A stretch of 46,686 nucleotides of DNA from Clostridia bacterium (GTDB lineage Bacteria; Bacillota; Clostridia; UBA1381), in contig JAFRDB010000147.1 of NCBI GenBank assembly GCA_017404065.1, forward strand, positions 1 through 46,686. The letters are read 5' to 3'. A program made the translations under genes and the position numbers. The notes under the pieces were generated by a model. That model saw only the letters and a list, made by a program, of their open reading frames with translations, was not told where the DNA came from and searched no databases. Position 1 is the stretch's first letter. Every line of letters starts with the position of its first letter. Positions 1-46,686 of the stretch are shown here, piece after piece.

Positions 1-59
1 AAATTATCACGGAAAATTTGTTGTAATACATTCATAAAGAAATCATACTACAAATCAAA

Positions 60-118
60 ACAAAAATCAACCCCCAACCGAATCCCCCTCAAGATTGAGG
101 GGGCAGGGGGAGCTGATA
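60..118. repeat. G/C-rich hairpin repeat, possible terminator of the EAL gene
   Basis: A hairpin with arms CCCCCTC (84-90) and GAGGGGG (97-103) lies just beyond the stop codon of the minus-strand gene that follows. Read on the minus strand, the stem is followed after about 13 bases by a T-rich stretch, so it could act as a terminator. A close relative (CCCCCCAAGATTGGGGGG) occurs inside the element at 22050-22583, and related CCCTC/GAGGG hairpins occur at 36340-36440, so this belongs to the dispersed repeats of this genome. Positions 1-59 hold nothing recognisable. Confidence 0.5.
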
Positions 119-123
119 TGCCG

Positions 124-3093
124 TCAGGCATTATTTTTATCGTTTCTGTCCTTCCACGCTCTTACTCCGGCAACGAGCCGCTCGTTGTCTCTATCCTGGA
201 ACGGAGCGATCAGGAGCGAAACCTGCTTTGGTATGCCGTCTATCATGAGCCTATAGTGTGTTTTATAGTTTCCGTTATTTAGGATATCACGAATAACTTT
301 ATCCTTGGAAAAATTTTCTTTAAATGCCGGTATATCCTCCGGATAGAAATATTTTTCGCAATCAATCAAAGCTTGTTTGAAGAAGTCATCGCCCTCTTTG
401 GCTGAACCGAGGCTGTCGAAAGCATCCGAGGAGCTGTATTCCGAATAGTGGTTGGTGACGGGATCGATCGTGAAAAGGCTGAGGTATTCCTCTGATAATG
501 CCATTACTCTTACCATTGAGTCCCGCTCACGCTGAAGCCGGTCAAACTGATACCGCTGCTTCATCTGAGCATCGATCGAGCTTACACCGATAATAATATG
601 GTTGCCGTCCGGCATTCTTGTGCATTTCATACTCATGTATAACGGCTTGCCCTTTTCGACAACGCGGTATATTATGTTATATATACCTTGCTCGTCTATG
701 GTTCTTACAATATTCTCCTTTGTAAAGCTTGTAAGAAACGCCTCTTGGTCCTCTTTATAAATGAGTGTCAGTGCACTTCTGCGGCTGGTTTCAAAGAAAT
801 TCTCGCCATTTTGCTCAAGCGCGAGTTCGTTGCTGCCCGGACGTGACGTGTATTCAATGAAGCGCTCTGTATCAAGATCAACAAAGAAGATGTTATAGTA
901 GTCAGATGCCAAAGCTCGGGCTATCTCGGCGTATGTTGCGCCATCGTTTGTTTCCGAAACGGAAAGAACAGCTATTGTGATAGCCGATCTGCCTGTGATC
1001 GGATTTACGCTTATCTGACGTGAAAGAGAACGTACAACTGCGCCGTTGAGCCTTTCCTCGAAAAATAGCGTGCGGTCTTCGTTAATACAGCAATCTTTTA
1101 TATTCTTCATAAACTCGAAGCCTCGTTCGGATGCGTTAAAAGAGAATGCCTTGTTTGGATCTGATATATCGATCGAGAAAAATCGTGACATAAAATCCTT
1201 GTATGCTTTGTTGTGCCGTGTATAATATACGCAATCATTTTCTTCCTCAATAACACACATGGGGATGGTATTGAAGGTGTTCTGCATATAATTATTATAC
1301 TCGGTTGCGGCAAATGTAAGATCATACAGGTTTATGCGTCCAATGGCATCGTAATACTCAGCTTCCTCGGGATTTTCGAATCCGTCCTTCGGACCGATCG
1401 TTTCAAGCGGCATCGGCTTCTGAAAATAAAAACCCTGCAGCTTTGAGCAGCCGATCTCCTGTAGGAAACGGACCTGCTCCTCGGTCTCAATGCCCTCGCA
1501 GACTGTATCAAGACCTAAAGCCGTAGCCATAATCATAAGCTCGGTAAGGATGACCTTTACTTTTGCCCCTTTATCAAGCTTCTTCATGAAGCTCATATCA
1601 AATTTTATAAGATCAAACGGTATCTCGTGAAGAACATCTAATGAGGAATATCCGCTGCCGAAATCATCCATCCATACCGGGAAGCCCAGTTTGCTGAAGC
1701 GCATGATCTGCGCCTTCATATATTCAAAATTACTGCCTATGACGCTTTCTGTGATCTCGATAGAGATAAGCTTGCGGCTTACTCCGGCAGCATCTACACG
1801 CTTGCGTATTTCCTCTACCATATCGCAGGCTTCGAAATCCGATCTTGAAAGGTTAATGGACTGAGGTACTATAGATATGCCAAGCGACTTTAGCTTGTTT
1901 ATCTTTTCCAATACCTGCTCCAGAACATAGAGATCAAGCTTATACAGTATCCCGGCGCCTTCAAGGAATGGGATGAAATCATCGGGGGAGAGAAATCCTT
2001 TTTTGGGGTCTATCCATCTTGCAAGAGCTTCCTCATCACATGTTCTGCCATTGATCGCGCGTACGATAGGCTGATAATAGACATGGATCCACTTGTTTTT
2101 GATGGCGTGGTCAATATTGGAAACAACATATTGCCTCAGAAGCGCTTTATCAAGCATATCCGTCTTGAAATAACTGAAGGTGGAATTGTAGATATCCCGT
2201 ATTGCGTCACAGGCATACTTTGCTCTGTCGACCGCAGTGCTTGCCGGCACATTCTCGCTGTCGATTACATATATCCCGATACGAATGGGGATGGATTTTC
2301 CGTTGTGGAATTTGCACGCTTTATCAAATAAAAGATGCAGCTTTTTCTCCAATCCGTCCTCGCCGGTATATACGGCAAAATGATCGCCGCCGATATGGCA
2401 GCAGTTCTCGTTGTTGAATATGAGTACCAGAGCACGCGCAAGCTCCTTTATAAGCTTATCGCCTTCGGCAAAGCCGTATTTGGAGTTAAAGAATTTCATG
2501 CCATTAAAGTCAATGAAAAGCATAGCACAGCGCGTGCCGCTGCTTTCGATGACGTTTTTTCCGACTTCTGCGATTTCAAAGAAATATGTCATGCGCGGCA
2601 GACCTGTGAGGTAATCGTACTGTCTTGCTCTCAGAAGGGTCTGTTTATGGAGCTCACTGCTCATTGCCTTTGTTAGTTCCGCCTCGTTAAATAAAGGGTC
2701 TTCCACGTATGTTCCCTCGTATGTGTACCAGACGTGCGCAAGACGGACACCGTCCTCAGTATATACATGCTCTCCTGTGGCGTGTATGATCTTGTACACA
2801 GGATCGTCCTTTGTGCGAGTACGATAAATGACCTCGTATTTACCGCCTTCGGTTGCAAAACGAAACGCTTCATTAGCGGCTCTTGCAATATCATCGGGAT
2901 GAGTATATCTGTACATATCATTGTCCATATCATGGTATGCCTGTGCTTTGTCGCTGTAACCGAACAGCTTTAAAAAGCCGTCTGATAGGACGAGCGTAAC
3001 AACTCTCTTATTTATGAATTGATATATGGCAAAAGGTGTTTTCAGGCTTTCAATGGCGGAGTGCTTTTCGTTGGTGAACAAATATTTTTCCAT
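124..3093 (-). CDS. PAS-GGDEF-EAL cyclic-di-GMP phosphodiesterase-type signalling protein
   Basis: This 989-aa soluble protein has no membrane segment. An N-terminal PAS-like sensor (about 20-135) is followed by a GGDEF domain (about 155-305) whose signature has decayed to GGDHF (about 235-239), so cyclase activity is doubtful. The EAL domain (about 325-565) looks intact: EAL (about 355), the NLS Asn, ITES, DDFGSGYSS, the LIKFD Lys and EGIE are all visible. The region from about 600 to 985 appears to hold two or more further PAS-like folds, an unusual tail after an EAL domain. The likely role is c-di-GMP hydrolysis to pGpG, gated by sensory input at both ends. The ATG is preceded by AGGAGGA at good spacing. 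The gene stands alone, with its own promoter upstream. The domain assignment is firm; the catalytic direction is inferred from conserved residues. Confidence 0.93.
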   Translation of the reverse strand: MEKYLFTNEKHSAIESLKTPFAIYQFINKRVVTLVLSDGFLKLFGYSDKAQAYHDMDNDMYRYTHPDDIARAANEAFRFATEGGKYEVIYRTRTKDDPVYKIIHATGEHVYTEDGVRLAHVWYTYEGTYVEDPLFNEAELTKAMSSELHKQTLLRARQYDYLTGLPRMTYFFEIAEVGKNVIESSGTRCAMLFIDFNGMKFFNSKYGFAEGDKLIKELARALVLIFNNENCCHIGGDHFAVYTGEDGLEKKLHLLFDKACKFHNGKSIPIRIGIYVIDSENVPASTAVDRAKYACDAIRDIYNSTFSYFKTDMLDKALLRQYVVSNIDHAIKNKWIHVYYQPIVRAINGRTCDEEALARWIDPKKGFLSPDDFIPFLEGAGILYKLDLYVLEQVLEKINKLKSLGISIVPQSINLSRSDFEACDMVEEIRKRVDAAGVSRKLISIEITESVIGSNFEYMKAQIMRFSKLGFPVWMDDFGSGYSSLDVLHEIPFDLIKFDMSFMKKLDKGAKVKVILTELMIMATALGLDTVCEGIETEEQVRFLQEIGCSKLQGFYFQKPMPLETIGPKDGFENPEEAEYYDAIGRINLYDLTFAATEYNNYMQNTFNTIPMCVIEEENDCVYYTRHNKAYKDFMSRFFSIDISDPNKAFSFNASERGFEFMKNIKDCCINEDRTLFFEERLNGAVVRSLSRQISVNPITGRSAITIAVLSVSETNDGATYAEIARALASDYYNIFFVDLDTERFIEYTSRPGSNELALEQNGENFFETSRRSALTLIYKEDQEAFLTSFTKENIVRTIDEQGIYNIIYRVVEKGKPLYMSMKCTRMPDGNHIIIGVSSIDAQMKQRYQFDRLQRERDSMVRVMALSEEYLSLFTIDPVTNHYSEYSSSDAFDSLGSAKEGDDFFKQALIDCEKYFYPEDIPAFKENFSKDKVIRDILNNGNYKTHYRLMIDGIPKQVSLLIAPFQDRDNERLVAGVRAWKDRNDKNNA

Positions 3094-3179
3094 CGTAGTC
3101 CTCCTTTCTGATGTTGTAACATACTTTATTTATCCCAAATGTCCGAAATAATAATGCTATTCACATCTACTCAAATCAT

Positions 3180-3208
3180 AATTTATCATAAATAGGTCAT
3201 TTTGTCAA
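3180..3208 (-). promoter_or_regulatory. Sigma-A-type promoter of the EAL-domain gene
   Basis: On the minus strand TTGACA (3203-3208) is followed after 17 bases by TAAATT (3180-3185). It lies about 90 bases upstream of the start codon at 3093. The rest of the gap between this gene and groEL is A/T-rich, plus the groEL terminator. Confidence 0.6.
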
Positions 3209-3256
3209 TATATATAATATATATTAAGAAAATTTTCAGCAAAATAACCAAAACAA

Positions 3257-3301
3257 TAAAACACGGAGCTGAAAAAAAGTTTTTACAGCCCCGTGTTTTA
3301 T
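3257..3301. terminator. Terminator downstream of groEL
   Basis: An imperfect hairpin pairs AAAACACGG-type arms around an A/T-rich core and sits 27 bases beyond the groEL stop. Read on the minus strand it ends in TTTTATTG. Its core resembles the terminator hairpins at 22587-22629 and 44116-44150, suggesting a shared terminator architecture. Confidence 0.75.
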
Positions 3302-3328
3302 TTTTGATTTGCAATAAAATGATATTGA

Positions 3329-5359
<2,031 letters not shown>

Positions 5360-5386
5360 TTAGCACTCAACGCTCTTGAGTGCTAA
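5360..5386. promoter_or_regulatory. CIRCE operator (HrcA binding site)
   Basis: A perfect CIRCE inverted repeat, TTAGCACTC-N9-GAGTGCTAA, lies between the candidate groES promoter and the groES start. In Gram-positive bacteria HrcA binds this element and represses groESL until heat or misfolded protein titrates GroEL away. hrcA itself is not in the window. Confidence 0.97.
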
Positions 5387-5392
5387 CAATAC

Positions 5393-5423
5393 ATATTATC
5401 GTTCTTTTTTTGTGTTTTTTCAA
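5393..5423 (-). promoter_or_regulatory. Candidate groESL promoter
   Basis: On the minus strand TTGAAA (5418-5423) and TAATAT (5393-5398) are separated by 19 bases, longer than ideal. The transcription start would fall at the edge of CIRCE, as is usual for groESL operons. Confidence 0.5.
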
Positions 5424-5576
5424 GTTTCAATTTATGCGTATAAATTGGATTTATTTCAATATTACTGCGTATTTCTTTATTTTTCTTTTATATACGGAGT
5501 TTGACAAGTTTAACATTTCGTTCATAATTTATCGTCAATCGTAAATAAGAATTGCAGGAGCTTAATTTAGGCTGCA

Positions 5577-5945
5577 TTAAGATATGAAGTTCTCCATCAG
5601 AGTTAGCGCTGCTTCGCTCGTGTCAAAGGATACGCCATCCTTTAGAATAGCTATGTCTCTGACAGGGTATGAACCCTCGCTTATATCCTCCGAAGATATA
5701 AGTCTGCTTATCCCGTTCTCATCATGGTAAAGTCTCAGCTCGTTGTCCTCAAGTATCACTCTGTATTTTTCCGGTAGCTCGGTTGGATACTGCGAGGGAA
5801 TGGATACAGCTGCCATTGTTTGATCCGCATCCGGCGCGCTACGGCTCGATCCGGCTGTTAAACCGATGAAAAAAAATACGCTCATTAGAAATAAATATGA
5901 AAAAACGAGAATAATATTCCTATATAACGGCTTTATTTTTTGCAT
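5577..5945 (-). CDS. Membrane-anchored BofC C-terminal-like protein
   Basis: This 122-aa protein has a single hydrophobic segment (about residues 10-31, NIILVFSYLFLMSVFFFIGL) and then an extracellular part of about 90 residues. The segment from about 60 on (YRVILEDNELRLYHDENG ... DGVSFDTSEAALTLMENF) resembles small clostridial proteins with a BofC C-terminal-like fold, where a short beta-rich domain ends in a predicted helix. The ATG follows AAAGGAGGA at ideal spacing. It is divergent from the PBP gene, so a role at the cell envelope is plausible, but the function is unknown. The family link is from memory of motif spacing, not from alignment. Confidence 0.75.
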   Translation of the reverse strand: MQKIKPLYRNIILVFSYLFLMSVFFFIGLTAGSSRSAPDADQTMAAVSIPSQYPTELPEKYRVILEDNELRLYHDENGISRLISSEDISEGSYPVRDIAILKDGVSFDTSEAALTLMENFIS

Positions 5946-6014
5946 AAATTGTCCTCCTTTAAGGCTTATTTGGAAAAATTTTTGCCTAAATTGAAAAAAA
6001 TAATACTAAAACTA

Positions 6015-6043
6015 TTGCAAAATTAAAAAATGTGTTATATAAT
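6015..6043 (+). promoter_or_regulatory. Promoter of the PBP1A gene
   Basis: TTGCAA (6015-6020), a 17-base spacer and a perfect TATAAT (6038-6043) lie about 72 bases upstream of the PBP start codon. Confidence 0.65.
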
Positions 6044-6115
6044 AGATACACTTTGTTAAACAATGAAACATAAATGTAACATTTGTAACAAAACTCTGAT
6101 TGGAGGCGAATATAA

Positions 6116-8797
6116 ATGTCCGATGATTACAACAGACGCAACAGACATTCATCAAGTAATGATGATTTTGATTGGGACGCGTTTGACAGGAAGACATCAT
6201 CCGGCTACGGTGAATCCGCACCGCTGCGAAGAAGGAGACGCAGCGGAGATTCTGATGTGATAAAGCGGCGAGCACGCGCGATCGATGATAACCGCGCGAG
6301 AAGCAGACAGCAAAGACCGGAAAGTAAACCGAAGAAAAAGAAGCAGAAAAAGCAGCTTACAGAAAAGCAGCTTGCCGCAAGACGCGGCGTAAGAACGTTT
6401 TTGATCGTTCTGATCGCGGCAATAGTTGTTGTATGCGCGGGAATGTTTGTCGGTATGTACACAGCGGTTTCGCGCGAGATCAAGGATATGAATATAGACG
6501 GGCTTGCGCTAAACAACACCTCGGTGATATATTATATTGATTCCGCGGGCGTTGAAAGGGAATATGAGAAGCTTCAGTCTGATACGAACCGTATCTGGGT
6601 GAGCTCCGAGAATATCGCGCCGGGCTTTAAGGACGCTATCGTATCGATAGAGGACGAGCGTTTTTATTCGCATAAGGGTGTTGATATAAAGAGAACCTTT
6701 GGAGCAACGGTAAAATACGTGCTGTCTAAGGTTGGGTTCGGCGAATCCACATACGGAGGCTCGACCATAACTCAGCAGGTTATAAAGAATATAACAAGCG
6801 AAAATGATTTCAAGGCTACGCGTAAGATAAAGGAAATGATGCGCGCACTTGCGCTTGAGAGGGAATTATCAAAGGATGATATCCTTACAATGTATTGCAA
6901 CATTGTTTACTTTGCAAACAACTGTAACGGTGTCGAAGCGGCGGCGCAGCTATACTTCGGTAAGCCGGCATCAGATCTGAACATCCAGGAGGCGGCTTCT
7001 ATCGCCGGGATCACGCAGTATCCTGCGGAGTTTGACCCGATAGCGCATCCTGATAAGAATGTATCCAAGCGAAATACTGTGCTTGCAAAGATGTACGAGC
7101 TTGGAAAGATAACCGAGCAGGAGTATCAGGCCGCGATAGCCTCTCCGCTTGAGCTTTCAACATCAAGCATGCAGCGGCAGAACAGAGTAACGTCATATTT
7201 TACCGACCAGGTGGTAAACGATCTTATAAGGGATCTTATGCGTGAAAAGAGCTATTCAGAGGATTTTGCCGCAAGACAGGTATATAACGGCGGATTTAAG
7301 ATATACGCGACAGTAGATCCGCATGTTCAGTCTGTCATGGAAAGCGTTTATGAGGACAGATCAAACTTTCCGGGAGGGGCTGATATACAGTCGGCAATGG
7401 TTATAACCGATCCGTACACCGGTGCCGTAAAGGGGCTTATCGGCGGACTGGGTGAGAAAACGGATGTCCGAGGCTGGAATAGGGCCACACAGGCTAAGCG
7501 TCAGCCGGGATCATCAATAAAACCGCTTTCGGTATATGGACCCGCGATAGATCTTGGCAAAGTGACCGAGGTCGATGTAATAAAGGATGAGGAGATAACC
7601 ATAGGCAATGATAATTGGAAGCCGAAAAACTCTTATGCCGGATTTAAGGGAGATATGAGCGTTAAGGAGGCGATCTCTCGCTCTGCAAATATCCCTGCGG
7701 TAAAGATACTTGATATGGTCGGATTATCCAACTCTTATGGATATCTTACAAATAAGTTCCATATAACTACGATCACTGACGGAGATAAGAATTTCTCGTC
7801 ACTCGCTCTCGGCGGACTTACGCAGGGTGTGACTGTAGAGGAGATGGCGGCGGCATACGGCGTATTTGTAAATAGGGGTAAGTATATAACCCCGTATACC
7901 TATAGCAAGGTGGTAGACCAGAGTAATACTACGATTCTTGAAAACTTTGTGAACGCTTCGCAGGCTATGAGTGAGTCGGCTGCGTATATAACCTCTGATC
8001 TTCTCTCAGGTCCGGTAAATCTTCCCTATGGAACGGCAACCTCAGCAAGGCTGAGTACGGGTATGCCGACTTACGGAAAGACCGGTACAACGGATGATGA
8101 TTTTGACAAGTGGTTTGTAGGCTTCACACCCTATTATGTTGGCGCGGTATGGTTCGGGTTTGACACTCCGTCTTCGCTTTCAAAAGCCGGAATATCGGGT
8201 AATCCGTGTATAACCGCGTGGAAGCTTGTATTTGAAAAGCTTTCATCCGAACAGGTTTATAAGGCCATAGAAAAGCCTGCGTCTGTTATCCAAACTGCCG
8301 TATGCTCTATCAGTGGTAAGCTGCCCGGCGGAAGCTGCCAAAAGGTGACTGCGTATTTTGTAGATGGTACGCAGCCAAAGCAGACATGTGTATCACATGC
8401 ATCGTTGCCTAAGGCGACGGGCGAGACCAGCATCAGCACAGTTGCACCGAAACCGGCTGCTACGCAGAAAGCGGATGCTGCTGCCACCTCCGCACCTGCG
8501 GCAGGCGGCACGGATAAAGGCTCTGCCGCGGGTGGAACCGCAGGCTCTGCTGCGGGAGGGACCTCCGGCGCTGCAGCAGGGCAGAGCTCCGGCGCTGCAG
8601 CAGGACAAACGTCAGGCGGCACAGCAGGGCAGAGCTCCGGCGCTGCAGCAGGACAGAGCTCCGGCGGCGCGGTAGGTCAGTCATCAGGTGCAGCAGCAGG
8701 TGCAGCTGTATCCGGCGGTGCATCCGGCGAAACATCACACCAGGCGGAAACACAGCAGTCTTCGAGTTCCGGTGACGATTTTATGATTCCTGAGTAA
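6116..8797 (+). CDS. Class A penicillin-binding protein 1A (glycosyltransferase/transpeptidase)
   Basis: This 893-aa bifunctional peptidoglycan synthase polymerises lipid II and cross-links stem peptides outside the membrane. A long, very basic cytoplasmic head (1-92) precedes one membrane segment (about 93-117). The GT51 domain shows EDERFYSHKGVD and GGSTITQQVIKN. The transpeptidase domain shows the SSIKP nucleophile motif, SAN (in SRSANIPAVK) and KTGTT. The last 130 or so residues are low-complexity Ala/Gly/Ser with imperfect repeats of an eight-residue AAAGQSSG-type unit, a disordered extracellular tail. TTGGAGGCG lies upstream of the chosen ATG. All catalytic motifs are intact. It is similar to the PBP1A/PonA group. 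Confidence 0.97.
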   Translation: MSDDYNRRNRHSSSNDDFDWDAFDRKTSSGYGESAPLRRRRRSGDSDVIKRRARAIDDNRARSRQQRPESKPKKKKQKKQLTEKQLAARRGVRTFLIVLIAAIVVVCAGMFVGMYTAVSREIKDMNIDGLALNNTSVIYYIDSAGVEREYEKLQSDTNRIWVSSENIAPGFKDAIVSIEDERFYSHKGVDIKRTFGATVKYVLSKVGFGESTYGGSTITQQVIKNITSENDFKATRKIKEMMRALALERELSKDDILTMYCNIVYFANNCNGVEAAAQLYFGKPASDLNIQEAASIAGITQYPAEFDPIAHPDKNVSKRNTVLAKMYELGKITEQEYQAAIASPLELSTSSMQRQNRVTSYFTDQVVNDLIRDLMREKSYSEDFAARQVYNGGFKIYATVDPHVQSVMESVYEDRSNFPGGADIQSAMVITDPYTGAVKGLIGGLGEKTDVRGWNRATQAKRQPGSSIKPLSVYGPAIDLGKVTEVDVIKDEEITIGNDNWKPKNSYAGFKGDMSVKEAISRSANIPAVKILDMVGLSNSYGYLTNKFHITTITDGDKNFSSLALGGLTQGVTVEEMAAAYGVFVNRGKYITPYTYSKVVDQSNTTILENFVNASQAMSESAAYITSDLLSGPVNLPYGTATSARLSTGMPTYGKTGTTDDDFDKWFVGFTPYYVGAVWFGFDTPSSLSKAGISGNPCITAWKLVFEKLSSEQVYKAIEKPASVIQTAVCSISGKLPGGSCQKVTAYFVDGTQPKQTCVSHASLPKATGETSISTVAPKPAATQKADAAATSAPAAGGTDKGSAAGGTAGSAAGGTSGAAAGQSSGAAAGQTSGGTAGQSSGAAAGQSSGGAVGQSSGAAAGAAVSGGASGETSHQAETQQSSSSGDDFMIPE
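8575..8700 (+). repeat. In-gene tandem repeat encoding AGQSSGAA units
   Basis: About five imperfect 24-base units lie inside the PBP gene and encode variants of (A/G)(A/G)(A/T)AGQ(S/T)SG. They are in frame and extend the disordered C-terminal tail. Such tracts commonly vary in copy number between strains. Confidence 0.85.
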
Positions 8798-8837
8798 TGT
8801 ATTAATTATTAAGGAAAACAAATTTTGAAAGGAGTTT

Positions 8838-11651
8838 ATGGTCATTACAATGGATCTTAGTTTTGATTTTGGCAGTAAGACAGCAGCTGACGGATATATA
8901 AAAATAACAGGCAACAGCCTTTATGATGAGGCGCTCGGATATGGGATCGAGCACAAGGCGCAAGCAGTTCTGAGAGGCTCCGGAGAAAAGGAGGTCATGA
9001 GAGATTTCCTTATTATGGACAGAAACTCATTCAGAGTAAAGGTCCCGAACGGTATGTATAAGATACGAATCGCCTTGGGAGATTATGAGGATGAGGGAGA
9101 TGTAACGACTGTATTCCGGCTCAACGGCGTTGAGACACGCACTTGGGTAAATGACGGTACGGTAATTGAAAGATTCCATGAGATAGAGGTAACGAATGGC
9201 GAGATGCTGTTCGAGTTTTCCGGTAAGCATCCGGCGCTGAATGCGATCGACATTGCCCAGAAACGGTGGCTAAAAATGTCGGAAATATCGTGGGAGGCGG
9301 ATGCGAGTCCCGAGTGCCCCTCAGTAACTCTCACGTGGCCTGAGGTCGAGGGCAGCCACGGCTATCAGGTCGTAAGACGCAATATGCGTAATAACGAATA
9401 TGACATAAGCGTTAATGTTTATGAAGAGAGATTCGTTGATAAAAAGGTGCATCTGTGTAAGATGTACGAATACAGCGTTTATCCGCTCTATTCAAATAAG
9501 TTCCGCGGCAAGAATCATTCAACGGTGCTTGCCGAGGTGGTTGACGGCGGCGAGGTAAAGGGTGAGATAAAAAATCTTGAGGCGGTATCCAAGGGAAATC
9601 ATGTAACGCTGCTATGGGAGAGCACATACAATGCGGCTTTCTATAACATTTACCAAAAAGCGCCGTACGGCAAGCTGCGTCAGATAGGCACAACCCGTGA
9701 GTGTCGTTTCGTTGACACCGAGGTCGATACCGTAGTACCGTTTGAATACGCTGTTGTTGCGGCAACGCCGCAGGGGTATTCACCGGAATACAAGGTGGTG
9801 GCTGAGGTTAAGGCAAAGCCCTTCAGGCGCAAGATGGAAACGCTCGACCGCGCGCTTGTAGCTGTCCCGACAGAGAAGGGGATATTCCTAAGCTGGCGAT
9901 TGCAGGCGTATGAGTACAAGCTCGGCATGAGCTTTGTCCTGTTCCGGAACGGAAGAAGGATAACGGATGTAATAGACGGAGCAACAAATTACCTTGATGC
10001 GGACGGAACAAAGTATGACACATATACAGTAAAGGCAGTTCTTAACGGAAAGATGGAGCACGAGGGCTACAGCGCAAAGGTATGGGACAAGGAATACCTA
10101 TCCATACCGCTTAACAAGCCTGAACCGTTTATCTCACCGCGCGGACGCGTCCACGAATACACCGCAAATGATGCGGCTGTAGCCGATATTGATGGTGACG
10201 GCGAGTATGAGATAGTATTCCGCTGGGATGCCAATGGCAAGGACAATTCGCACAAGGGCTTTTCCGGTGAGGTTCTCATAGACGCATATAAGCTTGACGG
10301 AACACAGCTCTGGCGTATAAATCTCGGTAAAAACATACGCGGCGGTCAGCATTACACGCAGATGATGCTGTATGATTTCAATAATGACGGTAAAGCGGAG
10401 CTGATCTGTAAAACAGCCGACGGAACCATTGACGGTGTTGGCAATGTTATAGGCGATCCGCACGCAGACTACCGTAATCATGACGGATTTATCCTTGAGG
10501 GCAGAGAGTACCTCACAATGTTCAATGGTCTAACGGGCGAGATAATGGATACCACGGATTATGATCCGCCGCGCGGGAATCCCGCAGACTGGGGTGACAG
10601 CTGGGGGAACCGTGTTGACAGATTTCTCGCGTGTGTTGCGTATCTTGACGGTGTTAATCCAAGCGTTGTTATGTGCCGAGGATATTATGATCACGGTAGA
10701 CCTACATATCTTGTCGCATACGATATAATAGACAATCGTTTTGTAAAGCGTTGGCGGTTCTATGCTGACAAGACTCAGAATATTGAATACACATACCAGG
10801 GCAACCATAACTTGGGTGTAGGAGATGTCGATGGTGACGGCAAGGACGAGATAGTATACGGTTCAATGGCAGTTGACCATGACGGTCGCGGTATCTATTC
10901 GACCGGACTTAAGCATGGCGACACTATAAATGTTGGCAAGTTCCATCCTGATACAAAGGGACTTGACTGCTTCCAGATACACGAGGAAGCGGATGCGGCG
11001 CTCGGCTATGAGAGGCACGATCCGGCTACCGGTGAGATAATGTGGGGCAACTATACAGGCCGTGACACAACGCGCGGACTCTGCGCAAAGATAGATCCGC
11101 GTTACCCGGGCAATCAGTGCTGGGTAATGGATGATGCTATATATACAATGGACGGAAAGGTTATAAACGAAAAAGGTCCGGAGTCGATCAATTTCGCGAT
11201 TTGGTGGGATGGGGATCTCCTTCGCGAGCTGCTCGATCACGAGTTTGACGAAATAATAAATTGCGGCAGACCTAAGATATATAAGTGGGATTATGAGAAT
11301 AATAAGCTCATTACCGTTCTTGATCCTAAGGGCACCTTCTCGAATAACTGGAAAAAAGGCGTGCCGTGTATTCAGGCGGATATTCTCGGAGATTGGCGCG
11401 AGGAGGTAGTATGGCGCAATGAGGATGATACGGAGCTGCGCATATACACGACCACTGATCTTACCGAGCATCGGTTCTACACCTTTATGCACGACAGCGT
11501 TTATCGCCTGAGTGTTGCGTTCCAGAATACGGCGTATAACCAGTGCACACAGACGGGCTTTTATATAGGACCGGATATGAAGGAGATACCTGTACCGGAT
11601 CACGATTATGTCCGCGGTGAGATATTGCCGGAGTTCACAGAGGATATCTGA
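8838..11651 (+). CDS. Rhamnogalacturonan lyase, polysaccharide lyase family 11, without signal peptide
   Basis: This 937-aa enzyme is predicted to cleave the rhamnogalacturonan I backbone by beta-elimination. The N-terminal part (about 1-140) begins with a DFGS...GY motif like the beta-sandwich modules of rhamnogalacturonan-active enzymes. Two fibronectin-III-like repeats follow (about 145-325). From about 420 to the end is a YesW/YesX-type beta-propeller with repeated calcium-binding ADIDGDGEYE, DFNNDGKAE and DVDGDGKDE motifs, GGQHYTQMMLYD, GNHNLG and ADILGDWREE. No signal peptide is visible, so it should act on imported oligosaccharides. The start is ambiguous: the ATG at 8838 is only 3 bases from AAAGGAG, while the ATG at 8850 is 15 bases away. 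It lies 40 bases downstream of the PBP gene with no obvious terminator between them. Confidence 0.93.
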   Translation: MVITMDLSFDFGSKTAADGYIKITGNSLYDEALGYGIEHKAQAVLRGSGEKEVMRDFLIMDRNSFRVKVPNGMYKIRIALGDYEDEGDVTTVFRLNGVETRTWVNDGTVIERFHEIEVTNGEMLFEFSGKHPALNAIDIAQKRWLKMSEISWEADASPECPSVTLTWPEVEGSHGYQVVRRNMRNNEYDISVNVYEERFVDKKVHLCKMYEYSVYPLYSNKFRGKNHSTVLAEVVDGGEVKGEIKNLEAVSKGNHVTLLWESTYNAAFYNIYQKAPYGKLRQIGTTRECRFVDTEVDTVVPFEYAVVAATPQGYSPEYKVVAEVKAKPFRRKMETLDRALVAVPTEKGIFLSWRLQAYEYKLGMSFVLFRNGRRITDVIDGATNYLDADGTKYDTYTVKAVLNGKMEHEGYSAKVWDKEYLSIPLNKPEPFISPRGRVHEYTANDAAVADIDGDGEYEIVFRWDANGKDNSHKGFSGEVLIDAYKLDGTQLWRINLGKNIRGGQHYTQMMLYDFNNDGKAELICKTADGTIDGVGNVIGDPHADYRNHDGFILEGREYLTMFNGLTGEIMDTTDYDPPRGNPADWGDSWGNRVDRFLACVAYLDGVNPSVVMCRGYYDHGRPTYLVAYDIIDNRFVKRWRFYADKTQNIEYTYQGNHNLGVGDVDGDGKDEIVYGSMAVDHDGRGIYSTGLKHGDTINVGKFHPDTKGLDCFQIHEEADAALGYERHDPATGEIMWGNYTGRDTTRGLCAKIDPRYPGNQCWVMDDAIYTMDGKVINEKGPESINFAIWWDGDLLRELLDHEFDEIINCGRPKIYKWDYENNKLITVLDPKGTFSNNWKKGVPCIQADILGDWREEVVWRNEDDTELRIYTTTDLTEHRFYTFMHDSVYRLSVAFQNTAYNQCTQTGFYIGPDMKEIPVPDHDYVRGEILPEFTEDI

Positions 11652-11726
11652 ATTATGCAACAGTGTTACGAATTGTTATCAATGAAGTAAAAAATATGAC
11701 TTTTACCTAAATTTCAATATTGGGTA

Positions 11727-11755
11727 TTGACCTTTGATACAATTTGATTTATAAT
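11727..11755 (+). promoter_or_regulatory. Promoter of the rsmD-coaD operon
   Basis: TTGACC (11727-11732), a 17-base spacer and TATAAT (11750-11755) lie about 40 bases upstream of the rsmD ATG. Confidence 0.7.
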
Positions 11756-11796
11756 ACTAATGTAGATTGCTCTGCAAATCTCGGAGGAGGAAGGAA

Positions 11797-12363
11797 ATGC
11801 GAATAATTTCCGGCAGCAGACGGGGGCATAAGTTGTTTGAGTTTCCCGGCGCTGATATAAGGCCGACCACTGACCGCGTGAAGGAAGCTATGTTCAGCAT
11901 GATAATGCCGTATATACATGACGCTGACGTGTTGGATATGTTCGCCGGCAGCGGCGCCCTCTCGTTTGAGATGCTATCGCGCGGCGCAAGGTATGCTGTG
12001 CTTACAGATAAGGACAGGCGATCTGTGGATCTGATTAGGAAAAATGCAGACGCGCTTGGTTTTACGGATCTGTGTGATATACGGACATGCTCCTGTTTTG
12101 ATTATGTAAGGACCTGTACGAGGAAATTCGATGTAATATTTCTTGATCCGCCGTATAATAAGGGTCTTATCGAATCAGCGCTTGATACGATAGCGGAAAA
12201 CAGTATTCTTGCAGATGACGGTATAATAGTTCTTGAAAGTGACAGTACCGATTTCAGATATGAAAGAAAGGGTCTTGAAGCTTTCAAGCAGAAGAAATAC
12301 GGAAGAACTTATATAACGATATACAGGCAGGTAGGAAATGAGAATAGCGGTTTATCCGGGTAG
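11797..12363 (+). CDS. rsmD: 16S rRNA (guanine966-N2)-methyltransferase RsmD
   Basis: This 188-aa SAM-dependent enzyme methylates G966 of 16S rRNA in the small subunit. It begins [13 protein letters not shown], followed by the [13 protein letters not shown] motif, the SAM-binding loop [18 protein letters not shown] and the catalytic DPPY (in FLDPPYNKG). The ATG at 11797 is chosen over an upstream TTG at 11767 because GGAGGAGG lies directly before it and the family starts there. Its 3' end overlaps coaD by 26 bases, the usual clostridial pairing. Confidence 0.97.
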
Positions 12364-12817
12364 CTTTGACCCGATAACAAACGGACATCTTGACATAATC
12401 GAACGCGCAAGCAAGGTTTTCGATAAAGTGATCGTCGGAGTTCTTATAAATAAAAGCAAGCAGCCGGTATTCACATCTGCTGAACGCATTGAGTTTATCA
12501 GAAAGGCAACGTCTCATCTTGATAATGTCGAGGCTGCCGGATTTGACGGACTGCTTGTCGAATTTGCAAAGCAGCTTGGGGCATCGGTCATTATAAAGGG
12601 ACTCAGAACGGTAAACGATTTTGAGTACGAGTTCCAGATGGCGCTTTTAAATAAGGCGATAGATCCGGCGTGTGAGACGATGTTTATGATGACAAATTCA
12701 AAGTACTCATATATAAGCTCCAGCATGGTAAAGGAGCTTGCACAATATAAAGGTGATTTGGAGGGAATGGTTCCTTCATTGATCATAGATAACATTAAAG
12801 AGAAATTTGAGCAGTAA
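12338..12817 (+). CDS. coaD: Pantetheine-phosphate adenylyltransferase CoaD
   Basis: This 159-aa enzyme transfers AMP from ATP to 4'-phosphopantetheine, the penultimate step of coenzyme A synthesis. The nucleotidyltransferase motif TNGH appears in [29 protein letters not shown] and the [10 protein letters not shown] stretch near the C-terminus are typical. The length is normal. A GCAGGTAGG-type ribosome site lies inside the end of rsmD, so translation is probably coupled. Confidence 0.98.
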
Positions 12818-12851
12818 TGCTTTAAAATAAGTGAAAGGAATGTGAAACAAG

Positions 12852-13307
12852 ATGGATATGGATATGGACATAATGGAGATTATAGACATGATGGAGGAAA
12901 CCATCAGTAAGGCATCAACGGTTCCGCTGACAAGCAAAATAATGCTTGACAAGGAGGAGCTCCTCGATTATATTCAGGAGATCAGACTTGTTTATCCTGA
13001 GCAGCTTAAGGAAGCAAAGTGGGTAAAGACAGAAAGACAGCGTATTCTTGCAGAGGCTGAGGAAAGAGCTGAGTCTATTAAGAAATCCGCAGAGGAAATG
13101 CAGGAGAAGCTTATAGATGAGCATGAGATAACAAGACAGGCATACGAGAAAGCTGAGGCTATTAGAGATATGTCTGAGAGAGATGCGAAGGATATCAAGA
13201 TGGATACGGACAGATACGTTGATGAGATACTCGGCGATGTAGAGCATCGTCTTGATCTTCTTCTTAGAAAGGTTCGCGAAGACAGAGACGAGCATCTTAA
13301 CAGTTGA
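12852..13307 (+). CDS. Coiled-coil protein of the rsmD-coaD operon
   Basis: This 151-aa, highly charged protein is predicted to be almost entirely helical. Residues about 45-145 form a long Glu/Lys/Arg-rich coiled coil (AEEMQEKLIDEHEITRQAYEKAE). It resembles small proteins that follow coaD in many Clostridia and are often labelled ATPase or DivIVA/ATP-synthase-b-like because of the coiled coil. No Walker motif is present, so an ATPase label would be wrong. The start, with GATATGGAC repeats, follows GTGAAAGGAATG. The function is unknown; a structural or scaffold role at the membrane is possible. Confidence 0.8.
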   Translation: MDMDMDIMEIIDMMEETISKASTVPLTSKIMLDKEELLDYIQEIRLVYPEQLKEAKWVKTERQRILAEAEERAESIKKSAEEMQEKLIDEHEITRQAYEKAEAIRDMSERDAKDIKMDTDRYVDEILGDVEHRLDLLLRKVREDRDEHLNS

Positions 13308-13333
13308 TCGGTCTTTAAACTTTGTATTACAAT

Positions 13334-13370
13334 GGAGCTGGGTAGTTTATTCAGCTCCGTTTGAATTTTT
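13334..13370 (+). terminator. Hairpin between the coiled-coil gene and fhs
   Basis: GGAGCTG (13334-13340) pairs with CAGCTCC (13352-13358) and is followed by GTTTGAATTTTT. It may terminate the rsmD-coaD transcript or act as an attenuating stem ahead of fhs. Confidence 0.55.
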
Positions 13371-13397
13371 ACTTTTTTAAGAAAAGGAGGATACACT

Positions 13398-15065
13398 ATG
13401 CTTTCAGATATTGAAATAGCTCAGGCATCGGAGATGCTGCACATAAGGGATATTGCGGCTCGCGTTGGAATAGACGGAGACGAACTTGAATTTTATGGTA
13501 AATATAAGGCAAAGATCCCGACGGAGATAATAAAAAAGGCGGAGAAAAATGAAAACGGCAAGCTTGTGCTCGTTACCGCAATAAATCCAACTCCGGCGGG
13601 AGAAGGAAAAACAACTGTAACAATAGGTCTCGGTGACGCTCTTTCGCGTCTTGGTAAAAAGACAGTTATAGCGCTCCGTGAACCGTCACTCGGACCTGTG
13701 TTCGGCATCAAGGGCGGCGCCGCAGGCGGAGGATATGCTCAGGTCGTACCGATGGAGGATATCAATCTGCATTTTACGGGTGATATGCATGCCATATCTG
13801 CCGCAAACAATCTTCTTGCGGCGATGATAGATAATCATATAGCGAAGGGCAACGAGCTTGATATAGATGTTACAAATGTGGTTTGGAAGCGCTGTGTTGA
13901 TATGAATGATCGTGTCCTCAGAAAAATAGTTGTTGGTATGGGCGGCAGACTCAACGGCATCCCGCGTGAGGACGGTTTTATGATAACGGTCGCGTCTGAA
14001 ATAATGGCGGTGCTGTGCCTTTCAAACGATCTTGCGGATCTGAAAAAGAGACTTGCCGATATCATAATCGGTTATACAAGAGCGGGTGAGGCGGTATACG
14101 CGCGAGATCTTAATGCCGAGGGAGCTATGGCGGCGCTTTTAAAGGACGCGATAAAGCCGAATCTTGTCCAGACACTTGAAAATACGCCATGCTTCATCCA
14201 CGGCGGTCCGTTCGCAAATATTGCGCACGGCTGTAACAGCGTTCAGGCAACAAGACTTGCCGTTAAGCTTGGTGATTACGCTATTACAGAGGCGGGCTTC
14301 GGCGCTGATCTGGGCGCGGAGAAATTTATGGATATCAAGTGCCGAATGTCAGGACTGCGTCCGGACGCGGTCGTTATAGTTGCAACCATTAAGGCTTTGA
14401 AATATAATGGCGGAGTGGCAAAGGATAAGCTGGGCGAGGAGAATCTTGACGCGCTTGCCGGAGGTATAGTAAACCTCGAAAAGCATATTGAAAATATGCA
14501 GGGTTTCGGAACACCTGTTGTTGTAGCGCTCAACCGGTTCGCAAGCGATACGGATGCCGAGCTTGAATTTGTACGTAACAGATGTTCGGAGCTGGGCGTG
14601 CGTTGTGCGATTTGTGAGGTGTTTGCGCGCGGCGGAGCCGGCGGCGAGGAGCTTGCGCGTTATGTTCTTGACGCCTTTGATACCCGTGCGGAGTACAAGC
14701 CGACATACGATGTAAATGACAGCATTGCCGATAAGATAGATGCGATTGTCAGAAAAATATACGGCGGCGCAGGTGTTGAGTTCTCGGCTGCTGCCAAAAA
14801 GGCTATAGCGAGGCTTGAAGCGCTCGGGCTTGACAAAAAGCCTGTTTGTATCGCAAAGACACAGTATTCACTCTCGGATGACCCCAAGCTTTTAGGAAGA
14901 CCGAAGGACTTTGTTGTAAACATAAAAACAATAAGGATCTCTAACGGTGCCGGATTTATAGTGGCAGAGGCGGGGGATATAATGACCATGCCGGGACTGC
15001 CGAAGGTGCCTGCGGCAGAGAAGATAGATATTGACTCGGACGGCATTATTTCAGGGTTATTCTGA
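13398..15065 (+). CDS. fhs: Formate-tetrahydrofolate ligase
   Basis: This 555-aa protein is the expected length for the enzyme that activates formate with ATP to 10-formyl-tetrahydrofolate, feeding purine synthesis and, in acetogens, the methyl branch of the Wood-Ljungdahl pathway. The P-loop [18 protein letters not shown], the family motif [22 protein letters not shown] (split here as [17 protein letters not shown] and YAQV), FTGDMHAI and [16 protein letters not shown] are visible. AAAAGGAGG lies before the ATG. Its stop overlaps the tsaE start (TGATG), indicating cotranscription. No other Wood-Ljungdahl gene is in the window. Confidence 0.98.
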
Positions 15066-15496
15066 TGGCTGTTTATGAATCAAATTCGTATGAGGATACC
15101 GCCGCAATAGCGCATGAGCTTGCCGAGCAGCTATGCGGCGGTGAGTTTATAGCGATGTACGGCGACCTTGGTGCCGGAAAAACCGCGTTTGTGCAGGGAC
15201 TCGCAAAAGCGCTCGGCATAACCGCACATGTTACCAGTCCGACTTTTACTATAGTGAATGAATACGAGGGCAGATTGCCGCTTTATCATTTTGATGTGTA
15301 CAGGATAGCTGATCCGGACGAAATGTATGAGGTAGGGTTTGAGGAGTATGTATTTTCAGACGGCGTATGTGTTGTTGAATGGGCGGAGTTGATCGAGGAG
15401 CTCTTTCCGGACAGCTATATAAGAGTTGTGATAGAGAAGGATCCGAGAAAGGGATCTGACTATAGAAGGATCAGCATTGAAAGACAGATGAGGTGA
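15065..15496 (+). CDS. tsaE: tRNA threonylcarbamoyladenosine biosynthesis ATPase TsaE
   Basis: This 143-aa P-loop ATPase works with TsaB and TsaD to make t6A37 in ANN-decoding tRNAs. The Walker A motif is [31 protein letters not shown] and the YHFDVYR motif follow. It overlaps the fhs stop by one base. Its partner tsaB lies one gene downstream, after an interposed membrane protein gene. Confidence 0.97.
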
Positions 15497-15503
15497 ACGG
15501 ATA

Positions 15504-17054
15504 ATGGAAAAGAAAAAAAAGACTGTCAATAATCTTAGTGGTTTTTTTTCTGAGAACGCGATCACAGGCATATTAAGTGTGCTTTTGATCGCGCAATACA
15601 TTATTCTTTTTTACTATACTTTCGGGTTAACGGGAAGATCGGACATTGATAGTGAATATATTACGCTCACATACGATTCCCTTATCGTTAATGCTGTGCT
15701 GACATCCGTTGCCATCACTTGTATGTGTTTTATAAACAGGATAATAGCAAAAGCAACGGTAAAGCTGCCTGAGCGCAGCATGGAGATGATCGCCTTTGCC
15801 GTAAGTATTGCGGTTGTGTTTATTGGCTTTTATTGGGTAAATGCAAGCGCAACTTATCCTTTTGCCGATTCCGAGGGGATATGTAATCAAGCGGTTAATT
15901 TTAACCGCGGAGATTATTCGGGCTTGGCAAAAGGAGAATACGCGGGTCTGAATCTGCATCAGCTTGGAATAATAACCTTTCTCAGACTGATGTTCAGATT
16001 GTTTGGCGAAAACAATTTCAAGTCGTTTCAGTATTTTAATGCGGTGATGTCGGGACTTTTCTGTTTTAGCTCGTACAGGCTTGTCAGCATGATATCCAAT
16101 AAAAATTCTTTTGCGGAAATACTTTGTCTTTTATTAACTGTAGCATGTGCGCCTCTGCACTTGTATGTCCCGTTTGTTTACGGGGAAATATCATCAACAG
16201 CGCTGCTGATAACAGCGGCGTGGCTGATTATCGATAACGATAAAGCCCCAAAGCTATGGAAGATAATTGTTATAGGTGTTTTGTGCGGCATGGCGGTTCA
16301 GTTCAGAATGAATAGCTGGATACTGATAATTGGTTTTCTTATTGCTGTGCTTGTGCGGTTTATTTCTGTAAAAAGTAAATGGCTTTTGTTCACCGCATTG
16401 TCTATACTGGCAATTACGTTGTGCTTTAACGGAATAGTCCGTACCGTGTACAGAGATAAGATACCGGAGGACAGCCATCCCATTCCGGCGGTGCTGTATA
16501 TAGCAATGGGAATGATGCAGTTTGATGATAATCAGGGGTGGTTCAACGGTTATAACTATAATGCGTTTCTTGATCGGGATTGCAATACTGCTGAAACTGT
16601 AGCTGCGGGAAAAGAAACTATAAAATCAAGCATAGAACATTTTATTGAAGATCCTGCATACGCACGGGAATTTTATGTAAATAAATTTCTGAAGCAGTGG
16701 GAGGCGCCGATGTTCCAGGCTGTTTATATGAACAGAAGGATCGAAGGTGAGCAGAGCGAATTTGCAAAAAGCGTATATACAGGCAAATGGAACGACCGCA
16801 TATTCAGATATATGAATATTTACCAGATAATGATTTACGGCGGCGTTTTATATTTGATGTTTATATGGAAAAAAAGACATATAGGTATAATGGAGCATAT
16901 ATTGCTTATCGGCATATTCGGTTCGCTGTTGTTCAGTCTGATCTGGGAGGCTAAAACAAGATATATCCTTCCGAGCTTTCTGATGCTTATTCCTTATGCT
17001 TCAATCGGTCTTGGGCTGTTCTGCGATATGTTAATAGAGAGAAAAGAAGCATAA
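15504..17054 (+). CDS. Polytopic membrane protein, GT-C/PMT-like glycosyltransferase family 39 type
   Basis: This 516-aa protein has roughly 10-12 hydrophobic segments and a large extracytoplasmic loop (about residues 310-420, NQGWFNGYNYNAFLD onward). The first loop carries an acidic motif (ADSEG, about residues 122-126) at the place where GT-C enzymes have a catalytic Asp. The overall layout resembles bacterial PMT/ArnT-like transferases that use polyprenyl-phosphate sugars to decorate wall polymers or proteins. The substrate cannot be read from the sequence. It sits between tsaE and tsaB, 7 bases after tsaE, and looks like an insertion into the t6A operon. Its sequence is visibly more A/T-rich than its neighbours, which may reflect hydrophobic codons rather than transfer. 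Confidence 0.78.
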   Translation: MEKKKKTVNNLSGFFSENAITGILSVLLIAQYIILFYYTFGLTGRSDIDSEYITLTYDSLIVNAVLTSVAITCMCFINRIIAKATVKLPERSMEMIAFAVSIAVVFIGFYWVNASATYPFADSEGICNQAVNFNRGDYSGLAKGEYAGLNLHQLGIITFLRLMFRLFGENNFKSFQYFNAVMSGLFCFSSYRLVSMISNKNSFAEILCLLLTVACAPLHLYVPFVYGEISSTALLITAAWLIIDNDKAPKLWKIIVIGVLCGMAVQFRMNSWILIIGFLIAVLVRFISVKSKWLLFTALSILAITLCFNGIVRTVYRDKIPEDSHPIPAVLYIAMGMMQFDDNQGWFNGYNYNAFLDRDCNTAETVAAGKETIKSSIEHFIEDPAYAREFYVNKFLKQWEAPMFQAVYMNRRIEGEQSEFAKSVYTGKWNDRIFRYMNIYQIMIYGGVLYLMFIWKKRHIGIMEHILLIGIFGSLLFSLIWEAKTRYILPSFLMLIPYASIGLGLFCDMLIERKEA

Positions 17055-17078
17055 AATTGTCCATGGAGGAATAAAGCA

Positions 17079-17759
17079 ATGAAAATTTTAGCTGCAGATA
17101 CATCCTCATTTCCGGCATCGGTTGCCGTATATGAGGATGGCTTGATATTGGGCGAATATATTGTGCGGAACAAGAAAAAACACTCACAAAACCTCATGCC
17201 TATGACGGAGCGTATGCTGAGCGATCTTGAAACGGATATTGCAGATATTGATGTTTTTGCCGTAACTGTCGGACCGGGCTCATTTACCGGACTCAGAATA
17301 GGGATATCTACTATACGCGCGTTTGCTCAGGCAACGAAAAAGAAAGCTTTGGGGATCAGCACTCTTGAGGCGCTTTCGTATAACTTTGCAGGCTCGGAAG
17401 CGGTTGTTGTGCCGATGCTCGACGCGAGACGGGATGAGGTGTTTACCGCTGCGTATGAATTCTGCGGCGATAAGCATAGGGAGATCGTTGCACCGTGTGT
17501 AATGACGTTGGATGAGGTAAAGGCGCGATTTGAAGGGCAAAAAGTCATATTTACCGGTGACGGTATGCTTGCACACCGCGCGGAGCTGACATACGGTGTT
17601 TTAGCGCCGGCTCAGCTTTCGGAAGTGAGAGCGGGCGCTGTTGCTGCACTTGCGGCGGAAAAGATCAATGCCGGACGTGCTGAACATCACAATAATATAA
17701 AGCCTGTATATCTCAGGAAATCACAGGCTGAAAGACTATATAAAGCAAAGGAGAATTAA
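17079..17759 (+). CDS. tsaB: tRNA threonylcarbamoyladenosine biosynthesis protein TsaB
   Basis: This 226-aa ASKHA-fold protein is the non-catalytic partner that scaffolds the TsaB-TsaD-TsaE complex. It starts MKILAADTSSFPASVAVY and carries the signature GPGSFTGLRIGISTIRAFAQ and PMLDARRDEVFTAAY. GGAGGAATAAAGCA precedes the ATG. tsaD is not in the window. rpiB follows after 3 bases. Confidence 0.96.
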   Translation: MKILAADTSSFPASVAVYEDGLILGEYIVRNKKKHSQNLMPMTERMLSDLETDIADIDVFAVTVGPGSFTGLRIGISTIRAFAQATKKKALGISTLEALSYNFAGSEAVVVPMLDARRDEVFTAAYEFCGDKHREIVAPCVMTLDEVKARFEGQKVIFTGDGMLAHRAELTYGVLAPAQLSEVRAGAVAALAAEKINAGRAEHHNNIKPVYLRKSQAERLYKAKEN

Positions 17760-17762
17760 TAA

Positions 17763-18197
17763 ATGCTTGCAATTGGTAGTGATCATGGCGGTTTTGAGCT
17801 TAAGGAGCATATAAAAAAACATCTTGAGGAGAATGGTATCGAATATAAGGATTACGGCACTTACAGTGAGGAAAGTGTAGATTACCCCGACTGCGCCGAG
17901 CCTGTTTGTCTTGCTGTTTTAAACGGCGAGGCGGAGAGGGGGATACTGATCTGCGGTACGGGAATAGGCATATCTGTCTCTGCAAATAAATTCGACGGTA
18001 TACGCGCCGCGTTATGCTCGGATGTTTATAGCGCGACTATGGCAAAAGAGCATAATGACGCCAATATAATTTGTCTCGGCGGCAGAGTGACGGGCAGGGA
18101 GCTTGCATTTATGATAGTTGACTCGTGGTATAACGCTGATTTCCTCGGCGGCAGGCATGCGCGACGTATTGAGAAGATACACGCATTAGAGAAATAA
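17763..18197 (+). CDS. rpiB: Ribose-5-phosphate isomerase B (RpiB/LacAB family)
   Basis: This 144-aa enzyme interconverts ribose 5-phosphate and ribulose 5-phosphate. It begins MLAIGSDHGGFELKEHI, with the conserved catalytic Cys in ILICGTGIGISVSANK and the GGRVTG loop. The length is canonical. It closes the run that starts at rsmD, just after tsaB. LacAB-family relatives can act on allose or tagatose phosphates, but the housekeeping context favours ribose. Confidence 0.93.
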   Translation: MLAIGSDHGGFELKEHIKKHLEENGIEYKDYGTYSEESVDYPDCAEPVCLAVLNGEAERGILICGTGIGISVSANKFDGIRAALCSDVYSATMAKEHNDANIICLGGRVTGRELAFMIVDSWYNADFLGGRHARRIEKIHALEK

Positions 18198-18225
18198 TTA
18201 CGCTTAGATTAAATTTTAATTACAA

Positions 18226-18257
18226 TTGACATATTATCTTTATTTTAAAAGTATAAT
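18226..18257 (+). promoter_or_regulatory. Possible murA promoter
   Basis: TTGACA (18226-18231) and TATAAT (18252-18257) both match consensus, but the spacer is 20 bases, so this is tentative. It lies in the 164-base gap after rpiB. Confidence 0.4.
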
Positions 18258-18361
18258 ATGGTATACTCTAACGAGAGCAGTCACATTATTTTCCGTATAT
18301 GAATAATATACCTCAGAGATAATTGCGGGTGTATGCCGCAGGTGTTTTGTGAGGTGTTATT

Positions 18362-19618
18362 ATGAATAAGATCGTGGTGGAAGGCGGAGTGCCGATTTCG
18401 GGAGAGATCACCGTTCAGGGTGCAAAGAATGCTGTTCTCCCGATTCTTGCGGCTACAGTGCTTACCGATAGCTGCTCTATTATACATAACTGTCCGCGGC
18501 TGAGAGATGTTGAAAAAACAGTGCAGATACTTACCGATCTGGGATGCAATATAAAGCGGTGCGGAGGAGATATTGAGGTCGATGCATCCGGTATGAAGGA
18601 TTGCGGAATTGATGAGCGGCTGATGCGCGAGATGCGATCTTCGATCATATTTCTGGGCGCGATACTGTCGAGGTGCGGTGCTGCGGAGGTCGGTATGCCG
18701 GGCGGGTGTCCAATAGGCCTGAGACCTATAGACCTTCATCTCAAAGCTCTGAGAAAAATGGGCGCGTCTATATGCGAGGATCACGGCTATTTGAAATGCG
18801 AATGCTCAAGACTTAAGGGGTGCAGTATACATCTGGATTTTCCAAGTGTTGGAGCGACGGAAAATGTTATGCTTGCCGCTGTCAGAGCAGACGGTGAAAC
18901 TCATATAACCAACGCGGCGCGCGAGCCGGAGATAATTGATCTTGCCGGATTTCTCAATAAAATGGGTGCAAGGATACGTGGTGCCGGCTCAAGCATGGTC
19001 ACAATAGAAGGTGTTCCGCTGCTGCATGGTGCGGAATATGCCGTTATGCCGGATAGGATAGTGGCTGAAACATACCTTATTGCAGCCATGATGACAGGCG
19101 GCGAGCTTGTACTTAGAGCGGCTGTGCCGTCACACATGCAGGCTGTGATATCGGCTTTGGCGGAAATGGGCGGAAGGATAGAGAAGTCTCATTCGGGATT
19201 ATGTATAAAATGCCATAGAAGACCGGGCAGCATACATATAATAAAAACAATGCCGTATCCGGGATTTCCAACGGATGCTCAGTCACCGTTTATGGCACTT
19301 GCTTCTATTGCAGACGGAACGAGTGTTTTTGTTGAAAATATTTTTGAGAACAGGTTCCGTCATGTGGATGAGCTTGTAAGAATGGGCGCGGATATTAAGG
19401 TCGAAGGCAGAAGCGCGGTCGTGCGTGGAGTGAGATCGCTCTGCGGTGCAAACGTATGTGCTGAGGAGTTGCGCGGAGGCGCGGCATTGGTGCTTGCAGC
19501 TATGGCTGCGGAAGGTAGGACCGAGATAACCGGCACAGAATTTATCGATCGCGGATATGAGGACATAGAGGGGACGCTCTCCCGATGTGGTATAAAAATT
19601 AAAAGAGTGATAAATTAG
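18362..19618 (+). CDS. murA: UDP-N-acetylglucosamine 1-carboxyvinyltransferase MurA
   Basis: This 418-aa enzyme transfers enolpyruvate from PEP to UDP-GlcNAc, the committed step of peptidoglycan synthesis. The start MNKIVVEGGVPISGEITVQGAKN, the catalytic Cys in MPGGCPIGLRPIDLH (fosfomycin target) and the late FENRFRHVDEL motif are present. The length is normal. GTGAGGTGTTATT precedes the ATG. It is followed by divIB and ftsZ, a common Firmicutes wall/division order. Confidence 0.97.
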   Translation: MNKIVVEGGVPISGEITVQGAKNAVLPILAATVLTDSCSIIHNCPRLRDVEKTVQILTDLGCNIKRCGGDIEVDASGMKDCGIDERLMREMRSSIIFLGAILSRCGAAEVGMPGGCPIGLRPIDLHLKALRKMGASICEDHGYLKCECSRLKGCSIHLDFPSVGATENVMLAAVRADGETHITNAAREPEIIDLAGFLNKMGARIRGAGSSMVTIEGVPLLHGAEYAVMPDRIVAETYLIAAMMTGGELVLRAAVPSHMQAVISALAEMGGRIEKSHSGLCIKCHRRPGSIHIIKTMPYPGFPTDAQSPFMALASIADGTSVFVENIFENRFRHVDELVRMGADIKVEGRSAVVRGVRSLCGANVCAEELRGGAALVLAAMAAEGRTEITGTEFIDRGYEDIEGTLSRCGIKIKRVIN

Positions 19619-19649
19619 CGTGTAGTAGGTAAATATACAGGGTGAGGAA

Positions 19650-20516
19650 ATGGATAAGAAACAGGTAAATGATACCGGTGGATTTGGTACTCGGCGGGTA
19701 AGCGGCGGCACGAGAAAAAAAACCTTTGCCCGCCGTGATGTGTCCGCGGCAAAAGCCGGGAGCAGAAGCGAAGACCAGAATAAAAAGCGCAGACGTAGGG
19801 GCTCCGGTATTCGTGCCGCCGCGGTTATAGCTGCGGCTACTGTTTTTTGTGTTGTGCTTATCTTTATGACACCCTTATTCAATATAACCGAGGTGCGTGT
19901 CGAGGGTAATAACGTTGTCGAACTTCAGACGATCAAGGAAAAGATAGGTGATGTGATCGGTTCCAATCTTTTCTCATTAAGACGAAGAGTGATAGAGAAC
20001 AGACTGCTTGAGATATCTCAGATCAGAGGTGTGGCTGTTAAGAAAAAGCTTATTCCGCCTTCGCTTACGATAACTATCGAGGAGTCGCGTCCGGCAGCGT
20101 ACTTGCTTTCCGGCGGAAGTGTTATAGTGGTAGATCCGGATCTGATCGTTATTGATGATTCCGGTCACTATAATACTGACATATTGCCAAGCGTGAGTGG
20201 TATAGGTGTACCGTCTTATACGCTTAATAGTAGGCTGACCACTGATTCGGCAGAAAGAGAGGAAATTCTTGAAGAACTCTTAAAAGCTCTTGAAAAGGAT
20301 AAGCTTTTGGACAAGGTCACATATATAAGCGTGGATGATCTTTCCGATATTCGGTTTAACTATGATAACCGGCTGGAGGTAATATGCGGTTCGCGGCTTG
20401 AGCTTGCGAGAAAGCTAAGAATGCTCAGAGAATCGCTTGGTTCCGGTTCAATTAGCGATAATTCAATAGGAACGATGGATCTGAGCTTGCCCGGACAAGC
20501 TGTATACACGCCATAG
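19650..20516 (+). CDS. ftsQ: Cell division protein DivIB/FtsQ
   Basis: This 288-aa single-pass divisome protein has a basic cytoplasmic head (about 1-50), a membrane helix (about 52-75, IRAAAVIAAATVFCVVLIFM) and a POTRA domain starting FNITEVRVEGNNVVELQTI. The beta domain has IEESRPAAYLLSGG. It links the cytokinetic ring to wall synthases as part of the FtsQ-FtsL-FtsB complex. Location between murA and ftsZ supports the call. Confidence 0.92.
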   Translation: MDKKQVNDTGGFGTRRVSGGTRKKTFARRDVSAAKAGSRSEDQNKKRRRRGSGIRAAAVIAAATVFCVVLIFMTPLFNITEVRVEGNNVVELQTIKEKIGDVIGSNLFSLRRRVIENRLLEISQIRGVAVKKKLIPPSLTITIEESRPAAYLLSGGSVIVVDPDLIVIDDSGHYNTDILPSVSGIGVPSYTLNSRLTTDSAEREEILEELLKALEKDKLLDKVTYISVDDLSDIRFNYDNRLEVICGSRLELARKLRMLRESLGSGSISDNSIGTMDLSLPGQAVYTP

Positions 20517-20568
20517 CTTTGTGAGGATTTCAAAAGATATATTGAACCTTTCATAGATAACCATAAAA

Positions 20569-20597
20569 TTGACTATAATTTTGTGTAATTTTACTAT
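20569..20597 (+). promoter_or_regulatory. Candidate ftsZ promoter
   Basis: TTGACT (20569-20574) and TACTAT (20592-20597) are 17 bases apart. An overlapping second candidate just downstream, TTGAAT-17-TAAAAT, could also serve. A hairpin GTTTAC/GTAAAC lies close to the ftsZ start. Confidence 0.5.
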
Positions 20598-20708
20598 TGA
20601 ATATTATACAAAAACATTGTAAAATAAGATGTGTATGTTTATATTTACTAAGAAAGATGTTTTTTCAGTTTACCATTAAGGATGTAAACTACGAAGGAGG
20701 ATAATATA

Positions 20709-21884
20709 ATGAGTGCAATGCCTATTGGGTTAGAGGAAAATACTGTTATAGAAGGCGCCAGGATCAAGGTAATAGGTGTCGGCGGCGGCGGTAACAATGC
20801 TGTAGACAGAATGATCGAGGCAGGAGTAACGGGAGCGGAATTTATTTGTGTTAATACAGATGCACAGCAGCTTTCAAAGGTGTTGGCTCCTACGGTTCTT
20901 CAAATTGGTGCAAAGCTTACAGGCGGTCTCGGTGCAGGTGCAAAACCTGAGCTGGGAAGACAGGCTGCTGAAGAGACTAAGGATGAGATAAAGAATATTG
21001 TTAAGGACGCTGACATGGTATTCGTCACTGCCGGTATGGGCGGCGGAACAGGAACAGGCGCTGCACCGATAATTGCTGAGGCTGCAAAGTCAGAGGGCAT
21101 ACTTACAGTTGCGGTAGTAACAAAACCGTTTGCTTTTGAAGGTCCGCAGAGAATGAGAAACGCGGAGGAGGGCATTGCAAATCTTTCTGAGCGTGTTGAC
21201 TCAATAGTTACTATCCCTAACGACCTGCTTCTTAAGATAGCTGATAAAAAGGTTACAATAAATGATTCTTTTAAGCTTGCTGACGATATTCTTCGCCAGG
21301 GAGTGCAGGGTATAATAGAGATAATCACACAGAAGGGCATTGTTAACTGTGACTTTGCTGATGTTCGGACAATAATGAAGGATAGTGGCGTAGCGCACAT
21401 GGGTATCGGAATCGGTAAGGGTGAGAACGCGGCACAGGATGCTGTAAGAGCTGCAATAGAGTCACCGCTTCTCGAAACAAGCATTGCCGGCGCAGAGAAT
21501 GTTCTGCTCAACATCACAGGAGGCACAGAGTTTTCACTTGTAGACATGGGTGAGGTATCATCGATAATTAAGGATATGGTTTCAGATGAGGCTAATATTA
21601 TTGTCGGTTCAGCTATGGATAATACAATGAAGGACGAGATAAAGGTAACTCTGATTGCTACCGGTCTTGACGGCTCCATAAAGCGTAATGCTGATGCTGG
21701 TGTGGCGCAGAAGAAGAAAACAAAGTCGTCGTATGGCAGTACTTCAAGGACGAGCGCACCATCACGTCGTCCGTCTACTTCATATTCATCATCGGTTTCA
21801 GATTATGATGACGACTCTATCTTCAGCAGAAGACTAAGACCCGGCATGAGTGATATAGATGTACCCAGTTTCTTTAAAAGATAA
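20709..21884 (+). CDS. ftsZ: Cell division protein FtsZ
   Basis: This 391-aa tubulin-like GTPase forms the Z-ring. The nucleotide-binding GVGGGGNNAVDRMI, the tubulin signature GGGTGTGAAP and the T7-loop region are intact. A Ser/Thr-rich disordered linker (about 335-375) leads to the C-terminal conserved peptide (DIDVPSFFKR) that binds FtsA/SepF-type partners. GAAGGAGGATAATATA gives a strong ribosome site. It has its own promoter region, separate from divIB. Confidence 0.99.
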   Translation: MSAMPIGLEENTVIEGARIKVIGVGGGGNNAVDRMIEAGVTGAEFICVNTDAQQLSKVLAPTVLQIGAKLTGGLGAGAKPELGRQAAEETKDEIKNIVKDADMVFVTAGMGGGTGTGAAPIIAEAAKSEGILTVAVVTKPFAFEGPQRMRNAEEGIANLSERVDSIVTIPNDLLLKIADKKVTINDSFKLADDILRQGVQGIIEIITQKGIVNCDFADVRTIMKDSGVAHMGIGIGKGENAAQDAVRAAIESPLLETSIAGAENVLLNITGGTEFSLVDMGEVSSIIKDMVSDEANIIVGSAMDNTMKDEIKVTLIATGLDGSIKRNADAGVAQKKKTKSSYGSTSRTSAPSRRPSTSYSSSVSDYDDDSIFSRRLRPGMSDIDVPSFFKR

Positions 21885-21903
21885 TAATTTGATGATATAA
21901 TTT

Positions 21904-21927
21904 ATGCGGAGCTGATCGGCTCCGCAT
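21904..21927. other. Hairpin between ftsZ and tRNA-Arg
   Basis: Perfect 9-base arms ATGCGGAGC (21904-21912) and GCTCCGCAT (21919-21927) enclose a 6-base loop. No T-run follows, so this may be a processing stem or a weak terminator rather than a strong intrinsic terminator. Confidence 0.5.
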
Positions 21928-21934
21928 AATATAT

Positions 21935-22010
21935 GCGCCCGTAGTTTAGTTGGATAAAGCAATGGCCTCCGACGCCATAGCCGTGGGTTCGAGTCCCGCC
22001 GGGCGTGCCA
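21935..22010 (+). tRNA. tRNA-Arg (anticodon CCG)
   Basis: A 76-base cloverleaf with acceptor GCGCCCG/CGGGCGT, anticodon stem ATGGC/GCCAT, loop CTCCGAC (anticodon CCG, reading CGG), T-arm GTGGG-TTCGAGT-CCCGC, discriminator G and an encoded CCA. It lies 50 bases after ftsZ. An intrinsic terminator follows at once. Confidence 0.96.
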
Positions 22011-22016
22011 AATACC

Positions 22017-22049
22017 GCGTTATCCGAACACTCGGATAACGCTTTTTTT
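22017..22049 (+). terminator. Intrinsic terminator after tRNA-Arg
   Basis: Perfect 11-base arms GCGTTATCCGA and TCGGATAACGC around an ACAC loop are followed by seven T residues. Confidence 0.95.
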
Positions 22050-22583
22050 ACTTTATAAGAAATTGCTCGTTTAGCGGGGTTCGGGGCGGCAGAGCCAGTT
22101 TGCTGCGCGTTCAGCTAAAGCCATAGCAATGCTTATGGGAGGTTTGGGGAAGTGTGTCTCGCGAATGCGCATTTGCCTTTTATGTGCAGCGGAAATAGCC
22201 ACGGCATAATCGGTTCACGCTATAGTACTAAAAGCAATTCTGTTATTTGTTAACATTATAGCAGCTGTACATAAAAGCCATCTAAGCAATGAGCGAGACA
22301 CACTTCCCCAAGCCCTTGAGCATCTCAGACAGCCGCGAACGCCAAAGCGCAAAGCGCATCAAACCGGCGCGGTACCAGTTGCTTGCATATCAGTTGTATT
22401 GAGCATAGGGGGTTTCAGGGGGAAACGCAGTTTCCCCCTGAAACTACTACTCTTTTCCCCCCAAGATTGGGGGGTCAGGGGGGTTGACCCTCCCCGACAA
22501 ACTGAAATTTTATCGTGCAATTTCGGCAGCGCTCATCAAGCTGCCGCTCTGCACCCCACCTAACGAGCAATTTCTCATAAAGT
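22050..22583. mobile_element. 534-bp non-coding MITE-like element with terminal inverted repeats
   Basis: The ends are 22-base inverted repeats (22050-22071 and 22562-22583) matching at 21 of 22 positions around the core AGAAATTGCTCGTT. Inside, 19-base perfect arms at 22144-22162 and 22293-22311 (core GGAAGTGTGTCTCGC) fold back, and a further pair (22177-22190 / 22264-22277, 13 of 14) nests within. A CCCCCCAAGATTGGGGGG hairpin lies near 22456. No reading frame of note is present. The right end (22488-22583) recurs inverted at 37915-38008. It is inserted directly after the tRNA terminator. No transposase is present, so any mobility would have to be supplied in trans. Confidence 0.75.
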
Positions 22584-22586
22584 AAA

Positions 22587-22629
22587 AAAACGAGGCTGTA
22601 AAAAACTGAGTTTTTTACAGCCTCGTTTT
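22587..22629. terminator. Bidirectional terminator of the isomerase operon
   Basis: Perfect 20-base arms (22587-22606 and 22610-22629; core CGAGGCTGTAAAAAAC) enclose a TGA loop, with A-run and T-run on the two sides. It sits 11 bases beyond the stop codon of the minus-strand isomerase gene. Confidence 0.9.
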
Positions 22630-22640
22630 AATATGGAGAT

Positions 22641-23987
22641 TTATATAATAGTAATATGCAAAATATCGCAAAGCGCCTTTATTACCTCGGTATTATCGCC
22701 GTAGGATATGATGTAATGCTGGCACATCACGTTCTGTGCAAAGTACTCTACGTCGTCAAGCTTTATCTCAAGCCCGGGCAGCTGCGGTGCGGGCTGTGTC
22801 CAGCCTGCCTCCTCCCACTTGCGCGGTGTTATAGCGTCGCCGGTCACCATGTGCATATAATACTTGCCGTCGATGTTGCAAAGACGGCACATCGTGACCT
22901 TTCCGGTCTTTAGCTTTGATACGTTCAGTATTCCCTCGCTCAGCTCTCCGAATGCTGCGGGCATTACGGTAACGTCACCGTCCACTACCTCCGCCGGTAC
23001 ATAGTCCGGTACTCCCGCAAGCACACGGTCGGTGAAGAATTCATAGAATTCCAGATAGAACGCGCACTGACCGGTGAGGTATTTGACTATCAGCTGAGTA
23101 ATTGTTCCGAGTGAATCGTTTTCGGGAACCGTACAAAGTCCCGCTTCGTCCGCAAGCAGCATGAATATCGGCGCGGGCGGGAACCCGAGCAGCTTTTTCA
23201 TGCCGTCAACGTCCTTAAGTGATATCGCGTCATAGCCGCGCTCGTCACATATCTCCTTTACCGCAAGGTAATAGCCTGCCGCCTTCTTCATGCTTTCGGG
23301 ATCAGCGGGCTTTAAGAAGTTCCATTTGCTCATAGCGCTGTCTATGACCGCCTGCTTCTCTGCATCCGATATCTTTTGATACCTCTGCTCTATCTCAAGC
23401 ATTTCAAAGGTCTCTATCTCCGCGCCGATGTCGCGCTTTAACGAGCCGCCGTCATAGAGTGTACCGTACAGGTTCATGTCACGATAACCCGCCATGCCGC
23501 TCTTTGCGCTGCGAAGCCTTGCCGCCGCGGATGCAGCCTTTGCAAAGTTATATACCGTCTTTGAATTTGAAGGCAGACCTATTATGTCATATACATACTT
23601 AAACGTATACCCAAGATCATAGAAGGTTTTTCTCAGCGCAGTCGTTCCTGCCTGGTCGGCAGTTGTCACAAGCCTGTCGCCCTCTGTCCAGCCGCACAAG
23701 CCCCATAATACCATGGGCTTATGTCTGTACTGCTCGGTTATCTTCACTACCGCATGAGTGGGTATCCAGCCGGCTATGCATACTATAAGGCAGTCAAACT
23801 CCTGTCCCTTCAGCGTGTCAAGCGCGTTTTTAATATCCTTCTCCTCGTAATCGTCCGTTACGGGATATACCGATAAAAGCTCAAGCCCTTCTTTTTTAAG
23901 GCTTTCCTCTGCCTTTTGGCATTTATTTATAATCAGCTCCTTTGGTGTGTTTACTTCACCAAATCCTACAAATGCAGCTTTAATCAT
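22641..23987 (-). CDS. L-fucose/L-arabinose isomerase-like protein
   Basis: This 448-aa protein belongs to the FucI/AraA-related isomerases, which interconvert aldoses and ketoses with a metal ion. Supporting signs are the N-terminal Rossmann-like half (MIKAAFVGFGEVNT; DCLIVCIAGWIPTHAVV), a central PENDSLGTITQ stretch with the acidic metal-ligand candidate, and a C-terminal CQHYIISYGD with the conserved His. It is shorter than classical FucI (about 590 aa) and closer to uncharacterised short relatives. It is last in a six-gene operon and overlaps the kinase gene by 4 bases (ATGA). Its substrate is unknown; the adjacent kinase implies a free aldose converted to a ketose. Confidence 0.85.
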   Translation of the reverse strand: MIKAAFVGFGEVNTPKELIINKCQKAEESLKKEGLELLSVYPVTDDYEEKDIKNALDTLKGQEFDCLIVCIAGWIPTHAVVKITEQYRHKPMVLWGLCGWTEGDRLVTTADQAGTTALRKTFYDLGYTFKYVYDIIGLPSNSKTVYNFAKAASAAARLRSAKSGMAGYRDMNLYGTLYDGGSLKRDIGAEIETFEMLEIEQRYQKISDAEKQAVIDSAMSKWNFLKPADPESMKKAAGYYLAVKEICDERGYDAISLKDVDGMKKLLGFPPAPIFMLLADEAGLCTVPENDSLGTITQLIVKYLTGQCAFYLEFYEFFTDRVLAGVPDYVPAEVVDGDVTVMPAAFGELSEGILNVSKLKTGKVTMCRLCNIDGKYYMHMVTGDAITPRKWEEAGWTQPAPQLPGLEIKLDDVEYFAQNVMCQHYIISYGDNTEVIKALCDILHITII

Positions 23988-25387
23988 GTGTTTTTATCCT
24001 CCAGATCACAAAATCTTTTATAACACTGTGAATAGTCCGTGCCATCCGGCTCGTATGCTTTCGCGACAGCGACCGCCTTCTTTGCCGTTTCGCTGACGCT
24101 CTCAAACAAGCCTATGCCCTTTCCGGCAAGTATCGCGGAGCCGAGGCAGGCAGTTTCATTATTATTTTTAAGCGTCACTATCCTTTTGCCGGTAACATCC
24201 GCCTTTATCCGGCACCAGAGCGGACTCGACGCGCCTCCGCCCATTGAGCGTATCTCCTTGCAATCTACGCCGAGATATTCAAGATTGCGCCGCAGCATAC
24301 ATGCTATCGATTCAAGTATCGCTCTTATAGCGTGTGCGCGTGTATGCTCAAGCGTAAGCCCCAAGAACGCGCCGCGCGCGTCCGGGTTATACTTCGGCAT
24401 TGTCGAGCCGCACAGGTAGGGGAGAAATGTCAGCCCCTCACTGCCCGGCGCGACCGCCGAGGCGAGCTCGTCGAGCTCTTGAAAGGAGAGAGATTCACAA
24501 AATTGTGTCTTAAACCATTTTAATGCCATACCCGCCGTAGGCGTCCATGACAGGAGGCAATAGCCGCCGTCATAGCATTTATGGCAGGGTATTTTGCTGT
24601 CCGCCGCATAAGGCGGTGCAACGTCGGTCGGGACGTATATAACCATTGTCGTGCCGGTCATTTCGCTTATAATGCCTTTTTCCGTCACGCCTGCTCCTAT
24701 AGCTCCCGCTATCTGATCTATCGCACCGGTAACAACGGCGGTACCGTTATAGTATCCTACCGTTTCGCCGCTGTTTTTAAGCTCCGGCAGTACGGAGCTG
24801 TCGATGCCGATATATTGAAGCATCTCGTCCCACCATTTTTCAGTATGTATGTTGAAATATATAGTCGAGGACTGCAGTGTCTTCTCTGTAACGAATCTTC
24901 CGGTAAGCTTCCATATCAGCCAGTCCTCAAGCAAGAATATCCTGCGTGTTTTGGCGAATACTTCCGGTTCGTTTTCCTTTACCCACAGTAGCTTGCACGC
25001 GGGCCATGTGGCAGTGATCTCCGGCTGACCGGTGATCTCATATACGCGCCTTTCGCCAAAGCTTTTTGTAATGCTTTCCGCCTGCTTCGCGGCACGGTTA
25101 TCGAGCCATACGATAGCGTTATAAAGCGGGGCGCCGTCCTCATCGGTAAAGATGATCGTTTCGCACTGCGTATCTATCGCAAGCGCTGCGATCTCTATTC
25201 CTTCGCTGACCTCTTTAAAAGCATCGAGGAAAAGCTCCCAATAGCTTTCGGCAGGGAACTCAACGCGGTCACCGGCGGCAATAAGGGTATAATCCCTGGT
25301 CACGCTTCTTACCGGCTCTGACTTCTCATTAAATACAGCCATTTTAAGGGATGTTGTTCCGACATCCGCTCCAAGTAAATATTTCAT
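23984..25387 (-). CDS. FGGY-family carbohydrate kinase (xylulokinase-like)
   Basis: This 467-aa enzyme has the two-lobed ASKHA fold of sugar kinases. The N-terminal phosphate loop is GADVGTTSLKMAVF, the catalytic Asp lies in VVTGAIDQIAGAIGAG, and the adenosine motif is MGGGASSPLWCRIKADVTGK. It would phosphorylate a ketose (or polyol) with ATP in the cytoplasm. It is closest in feel to xylulokinases, but the family cannot be subdivided by eye. It is translationally coupled to the isomerase, suggesting the sequence aldose to ketose to ketose phosphate. It follows the DeoR regulator by 14 bases. Confidence 0.92.
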   Translation of the reverse strand: MKYLLGADVGTTSLKMAVFNEKSEPVRSVTRDYTLIAAGDRVEFPAESYWELFLDAFKEVSEGIEIAALAIDTQCETIIFTDEDGAPLYNAIVWLDNRAAKQAESITKSFGERRVYEITGQPEITATWPACKLLWVKENEPEVFAKTRRIFLLEDWLIWKLTGRFVTEKTLQSSTIYFNIHTEKWWDEMLQYIGIDSSVLPELKNSGETVGYYNGTAVVTGAIDQIAGAIGAGVTEKGIISEMTGTTMVIYVPTDVAPPYAADSKIPCHKCYDGGYCLLSWTPTAGMALKWFKTQFCESLSFQELDELASAVAPGSEGLTFLPYLCGSTMPKYNPDARGAFLGLTLEHTRAHAIRAILESIACMLRRNLEYLGVDCKEIRSMGGGASSPLWCRIKADVTGKRIVTLKNNNETACLGSAILAGKGIGLFESVSETAKKAVAVAKAYEPDGTDYSQCYKRFCDLEDKNT

Positions 25388-25401
25388 AGTTTATCTCACA
25401 T

Positions 25402-26166
25402 TCATACCGTTATTATATTAGAATTATACTCCTTTAATTCCGCAATATCATCATCTTTAGAGCTGTCGGAATTTGTTATTATATAATCGGCATCCGTTAT
25501 AGGCGCGATATGCTTGAACGCTGTTCTGCCGAGCTTGCTGCTGTCGGCGGCAACTATACGCGTAGCCGAATTTAAAAGCATAAGCCTGTCGATCTCAGCC
25601 TCGCGGTCATAGTATGTTGTAAACCCGTTCTCGGCGGTTATTCCGTCAACGGAAAGTATGAGCTTATCTGCGTGATAACCCATTAGCTGTGCGTTGGCAT
25701 TATCACCGTATACAAACTGGTATTTCGGATTTATCGAGCCGCCCAAAAGCACGACATTGAAGCTCGGATTGTCAGCAGCCTCAAGCGCAATAGCGATCGA
25801 ATTGGTGACGATGCTGAGATTCAGGCTCTGCGGTATTTTCCTAAATATTGACAGGGTAGTGGTGCCGGAATTGAGCATAACGGTATCATTATCCTCTATC
25901 ATCTGCGCCACTCTTGCCGCTATCTTATCCTTATTCTCACGGTTTGCCGCGAGGCGCTGCTGCATATCCATGTTATAGTAGGTCTTGTACGAGCTTACCG
26001 CGCCGCCATGAACGCGCGAGATAAGACCCTTGGCTTCAAGATCGGCAAGGTCGGTTCTCACAGATACCTCCGATATACCGAAAAGCTCTGCAAGCTCAGT
26101 CACCTTTACCTTGCCCCTGCTGTTTACCAGCTCCGCTATTTTCTGCCGTCTTTCAAACAGCTCCAT
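25402..26166 (-). CDS. DeoR-family transcriptional regulator
   Basis: This 254-aa protein has an N-terminal winged helix-turn-helix (about 1-55, RRQKIAELVNSRGKVKVTELAELFGIS followed by SEVSVRTDLADLE, quoted in parts) and a C-terminal sugar-phosphate sensor domain (VMLNSGTTTLSIFRK, VVLLGGS, SVDGI, DSSKLGRTAF). DeoR proteins usually repress until a phosphorylated pathway intermediate binds. The ATG at 26166 is preferred over a TTG at 26175 because AGGAG lies 9 bases before it. Encoded inside the operon, it probably acts at the TTTCGTTTG sites at 28334 and 30076. Confidence 0.94.
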   Translation of the reverse strand: MELFERRQKIAELVNSRGKVKVTELAELFGISEVSVRTDLADLEAKGLISRVHGGAVSSYKTYYNMDMQQRLAANRENKDKIAARVAQMIEDNDTVMLNSGTTTLSIFRKIPQSLNLSIVTNSIAIALEAADNPSFNVVLLGGSINPKYQFVYGDNANAQLMGYHADKLILSVDGITAENGFTTYYDREAEIDRLMLLNSATRIVAADSSKLGRTAFKHIAPITDADYIITNSDSSKDDDIAELKEYNSNIITV

Positions 26167-26234
26167 AACTAACAACTCCTCAAGCCTTTATTATTTCTTA
26201 TATTGTATCCTCAAAAGGCTTAAAAGACAAGTAA

Positions 26235-26855
26235 TTATCTCTTTAACTGCAGATCATAATGCAGGTCATAAGCCTTCTCCTCGTCGGTGAACTTATGTCT
26301 TGTATCTATTACCTCACCATTGTTCCACTTTCTGTCGCCAACATCCTCTGTTGTTCCCATAACCGTAACGTTCACCTGTCTGTGGCGTGCAAGAACGTGA
26401 TCCCAGTCGATGAAATATACATGAGCGAACTTGCCGCCGTCAACGATGCCGTCCTTTATCGTCATTGTTTCGGATCTGCCGAAGAAGCAGCTTCTTAAAT
26501 GACCGTCTGTGTTCATGCTCGAATAATCGCCCGGCTCATCAACATATCTGCCGTACTGAGCGTGGATGGGACCGGGGTGACGGTACTGATGCTCCTCGGC
26601 AAAATCAGGTATCATCTTGCGCATGATGTCCAAAAGATCGTGCTGTAAGAACTCAAGATCGAACGAATCGATATCGTGCGAGCACTCCTGAACCATTACC
26701 GAGCAGGTTGTGTGATGTGACACTATGCTTACAGTGCCGTTCTTAACTCCGGATGCCTCTACTATTTCATTTATCTCCTTTGAGATGTCGTGAAACGTCG
26801 GTATCCAACCTCTTGACTGAAGCTCCAATTCCTTCTGATAAACCTTAAACTCCAT
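26235..26855 (-). CDS. UPF0047/YjbQ-family protein
   Basis: This 206-aa protein carries the family core: THDISKEI-like start, SHHTTCSVMVQE, LDIMRKMIPDF and a C-terminal WDHVLARHRQVNVTVMGT. Family members are about 140 aa; this one has an inserted middle (HPGPIHAQYGRYVDEP region) and a tail of about 25 residues. The family is annotated as secondary thiamine-phosphate synthase on the basis of weak activity in E. coli YjbQ; the physiological role is unsettled. Here it is the third gene of a sugar operon, one base after the SIS gene, with AGGAGGAAATTAAA before its ATG, so a role in sugar-phosphate handling is more likely than thiamine synthesis. That is inference. Confidence 0.85.
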   Translation of the reverse strand: MEFKVYQKELELQSRGWIPTFHDISKEINEIVEASGVKNGTVSIVSHHTTCSVMVQECSHDIDSFDLEFLQHDLLDIMRKMIPDFAEEHQYRHPGPIHAQYGRYVDEPGDYSSMNTDGHLRSCFFGRSETMTIKDGIVDGGKFAHVYFIDWDHVLARHRQVNVTVMGTTEDVGDRKWNNGEVIDTRHKFTDEEKAYDLHYDLQLKR

Positions 26856-26856
26856 T

Positions 26857-27474
26857 TTAATTTCCTCCTGTAGTTAGTTTTTTATTATTAAGCCTTTCGC
26901 CTACCGCGCCACCGGGGTGGACGATGGCGAACTGCTCGTTTTTATAGTCCGTTTCCTCCATAAGCGCTGCCTGAAGCGCATGGAATATTACCGCAAGCAC
27001 GGTCGATGAGGTCGTGCCCTGGCAGTTGTATTTGTCCGTTTCGCGGTTCACAAACATTTTAAGTACCGCATCCGCTCCGGCGGCAAGCGGTGATGTGAGG
27101 TTTTCCGTGACCGTGATAACGTTAACGCCCTTCTTTTTACAGATATCGAGTATCGGTATAAGCTCGCCTGTTTTACCGCCGCGCGAGGCAAAGAGCATCA
27201 CATCGCCCTTTTCTAAAAAGCCTGTCGCGCCGTGTACGGCCTCGGCGGGGGAGATGAACCGCGCCGGACGGTCTATGCAGCACATAAGATGTGCAAAATG
27301 CCGGCATAAGATCCCGCTGTGACCGCAGCCGGAGGCGGCGATCTTCGGAGCGTTCTTAAGTAGCTCCACAGCCTTGCCGAACTCTGCCTCGTCAAAATAT
27401 TCAAGCAGCTTTGCAATACATTCGCTTTCTATTATAAATGCATTTTTTGCGTATTCGATCGATTGTTTTTTCAT
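26857..27474 (-). CDS. SIS-domain sugar-phosphate isomerase, KdsD-like without CBS domains
   Basis: This 205-aa protein is a single SIS domain. The phosphate-binding loop (SGCGHSGILCRHFAH), PAEAVHGATGF, SRGGKTGELI and the C-terminal HPGGAVGERL match the arabinose-5-phosphate isomerase (KdsD/KpsF) pattern, but the paired CBS domains of that family are missing. It probably interconverts a ketose phosphate and its aldose phosphate. The start at 27474 is chosen over one at 27555 because GGGAGATCATT precedes it and the family begins there. It is second in the operon. Confidence 0.87.
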   Translation of the reverse strand: MKKQSIEYAKNAFIIESECIAKLLEYFDEAEFGKAVELLKNAPKIAASGCGHSGILCRHFAHLMCCIDRPARFISPAEAVHGATGFLEKGDVMLFASRGGKTGELIPILDICKKKGVNVITVTENLTSPLAAGADAVLKMFVNRETDKYNCQGTTSSTVLAVIFHALQAALMEETDYKNEQFAIVHPGGAVGERLNNKKLTTGGN

Positions 27475-27624
27475 AATGATCTCCCATTCCGCCACCTTGA
27501 GGCGGCACAAACAGCCACGTGGAAAAGAAGCAAGCAGAACGTATTTTTGCAACAACGAGGCTATACACAGATATGCGAGTTGGCGTAAAAATGCGTTATG
27601 CGCCGCTTATTTTTCGCGTGGACC
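27475..27624 (-). other. 150-bp spacer inside the sugar operon
   Basis: This gap between the TIM-like and SIS genes holds no reading frame in context. An imperfect inverted repeat pairs CCACGTGGAAAAG (near 27515) with TTTTTCGCGTGG (near 27610). It could be an RNA stem that changes expression between the first gene and the rest, or a degraded small repeat. No promoter matching consensus was seen. Confidence 0.35.
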
Positions 27625-28323
27625 TCAATGTAGTTCATCCCATGCCTTACGCAGATTATATAGCATTTCCTCTACCATCTCATAAGGTCTGTCGGATTTC
27701 ATTATACCGCTGGTCGTACCCGTTGCCTGTGCGCCGAGCTTTATGGTGTTATATACATCCTGTCCGTTTGAGATGCCCGCGCCCTGCAATACCATTATAT
27801 CCGGATTTATTTCATGTACGCGCTTTATCGTCTCTGTCACATAGTTCGCGTCACTTGTCTGACCTGTGCCTATAAGCTCTGTCGGCTCTGCAACCAGAAG
27901 ATTAGGTGACATTTTGGCTAAGGCGCACAGCTCCTCGACTGTATCCGCGCAAACGATAGTGGCAAGCCCTACCTCATCTGCGCGCTTTATCGTCTTTTCG
28001 ACAACGTCAAGCGTAAGCTTCTTCTCGGCATGGTTGAGCATAACGCCCTTCGCGCCCGCCGCCTTGACTGCTTCGGGAAGCACCGAGCCGAGACCTCTGC
28101 CCGGCGTGAGATAGTCCATGTGCTGGGCAAAAACGAGGATGCGCTCGGTGTTATTTGCAAGCAGCGAAATATCGGTATACTGGGGTGTTACGATAACATC
28201 AAGATCGTATTTCATCGCCGTCTTGTCTATGACCTTGGCAAGTTTAAGCATAGCGTCTCCGTAAAGAAATGCCTTCGGGCCGATCTCAAAAAACGGCGGT
28301 TTGATTTTAAAGTCCTTATACAT
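27625..28323 (-). CDS. Triosephosphate isomerase-like protein, short archaeal-type
   Basis: This 232-aa (beta/alpha)8 protein resembles the short archaeal triosephosphate isomerases. A Lys near the N-terminus (EIGPKAFLYG), the catalytic His in VMLNHAEKK, the catalytic Glu in VAEPTELIGTG and the phosphate loop QGAGISNGQDV are all kept. Relatives in sugar operons isomerise tetrulose phosphates as well as triose phosphates (for example in erythritol and threitol catabolism). The ATG at 28323 is chosen over 28383 because AAAGGAA lies before it and the fold begins there. It is the first gene of the operon, under a consensus promoter. Confidence 0.88.
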   Translation of the reverse strand: MYKDFKIKPPFFEIGPKAFLYGDAMLKLAKVIDKTAMKYDLDVIVTPQYTDISLLANNTERILVFAQHMDYLTPGRGLGSVLPEAVKAAGAKGVMLNHAEKKLTLDVVEKTIKRADEVGLATIVCADTVEELCALAKMSPNLLVAEPTELIGTGQTSDANYVTETIKRVHEINPDIMVLQGAGISNGQDVYNTIKLGAQATGTTSGIMKSDRPYEMVEEMLYNLRKAWDELH

Positions 28324-28333
28324 AAACAAATTC

Positions 28334-28450
28334 CTTTCGTTTGCTTTTGAAAATATTATATACCACTTTCTTTTATTTGTCAATACTTTATTTTTTGTTT
28401 GTCAATACTTTATTTTTTCTCTTGACATATTAATAAAATATTGTTATAAT
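28334..28450. promoter_or_regulatory. Divergent control region R1 with candidate DeoR operators
   Basis: Minus strand: TTGACA (28378-28383), 17 bases, TATAAT (28355-28360), driving the TIM-like operon. Plus strand: TTGACA (28422-28427), 17 bases, TATAAT (28445-28450), driving the GGDEF gene. The box CTTTCGTTTGCTTTTG (28334-28349) lies just downstream of the minus -10, and a second CTTTC box begins 32 bases later, between the minus -10 and -35. TTTCGTTT is a recognised half-site style for DeoR-family repressors. A 21-base direct repeat (28376-28396 and 28398-28418; core TTTGTCAATACTTTATTTT) follows. Confidence 0.8.
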
Positions 28451-28533
28451 GTTTTTATTAAGAATATAAGGATTTGTGAAATTCTCTGTTTGGTAAGCTT
28501 CGGTTTGTTTTGTTCATAAAAAGGGATATACAA

Positions 28534-30039
28534 ATGGATAAAAATATTAATACCGTAAACAAATACGGCGATTTTATTGTAAACAACAGAAAAAGAGTAA
28601 ATTACTATTTAAACATGGTTTTGTGGGTATTCGTTGCAACAGGACCGGCTTTATATGCCGGAGTCGCAGCGGGGATATTCCATAGCGTTACGTACAGCAC
28701 CTGTATCTGGATCACAGTGGCGATTATAGCGTTATCTGCCATACACCTTCTGCTCAGGAAGAAATTCCCGGGTTCTTTGATCAACAGTATATTTGCGATC
28801 ACGGCTTTGGAGCTGCTGCTTGTTTATATGTCATTTTCTCATATCAGAATTTACATTACATGGTTTCTGGTGCCGATGCTGAGTCTGCTTTATTGCGATA
28901 AGCGTATCTACTATTACGCTTCGGCGCTCAATTATGTGCTTATGTTTATCACAACGTGGATGGTTGCGCCCTATTACGCAGAGATAGGACTGAATTACGA
29001 TACCCCGTTTGTTTATTTTATAGACACAATAAGCGGCCTCACGATCGAAACAATAATAATGTTCTCGTCCGGACTGATAATCGTAAGTCTGACAACACAC
29101 TACTTTAAAGAATTGTTCAATCAATACCGTGTCATAAACGAACACGAAGCGACCTTGAAGGAGAAGATGAGTATTCTCTATTCTATGGCGGAGATATATG
29201 ATAATGTAAATCTTCTGGACTTTACAGACAGTACCGAGACCTCGCTCAGAAGTGAAAAGCAGGAGAAGCATAAAATAGATATGAAAAAACAGACGCATAC
29301 GCTTATGGTCCAGAGGCTGAAAGAAACTGTCGCTGCCGATCAGCTTGAAGAGTTTCTTGCGTTTACAAATATCAAAACCGTGCGGACAAGGCTGTCACAG
29401 AGGAAGATCATAAGTGCCGATTTTCTCGATTCCGTGTCCGGCTGGTTCCGTGCGCAATACATAACCGTTGACTCCACGCTTGACGGCATCCCGAATATCG
29501 TGATATATGTTACGAGAAACATTAACGAGGAAAAGAAGCGGGAGGAACATCTGGTAGAAATATCAAGGACCGATGAAATGACAGGACTTTATAACCGCAG
29601 ATGCTATGAGGAGGATCTCGCAGGATACAGAAGCAGCGGTCTTGATGATGGTTTTGTTCTGTTCTCCATTGATGTGAACGGCTTAAAGGTCGTAAACGAT
29701 ACAAAAGGTCACGCCGCGGGAGATGAGCTTATCAAGGGAGCGGCGGAATGTATTGTTTCCTTGTTTAAAGGGGCGGGAAAGGTCTACAGAGTCGGCGGAG
29801 ACGAGTTTATGGTTATTGCTCATTTGAGCGAACCCGAGGAGATGCGCCGTAAATTAAAGGATATGTCAGCCGAATGGAAAGGAGTATATATAGACAGGTT
29901 ATCGATGTCGGTCGGCTTTGCTGCGCTGAGGGATAATCCTAAAGCGACAATAGATGACCTTGAGCATTTGTCTGACGCGGATATGTATGCGGAAAAGGAT
30001 AGGTATTATAAAGAAAACGGCATAGAAAGACGACGGTAA
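28534..30039 (+). CDS. Membrane-bound diguanylate cyclase (GGDEF)
   Basis: This 501-aa protein has about six N-terminal membrane helices (about 20-185), a linker with a PAS-like stretch (about 235-330) and a C-terminal GGDEF domain with an intact GGDEF signature (421-425) in YRVGGDEFMVIA. RTDEMTGLYNRRCY marks the start of the domain. No RxxD inhibitory site is visible five residues before the signature. It should condense two GTP to c-di-GMP. The ATG at 28534 (after AAAAGGGATA) is chosen over an upstream TTG. The gene lies between two copies of the sugar-regulon control region, so it is probably induced with the sugar genes. Confidence 0.93.
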   Translation: MDKNINTVNKYGDFIVNNRKRVNYYLNMVLWVFVATGPALYAGVAAGIFHSVTYSTCIWITVAIIALSAIHLLLRKKFPGSLINSIFAITALELLLVYMSFSHIRIYITWFLVPMLSLLYCDKRIYYYASALNYVLMFITTWMVAPYYAEIGLNYDTPFVYFIDTISGLTIETIIMFSSGLIIVSLTTHYFKELFNQYRVINEHEATLKEKMSILYSMAEIYDNVNLLDFTDSTETSLRSEKQEKHKIDMKKQTHTLMVQRLKETVAADQLEEFLAFTNIKTVRTRLSQRKIISADFLDSVSGWFRAQYITVDSTLDGIPNIVIYVTRNINEEKKREEHLVEISRTDEMTGLYNRRCYEEDLAGYRSSGLDDGFVLFSIDVNGLKVVNDTKGHAAGDELIKGAAECIVSLFKGAGKVYRVGGDEFMVIAHLSEPEEMRRKLKDMSAEWKGVYIDRLSMSVGFAALRDNPKATIDDLEHLSDADMYAEKDRYYKENGIERRR

Positions 30040-30057
30040 GAAAACCTATCCGGACAC

Positions 30058-30090
30058 AAAAGCAAACAACAAGAGCTTTCGTTTGCTTTT
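30058..30090. terminator. Palindrome after the GGDEF gene, possible terminator
   Basis: Perfect 10-base arms AAAAGCAAAC (30058-30067) and GTTTGCTTTT (30081-30090) enclose 13 bases. It follows the GGDEF stop by 18 bases and could terminate that transcript. Its right arm is also part of the candidate operator, so the left arm may instead extend the operator into a palindrome. Confidence 0.55.
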
Positions 30091-30168
30091 GTAAATGTTA
30101 TACAGCGCTTTCGATTGTTTGTCAACACTTTATTTTCTCTTGACAAGAGAAAATATATGTGCTATAAT
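30076..30168 (+). promoter_or_regulatory. Control region R2 of the transaldolase operon, copy of R1
   Basis: Positions 30076-30136 match 28334-28394 at 52 of 61 positions without gaps. The operator box CTTTCGTTTGCTTTTG (30076-30091) and the second CTTTC box 32 bases later are kept. The plus promoter is TTGACA (30140-30145), 17 bases, TATAAT (30163-30168). The inherited minus-strand pair, TTGACA (30120-30125) and TATAAC (30097-30102), also survives and would fire antisense into the GGDEF gene. Confidence 0.8.
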
Positions 30169-30201
30169 AACTAAAATAAAAATGAAAGGAATTGTTGCGC
30201 T

Positions 30202-30882
30202 ATGAAATATCTTATAGACAGCGGTAATATCAAAGCTATCGAACACATATCGGAGTTTTATCCGATAGAGGGAGTAACGACAAATCCGACTCTTGTTTCA
30301 AAGGAAAAGACGGATTTTCTTCCGCTTATCAAAAAAATACGCTCCATAATAGGCGAGGATGCGGCGCTCCATGTTCAGACAACGGCAAAGACTGCGGAGG
30401 ACATCCTGGAAGAAGCAAGAGGACTGAAAAAAGCAGTTGGCGGTCAGTTTTATGTGAAGATACCCATCAATGAAGAGGGTCTTAAAGCGGCGTCAATGAT
30501 AAAAGCGGAGGGTATAGGCGTAACCATGACCGCGATATTCACCTCACAGCAGGCACTCATAGCGGCGCGTGCCGGCGCGGATTTTGTAGCTCCATACGTA
30601 AACAGACTTGACAATATAAATGCGGACGGAGTAGGGACAGTTGCGGAGATAGCGGAGCTGTTTGATATCTATTCGCTTGACTGCAAGGTTCTTGCGGCAA
30701 GCTTTAAGAACGTAAAGCAAATTTCGGAGACTGCGCTTGCGGGCGCACATTGCGCGACGATATCACCGGAGCTGTTCAGGCAAGCGATCTCTCATCCCAT
30801 GACCGATAACGCGATAGAAGGGTTTGAGCGTGACTGGAAATCGGTATATGGTGAAAAGGGAGTAGGCGATTTTCTCCTTTAA
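30202..30882 (+). CDS. Transaldolase-like fructose-6-phosphate aldolase (FSA/TalC type)
   Basis: This 226-aa class I aldolase matches the short FSA/TalC group. GVTTNPTLVSKE near the N-terminus, the Schiff-base Lys (about 86, in FYVKIPI), GVTMTAIFTSQQA and PYVNRLDN are present. Such enzymes cleave or form ketoses using dihydroxyacetone or transfer a three-carbon unit. ATGAAAGGAATTG places a ribosome site before the ATG. It is transcribed from R2 and followed immediately by the isomerase/epimerase gene. The actual substrate is unknown; the regulon context suggests it cleaves a phosphorylated ketose made by the opposite operon. Confidence 0.9.
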   Translation: MKYLIDSGNIKAIEHISEFYPIEGVTTNPTLVSKEKTDFLPLIKKIRSIIGEDAALHVQTTAKTAEDILEEARGLKKAVGGQFYVKIPINEEGLKAASMIKAEGIGVTMTAIFTSQQALIAARAGADFVAPYVNRLDNINADGVGTVAEIAELFDIYSLDCKVLAASFKNVKQISETALAGAHCATISPELFRQAISHPMTDNAIEGFERDWKSVYGEKGVGDFLL

Positions 30883-31740
30883 ATGAGAATAGGCATAGAA
30901 TTCAACATCTTTAATAGCGGCTACTCTCGGTACGGCGATAAGAAATACATAAAGCTGAAAGAGCACGGGTTCTCTTGTGTTGATTTCAACATGGCAAATA
31001 CCGATACGGCGCTCTATACATCCCCGGAATCGGATAAGCTTTTGCTTCGTGAAAGATCGTTAGCCGATGAAGCCGGCATTGAAATATACCAGGCTCACGG
31101 CCCGTGGAGGTCTCCCCCGAGAGACGTAACGTCCGAGGATCGGGCGGAGCGGATGGATAAAATGAAAAGATCGATCCGTGCAGCGTCGCTGCTCGGCTGT
31201 AAAAACTGGGTGATCCATCCCCTGATGCCGTGTGGGGCAGATGATATGCTCACGGGTAACGAGAAGGGAACTTGGGATATAAACCTCCGGTTTATGAAGG
31301 AGCTGCTTGTCACTGCCAAGGAATACGGCGTTACGATCTGCCTTGAAAATGTGCCGATGGCAAAGTTTTCTATGGCAAAACCGGCTGCGATACTGGCTCT
31401 TGTCAATGAGATCGGTGATGAGAGCTTCAGGATCTGTCTTGATACCGGCCATGTGGCAGTGTTTGATGATCTAACCTTATCTGATGAGGTGAGGCGTCTT
31501 GGTGATAAAATAAAGGTCCTGCATATCCATGATAACAAATGCGGCAAGGATCTGCACCTGATGCCTTATTTTGGTATAATAGATTGGAAAGCGTTTGCGC
31601 GCGCTCTTTATGATATCGGCTTTGACGGCGTATTCTCCCTTGAAACGTCCGTGCCCGCCAACCTGCCGGATGCGCTTTTTGAAAAAAGCAGCATAATGCT
31701 ATATGAGATTGCGGATGAGATCGTAAACGGCAGGAGGTAA
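30883..31740 (+). CDS. Sugar isomerase/epimerase, AP-endonuclease-2-like TIM barrel
   Basis: This 285-aa protein has the fold of xylose-isomerase-like/AP endonuclease family 2 proteins. Metal-ligand candidates are the Glu in ICLENVP, the Asp and His in CLDTGHVAVF, the HIHDN motif and the late Glu in FSLETSVP. Members epimerise or isomerise sugars, inositols and keto acids. It begins directly after the transaldolase stop (TAA then ATG) with no clear ribosome site of its own, so translation is likely coupled. It is the last gene before a repeat block. Confidence 0.87.
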   Translation: MRIGIEFNIFNSGYSRYGDKKYIKLKEHGFSCVDFNMANTDTALYTSPESDKLLLRERSLADEAGIEIYQAHGPWRSPPRDVTSEDRAERMDKMKRSIRAASLLGCKNWVIHPLMPCGADDMLTGNEKGTWDINLRFMKELLVTAKEYGVTICLENVPMAKFSMAKPAAILALVNEIGDESFRICLDTGHVAVFDDLTLSDEVRRLGDKIKVLHIHDNKCGKDLHLMPYFGIIDWKAFARALYDIGFDGVFSLETSVPANLPDALFEKSSIMLYEIADEIVNGRR

Positions 31741-32145
31741 TGGCTGCGGTGGTAGCCCCCAACCCCAACCCGCCCTGCGGGCACCCTGCCCCAAGGCAGG
31801 GACAGCGGAGCAGCGCCGGGAATTTGTGGTAAGGACACGAGTCCCTACCCTGGGGTAGGGGTGGCACGCGACAGCGTGACGGGGTTGGGGTTAACGTCAC
31901 TAGCGAACGAGACAAATCAGTGGTTTTAGTTATAATCTATCGCTGCTGAAAATCCCAACTCAAGTAAGCAAGGCTACGGTGGAGCCCCCAATCCGTCACG
32001 GCTCCTTTCGTCGCCGCGCCACCTTGCCCCGGGGGCAAGGACAGCGGAGCTTCACCGATAACTTGTGGTAAGGACACTAGTCCCTGCCCTGGGGCAGGGG
32101 TGGCACGCGACAGCGTGACGGGGTTGGGGGACGGCGAGCGGTAAC
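31741..32145. repeat. Tandem hairpin-repeat block left of the DUF559 gene
   Basis: Two modules of about 170-190 bp follow one another. Each has a CCCCCAA start, a core such as CCCCAAGGCAGGGACAGCGG, an inverted GGTAGGGGTGGCACGCGACA part and a GGGGTTGGGG end. Between them is a diverged form of the TTATAATCTATCGCTG segment seen at 38240 and 46600. No gene is visible. The first 25 bases (31741-31765) recur exactly at 32569-32593, on the other side of the DUF559 gene. Confidence 0.8.
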
Positions 32146-32168
32146 ATCTACGGAGGATGTAACGGCGT

Positions 32169-32537
32169 ATGCAGAACAGAATTTTTGATAAAAACAGCGA
32201 GCTGTATTCAAGGGCTAATGAAATGCGCCGGAATATGACAAGACACGAAAGACATCTGTGGTTTGACTTTTTAGCACATCATAAATATCGTTGGCGCAGG
32301 CAGCAGGTTATAAACAATTATATAGCTGATTTCTACTGTGCAAAGGCGCGACTTGTGGTTGAGCTTGACGGATCACAGCATTATGATGAGGGCGATATGC
32401 TGTATGATGAGCGGCGCACAGAAAAAATGGCTGGATACGATATACTTGTTTTGCGATTCTCGAACCTGGAGATAGACACAAGATTTCTTGATGTATGTGA
32501 AACAATAGATTATGTTGCTACGACACGAGTGAAGTAG
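32169..32537 (+). CDS. DUF559 (Vsr/endonuclease-like) protein
   Basis: This 122-aa protein matches the DUF559 family, which has the restriction-endonuclease-like fold of Vsr. Family features seen are ARANEMRRNMTRHERHLW, a basic WRRQQ segment, NNYIADFYC, VVELDGSQH (the D and ExD-type metal-binding set) and a C-terminal YDILVLRFSN. DUF559 proteins are suspected nucleases, often found alone near repeats, with no settled role. GGAGG lies 13 bases before the ATG, inside a small ACATC/GATGT hairpin. It is flanked by direct repeats of the dispersed family. Confidence 0.88.
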   Translation: MQNRIFDKNSELYSRANEMRRNMTRHERHLWFDFLAHHKYRWRRQQVINNYIADFYCAKARLVVELDGSQHYDEGDMLYDERRTEKMAGYDILVLRFSNLEIDTRFLDVCETIDYVATTRVK

Positions 32538-32568
32538 AGGGTATTCCTCTTGGGACGGTGAGTAAGTG

Positions 32569-32710
32569 TGGCTGCGGTGGTAGCCCCCAACCCGCCTCGC
32601 AAGCTCGGCACATAGGATGCCAACCCGAGCCAGGATGCCAGGTCGAGCAGGCGGCTTTGCCGCCGACCAGACAGGTCTCGGAGAGACCGACCAGGGCTGC
32701 CCCAGGGTAG
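32569..32710. repeat. Hairpin-repeat block right of the DUF559 gene
   Basis: It begins with the 25-base sequence also found at 31741-31765, then carries a 90-base segment (32615-32704) that recurs inverted at 46476-46565 with a single mismatch. That segment contains two tight hairpins, GGCGGCTTTGCCGCC and GGTCTCGGAGAGACC. It ends in a GGGTAGGGACA core related to the other copies. No gene is visible. Confidence 0.85.
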
Positions 32711-32800
32711 GGACACAGCAGAGCAGCGTATGCGAAAAAGATCATTATATATAAAGTATAATATATAAGTATAAAAATAAAGTGAAAGGAATTGATGTTC

Positions 32801-35800
32801 ATGACAATGAAAAAGCGGTTAGCTGCAATTTTATCGGTTGCAATGCTTGCGGCCTCAGGCCCTTGCGCCTATGTATCGGTGCACGCGGAGGGGAGCGGGC
32901 AGATCAAAAACATAATTTATCTCATTCCTGACGGAGGCGGATATCCTCTTTATGATTTTGCCAATCTGGTAAAGGAAGCGGGCGGATTCAATCCCGAAAA
33001 ATTCCCGAACAAAACTCCTACCGAGCAAGGCCCCATGAGCCTGCGCGCGCAGCTTGCGGGAAGTGTTACGACCAAGTCCGCATCAAGCACCGTTACAGAC
33101 TCTGCGGCGGCGGGAACGGCTTTGTCATCGGGCTATAAGACCATTAACGGTTATGTCGGTATCGACAAAAAAACGGTGCCGAAGGCAAATCTTGTTGAGG
33201 CTGCCGAATCCGTAGGCAAGGCAACGGGAATTATTTCTACATATCATTGGTCGCACGCGACACCGGCTGCATTCACGGCTCATGCAATAGACAGAGGCGA
33301 TGATTTCAACATTTATCAGCAGATAGAAAACAAAGACCTTGAGGTCGTTCTCGGTGTAGGCTACGGAATGGTATCTCAATATGCTACCATACAAAATGCC
33401 ATAGACAACGGCTATACCATTGTTGAGACCAAAGAGGATATGTTAAATGTTAAACCCGGCGACAGGATCTGGGGAAACGTTGCCGAAACGACCTATCCTT
33501 ATGACGTAGATCTCGGCCCAACACAGCCGACGCTGGCGGAAATGACAGCCGGCGCGATAACGGCTCTTTCAGGAGACCCGGACGGCTTCTTCCTTATGGT
33601 CGAGGGCGGCAAGGTCGATACGGGCGGACACAGCAACGATGCCCGTACATCAACAAGCGAATACCTCGCTTTTGACGCGGCATTCAAAACCGCATTGGAT
33701 TTTGCAAAGGGACGCACGGACACGGTCGTAGTCGGTTCTCCCGACCATAACACGGGCGGACTCCATATACCGGAAGACCCAACAGCTGCAGTCGCAGAAG
33801 TATGTGAGGGTATAAAGCCGGCAGATCTTACCTGGGATTCATTCAGCCACACAGGCGACAATGTTCCGGTATGGATCTATGTTCCCGAGGGCGTGTCCAC
33901 GGTAGAGGGCATGAGCCCTGTCCTCGGAGACACTCCGAGCACACGCGAGGATTACATAATCGATAATACCGCTATTGCGCCCTGGTGCGCCGACCTCATC
34001 GGCGTTGACCTTAACGCTTTATCGGACGAGCTTTTTGTAGACGTGACAAATATAGGAAAATACAGTGCGCTTACAAGAAAATTCACCTTCAATAACGGTG
34101 ATAAATACATATACGCAAATCAGGACGAATACTATAAGGACGGCGTAAGGATACCTACAGACGGCAGGACATCGGTCTATGTCGGCAACAAATTCTATGT
34201 CCCTGCCGAAATTATAGAGGAAGAGGACTGGAACCATGTTTCGGAAGCGGATGCGGGTGACGGAATAACAGGAAAAGGCTCTGCCTCCGATCCGTATATA
34301 CTTGACGACGCATACGATTTCATGGAATTTACAGGTAACCTGAACAACGGAAATCAATACAGAGGTAAATTCGTACGCCAGATGGCGGACATAGACCTCA
34401 CAGGCATCCCCGAGTATCAAGGCGCTCTCTGCAGTGAAACCGCTGTTTTTAAGGGCGTATATGACGGACACGGAAACAAGATAAAGGTCGATATAACAAC
34501 GGATCAGGATGCTGCTGTTTTCCCGAAGCTGGCCGGCATCGAGCAGGGTGACGGCACCTATAACGGCGGCGTTCTTATGAACGTGGGTATAGAAGGAAAC
34601 ATCACATCCACGAAAGAAAACGGCTATGCAACGGGAATGGCATATTATGTAGGTGTAGGCGCTAAAATAGCCAACTGCTACTCCAATGCTAATGTTCAGG
34701 CTGCGTATGCCGCGGGTCTTGCCGCATATAATATGGGATATATCGGAAACTGCTCCTTCTGCGGATCATTAACAGGCAGCAAAGGAAAGATCCCTATCGC
34801 TTCAAACAGGGGCGATTATGCTTATGAATTCCAGGAGTGCTTCTTCTTAAAGAGTTTAGGCGCAAATGAATTTGACGGTCAAGGAGTTATACGTTTGACC
34901 GAGGAACAGGCAAAAACACTTGCGGCAAAAAGACTCAACGATAACCGCAAGGGACTTGCAAAGAAGCTTGGTTACAGCGACTCAAATATTATGGTTTACT
35001 GGACGAATGAATACGGCTATCCGGAGCAGTATATCCCGCTGCCGGTCGTTGACAGTGTAACGGTAACGCCGAGCAGCGCGGTCGTGGATAAGGGCGACGG
35101 GCTTTTGCTCACGGCAAAGGTAACGGGTCAGTACAATCCCTCGCTTGAGGTCGTATGGTCGATAGAGGGTGAAGTTTCGGCGGGAACGACCGTTGCCTCC
35201 GACGGCTTCCTCGTAGTCGATAAGAACGAGACCGCAAAAACCTTCGATGTCATGGCAAAATCCCATCAGGATGGCGGTATGGCTGCTATCGCAACGATAA
35301 CCGTCGGCGAAAACACGATTTCGGAGCCTGACGGCACACGTGCCCGTCCGTATCCTATTGCATCGGCGGAGGACTTCAAAGCGCTTTCCGACGGTATGAT
35401 CGAGGGCAATGATTATTCGGGTATTTATTTCAGACAGACGAAAGACATTGATCTGTCCGGTCTTGAAGGCTATACGGGCGTTGGCAGCAGCGAGACCTTC
35501 GCGGGCTTCTATGACGCAAAGGGGCATACGATAAATATCGATATCACCTCCGATGCGGACAGATGCCTGTTCCCATACTTAACAGGAACGATAATAAATC
35601 TCGGCGTAACGGGAAGCGTTAAGAATACATCCGGCGCGGGCGGTATTTGTACATCCGTCAAGGAGGGCGGAAGGGTCGTAAACTGCTGGACAAACGCATA
35701 CATAGAAGGCGAAAATCCGGGCGGTATCACACCGGTAAACTACGGCTCGATCGCTAACTGCTTCTTCTCGGGAACACTTAAGGCGACATCGGGTAAAGCC

Positions 35801-36286
35801 ACGGAAATTGCGGTCAGGACAGAGGGCTCGGTAGACCGCAGCAACTACTATATCGGTGAAGAATACATCCCAAGCTCACACAACAACATGGTAACGGTGG
35901 ATCAGCTCAAGGATGAGGTCGTAAGCGGGCTTAATATCGGTATCACCAATATGGCAAAAGCCACGAAGCTGGCAGCAAGTGATCTGTCCACATGGTATTA
36001 TGTAGACGGAGTTTTAAGCTTCAGCCGCGAAAGCGCCCACAAGGAAAACACAATGACGGTAGACCCCGAAACTCTTACAGTGACCCTTTCCGGCGATGAG
36101 ATCACGGGAGATGTAAATGCGGCAATGTATAGCGCTGACGGGAGGATGATCGAGATCAGGCAATATCCGGCATCGGAGACGGTCGAGGTCGGGTTTGACA
36201 ATGCCACAGAGAATACAGAGATAAAGATAATGTGGTGGAACGGAAATATGTACCCGATGTGCGAAGCCGAAACGATAAAAAAATAA
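32801..36286 (+). CDS. Secreted multidomain alkaline phosphatase
   Basis: This protein of about 1161 aa has a signal peptide (KKRLAAILSVAMLAASGP, cleavage near the HAEG region). The alkaline phosphatase domain (about 35-410) has metal and catalytic motifs YLIPDGGG, the nucleophile Ser101 in VTDSAAAG, ATPAAFTAHAIDRG, EGGKVDTGGHSND and SPDHNTGGL. Then come a copper-amine-oxidase-N-like stretch (about 430-470), two GLUG-like beta-helix regions (about 500-690 and 850-1020) and a Big2-like domain (about 755-840). It is far larger than E. coli PhoA (about 470 aa), so the extra modules probably tether it to the cell surface or polymers. The ATG at 32801 best fits the AAAGGA spacing; 32795 and 32807 are alternatives. 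No cell-wall sorting motif was seen. Confidence 0.92.
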   Translation: MTMKKRLAAILSVAMLAASGPCAYVSVHAEGSGQIKNIIYLIPDGGGYPLYDFANLVKEAGGFNPEKFPNKTPTEQGPMSLRAQLAGSVTTKSASSTVTDSAAAGTALSSGYKTINGYVGIDKKTVPKANLVEAAESVGKATGIISTYHWSHATPAAFTAHAIDRGDDFNIYQQIENKDLEVVLGVGYGMVSQYATIQNAIDNGYTIVETKEDMLNVKPGDRIWGNVAETTYPYDVDLGPTQPTLAEMTAGAITALSGDPDGFFLMVEGGKVDTGGHSNDARTSTSEYLAFDAAFKTALDFAKGRTDTVVVGSPDHNTGGLHIPEDPTAAVAEVCEGIKPADLTWDSFSHTGDNVPVWIYVPEGVSTVEGMSPVLGDTPSTREDYIIDNTAIAPWCADLIGVDLNALSDELFVDVTNIGKYSALTRKFTFNNGDKYIYANQDEYYKDGVRIPTDGRTSVYVGNKFYVPAEIIEEEDWNHVSEADAGDGITGKGSASDPYILDDAYDFMEFTGNLNNGNQYRGKFVRQMADIDLTGIPEYQGALCSETAVFKGVYDGHGNKIKVDITTDQDAAVFPKLAGIEQGDGTYNGGVLMNVGIEGNITSTKENGYATGMAYYVGVGAKIANCYSNANVQAAYAAGLAAYNMGYIGNCSFCGSLTGSKGKIPIASNRGDYAYEFQECFFLKSLGANEFDGQGVIRLTEEQAKTLAAKRLNDNRKGLAKKLGYSDSNIMVYWTNEYGYPEQYIPLPVVDSVTVTPSSAVVDKGDGLLLTAKVTGQYNPSLEVVWSIEGEVSAGTTVASDGFLVVDKNETAKTFDVMAKSHQDGGMAAIATITVGENTISEPDGTRARPYPIASAEDFKALSDGMIEGNDYSGIYFRQTKDIDLSGLEGYTGVGSSETFAGFYDAKGHTINIDITSDADRCLFPYLTGTIINLGVTGSVKNTSGAGGICTSVKEGGRVVNCWTNAYIEGENPGGITPVNYGSIANCFFSGTLKATSGKATEIAVRTEGSVDRSNYYIGEEYIPSSHNNMVTVDQLKDEVVSGLNIGITNMAKATKLAASDLSTWYYVDGVLSFSRESAHKENTMTVDPETLTVTLSGDEITGDVNAAMYSADGRMIEIRQYPASETVEVGFDNATENTEIKIMWWNGNMYPMCEAETIKK

Positions 36287-36301
36287 ACGGTTTTGCCGGG
36301 G

Positions 36302-36458
36302 AATTTCAGTTTATCGGGGAGTGTCAACTCCCCCCGGCGCTATTGCGCCGACCCCCTCAAGAGGGGGTCAAGTATCGGTGTACCACAATTCTTGCCTCCC
36401 TCTTGAGGGAGGTGGCAGCCCGTAAGGGCTGACGGAGGGAGTCCGACAAACTGAAATT
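36302..36458. repeat. 157-bp miniature element with terminal inverted repeats
   Basis: The ends AATTTCAGTTTATCGG (36302-36317) and its inverted partner (36443-36458) match at 15 of 16 positions. Inside are hairpins built from CGGCGCTATTGCGCCG, CCCCCTCAAGAGGGGG and GCAGCCCGTAAGGGCTG. The same terminal motif occurs at the inner edges of the copies near 22500 and 37990. The remainder of the 36287-36603 gap is A/T-rich leader sequence for the next gene. Confidence 0.75.
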
Positions 36459-36540
36459 TATATGAATAAACCCCGCTTTTTCGACATATCAACCAAAGCC
36501 ATTAGGAAAATTACTCACCTAATTAGGCAAAATAATCATA

Positions 36541-36569
36541 TTTAAATTTAAAATAAATAGTGTTATAAT
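36541..36569 (+). promoter_or_regulatory. Possible promoter of the 36604 secreted-protein gene
   Basis: A good TATAAT (36564-36569) is preceded at 17 bases by TTTAAA (36541-36546), a weak -35. It lies 34 bases before the start codon. Confidence 0.4.
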
Positions 36570-36603
36570 AAAGATACAAATTTTAATTAAAGGAGGAATT
36601 TTT

Positions 36604-37596
36604 ATGAATTACAAAAAATTCATAAGCAGCGTTAGTGCACTCGCTATCGCTGCAACCACATTAGCAGCCATGGCTGTTACGGCAAGCGCTACTGACTACA
36701 ATGAGAGCGTGACATTAGGAGCTAGCAACGGTTACAACATCGCAAGCTATAACAGCAGCGGTATTGCTACAGCAAAGACAGGTGTAACGTATGCTGCTCT
36801 TAGGGCAGACTTACGCGAATTGACGGATATTGCTGATGCTACATCGGTAACCGTAGAATTTGATGCGGCTACATACTCAGGCAACGTAGTTGTATTCAGC
36901 TTTGGTGATGCGGCACAAAGAACCACGATCGCGGATGGTTCCGGCAACTTTAAAACAGGCGGTCTTGCTATGTACTTTGGTTCTGTTGACGGTTCAAGCC
37001 TCAAAGCTTATGATAAAACATCAGGCCAAAGCAAGAGCCTTGGTTCCGGTTTCTTCGGAAAGATCCTTCATGCAAAGGTAAGATTTAACAAAGCCGCAGG
37101 TACGTATGACTATGAGATCAGTCAAGGCTCTAACAAGATTTCACAAACCGGTGTTGCAACGGATATAGGTAATCTTACCTATGTAGAAGCATTTACAAAA
37201 ACAGCAGGTGCTCAGATGATGTTCAATAACATCACAGTATCATACACAGTACCTGACGCTCCGGCACCGACAGAGGCACCGACAGAGGCACCGACAGAGG
37301 CACCGACAGCGGCACCGACAGCGGCACCGACAGCGGCACCGACAGCGGCACCGACATCATATTCATTTGATTTAGCAAATGCGGAAGCGGTTACAGGAAC
37401 TGACGGAAATGCTGTAGTTATTAAGAACACAGTTACCGGTATTACCGAGATCATCAAGATCACTGTAAATGCTGAAGGAAATACAAAGGAATTTACAAAC
37501 GGCGCAGATTTCGAATTTGGCACCATCAGTGGAGATGCACTGATCGGTATAGTTGTTAAGGGCGTATCGAGTGTTAACTCGATTACTATAAACTGA
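36604..37596 (+). CDS. Secreted protein with PTEA/PTAA linker, function unknown
   Basis: This 330-aa protein has a clear signal peptide (about 1-29, ending TASATDYNES). The N-terminal domain (about 30-215) looks beta-rich and may be a jelly-roll or laminin-G-like binding module (VEFDAATYSGNVVVFSFGDA; MYFGSVDGSSLKAYD). A linker of three PTEA and four PTAA units (222-249) leads to a beta-rich C-terminal domain of about 80 residues (YSFDLANAEAVTGTDGN to the end). AAAGGAGGAATTTTT precedes the ATG. No dockerin, SLH or sortase motif was seen. It is followed by a small peptide gene after 13 bases, so the two are probably cotranscribed. I do not recognise the family. Confidence 0.85.
   Translation: MNYKKFISSVSALAIAATTLAAMAVTASATDYNESVTLGASNGYNIASYNSSGIATAKTGVTYAALRADLRELTDIADATSVTVEFDAATYSGNVVVFSFGDAAQRTTIADGSGNFKTGGLAMYFGSVDGSSLKAYDKTSGQSKSLGSGFFGKILHAKVRFNKAAGTYDYEISQGSNKISQTGVATDIGNLTYVEAFTKTAGAQMMFNNITVSYTVPDAPAPTEAPTEAPTEAPTAAPTAAPTAAPTAAPTSYSFDLANAEAVTGTDGNAVVIKNTVTGITEIIKITVNAEGNTKEFTNGADFEFGTISGDALIGIVVKGVSSVNSITIN
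37267..37350 (+). repeat. 12-bp tandem repeat encoding the PTEA/PTAA linker
   Basis: Seven 12-base units lie in frame: three of CCGACAGAGGCA then four of CCGACAGCGGCA. The near-perfect identity of the units indicates recent expansion and likely length variation between strains. Confidence 0.95.
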
Positions 37597-37609
37597 TAAC
37601 AGGAGGTAG

Positions 37610-37780
37610 ATGAAAATGAAATTTGAAAATCCGATTATGAATATCTCCATGTTTGAGGTGGAGAATGTTGTAACTGTATCAGGCGACGATCCTACGGGAA
37701 CGAAGACAATCGATGAGGCAGTTCAGGAGTCATCGCAGTACGTAGAGGGCAATACTATAGTCCTTGATATGGGTGCATAA
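37610..37780 (+). CDS. Small 56-aa peptide of unknown function
   Basis: A short gene with a strong ribosome site (AGGAGGT directly upstream) lies 13 bases after the secreted-protein gene. The product begins MKMKFENPIMNISMFEVE, continues through NVVTVSGDDPTGTKT and ends TIVLDMGA. It is acidic, with no signal peptide or membrane segment. The opening (K[FY]E.P.M.[IV]..FE.E.VVT.SG) resembles short uncharacterised peptides I recall from many Clostridia. The start could also be the second Met. A terminator about 100 bases downstream would end the two-gene unit. Precursor peptide, anti-toxin-like or structural roles cannot be separated. Confidence 0.7.
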   Translation: MKMKFENPIMNISMFEVENVVTVSGDDPTGTKTIDEAVQESSQYVEGNTIVLDMGA

Positions 37781-37882
37781 GCCTGAAAAACGGAAACGTT
37801 GACAGACGCTGAAGATATTTGTATCTGAAGCGTCAGGTGAAATACAACATTATAATTTTTCTCAAAGAATCAAATATCAAGA

Positions 37883-37908
37883 CCCGTATAGAATGCTATG
37901 CGGGTTTT
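37883..37908 (+). terminator. Intrinsic terminator after the small peptide gene
   Basis: CCCGTATAG (37883-37891) pairs with CTATGCGGG (37896-37904) with one wobble, around AATG, followed by TTTTGTTTTG. Confidence 0.85.
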
Positions 37909-37914
37909 GTTTTG

Positions 37915-38008
37915 CTTTATAAGAAATTGCTCGTTTAGTGGGTTTAGGGACGGAAGCTTGATGAGCGCTGCCGGAATTGTAAGATAAATTTCAGTTTATC
38001 GGGGAGGG
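37915..38008 (+). repeat. Partial copy of the 22050-22583 element end
   Basis: This segment is homologous, in inverted orientation, to the right end of the 534-bp element (22488-22583). The AGAAATTGCTCGTT terminal core, the AGCTTGATGAGCGCTGCCG stretch and the TTTCAGTTT-TCGGGGAGGG end are all kept. The second terminus is absent, so it is a solo end or a truncated copy. Confidence 0.8.
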
Positions 38009-38062
38009 ATTAGTGGGCGGCGCAGCCTGTCCTTGTGCATTCTTTTGGCGATGCTCCGCTGT

Positions 38063-38398
38063 CCTTGCCCTGGGGGATTAGGGTGTCAAAAGGTATGTTT
38101 TTTTATGTGCTTCGTCATATTGTACAAAAAGCTATAGCTGCGGTAGCGTGAGTCCTTGCCCTGGGGCAAGGTGGGCTTTTCAAGCTTCGCTTGAAAAGGT
38201 CGGATTGGGGTTTACGACATTAGCGTATGGCTGTAAATCAGCAGTTTTAGCTATAATCTATCTCTGCCGTAGCCCCCAACCCGCCCTTCGGGCACCCTGC
38301 CCCAAGGCAGGGACAGCGGAGCATTACCACTTATTGTGCAAAAAGACTACAGTCTTTTGAAACCTGACCTTTTGACACCCTAATCCCCGAGGGCAAGG
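38063..38398. mobile_element. 336-bp MITE-like element with 32-bp terminal inverted repeats
   Basis: The ends 38063-38094 and 38367-38398 are inverted repeats matching at 31 of 32 positions (core GGATTAGGGTGTCAAAAGGT). Inside lies a 119-base segment (38178-38296) that is identical, inverted, to 46568-46686, and copies of the CCCCAAGGCAGGGACAGCGG core. No gene of any support is present. The gap 37781-38557 is otherwise a terminator, the partial element at 37915 and the promoter of the next gene. Confidence 0.75.
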
Positions 38399-38480
38399 AC
38401 AGCAGAGTAGTGCCGATGATTTGCGGCAGGAGCAGCGGGGCTTGTTAAATTTATCCACCTTTATGGGAAAATAAACAACC

Positions 38481-38510
38481 TTGTAATTTATATATTATAT
38501 ATGATATAAT
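38481..38510 (+). promoter_or_regulatory. Promoter of the metallophosphoesterase gene
   Basis: TTGTAA (38481-38486) and TATAAT (38505-38510) are 18 bases apart, 47 bases before the start codon. Confidence 0.55.
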
Positions 38511-38557
38511 AACTACATATAAATATTCGTATTTTTATTTTAAAAGGAGGTATTTTA

Positions 38558-41545
38558 ATGAAATTACGTAGGATCATTAGCATGGCAGCCGCATTCAATC
38601 TGCTCTTGACGAGTACGGCTGCGGTATCGGTCAACACGGCATTAGCCGCGACGACGAATACTGCCGATGCGTATATCGAGGACTTTGAAGGAATTGATAG
38701 CTTAAATTTCCAGAAAACCTTGCTTAACTTAAAGGACTATGGCTGGTATATGGCGGATCGGGACACGCTCTATGATAATGTCAGCGCAGTCGCGCCTTAT
38801 TCGACCTATAACTACACGCTTGCAAGAACAACAACAAAAGGCGGCGAAAAGTGTCTGCAGGTCGTTTCGGCAGGTCAAATGAGCAATGCGGATAATTCCG
38901 ATGTTCCGTACTACGGCTACGGCAAGACCTTCCCGGGCGTTGAGCCGGGCGGAGCGGCGACCGGCTGCTGGGAAATAAGCTTTGATTTTCAGCCTGCGCT
39001 GGTCAGCAATCAAACTCAGTTTGCATTCACCCTGAACACCGGTGACAGCTCGGCGACGGAAAAAACCGCGCAGCATAATATCATAGCGGGATACGGACAG
39101 AGGTTCTATCTCGGATACCGTGACTACTCTAAGCTTCAGAGCGGCGGCGTAACACAGGGCACGTTAAAGGCAAAGGATGCCGGCGGCGTGATCTGGTATA
39201 CAGTCAAAACCAAATTGAATTGCGACGCCCATTATTATTCGGTAGAGCTGTATAACAAGGAAACGGGAAAGCTTATAGCCCGCAGAAGCCCGATAAGCTT
39301 TGCCGCGGATGAGACGATCGGATTCTTAAAGTTCTCGGCGTTGGGATACAGCGCTGCGTACTATGTATATGTTGATAACGTTTCAATAGAAAAGGCAGCA
39401 GAGGACAAGACGATCTATAACGAAACCTTTGATACATTCACAGGTGACAGCTATTCTGCGGCAGTCGGTATGACGACCGGAGGCTCGGCTGAGGATGTTC
39501 AAGGCGACAGCTATTTTGAGGGCTACACACCCTGGAGATTCCATAGCAATGTAGGCAGCAGCTACAGCTTTGAGACGGATCCCGATCTTAACAGTCAGGT
39601 AGTAAGGCTCGGAGGCACAGGCTCAGGCCTTGTTTATATGCCGCCTTATGACCCGCTGCTAAGCCTCTCAACAGAGCCTTTACGCGGTATGCTCAAAACG
39701 AGCTTCAAGATAAAGCCGGAAACCGTTGTAAATGACGTTACGGTGAATACTATCGCAAGTGTAAGTGATGACATTACAAGCGATGAGTTTGCATACTTCA
39801 AAATAGTAAATAATTCAGGCTCGCCGGCAGTTATAAATAATGCCGGAGAATATGTAGACCTTGAAGCTTCTGAATGGTATAATGTTGAGCAGTCGTATGA
39901 TGTTGTGGGACATACCGTAACGACCAGGGTAGAGGATCTTGACGGGAACGAGGTCGCAAACAGAGTCATTTCAGGCAGCGCAGCACCGTTTGCCGTTAGG
40001 GGCATAATGTTCAAGGTCAACGGCGGCTCCTCCGTTTTGATGGATGATATCAAGCTGGAATACTGTCCTGTTGACGAGAAGCCCATTGATATAGGTACAG
40101 TAACCGTAAACAATGCGCCCTTGAGGTCACTTTCCGCAGTAACACCGGGTTCAACGGTAAATGTTAAGGTGAATATTGCGAACGATACGGATAAAGCTAT
40201 GCCTTATACCTTAGTACTGGCATATTATAACGGCGAAAGATTCGTTGATATGCAATCGGTAAACGGCACTGCTGCAGCGGGCTATACCGGAGCTGCCGAT
40301 AAGGCATTTACGGTGCCGTCCGGTATGGATATGGAAGCGGTAGACAAGATGTCCGTACTCCTTTGGGACGGTTTGAACACTCTGTCACCGCTTACGGATA
40401 AGAAGGATTATATAAGGAAGGATCACACCTCGGAGGAGTACAAAGACTATGTTGACTTTGTTGTCGAGGTAGAAAGCGGAAGATCTCCGGTAATACTCCA
40501 GATAACAGACCCGCAGATCATAGATTCGACTCAGGTTCGTGAGGGAGTAGCATATTCACAGCAAAAGAGAGATTTCTGGCAGCCTGCCAATATGAATAAG
40601 CTGCTGTTCAATGACCTCAGAAACCTGATAGAGGATGTTAAGCCCGACCTGATACTTGCCACAGGCGACCTGGTATACGGAGGATATGATGATCTCGGCA
40701 CATCGTTCAAGAGATTTGCCGACTTCATGGACGGATTTGATATTCCGTGGGCGCCCGTCTTCGGTAACCACGATAATGAAAGCAACATGGGCGTTGATTG
40801 GCAGTGCAGCTACCTTGAAAGCTGCGATAACTGTCTGTTCAAGCAGAGAACACTCACAGGTAACGGCAATTACAGCATAGGAATAGTTCAGGGCGGCGAG
40901 CTAAAGCGTGTTGTATTCATGCTTGACAGTAACGGCTGCGCCGTTATGAGTGATGCAAGCTTCGCGAACGGACATTCAAAGAAGGAAAAAGGATTCGGTG
41001 AAGACCAGATCGCATGGTATACCCGCGCGGCGGAGAAGATCAACGCCGATTTCCCGGGCATGAGATACACCTTTGCATTCCATATCCAGCTTGCGGCATT
41101 TGCTGATGCGTTCTACAATACATACGGCTTTGTAAACGGCGGCGAGGTGGACGAAAACAAAAACCTTGTTAACCCGCTTAACATTGACGAGCGCGAGGAC
41201 AAGAGACCGACCGACTTCGGATATATAGGCAGAAGCCTCAAGACCCCGTGGGATGAGGATCGCTCGGTATTTAACGGAATGAAGGCGCTCGGCGCGGATT
41301 CCATTCTTGTAGGACATGAGCATTGTAACAGCGCAAGCGTCGTAGATGATGGGGTACGCTTCCAGTTCGGACAGAAGATAGGCGAATATGACAGAATAAA
41401 CTTCAGAGCCGCAGACGGCAAGATCATCGGCTTTATCGCGATCGAAACATCGATGGGTACGCCTATCCTCGGCGGAACGGTCATGGAGATGAACGAAACC
41501 ACCGGCGAGATCGACAACGCTTATATCCACTATTGTGAGAAATAA
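38558..41545 (+). CDS. Secreted calcineurin-like metallophosphoesterase
   Basis: This 995-aa protein has a signal peptide (about 1-31, cleaved near ALAATTNTA). Two similar beta-sandwich regions follow (about 32-285 and 290-510), each opening with an FE/ETFD motif typical of concanavalin- or LamG-like modules. An immunoglobulin-like stretch (about 520-610) precedes the catalytic domain (about 640-995). The dinuclear-metal motifs are TDPQ (Asp651), GDLVYG (703), GNHDNE (736), the FAFHI His and GHEHCN (919). It is probably an exported phosphatase, phosphodiesterase or nucleotidase. AAAAGGAGG precedes the ATG. GH3 follows after 56 bases with no terminator. Substrate unknown; exported DNA or nucleotides and phosphorylated glycans are candidates. 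Confidence 0.92.
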   Translation: MKLRRIISMAAAFNLLLTSTAAVSVNTALAATTNTADAYIEDFEGIDSLNFQKTLLNLKDYGWYMADRDTLYDNVSAVAPYSTYNYTLARTTTKGGEKCLQVVSAGQMSNADNSDVPYYGYGKTFPGVEPGGAATGCWEISFDFQPALVSNQTQFAFTLNTGDSSATEKTAQHNIIAGYGQRFYLGYRDYSKLQSGGVTQGTLKAKDAGGVIWYTVKTKLNCDAHYYSVELYNKETGKLIARRSPISFAADETIGFLKFSALGYSAAYYVYVDNVSIEKAAEDKTIYNETFDTFTGDSYSAAVGMTTGGSAEDVQGDSYFEGYTPWRFHSNVGSSYSFETDPDLNSQVVRLGGTGSGLVYMPPYDPLLSLSTEPLRGMLKTSFKIKPETVVNDVTVNTIASVSDDITSDEFAYFKIVNNSGSPAVINNAGEYVDLEASEWYNVEQSYDVVGHTVTTRVEDLDGNEVANRVISGSAAPFAVRGIMFKVNGGSSVLMDDIKLEYCPVDEKPIDIGTVTVNNAPLRSLSAVTPGSTVNVKVNIANDTDKAMPYTLVLAYYNGERFVDMQSVNGTAAAGYTGAADKAFTVPSGMDMEAVDKMSVLLWDGLNTLSPLTDKKDYIRKDHTSEEYKDYVDFVVEVESGRSPVILQITDPQIIDSTQVREGVAYSQQKRDFWQPANMNKLLFNDLRNLIEDVKPDLILATGDLVYGGYDDLGTSFKRFADFMDGFDIPWAPVFGNHDNESNMGVDWQCSYLESCDNCLFKQRTLTGNGNYSIGIVQGGELKRVVFMLDSNGCAVMSDASFANGHSKKEKGFGEDQIAWYTRAAEKINADFPGMRYTFAFHIQLAAFADAFYNTYGFVNGGEVDENKNLVNPLNIDEREDKRPTDFGYIGRSLKTPWDEDRSVFNGMKALGADSILVGHEHCNSASVVDDGVRFQFGQKIGEYDRINFRAADGKIIGFIAIETSMGTPILGGTVMEMNETTGEIDNAYIHYCEK

Positions 41546-41601
41546 TTTGAATATACGGATATAGAAAAAACAGGATCGGAAGGAATGTTTGGGAGGTCAT
41601 T

Positions 41602-43803
41602 ATGACACTTACGGAAAAGCAGAAGGAAAAGGTAGATAGCCTGCTGAAGGAAATGACGCTTGATGAAAAGATCGGTCAGATGAATCTGGAATCCACCTCC
41701 ATTCTCGGTGCTTTCGGCATACCGCTTGCGGAGATACGCAAGATGGCAAAGGACGGACGGCTTACCCGTGAAGAGATCGAGGAAATGATGGACAACACCG
41801 ATTGTGATTATCACGAGGACGAGGTCCGCGAAGGGAGGTTGGGCGCGATCATCGCGTCCGACCCCCGAAGAGCCAACGAGACGCAGCGGATAGCCGTAGA
41901 GGAAAGCCGGCTCAAAATCCCGCTGATCTTTGGCTATGACGTTATTCACGGTATGCGGACCGTATATCCTATTGCGCTTGCTGAGGCCGGCTCCTTTGAC
42001 GATGAGCTGTTCGAGGAAACGGCGCGCATGGCGGCAAAGGAATCCAGGGCTTATGGCGTTATGTGGGATTTCGCGCCGATGATAGATGTTGCAAGGGATG
42101 CAAGATGGGGACGTGTTTCGGAGGGACCGGGCGAGGACCCGTATCTTGCAAGCCGATTTGCCGAAAGAAAGATACGCGGTCTGCAAAATGACCGTTCCGA
42201 CACGCAAAACTACGTAGCGGCATGCACAAAGCACTATGTTGCCTACGGCGCGTGCGAGGGCGGCAGAGATTATAATACCACATCGATGGCAGTTTCACAG
42301 CTCTATAATGTTTATCTTCCGCCGTTCCGCGCGGCAATGGCGGAGGGAGCGGCATCGGCTATGGCTTCCTTTAACGACCTGAACGGTGTTCCGTGTACCG
42401 CAAACAGCTATACGCTCCGCGACATTTTAAAGGACGAGCTTGCTCTTGGCGGATTTGCGGTAAGTGATGCGAACGGGATAAAGGAATGTATCGTTCATGG
42501 CTATGCCGAAGACAGCGCCGATGCGGTCATAAAGTCGGTAAACGCCGGCCTTGATATGGATATGGGTTCGCATCTTTACAGTAAGGAGCTTAAATCGGCG
42601 GTGGAAAGCGGAGCGGTTTCGCTCTCGGCGATCGATGATGCGGTGCGCCGCATACTTAGCGTAAAGGTATGGCTCGGTTTGTTCGAGCATCCATACGTGC
42701 CGGAGGAGGTTATAGAGTCTTATGAAAAAGGACTTCCGGCTGAACATATAGCGCTTGCGCGGAAGGCCGCGCAGGAATCCATTGTGCTTTTGAAAAACGA
42801 AAACTCTGTCCTCCCGCTTAATAGGACGCAGAAGATCTGTCTTGTGGGATCGCTTGCGGGCAACGCGGAGGAGATCGTCGGCTCGTGGGCGATGGGCTGG
42901 AAAAAAAGAGACTGCGTGTCTGTCCTTGACGGATTTAAAAATGCGGGCGCTAAGGTGCAATACTTCCCGTGCTGCGGTCCGGAGGGCGAGATGAACGAGG
43001 ATGAATTATCCTCCGCTCTTGAATACGGTGATGTTATCGTTGCCGTTGTGGGAGAAACCAGGGATATGTCCGGCGAGGCATCCTCAAAGGCGGATATCAC
43101 ACTGCCGGGCAGGCAAAGGGAGATGCTCGAAAGGCTTCTTGAGACCGGCAAGCCGGTTGTAGCCGTTCTGATGAACGGCAGGCCGCTTGCGCTGAAATGG
43201 GAAAGCGAAAAAATACCGGCTATCGTTGAGGCATGGCAGCTCGGAATACAAATGGGTAACGCCGTGGCGGATGTCCTGCTCGGCGATGTTGCCCCGAGCG
43301 GAAGGCTGGCATCGTCATTCCCGATGGTGAACGGTCAGTGTCCGGTATATTACAACCATCCGAACACCGGCAGACCGGCGGGCATGAGCAGGTTTTCATC
43401 GAAGTATATCGATGAGGAGACCTTTATCCTGTATCCGTTTGGCTACGGGCTAAGCTACACCGAGTTTAAATATTCCGATTTATGTGTTGACGAAAAGGCA
43501 GATCAGCTTGAGATGTCGGTCATGCTCAAAAATATCGGCAGCGCCAACGGAACTGAGGTCGCGCAGCTCTATATCCGGGATGTGGCGGCAAGCCTTGTCC
43601 GTCCGGTGAAGGAGCTGAAAGGCTATAAGCGGATCACCCTGAAGGCGGGAGAAGAGAAAAAGGTAAGTTTCTCTCTCAAAAAGCAGGATATGGGCTTTTA
43701 CGATAACAACGGAAAGTATGTATTGGAGGATGGGCTGTTTCGCATATTTGTCGGCGGCAACTCAAGGGATACTCTGATGCAGGAGATAACGGTAGAGTTT
43801 TAA
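41602..43803 (+). CDS. GH3 family beta-glycosidase (beta-glucosidase-like), cytoplasmic
   Basis: This 733-aa protein has the three-domain GH3 layout: a TIM barrel (MTLDEKIGQMNLE; MWDFAPMIDVARDARWGRVSEG; KHYVAYG), a sandwich domain and a C-terminal fibronectin-III-like domain (ELKGYKRITLKAGE). The nucleophile is Asp289 in AVSDANG, where most relatives have SDW. The likely acid/base Glu lies in DMSGEASSKADITLPG. No signal peptide is present, so it works on imported oligosaccharides. GGGAGGTCATT lies before the ATG. It is probably cotranscribed with the metallophosphoesterase. Beta-glucosidase or beta-xylosidase activity cannot be told apart by eye. Confidence 0.94.
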   Translation: MTLTEKQKEKVDSLLKEMTLDEKIGQMNLESTSILGAFGIPLAEIRKMAKDGRLTREEIEEMMDNTDCDYHEDEVREGRLGAIIASDPRRANETQRIAVEESRLKIPLIFGYDVIHGMRTVYPIALAEAGSFDDELFEETARMAAKESRAYGVMWDFAPMIDVARDARWGRVSEGPGEDPYLASRFAERKIRGLQNDRSDTQNYVAACTKHYVAYGACEGGRDYNTTSMAVSQLYNVYLPPFRAAMAEGAASAMASFNDLNGVPCTANSYTLRDILKDELALGGFAVSDANGIKECIVHGYAEDSADAVIKSVNAGLDMDMGSHLYSKELKSAVESGAVSLSAIDDAVRRILSVKVWLGLFEHPYVPEEVIESYEKGLPAEHIALARKAAQESIVLLKNENSVLPLNRTQKICLVGSLAGNAEEIVGSWAMGWKKRDCVSVLDGFKNAGAKVQYFPCCGPEGEMNEDELSSALEYGDVIVAVVGETRDMSGEASSKADITLPGRQREMLERLLETGKPVVAVLMNGRPLALKWESEKIPAIVEAWQLGIQMGNAVADVLLGDVAPSGRLASSFPMVNGQCPVYYNHPNTGRPAGMSRFSSKYIDEETFILYPFGYGLSYTEFKYSDLCVDEKADQLEMSVMLKNIGSANGTEVAQLYIRDVAASLVRPVKELKGYKRITLKAGEEKKVSFSLKKQDMGFYDNNGKYVLEDGLFRIFVGGNSRDTLMQEITVEF

Positions 43804-44200
43804 GTAACCGGGGATGTAAAAAAAGTCCAGACCGCAAAAAGGTGAAGAAAATAATCAATAATAAAGCTAAAAGCGTGGATTTCGATTTTCAAAGAAGAAA
43901 AAACTCATTTTTATTCGTTTTTTCTGATAAACAAACACCTTTTTGCTACGAACGAAACTCACCGTGTACCCGAAAGAAGTCGGGCGGCGCTTGCGCCGGA
44001 TTTGCAAAGCAAATCTACTGACAATGACGTACCAACGTACGCCTTCGGGTTCTCAAAGCTACGCTTTGATTCGTTTCGTCCGTTCTGAATCTTTTTTTCC
44101 TATCCCCTAAACGCAGGGGGTGTAAAAAAACCGAGTTTTTTTACACCCCCACTCCCGTTGTATTATATTAAGTTATTTTTTTTTGTTTTTTTTTGTTGGA
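43804..44200. repeat. Fold-back non-coding block after the GH3 gene
   Basis: No gene is visible. Inverted arms GCAAAAAGGTG (43834-43844) and CACCTTTTTGC (43936-43946) enclose A/T-rich DNA, including an AGAAAAAAC/GTTTTTTCT hairpin. Then come short hairpins (GGCGCTTGCGCC, GATTTGCAAAGCAAATC, TCAAAGCTACGCTTTGA) and distant pairing of ACCCGAAAG with CTTCGGGT. The 15-mer GTACCAACGTACGCC here (about 44030-44045) recurs in the next block (about 44439-44453). Confidence 0.6.
44116..44150. terminator. Strong hairpin, likely terminator
   Basis: Perfect 16-base arms, GGGGGTGTAAAAAAAC (44116-44131) and GTTTTTTTACACCCCC (44135-44150), enclose CGA. The core is a relative of the hairpins at 3257 and 22587. 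No T-run follows the stem, so efficiency is uncertain. Confidence 0.65.
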
Positions 44201-44272
44201 AAAATTATCATCTAAAAAGAAAAGATAATCATATTTTAAATCATTCGTAAAAATGATAAAATCAATATAGGC

Positions 44273-44552
44273 AGGTGTACGCTTGGCGTACACCTCAGAC
44301 TGTCGACAAATCGGTCAGACCGCGCAAAAGCATATTTATAATATCTGACAAATAAAACATCATATTAGCATATATTAACGCTGCTGTTCCATAACAAAGC
44401 AGCGGCGTTATGCGCTTTTTGTGAAAATAAACTCTACCGTACCAACGTACGCCGACGAGTTCATTTTCGCAAAATCTGTCTCGATTTTCGGCAGTCTGCC
44501 AGCGTGCAGACAGTTTTGTCTACACGCTGAGGTGTACGCTTGGCGTACACCT
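44273..44552. mobile_element. 280-bp block bounded by identical 23-bp palindromes
   Basis: The same palindrome, arms AGGTGTACGC and GCGTACACCT around TTG, stands at 44273-44295 and 44530-44552. The enclosed DNA has no gene; it holds a hairpin (AACGCTGCTG with GCAGCGGCGTT, about 44370-44407) followed by CTTTTT, and inner inverted pieces CAGACTGTC and GCAGACAGT near the ends. It may be a miniature element or a pair of protein-binding sites upstream of the rhamnosidase. Confidence 0.55.
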
Positions 44553-44638
44553 TATCTTTAGTACAGAAAAACGGCTATAGAGGAAGAAGTTATCGCAACA
44601 TGAGGGCGGTTTTGAGAAAGGAGTTCGTGATTATAAAC

Positions 44639-46318
44639 ATGATAAAAGATATGAGATTCAGCAAACAGCAAAGCGAGCTTTCCGTTAGGCATATTTTGCC
44701 TGTAAGAATAATCGCTTCAGGTAACGTAACAAACGCGGAGGTGCTTTTAAAGGACCTGCCCTCGCAGGCTATCCGCGGCGGTGAGCCGGAGTGTGCCGTT
44801 CTCTACAGGGGCGGATATATACTTTTCGATTTCGGCACGGAGCTTTCCGGCGGGATAGACGTCACGGTGCGCTATCTCAAGGAGGAAGAGGGCGAGGAAA
44901 GAAAAAGCCCGAACCCGTCAATAAGAGCAGTATTCGGAGAAAGCGTTTCGGAGGCGATGAGCGCGCGCGGCGAAAAAAATTTCAGAAACGACCACAGTAT
45001 GCGCGACATCACAAGAGAATACGGCTTTATGTCAACCTTCAGGCTCGGTCAGACCGGCTTCAGGTTTGTGAAGCTGGAGGCGTGTGATGCGGGTATCGAG
45101 GTCCTTTCGGTAAAGGCGGTGTTTGAATACCGCGATATACCGTACATAGGCGAATTTACATGCAGTGACAAACGCCTTGAGGATATCTGGAAAGTGGGCG
45201 CGTATACTATCCATCTTAATATGCAGGAATATCTCTGGGACGGGATAAAAAGAGACAGAATGGTCTGGATAGGTGACATACATCCGGAAATGCTCTCGAT
45301 ATACAGTGTTTTCGGCGGTAACAAATGCGTTCCGAAAAGCCTGGACCTTGTGCGGAACATAACGCCGTATACGGAGTGGATGAACGGACATCTCAGCTAC
45401 AGTATGTGGTGGATAACGATACAGCGCGATTGGTATTTCCGTACCGGTGACAGGGCTTATCTTGAAGAAAATAAGGACTACTTATTTAACCTTCTTGAAA
45501 GAACGGTTCTGCTCATAGATGAGGACGGAGATTTCGCGCATAACGGTAATTTGTTCGCGGACTGGAGCTCCAAGGACACACTGTATGCGGAAACGGGCGT
45601 TATCGCGATCTTTGCGCTTGCGCTCAGAAACGGCGCGGAGCTTGCAGGGATATTGGATAATGCGCCGCTTGCTGAGAAGTGCAAAGAGGCATATAACAGA
45701 ATAGACAAGAGCAGATTAAAATACGACGGCAACAAGCAGGTCGCGGCGCTTGTTGCGATTTCGGGGCTTGTGCCGGCGGAGGAGATCAACAAAACCGTCC
45801 TTTCCAAGGACCCGCTCGACGGACTTTCCACATTTTTAGGCGGCTATGTCCTGGAGGCGAGAGCGGAAGCGGGCGACATGGAAGGCGCACTGGAGATAAT
45901 ACGCAAATATTGGGGCGCGATGCTCGATTTCGGCGCAACGACCTTCTGGGAGGACTTTGACCTGTCATGGACGGAGAACGCCGCGCCGATAGATGAGCCG
46001 GTGCCGGAGGGCAAGATCGACATCCACGGCGATTACGGTAAGTTCTGCTACAAGCAGTTCCGCCACAGCCTTTGCCACGGCTGGGCGAGCGGCCCGACCT
46101 GGTTCTTGACAAGATATGCACTCGGCATAAGAGTATTGGAGCCGGGCTGCAGGAAGCTTCTTATAAAGCCCTGTCTTGCGGATATTGAACGTGTAAAGGG
46201 AAAATACCCCACGCCTTACGGCGTAGTGACGGTGGAGCATATAAAGGACGCTTCCGGCAGGATAAAAACCACCGTGGATGCACCGAAGGAAATAGAGATC
46301 GAAATTTGCAGCGAATGA
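44639..46318 (+). CDS. Alpha-L-rhamnosidase-like glycoside hydrolase (GH78 type)
   Basis: This protein of about 559 aa carries a beta-sandwich front part (about 1-190, LFDFGTELSGGIDVTV; RFVKLEA), an (alpha/alpha)6 barrel (about 195-490) and a C-terminal beta domain. Landmarks are CSDKRLEDIWKVGAYT, the GIKRDRMVWIGDIHPE motif (position of the catalytic acid loop), ADWSSKDT, TTFWEDFD (general-base candidate) and SLCHGWASGPTWFL. It would release terminal L-rhamnose and lacks a signal peptide. It is shorter than many GH78 enzymes because extra N-terminal modules are missing. The start is uncertain: ATG 44639 is 15 bases from AAAGGAG, while GTG 44627 and ATG 44600 are alternatives. It lies outside the repeat-derived sequence. 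Confidence 0.85.
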   Translation: MIKDMRFSKQQSELSVRHILPVRIIASGNVTNAEVLLKDLPSQAIRGGEPECAVLYRGGYILFDFGTELSGGIDVTVRYLKEEEGEERKSPNPSIRAVFGESVSEAMSARGEKNFRNDHSMRDITREYGFMSTFRLGQTGFRFVKLEACDAGIEVLSVKAVFEYRDIPYIGEFTCSDKRLEDIWKVGAYTIHLNMQEYLWDGIKRDRMVWIGDIHPEMLSIYSVFGGNKCVPKSLDLVRNITPYTEWMNGHLSYSMWWITIQRDWYFRTGDRAYLEENKDYLFNLLERTVLLIDEDGDFAHNGNLFADWSSKDTLYAETGVIAIFALALRNGAELAGILDNAPLAEKCKEAYNRIDKSRLKYDGNKQVAALVAISGLVPAEEINKTVLSKDPLDGLSTFLGGYVLEARAEAGDMEGALEIIRKYWGAMLDFGATTFWEDFDLSWTENAAPIDEPVPEGKIDIHGDYGKFCYKQFRHSLCHGWASGPTWFLTRYALGIRVLEPGCRKLLIKPCLADIERVKGKYPTPYGVVTVEHIKDASGRIKTTVDAPKEIEIEICSE

Positions 46319-46325
46319 TACGACA

Positions 46326-46493
46326 GCATCGCCGGGGAATTGCGGCAGAGTGAGTCCTTGCCCCGAGGCAGGGACAGCGGAGCATCGCCGGAAATTTGCG
46401 GCAGAGTGAGTTCTTGCCCCAAGGTAGGGACAGCGGAGCATCGCCGGAAATTTGCGGCAGAGTGAGTCCCTGCCTTGGGGCAGCCCAGGTCGG
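46326..46493. repeat. Three tandem copies of a 56-bp repeat
   Basis: Units start at 46326, 46382 and 46438 and share GCATCGCCGG, GCGGCAGAGTGAGT and GGGACAGCGGA blocks. Two are complete; the third runs into the inverted 90-base segment. Each contains the CCCC-AGGCAGGGACAGCGG core also found near 31790, 32030, 38300 and 38390. Confidence 0.85.
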
Positions 46494-46686
46494 TCTCTCC
46501 GAGACCTGTCTGGTCGGCGGCAAAGCCGCCTGCTCGACCTGGCATCCTGGCTCGGGTTGGCATCCCAGGTGCCCGAAGGGCGGGTTGGGGGCTACGGCAG
46601 AGATAGATTATAGCTAAAACTGCTGATTTACAGCCATACGCTAATGTCGTAAACCCCAATCCGACCTTTTCAAGCGAAGCTTGAAA
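46476..46686. repeat. Composite of two inverted repeat copies at the window end
   Basis: 46476-46565 is the inverted copy of 32615-32704 (89 of 90 bases). 46568-46686 is the inverted, identical copy of 38178-38296 (119 of 119 bases) and may continue beyond the window. No gene is supported here; frames in this DNA arise from the repeat. Confidence 0.9.

Follow-up and report, generated by a model that had tools for sequence, protein, structure and literature searches.

Tetritol catabolism is the closest described system to the locus analysed here. In Brucella (EryC/EryH(TpiA2)/EryI(RpiB)) and in the LerI/DerI systems, a TIM homologue acts on a ketose phosphate and shifts its carbonyl by one carbon, away from C-O-P, and a second isomerase continues. 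EryH/LerI move the carbonyl of erythrulose phosphate from P-1 to P-2, with carbons counted from the phosphate-bearing one; EryI/DerI (RpiB) move it from P-2 to P-3, and the epimerase EryC may assist (PMC5992420, PMC10733421). In this study, we analysed a window of 46,686 nucleotides from a gut Clostridia bacterium, which contains a nine-gene sugar locus with a TIM-like gene. Unlike tetritol catabolism, the locus has UPF0047 and SIS genes and no RpiB-like protein among its nine ORFs. It also adds an aldose isomerase (ISO) and an FSA, its FGGY kinase (KIN) is predicted to act on the ketose, and its TIM is of the archaeal-type subfamily PRK04302. No published pathway with this gene set was found in the literature searched, in agreement with the initial annotation, which knew of no pathway using exactly this set.

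Two other known systems share parts with the locus. Like HxlB of the RuMP pathway, the window SIS has a single-domain SIS fold. HxlB and an allose-type 3-epimerase (Rpe/AlsE) occur beside UPF0047 on enterococcal plasmids, and an HxlB-type SIS lies beside TIM-UPF0047-Rpe in loci L134-L136; the L134 SIS meets the HxlB profile TIGR03127 (205 bits, cut-off 160). However, there is no HxlA, and the window SIS is nearer to KpsF/GutQ. The window FSA resembles FsaA/TalC fructose-6-phosphate aldolase, having the residues and length of E. coli FSA (155 bits to 1l6w), but it sits in a sugar regulon with predicted carbonyl-moving isomerases.

The UPF0047/YjbQ family is widespread and its structures are solved, and we know of no accepted physiological role for it. 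The window protein shares with the family, which has secondary thiamine-phosphate synthase activity, the fold and the HTT...E and N-D-H motifs. It differs in being longer, in its own signature of C51, D61, D150-D152, R157 and R159, and in being tied to sugar enzymes, not thiamine genes. A literature search for UPF0047/YjbQ with sugar genes found nothing on this set and only the report that overexpressed YjbQ restores an E. coli pdxB mutant, an effect shared with HisB and Php, via an unknown reaction (PMC7954711).

Gene content and regulation of the locus

All nine ORFs (9/9) were found at 22641-31740 with the folds given in the initial annotation (Table 1), and in a profile search of the nine all families except ISO were above Pfam cut-offs. 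The annotation had described two arms facing each other with a GGDEF gene between them. The position of the GGDEF gene was correct, but the arms diverge, the minus arm lying left and the plus arm right. We agree that no transporter lies within these limits. The ISO and KIN ORFs overlap by 4 nt. ATG 28329 was taken as the true start of the TIM-like gene because the TTG at 28383 falls inside the -35 element of a minus-strand promoter with a perfect match. No phage carriage was found, and a strict pattern gave no CRE sites in the region.

Table 1. Genes, promoters and repeated sequences of the locus, in window positions
Feature	Position	Strand	Evidence
ISO, AraA/FucI-fold aldose-ketose isomerase, 448 aa	22641..23987	minus	profiles and AlphaFold fold search
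KIN, FGGY carbohydrate kinase, 467 aa	23984..25387	minus	profile match; FGGY domains 175.6/98 bits
DeoR-family repressor, AgaR-like	25402..26175	minus	DeoRC 159 bits; AgaR 193.5 bits (cut-off 260)
Long UPF0047/YjbQ protein, 206 aa	26235..26855	minus	UPF0047 (PF01894) 82.6 bits (cut-off 27); predicted fold
SIS, single-domain KpsF/GutQ/HxlB-like sugar-phosphate isomerase, 207 aa	26857..27480	minus	SIS 63.7 bits
TIM-like isomerase, archaeal type	27625..28329	minus	TIM 79.7 bits; PRK04302 198.8 bits (cut-off 132)
GGDEF gene, membrane-type diguanylate cyclase by sequence	28510..30039	plus	GGDEF 81.3 bits
FSA, fructose-6-phosphate aldolase type	30202..30882	plus	TAL_FSA 174.2 bits
EPI, AP_endonuc_2 TIM-barrel, ketose 3-epimerase-like	30883..31740	plus	AP_endonuc_2 128 bits
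Operator copy 1, CTTTCGTTTGCTTTTG	28334..28349	plus	at predicted start of TIM transcript
Minus-arm promoter, TTGACA-17-TATAAT	28355..28383	minus	12/12 match
Two TTTGTCAATACTTTATTTT copies in divergent promoter	28376..28416	plus	repeat search
GGDEF promoter, TTGACA-17-TATAAT	28422..28450	plus	12/12 match
Second promoter/operator copy	30076..30168	plus	CTTTCGTTTGCTTTTG at 30076; TTTGTCAACACTTTATTTT at 30118; TTGACA-17-TATAAT at 30140-30168

Three sigma-70 promoters with 12/12 matches were found, one each ahead of the TIM, GGDEF and FSA genes. The 3.06-Mb genome contains only two exact copies of CTTTCGTTTGCTTTTG, at 28334 and 30076, both at regulon promoters. In relatives, its core TTTCGTTT shows an enrichment of about 58-fold in the stretch separating deoR from the tim operon. 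TTTGTCAAYACTTTATTTT has 3 copies in the window against 0.05 expected, and predicted TTTCRTTT-type operators, as of a DeoR/AgaR regulon, are present at the target promoters. The duplicated promoter/operator is common to the minus arm, the GGDEF gene and the plus arm. The restriction of CTTTCGTTTGCTTTTG to these two promoters, together with the enrichment of TTTCGTTT in relatives, indicates that the two arms and the GGDEF gene form one predicted DeoR regulon. The shared operators thus support the annotated view of the nine genes as one regulon. The GGDEF gene is co-regulated, yet it is not a conserved member of the module, and in the counted relatives no GGDEF gene lay near UPF0047.

Family assignment of the enzymes

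ISO scored 25 bits against Fucose_iso_C, below the cut-off of 29.3, and its best NCBIfam family was SftI (NF048012; 51 bits, cut-off 700). Comparison with the PDB by sequence gave no direct match, and a fold search was used instead. The AlphaFold model of ISO (pLDDT 87) matched AraA with a TM of 0.84 and D-arabinose/L-fucose isomerase with a TM of 0.80. From its profiles and model, ISO is predicted to act on a free aldose and yield a 2-ketose. KIN is predicted to phosphorylate the ketose. Among kinase subtypes it was nearest to xylulokinase (XylB, 300.6 bits, cut-off 380), and it scored 111 bits with L-fuculokinase (TIGR02628, cut-off 471). Rhamnose and xylose kinase identities were rejected, as the scores were short of the family cut-offs.

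The catalytic K19, H100 and E148 are kept in the TIM-like protein and in all linked TIMs. Its NxK motif is changed to GPK, so that the substrate-binding Asn is replaced by Gly. This position is Gly in all other non-aldolase loci except one with Ser, and the Asn is retained only in the aldolase-linked clade of linked TIMs. The TIM-like protein is regarded as spare, since a separate canonical TIM is encoded elsewhere in the genome. The UPF0047 protein missed the TIGR00149 cut-off (61.7 bits, cut-off 67.8) and therefore belongs to a distinct subfamily. Its predicted fold matched UPF0047 structures only, and H48, T49, C51, E57, D73, N115, D117, H119, D150, D152, R157 and R159 are invariant. We propose that the long UPF0047 is a sugar-phosphate isomerase or epimerase.

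The window SIS was below the cut-offs of GutQ (124.9 bits, cut-off 481), KpsF (114.6, 203.7) and HxlB TIGR03127 (52.2, 160); its closest PDB entry was 3fxa. Identity as an arabinose-5-phosphate (A5P) isomerase was rejected because the KpsF and GutQ cut-offs were missed. SIS relatives with P-3/P-4 chemistry are A5P isomerase and 6-phospho-3-hexuloisomerase. Alignment of FSA to 1l6w showed that the Schiff-base Lys is kept, with FSA-type Gln and Tyr instead of transaldolase Glu and Phe. FSA passed NF009299 (221.6 bits, cut-off 214), was short of TIGR00875 (220, 246), and scored 167 bits with FSA-type and 113 bits with SF-TAL structures. These results suggest that FSA has the active site of an aldolase, not a transaldolase. 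DhaK is encoded elsewhere in the genome and was absent in 11/14 control genomes. EPI scored 61.9 bits with psicose 3-epimerase (cut-off 300) and its matches in other loci reached at most 24-29%; it was rejected as a core member since it is not conserved in relatives.

Linkage of the TIM-like and UPF0047 genes

Neighbourhood comparison of the UPF0047, SIS and TIM-like genes, along the lines of a check suggested in the initial annotation, revealed recurrent linkage across genomes. Among 196 genomes of the class, the TIM-like gene and the long UPF0047 gene each occurred in 29, and these 29 genomes were identical. TIM also adjoined UPF0047 in every one of the 11 other Bacillota genomes that matched UPF0047 strongly. 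The adjacency was also found in Shinella and in plasmids of E. faecium, E. raffinosus and L. paracasei. In loci L161, L163 and L171, TIM had no UPF0047 nearby, though UPF0047 occurs elsewhere in those genomes. The gene set recurs in many genomes, but the conserved core is TIM-like plus long UPF0047 (with SIS), not nine genes. The partner found most constantly with TIM is UPF0047, for which the initial annotation had proposed no function. This near-inseparability makes an orphan family approachable through a few coupled assays.

The pair is entered through an FGGY kinase, ABC, or a fructose-, galactitol- or sorbitol-type PTS, and its exits are FSA, Rpe or class II aldolase. Sorbitol-PTS relatives carry a DRL (DXR-like) gene. 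SIS accompanies the pair in FGGY-kinase or fructose-PTS loci. SIS or HxlB was present in 27/35 loci without class II aldolase but in 0/12 class-II-aldolase loci (Fisher p 2e-6, the loci being partly related). TIM types (GPK vs NPK) divide the loci in the same way: class-II-aldolase loci have an NPK TIM (12/12), and loci fed by a kinase or fructose PTS have a GPK/GTK-type TIM. Window-type loci contain SIS in 48/50 and FSA in 24/50. In Shinella no SIS accompanies TIM and UPF0047; their companions are an SDR, an AP_endonuc_2-like TIM barrel, an FGGY kinase and a DHA-type kinase. A minimal operon of galactitol-PTS, class II aldolase, TIM and UPF0047 genes occurs in hosts such as L. paracasei. E. 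faecium and L. paracasei plasmids also carry a UPF0047+Rpe+HxlB operon without TIM. A search for TIM in the un-annotated gap of the E. faecium operon found none; the gap holds a transposase-like ORF, and IS66 is annotated at the same place.

A candidate carbonyl walk and its alternatives

The gene set fits the annotated order, in which an aldose would become a ketose, be phosphorylated, be isomerised as the phosphate and undergo aldol cleavage. We consider it close to an even chance that the DeoR regulon serves a free aldose through a TIM/UPF0047/SIS carbonyl walk ending in FSA cleavage. ISO would convert the aldose to a 2-ketose, and KIN would place a phosphate on C1 to give a ketose-1-phosphate. 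The TIM-like enzyme may then move the carbonyl from P-1 to P-2, UPF0047, in the most tentative step, from P-2 to P-3, and SIS from P-3 to P-4. By analogy with RpiB, UPF0047 would supply the step that links TIM chemistry to SIS chemistry in a cluster without RpiB. A hexulose-1-phosphate would end as a 2-ulose-6-phosphate numbered from the opposite chain end, with C3 fixed by a 3-epimerase (EPI in the window, Rpe in relatives). FSA would cleave fructose 6-phosphate or an isomer to dihydroxyacetone, taken by DhaK, and glyceraldehyde 3-phosphate. Each step would remove one stereocentre and create another, and unusual sugars could therefore enter glycolysis.

In other loci, the same isomerases would operate in reverse ahead of DHAP aldolases. 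This direction fits the occurrence of SIS and GPK/GTK TIM with kinase/PTS entry and of NPK TIM without SIS with class II aldolase. It is plausible, at somewhat less than even chance, that UPF0047 serves as the missing middle isomerase in a modular, general device converting any suitable ketose-1-phosphate to a ketose-6-phosphate with its stereocentres reset, reversible before DHAP aldolases, in gut Bacillota, lactobacilli, enterococci and some alphaproteobacteria. If true, the carbonyl walk gives UPF0047 a testable job, carries the principle of Brucella's short tetrose relay over to longer sugars, and illustrates how bacteria can channel stereochemically unusual sugars into glycolysis; it would be a general and previously undescribed device for rare-sugar consumption.

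The aldolase residues of FSA and the DhaK gene count for the carbonyl walk. The nearness of KIN to xylulokinase, which phosphorylates C5, counts against C1 phosphorylation, and the lack of EPI conservation in relatives and the loci with TIM apart from UPF0047 count against the walk. The plasmid operons without TIM do not fit neatly, and therefore another starting carbonyl, or UPF0047 as an epimerase, is needed there. If UPF0047 is an epimerase, TIM and/or SIS (HxlB) would make a 3-ulose phosphate, UPF0047 would invert the carbon beside the carbonyl, and the same isomerase would return it, with net C4 (or C3) epimerisation of the ketose phosphate. This employs the same 3-ulose intermediates and accounts for both these operons and the loci with only TIM, UPF0047 and aldolase, but it leaves unexplained the joint need for TIM and SIS in kinase-fed loci and the parallel with the LerI/DerI relays, and we consider it unlikely. 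We give a lower probability to UPF0047 acting as a hydrolase (a lactonase or a phosphatase of sugar phosphates) or in metabolite repair, alongside a conventional route of kinase, isomerase and FSA, and not as a carbon-skeleton isomerase. The YjbQ rescue of the pdxB mutant, like that by HisB and Php (PMC7954711), and UPF0047 structures without an assigned reaction agree with such a role, but inseparability from TIM across PTS, ABC and FGGY entries and several exits, with two parallel clades, would be unexpected.

The initial annotation considered pentose, tetrose or branched sugar substrates; a hexose suits the full set best and is the most likely substrate of the carbonyl walk, a shorter chain being less probable. 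With a tetrose or pentose, TIM and UPF0047 would mimic LerI and DerI (tetrulose-1-P to erythrose 4-P) or convert pentulose-1-P to ribulose/xylulose 5-P, SIS would form arabinose 5-phosphate, and FSA would be synthetic or transaldolase-like. The Shinella set lacking SIS and the nearness of the window SIS to KpsF/GutQ A5P isomerases are consistent with this. We regard it as improbable all the same, given SIS and FSA in window-type loci and the aldolase residues of FSA; a four-carbon chain would also leave SIS without a substrate. Branched polyols or 2-C-methylerythritol come into question only for the sorbitol-PTS relatives with their DRL gene, and were rejected as the window substrate because DRL is missing there. 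A variant of a characterised pathway is very improbable. ISO is in the AraA/FucI/SftI superfamily, FSA is distantly like SF-TAL enzymes, and the TIM-like relay resembles EryH/LerI. However, the sulfoquinovose sulfo-TAL pathway was rejected on the SftI score, the preference of FSA for FSA-type structures and the absence of a sulfolactaldehyde (SLA)-handling enzyme among the nine ORFs; L-fucose/D-arabinose (FucI-FucK-FucA) was rejected on the fuculokinase score and the absence among them of a FucA-type aldolase, and against erythritol there is no RpiB gene. Clostridia of the rumen and gut commonly carried the module, and it was also found on enterococcal and lactobacillar plasmids.

Gene identities and conservation of the set

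All nine genes were found where the initial annotation had placed them, and Pfam and NCBIfam agreed with its family names. Only the isomerase (ISO) matched its family weakly (25 bits to Fucose_iso_C). A structure model of ISO built from 13 homologues (mean pLDDT 86.9) matched arabinose isomerases (TM 0.84) and fucose/D-arabinose isomerases (TM ~0.80) in a fold search, so ISO is probably an aldose-ketose isomerase of the arabinose/fucose isomerase superfamily, none of whose characterised members is close to it. The residues of the fructose-6-phosphate aldolase-type protein (FSA) were of the aldolase type. The initial annotation knew of no pathway with this gene set, and we likewise found no description in the literature searched, most subscription journals lying outside that search.

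Features of the window
Feature	Position	Strand	Remark
Nine genes	22641-31740	both	ISO, FGGY kinase (KIN), DeoR, UPF0047, SIS and TIM-like (TIM) genes on minus; GGDEF, FSA and AP_endonuc_2 (EPI) genes on plus
TIM start	28329	minus	taken because the alternative TTG at 28383 falls inside a promoter
TTTGTCAAYACTTTATTTT	28376, 28398, 30118		0.05 expected
GGDEF promoter	28422-28450	plus	
GGDEF gene	28510-30039	plus	membrane-type
MITE-like element	22043-22590		548 bp, intergenic; 50-nt inverted ends 86% complementary; downstream of ISO and tRNA-Arg
Direct repeat	31795-31890, 32034-32129		96 bp, GC-rich, 90%; between the EPI and DUF559 genes

A scan of 84,980 genomes for UPF0047 gave 406 relatives, and the best 80 of the 406 loci, mainly from rumen and gut Clostridia, were examined. 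The initial annotation had proposed to look for clustering of UPF0047, SIS and TIM, and this was observed: in the 50 loci where UPF0047 was flanked by 4 kb or more on each side, SIS lay within 4 kb in 48 and TIM in 43, as did FSA (24/50), FGGY kinase (22/50), DeoR (19/50) and ISO (18/50). AP_endonuc_2 and GGDEF genes were absent from these neighbours. Across 196 genomes sampled evenly from the class, those with a TIM relative (at least 40% identity) and those with a long UPF0047 were the identical 29, including genomes with the two on separate contigs. SIS was detected at E 1e-30 in 26 of the 29; the other three were genomes G309, with a SIS match at a contig end, and G357 and G407, of the class-II-aldolase types. 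The UPF0047 subfamily occurred in 12 of 399 Bacillota genomes, and TIM adjoined it in all 11 others. Against the nearest relative of the window, ISO was 83% identical, TIM 93% and UPF0047 98%, but KIN 64%, SIS 69% and FSA 67%. This mosaic suggests that parts have been exchanged.

Variants among related loci (L-numbers)
Variant	Genes	Loci
A (window type)	ISO, KIN, SIS, FSA	
B	AraA-like isomerase, another FGGY kinase, amidohydrolase_2, TIM/UPF0047 paralogue pair	L146, L155-L160
C	fructose PTS, TIM, UPF0047, HxlB, Rpe, DeoR	L134-L135
D	galactitol PTS, class II aldolase, TIM, UPF0047	L139, L140, L202, L176, L178
E	sorbitol PTS, DRL oxidoreductase, class II aldolase, TIM, UPF0047	L137, L138, L141, L151
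F	galactitol PTS, UPF0047, Rpe, HxlB, without TIM	E. faecium and L. paracasei plasmids
Shinella locus	SDR, TIM-barrel protein, TIM, UPF0047, FGGY kinase, ABC transporter	

HxlB of L134 scored 205 bits (cut-off 160), and L136 carried variant C on a short contig, PTS absent. In rumen loci L146, L155, L158, L160 and similar, the second TIM and UPF0047 pair of variant B showed 43-47% identity, and this paralogous operon often lay beside window-type UPF0047 and SIS. The DRL of variant E is DXR-like, and these four loci may act on a branched polyol, for instance 2-C-methylerythritol or apiitol. On E. faecium plasmids (e.g. L175, L204), UPF0047, rpe and hxlB lie in a galactitol-PTS operon, which ended at an IS66 element in the two read; some 150 plasmid records of Enterococcus gave a match.

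A proposed carbonyl walk

Chain carbons are counted here from the carbon bearing the phosphate, P-1 being its neighbour and P-2 the one after that. KpsF- and HxlB-type SIS enzymes act at P-3/P-4 (A5P/Ru5P; 3-hexulose-6-P/F6P). In tetritol catabolism, a TIM homologue (EryH, LerI) shifts the carbonyl of erythrulose phosphate from P-1 to P-2, and RpiB (EryI, DerI) then shifts it to P-3 (PMC5992420, PMC10733421). The gap between TIM and SIS chemistry would be the P-2/P-3 step, which we tentatively assigned to UPF0047, the only gene both unassigned and inseparable. In this mechanism, which we infer from gene content, a hexulose-1-phosphate would pass through TIM, UPF0047 and SIS in turn to a 2-ulose-6-phosphate, precisely the substrate class of FSA. 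Since FSA is specific at C3, a 3-epimerase would be required, a role for EPI in the window and Rpe in variants C and F. Phosphorylation by KIN at C1 is an assumption that fits less well with the score of the kinase, which was nearest to xylulokinase. A DHA kinase gene was present elsewhere in the genome. In variants D and E, TIM and UPF0047 would run in reverse, from ketopentose-5-phosphate to ketopentose-1-phosphate, which a DHAP aldolase could cut, SIS not being required.

KpsF-type SIS or HxlB was found in 0/12 class-II-aldolase loci (L137 carried a GmhA-like gene), whereas 27/35 other TIM loci contained one (Fisher p 2e-6, which is optimistic, several loci being related). The TIM tree divided like the loci, with an NPK motif in 12/12 aldolase-linked proteins and GPK/GTK/GVK, and one SVK, in the remainder; the catalytic Lys, His and Glu were present in all TIM proteins of the tree. 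The UPF0047 tree paralleled it.

Variant F, lacking TIM, fits the carbonyl walk poorly, and would become simpler if UPF0047 epimerised 3-ulose phosphates rather than shifting the carbonyl. The window UPF0047 model matched UPF0047 structures alone in a fold search, and those solved are all of unknown function. Rescue of a pdxB mutant by E. coli YjbQ, via an unknown reaction (PMC7954711), is compatible with, but not specific for, activity on C4 phosphosugars. We consider the finding real and worth testing: the window set would add a new form to the known phosphosugar isomerase pathways, with the orphan family UPF0047 likely supplying the central enzyme.

Predicted regulon and neighbouring proteins

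The TIM-GGDEF and GGDEF-FSA intergenic regions were copies of a single promoter region. Exact CTTTCGTTTGCTTTTG occurred in each and nowhere else in the 3.06-Mb genome; with two mismatches it had six further sites, against five matches for the reversed control. Three perfect sigma-70 promoters were found in these regions, for TIM (minus), GGDEF (plus) and FSA (plus). The core TTTCGTTT was counted in 16 related loci where a minus-strand deoR diverges from a module gene (usually tim): it occurred 21 times in 3,656 bp, in 13/16 loci (0.37 expected). The window repressor is AgaR-like, and TTTCRTTT boxes are the binding sites of AgaR-type repressors. The promoter copies, CTTTCGTTTGCTTTTG, TTTGTCAAYACTTTATTTT, the sigma-70 promoters and TTTCGTTT in relatives point to one regulon of both arms and the GGDEF gene with predicted operators, in keeping with the single regulon first proposed for the nine genes.

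The GGDEF gene has the promoter/operator of the sugar regulon in common with it, which would link a second messenger to the catabolic switch. This gene was not kept in most relatives; L142 had a 33% GGDEF match near the module.

A 500-aa protein with faint neutral ceramidase similarity (PF04734, 16 bits) recurred beside ISO/FSA/KIN in L002, L006, L013, L152, L153, L167 and others, sometimes with a PgtP/UhpC-like MFS transporter, CapA-like and M20 proteins. Its role may be to free the sugar from a precursor that is acylated. An uncharacterised protein of 310-325 aa, without a Pfam match, recurred near the module in L025, L032, L064 and L150 and faintly resembled glucosamine-6-phosphate deaminase (25 bits for the L025 copy).
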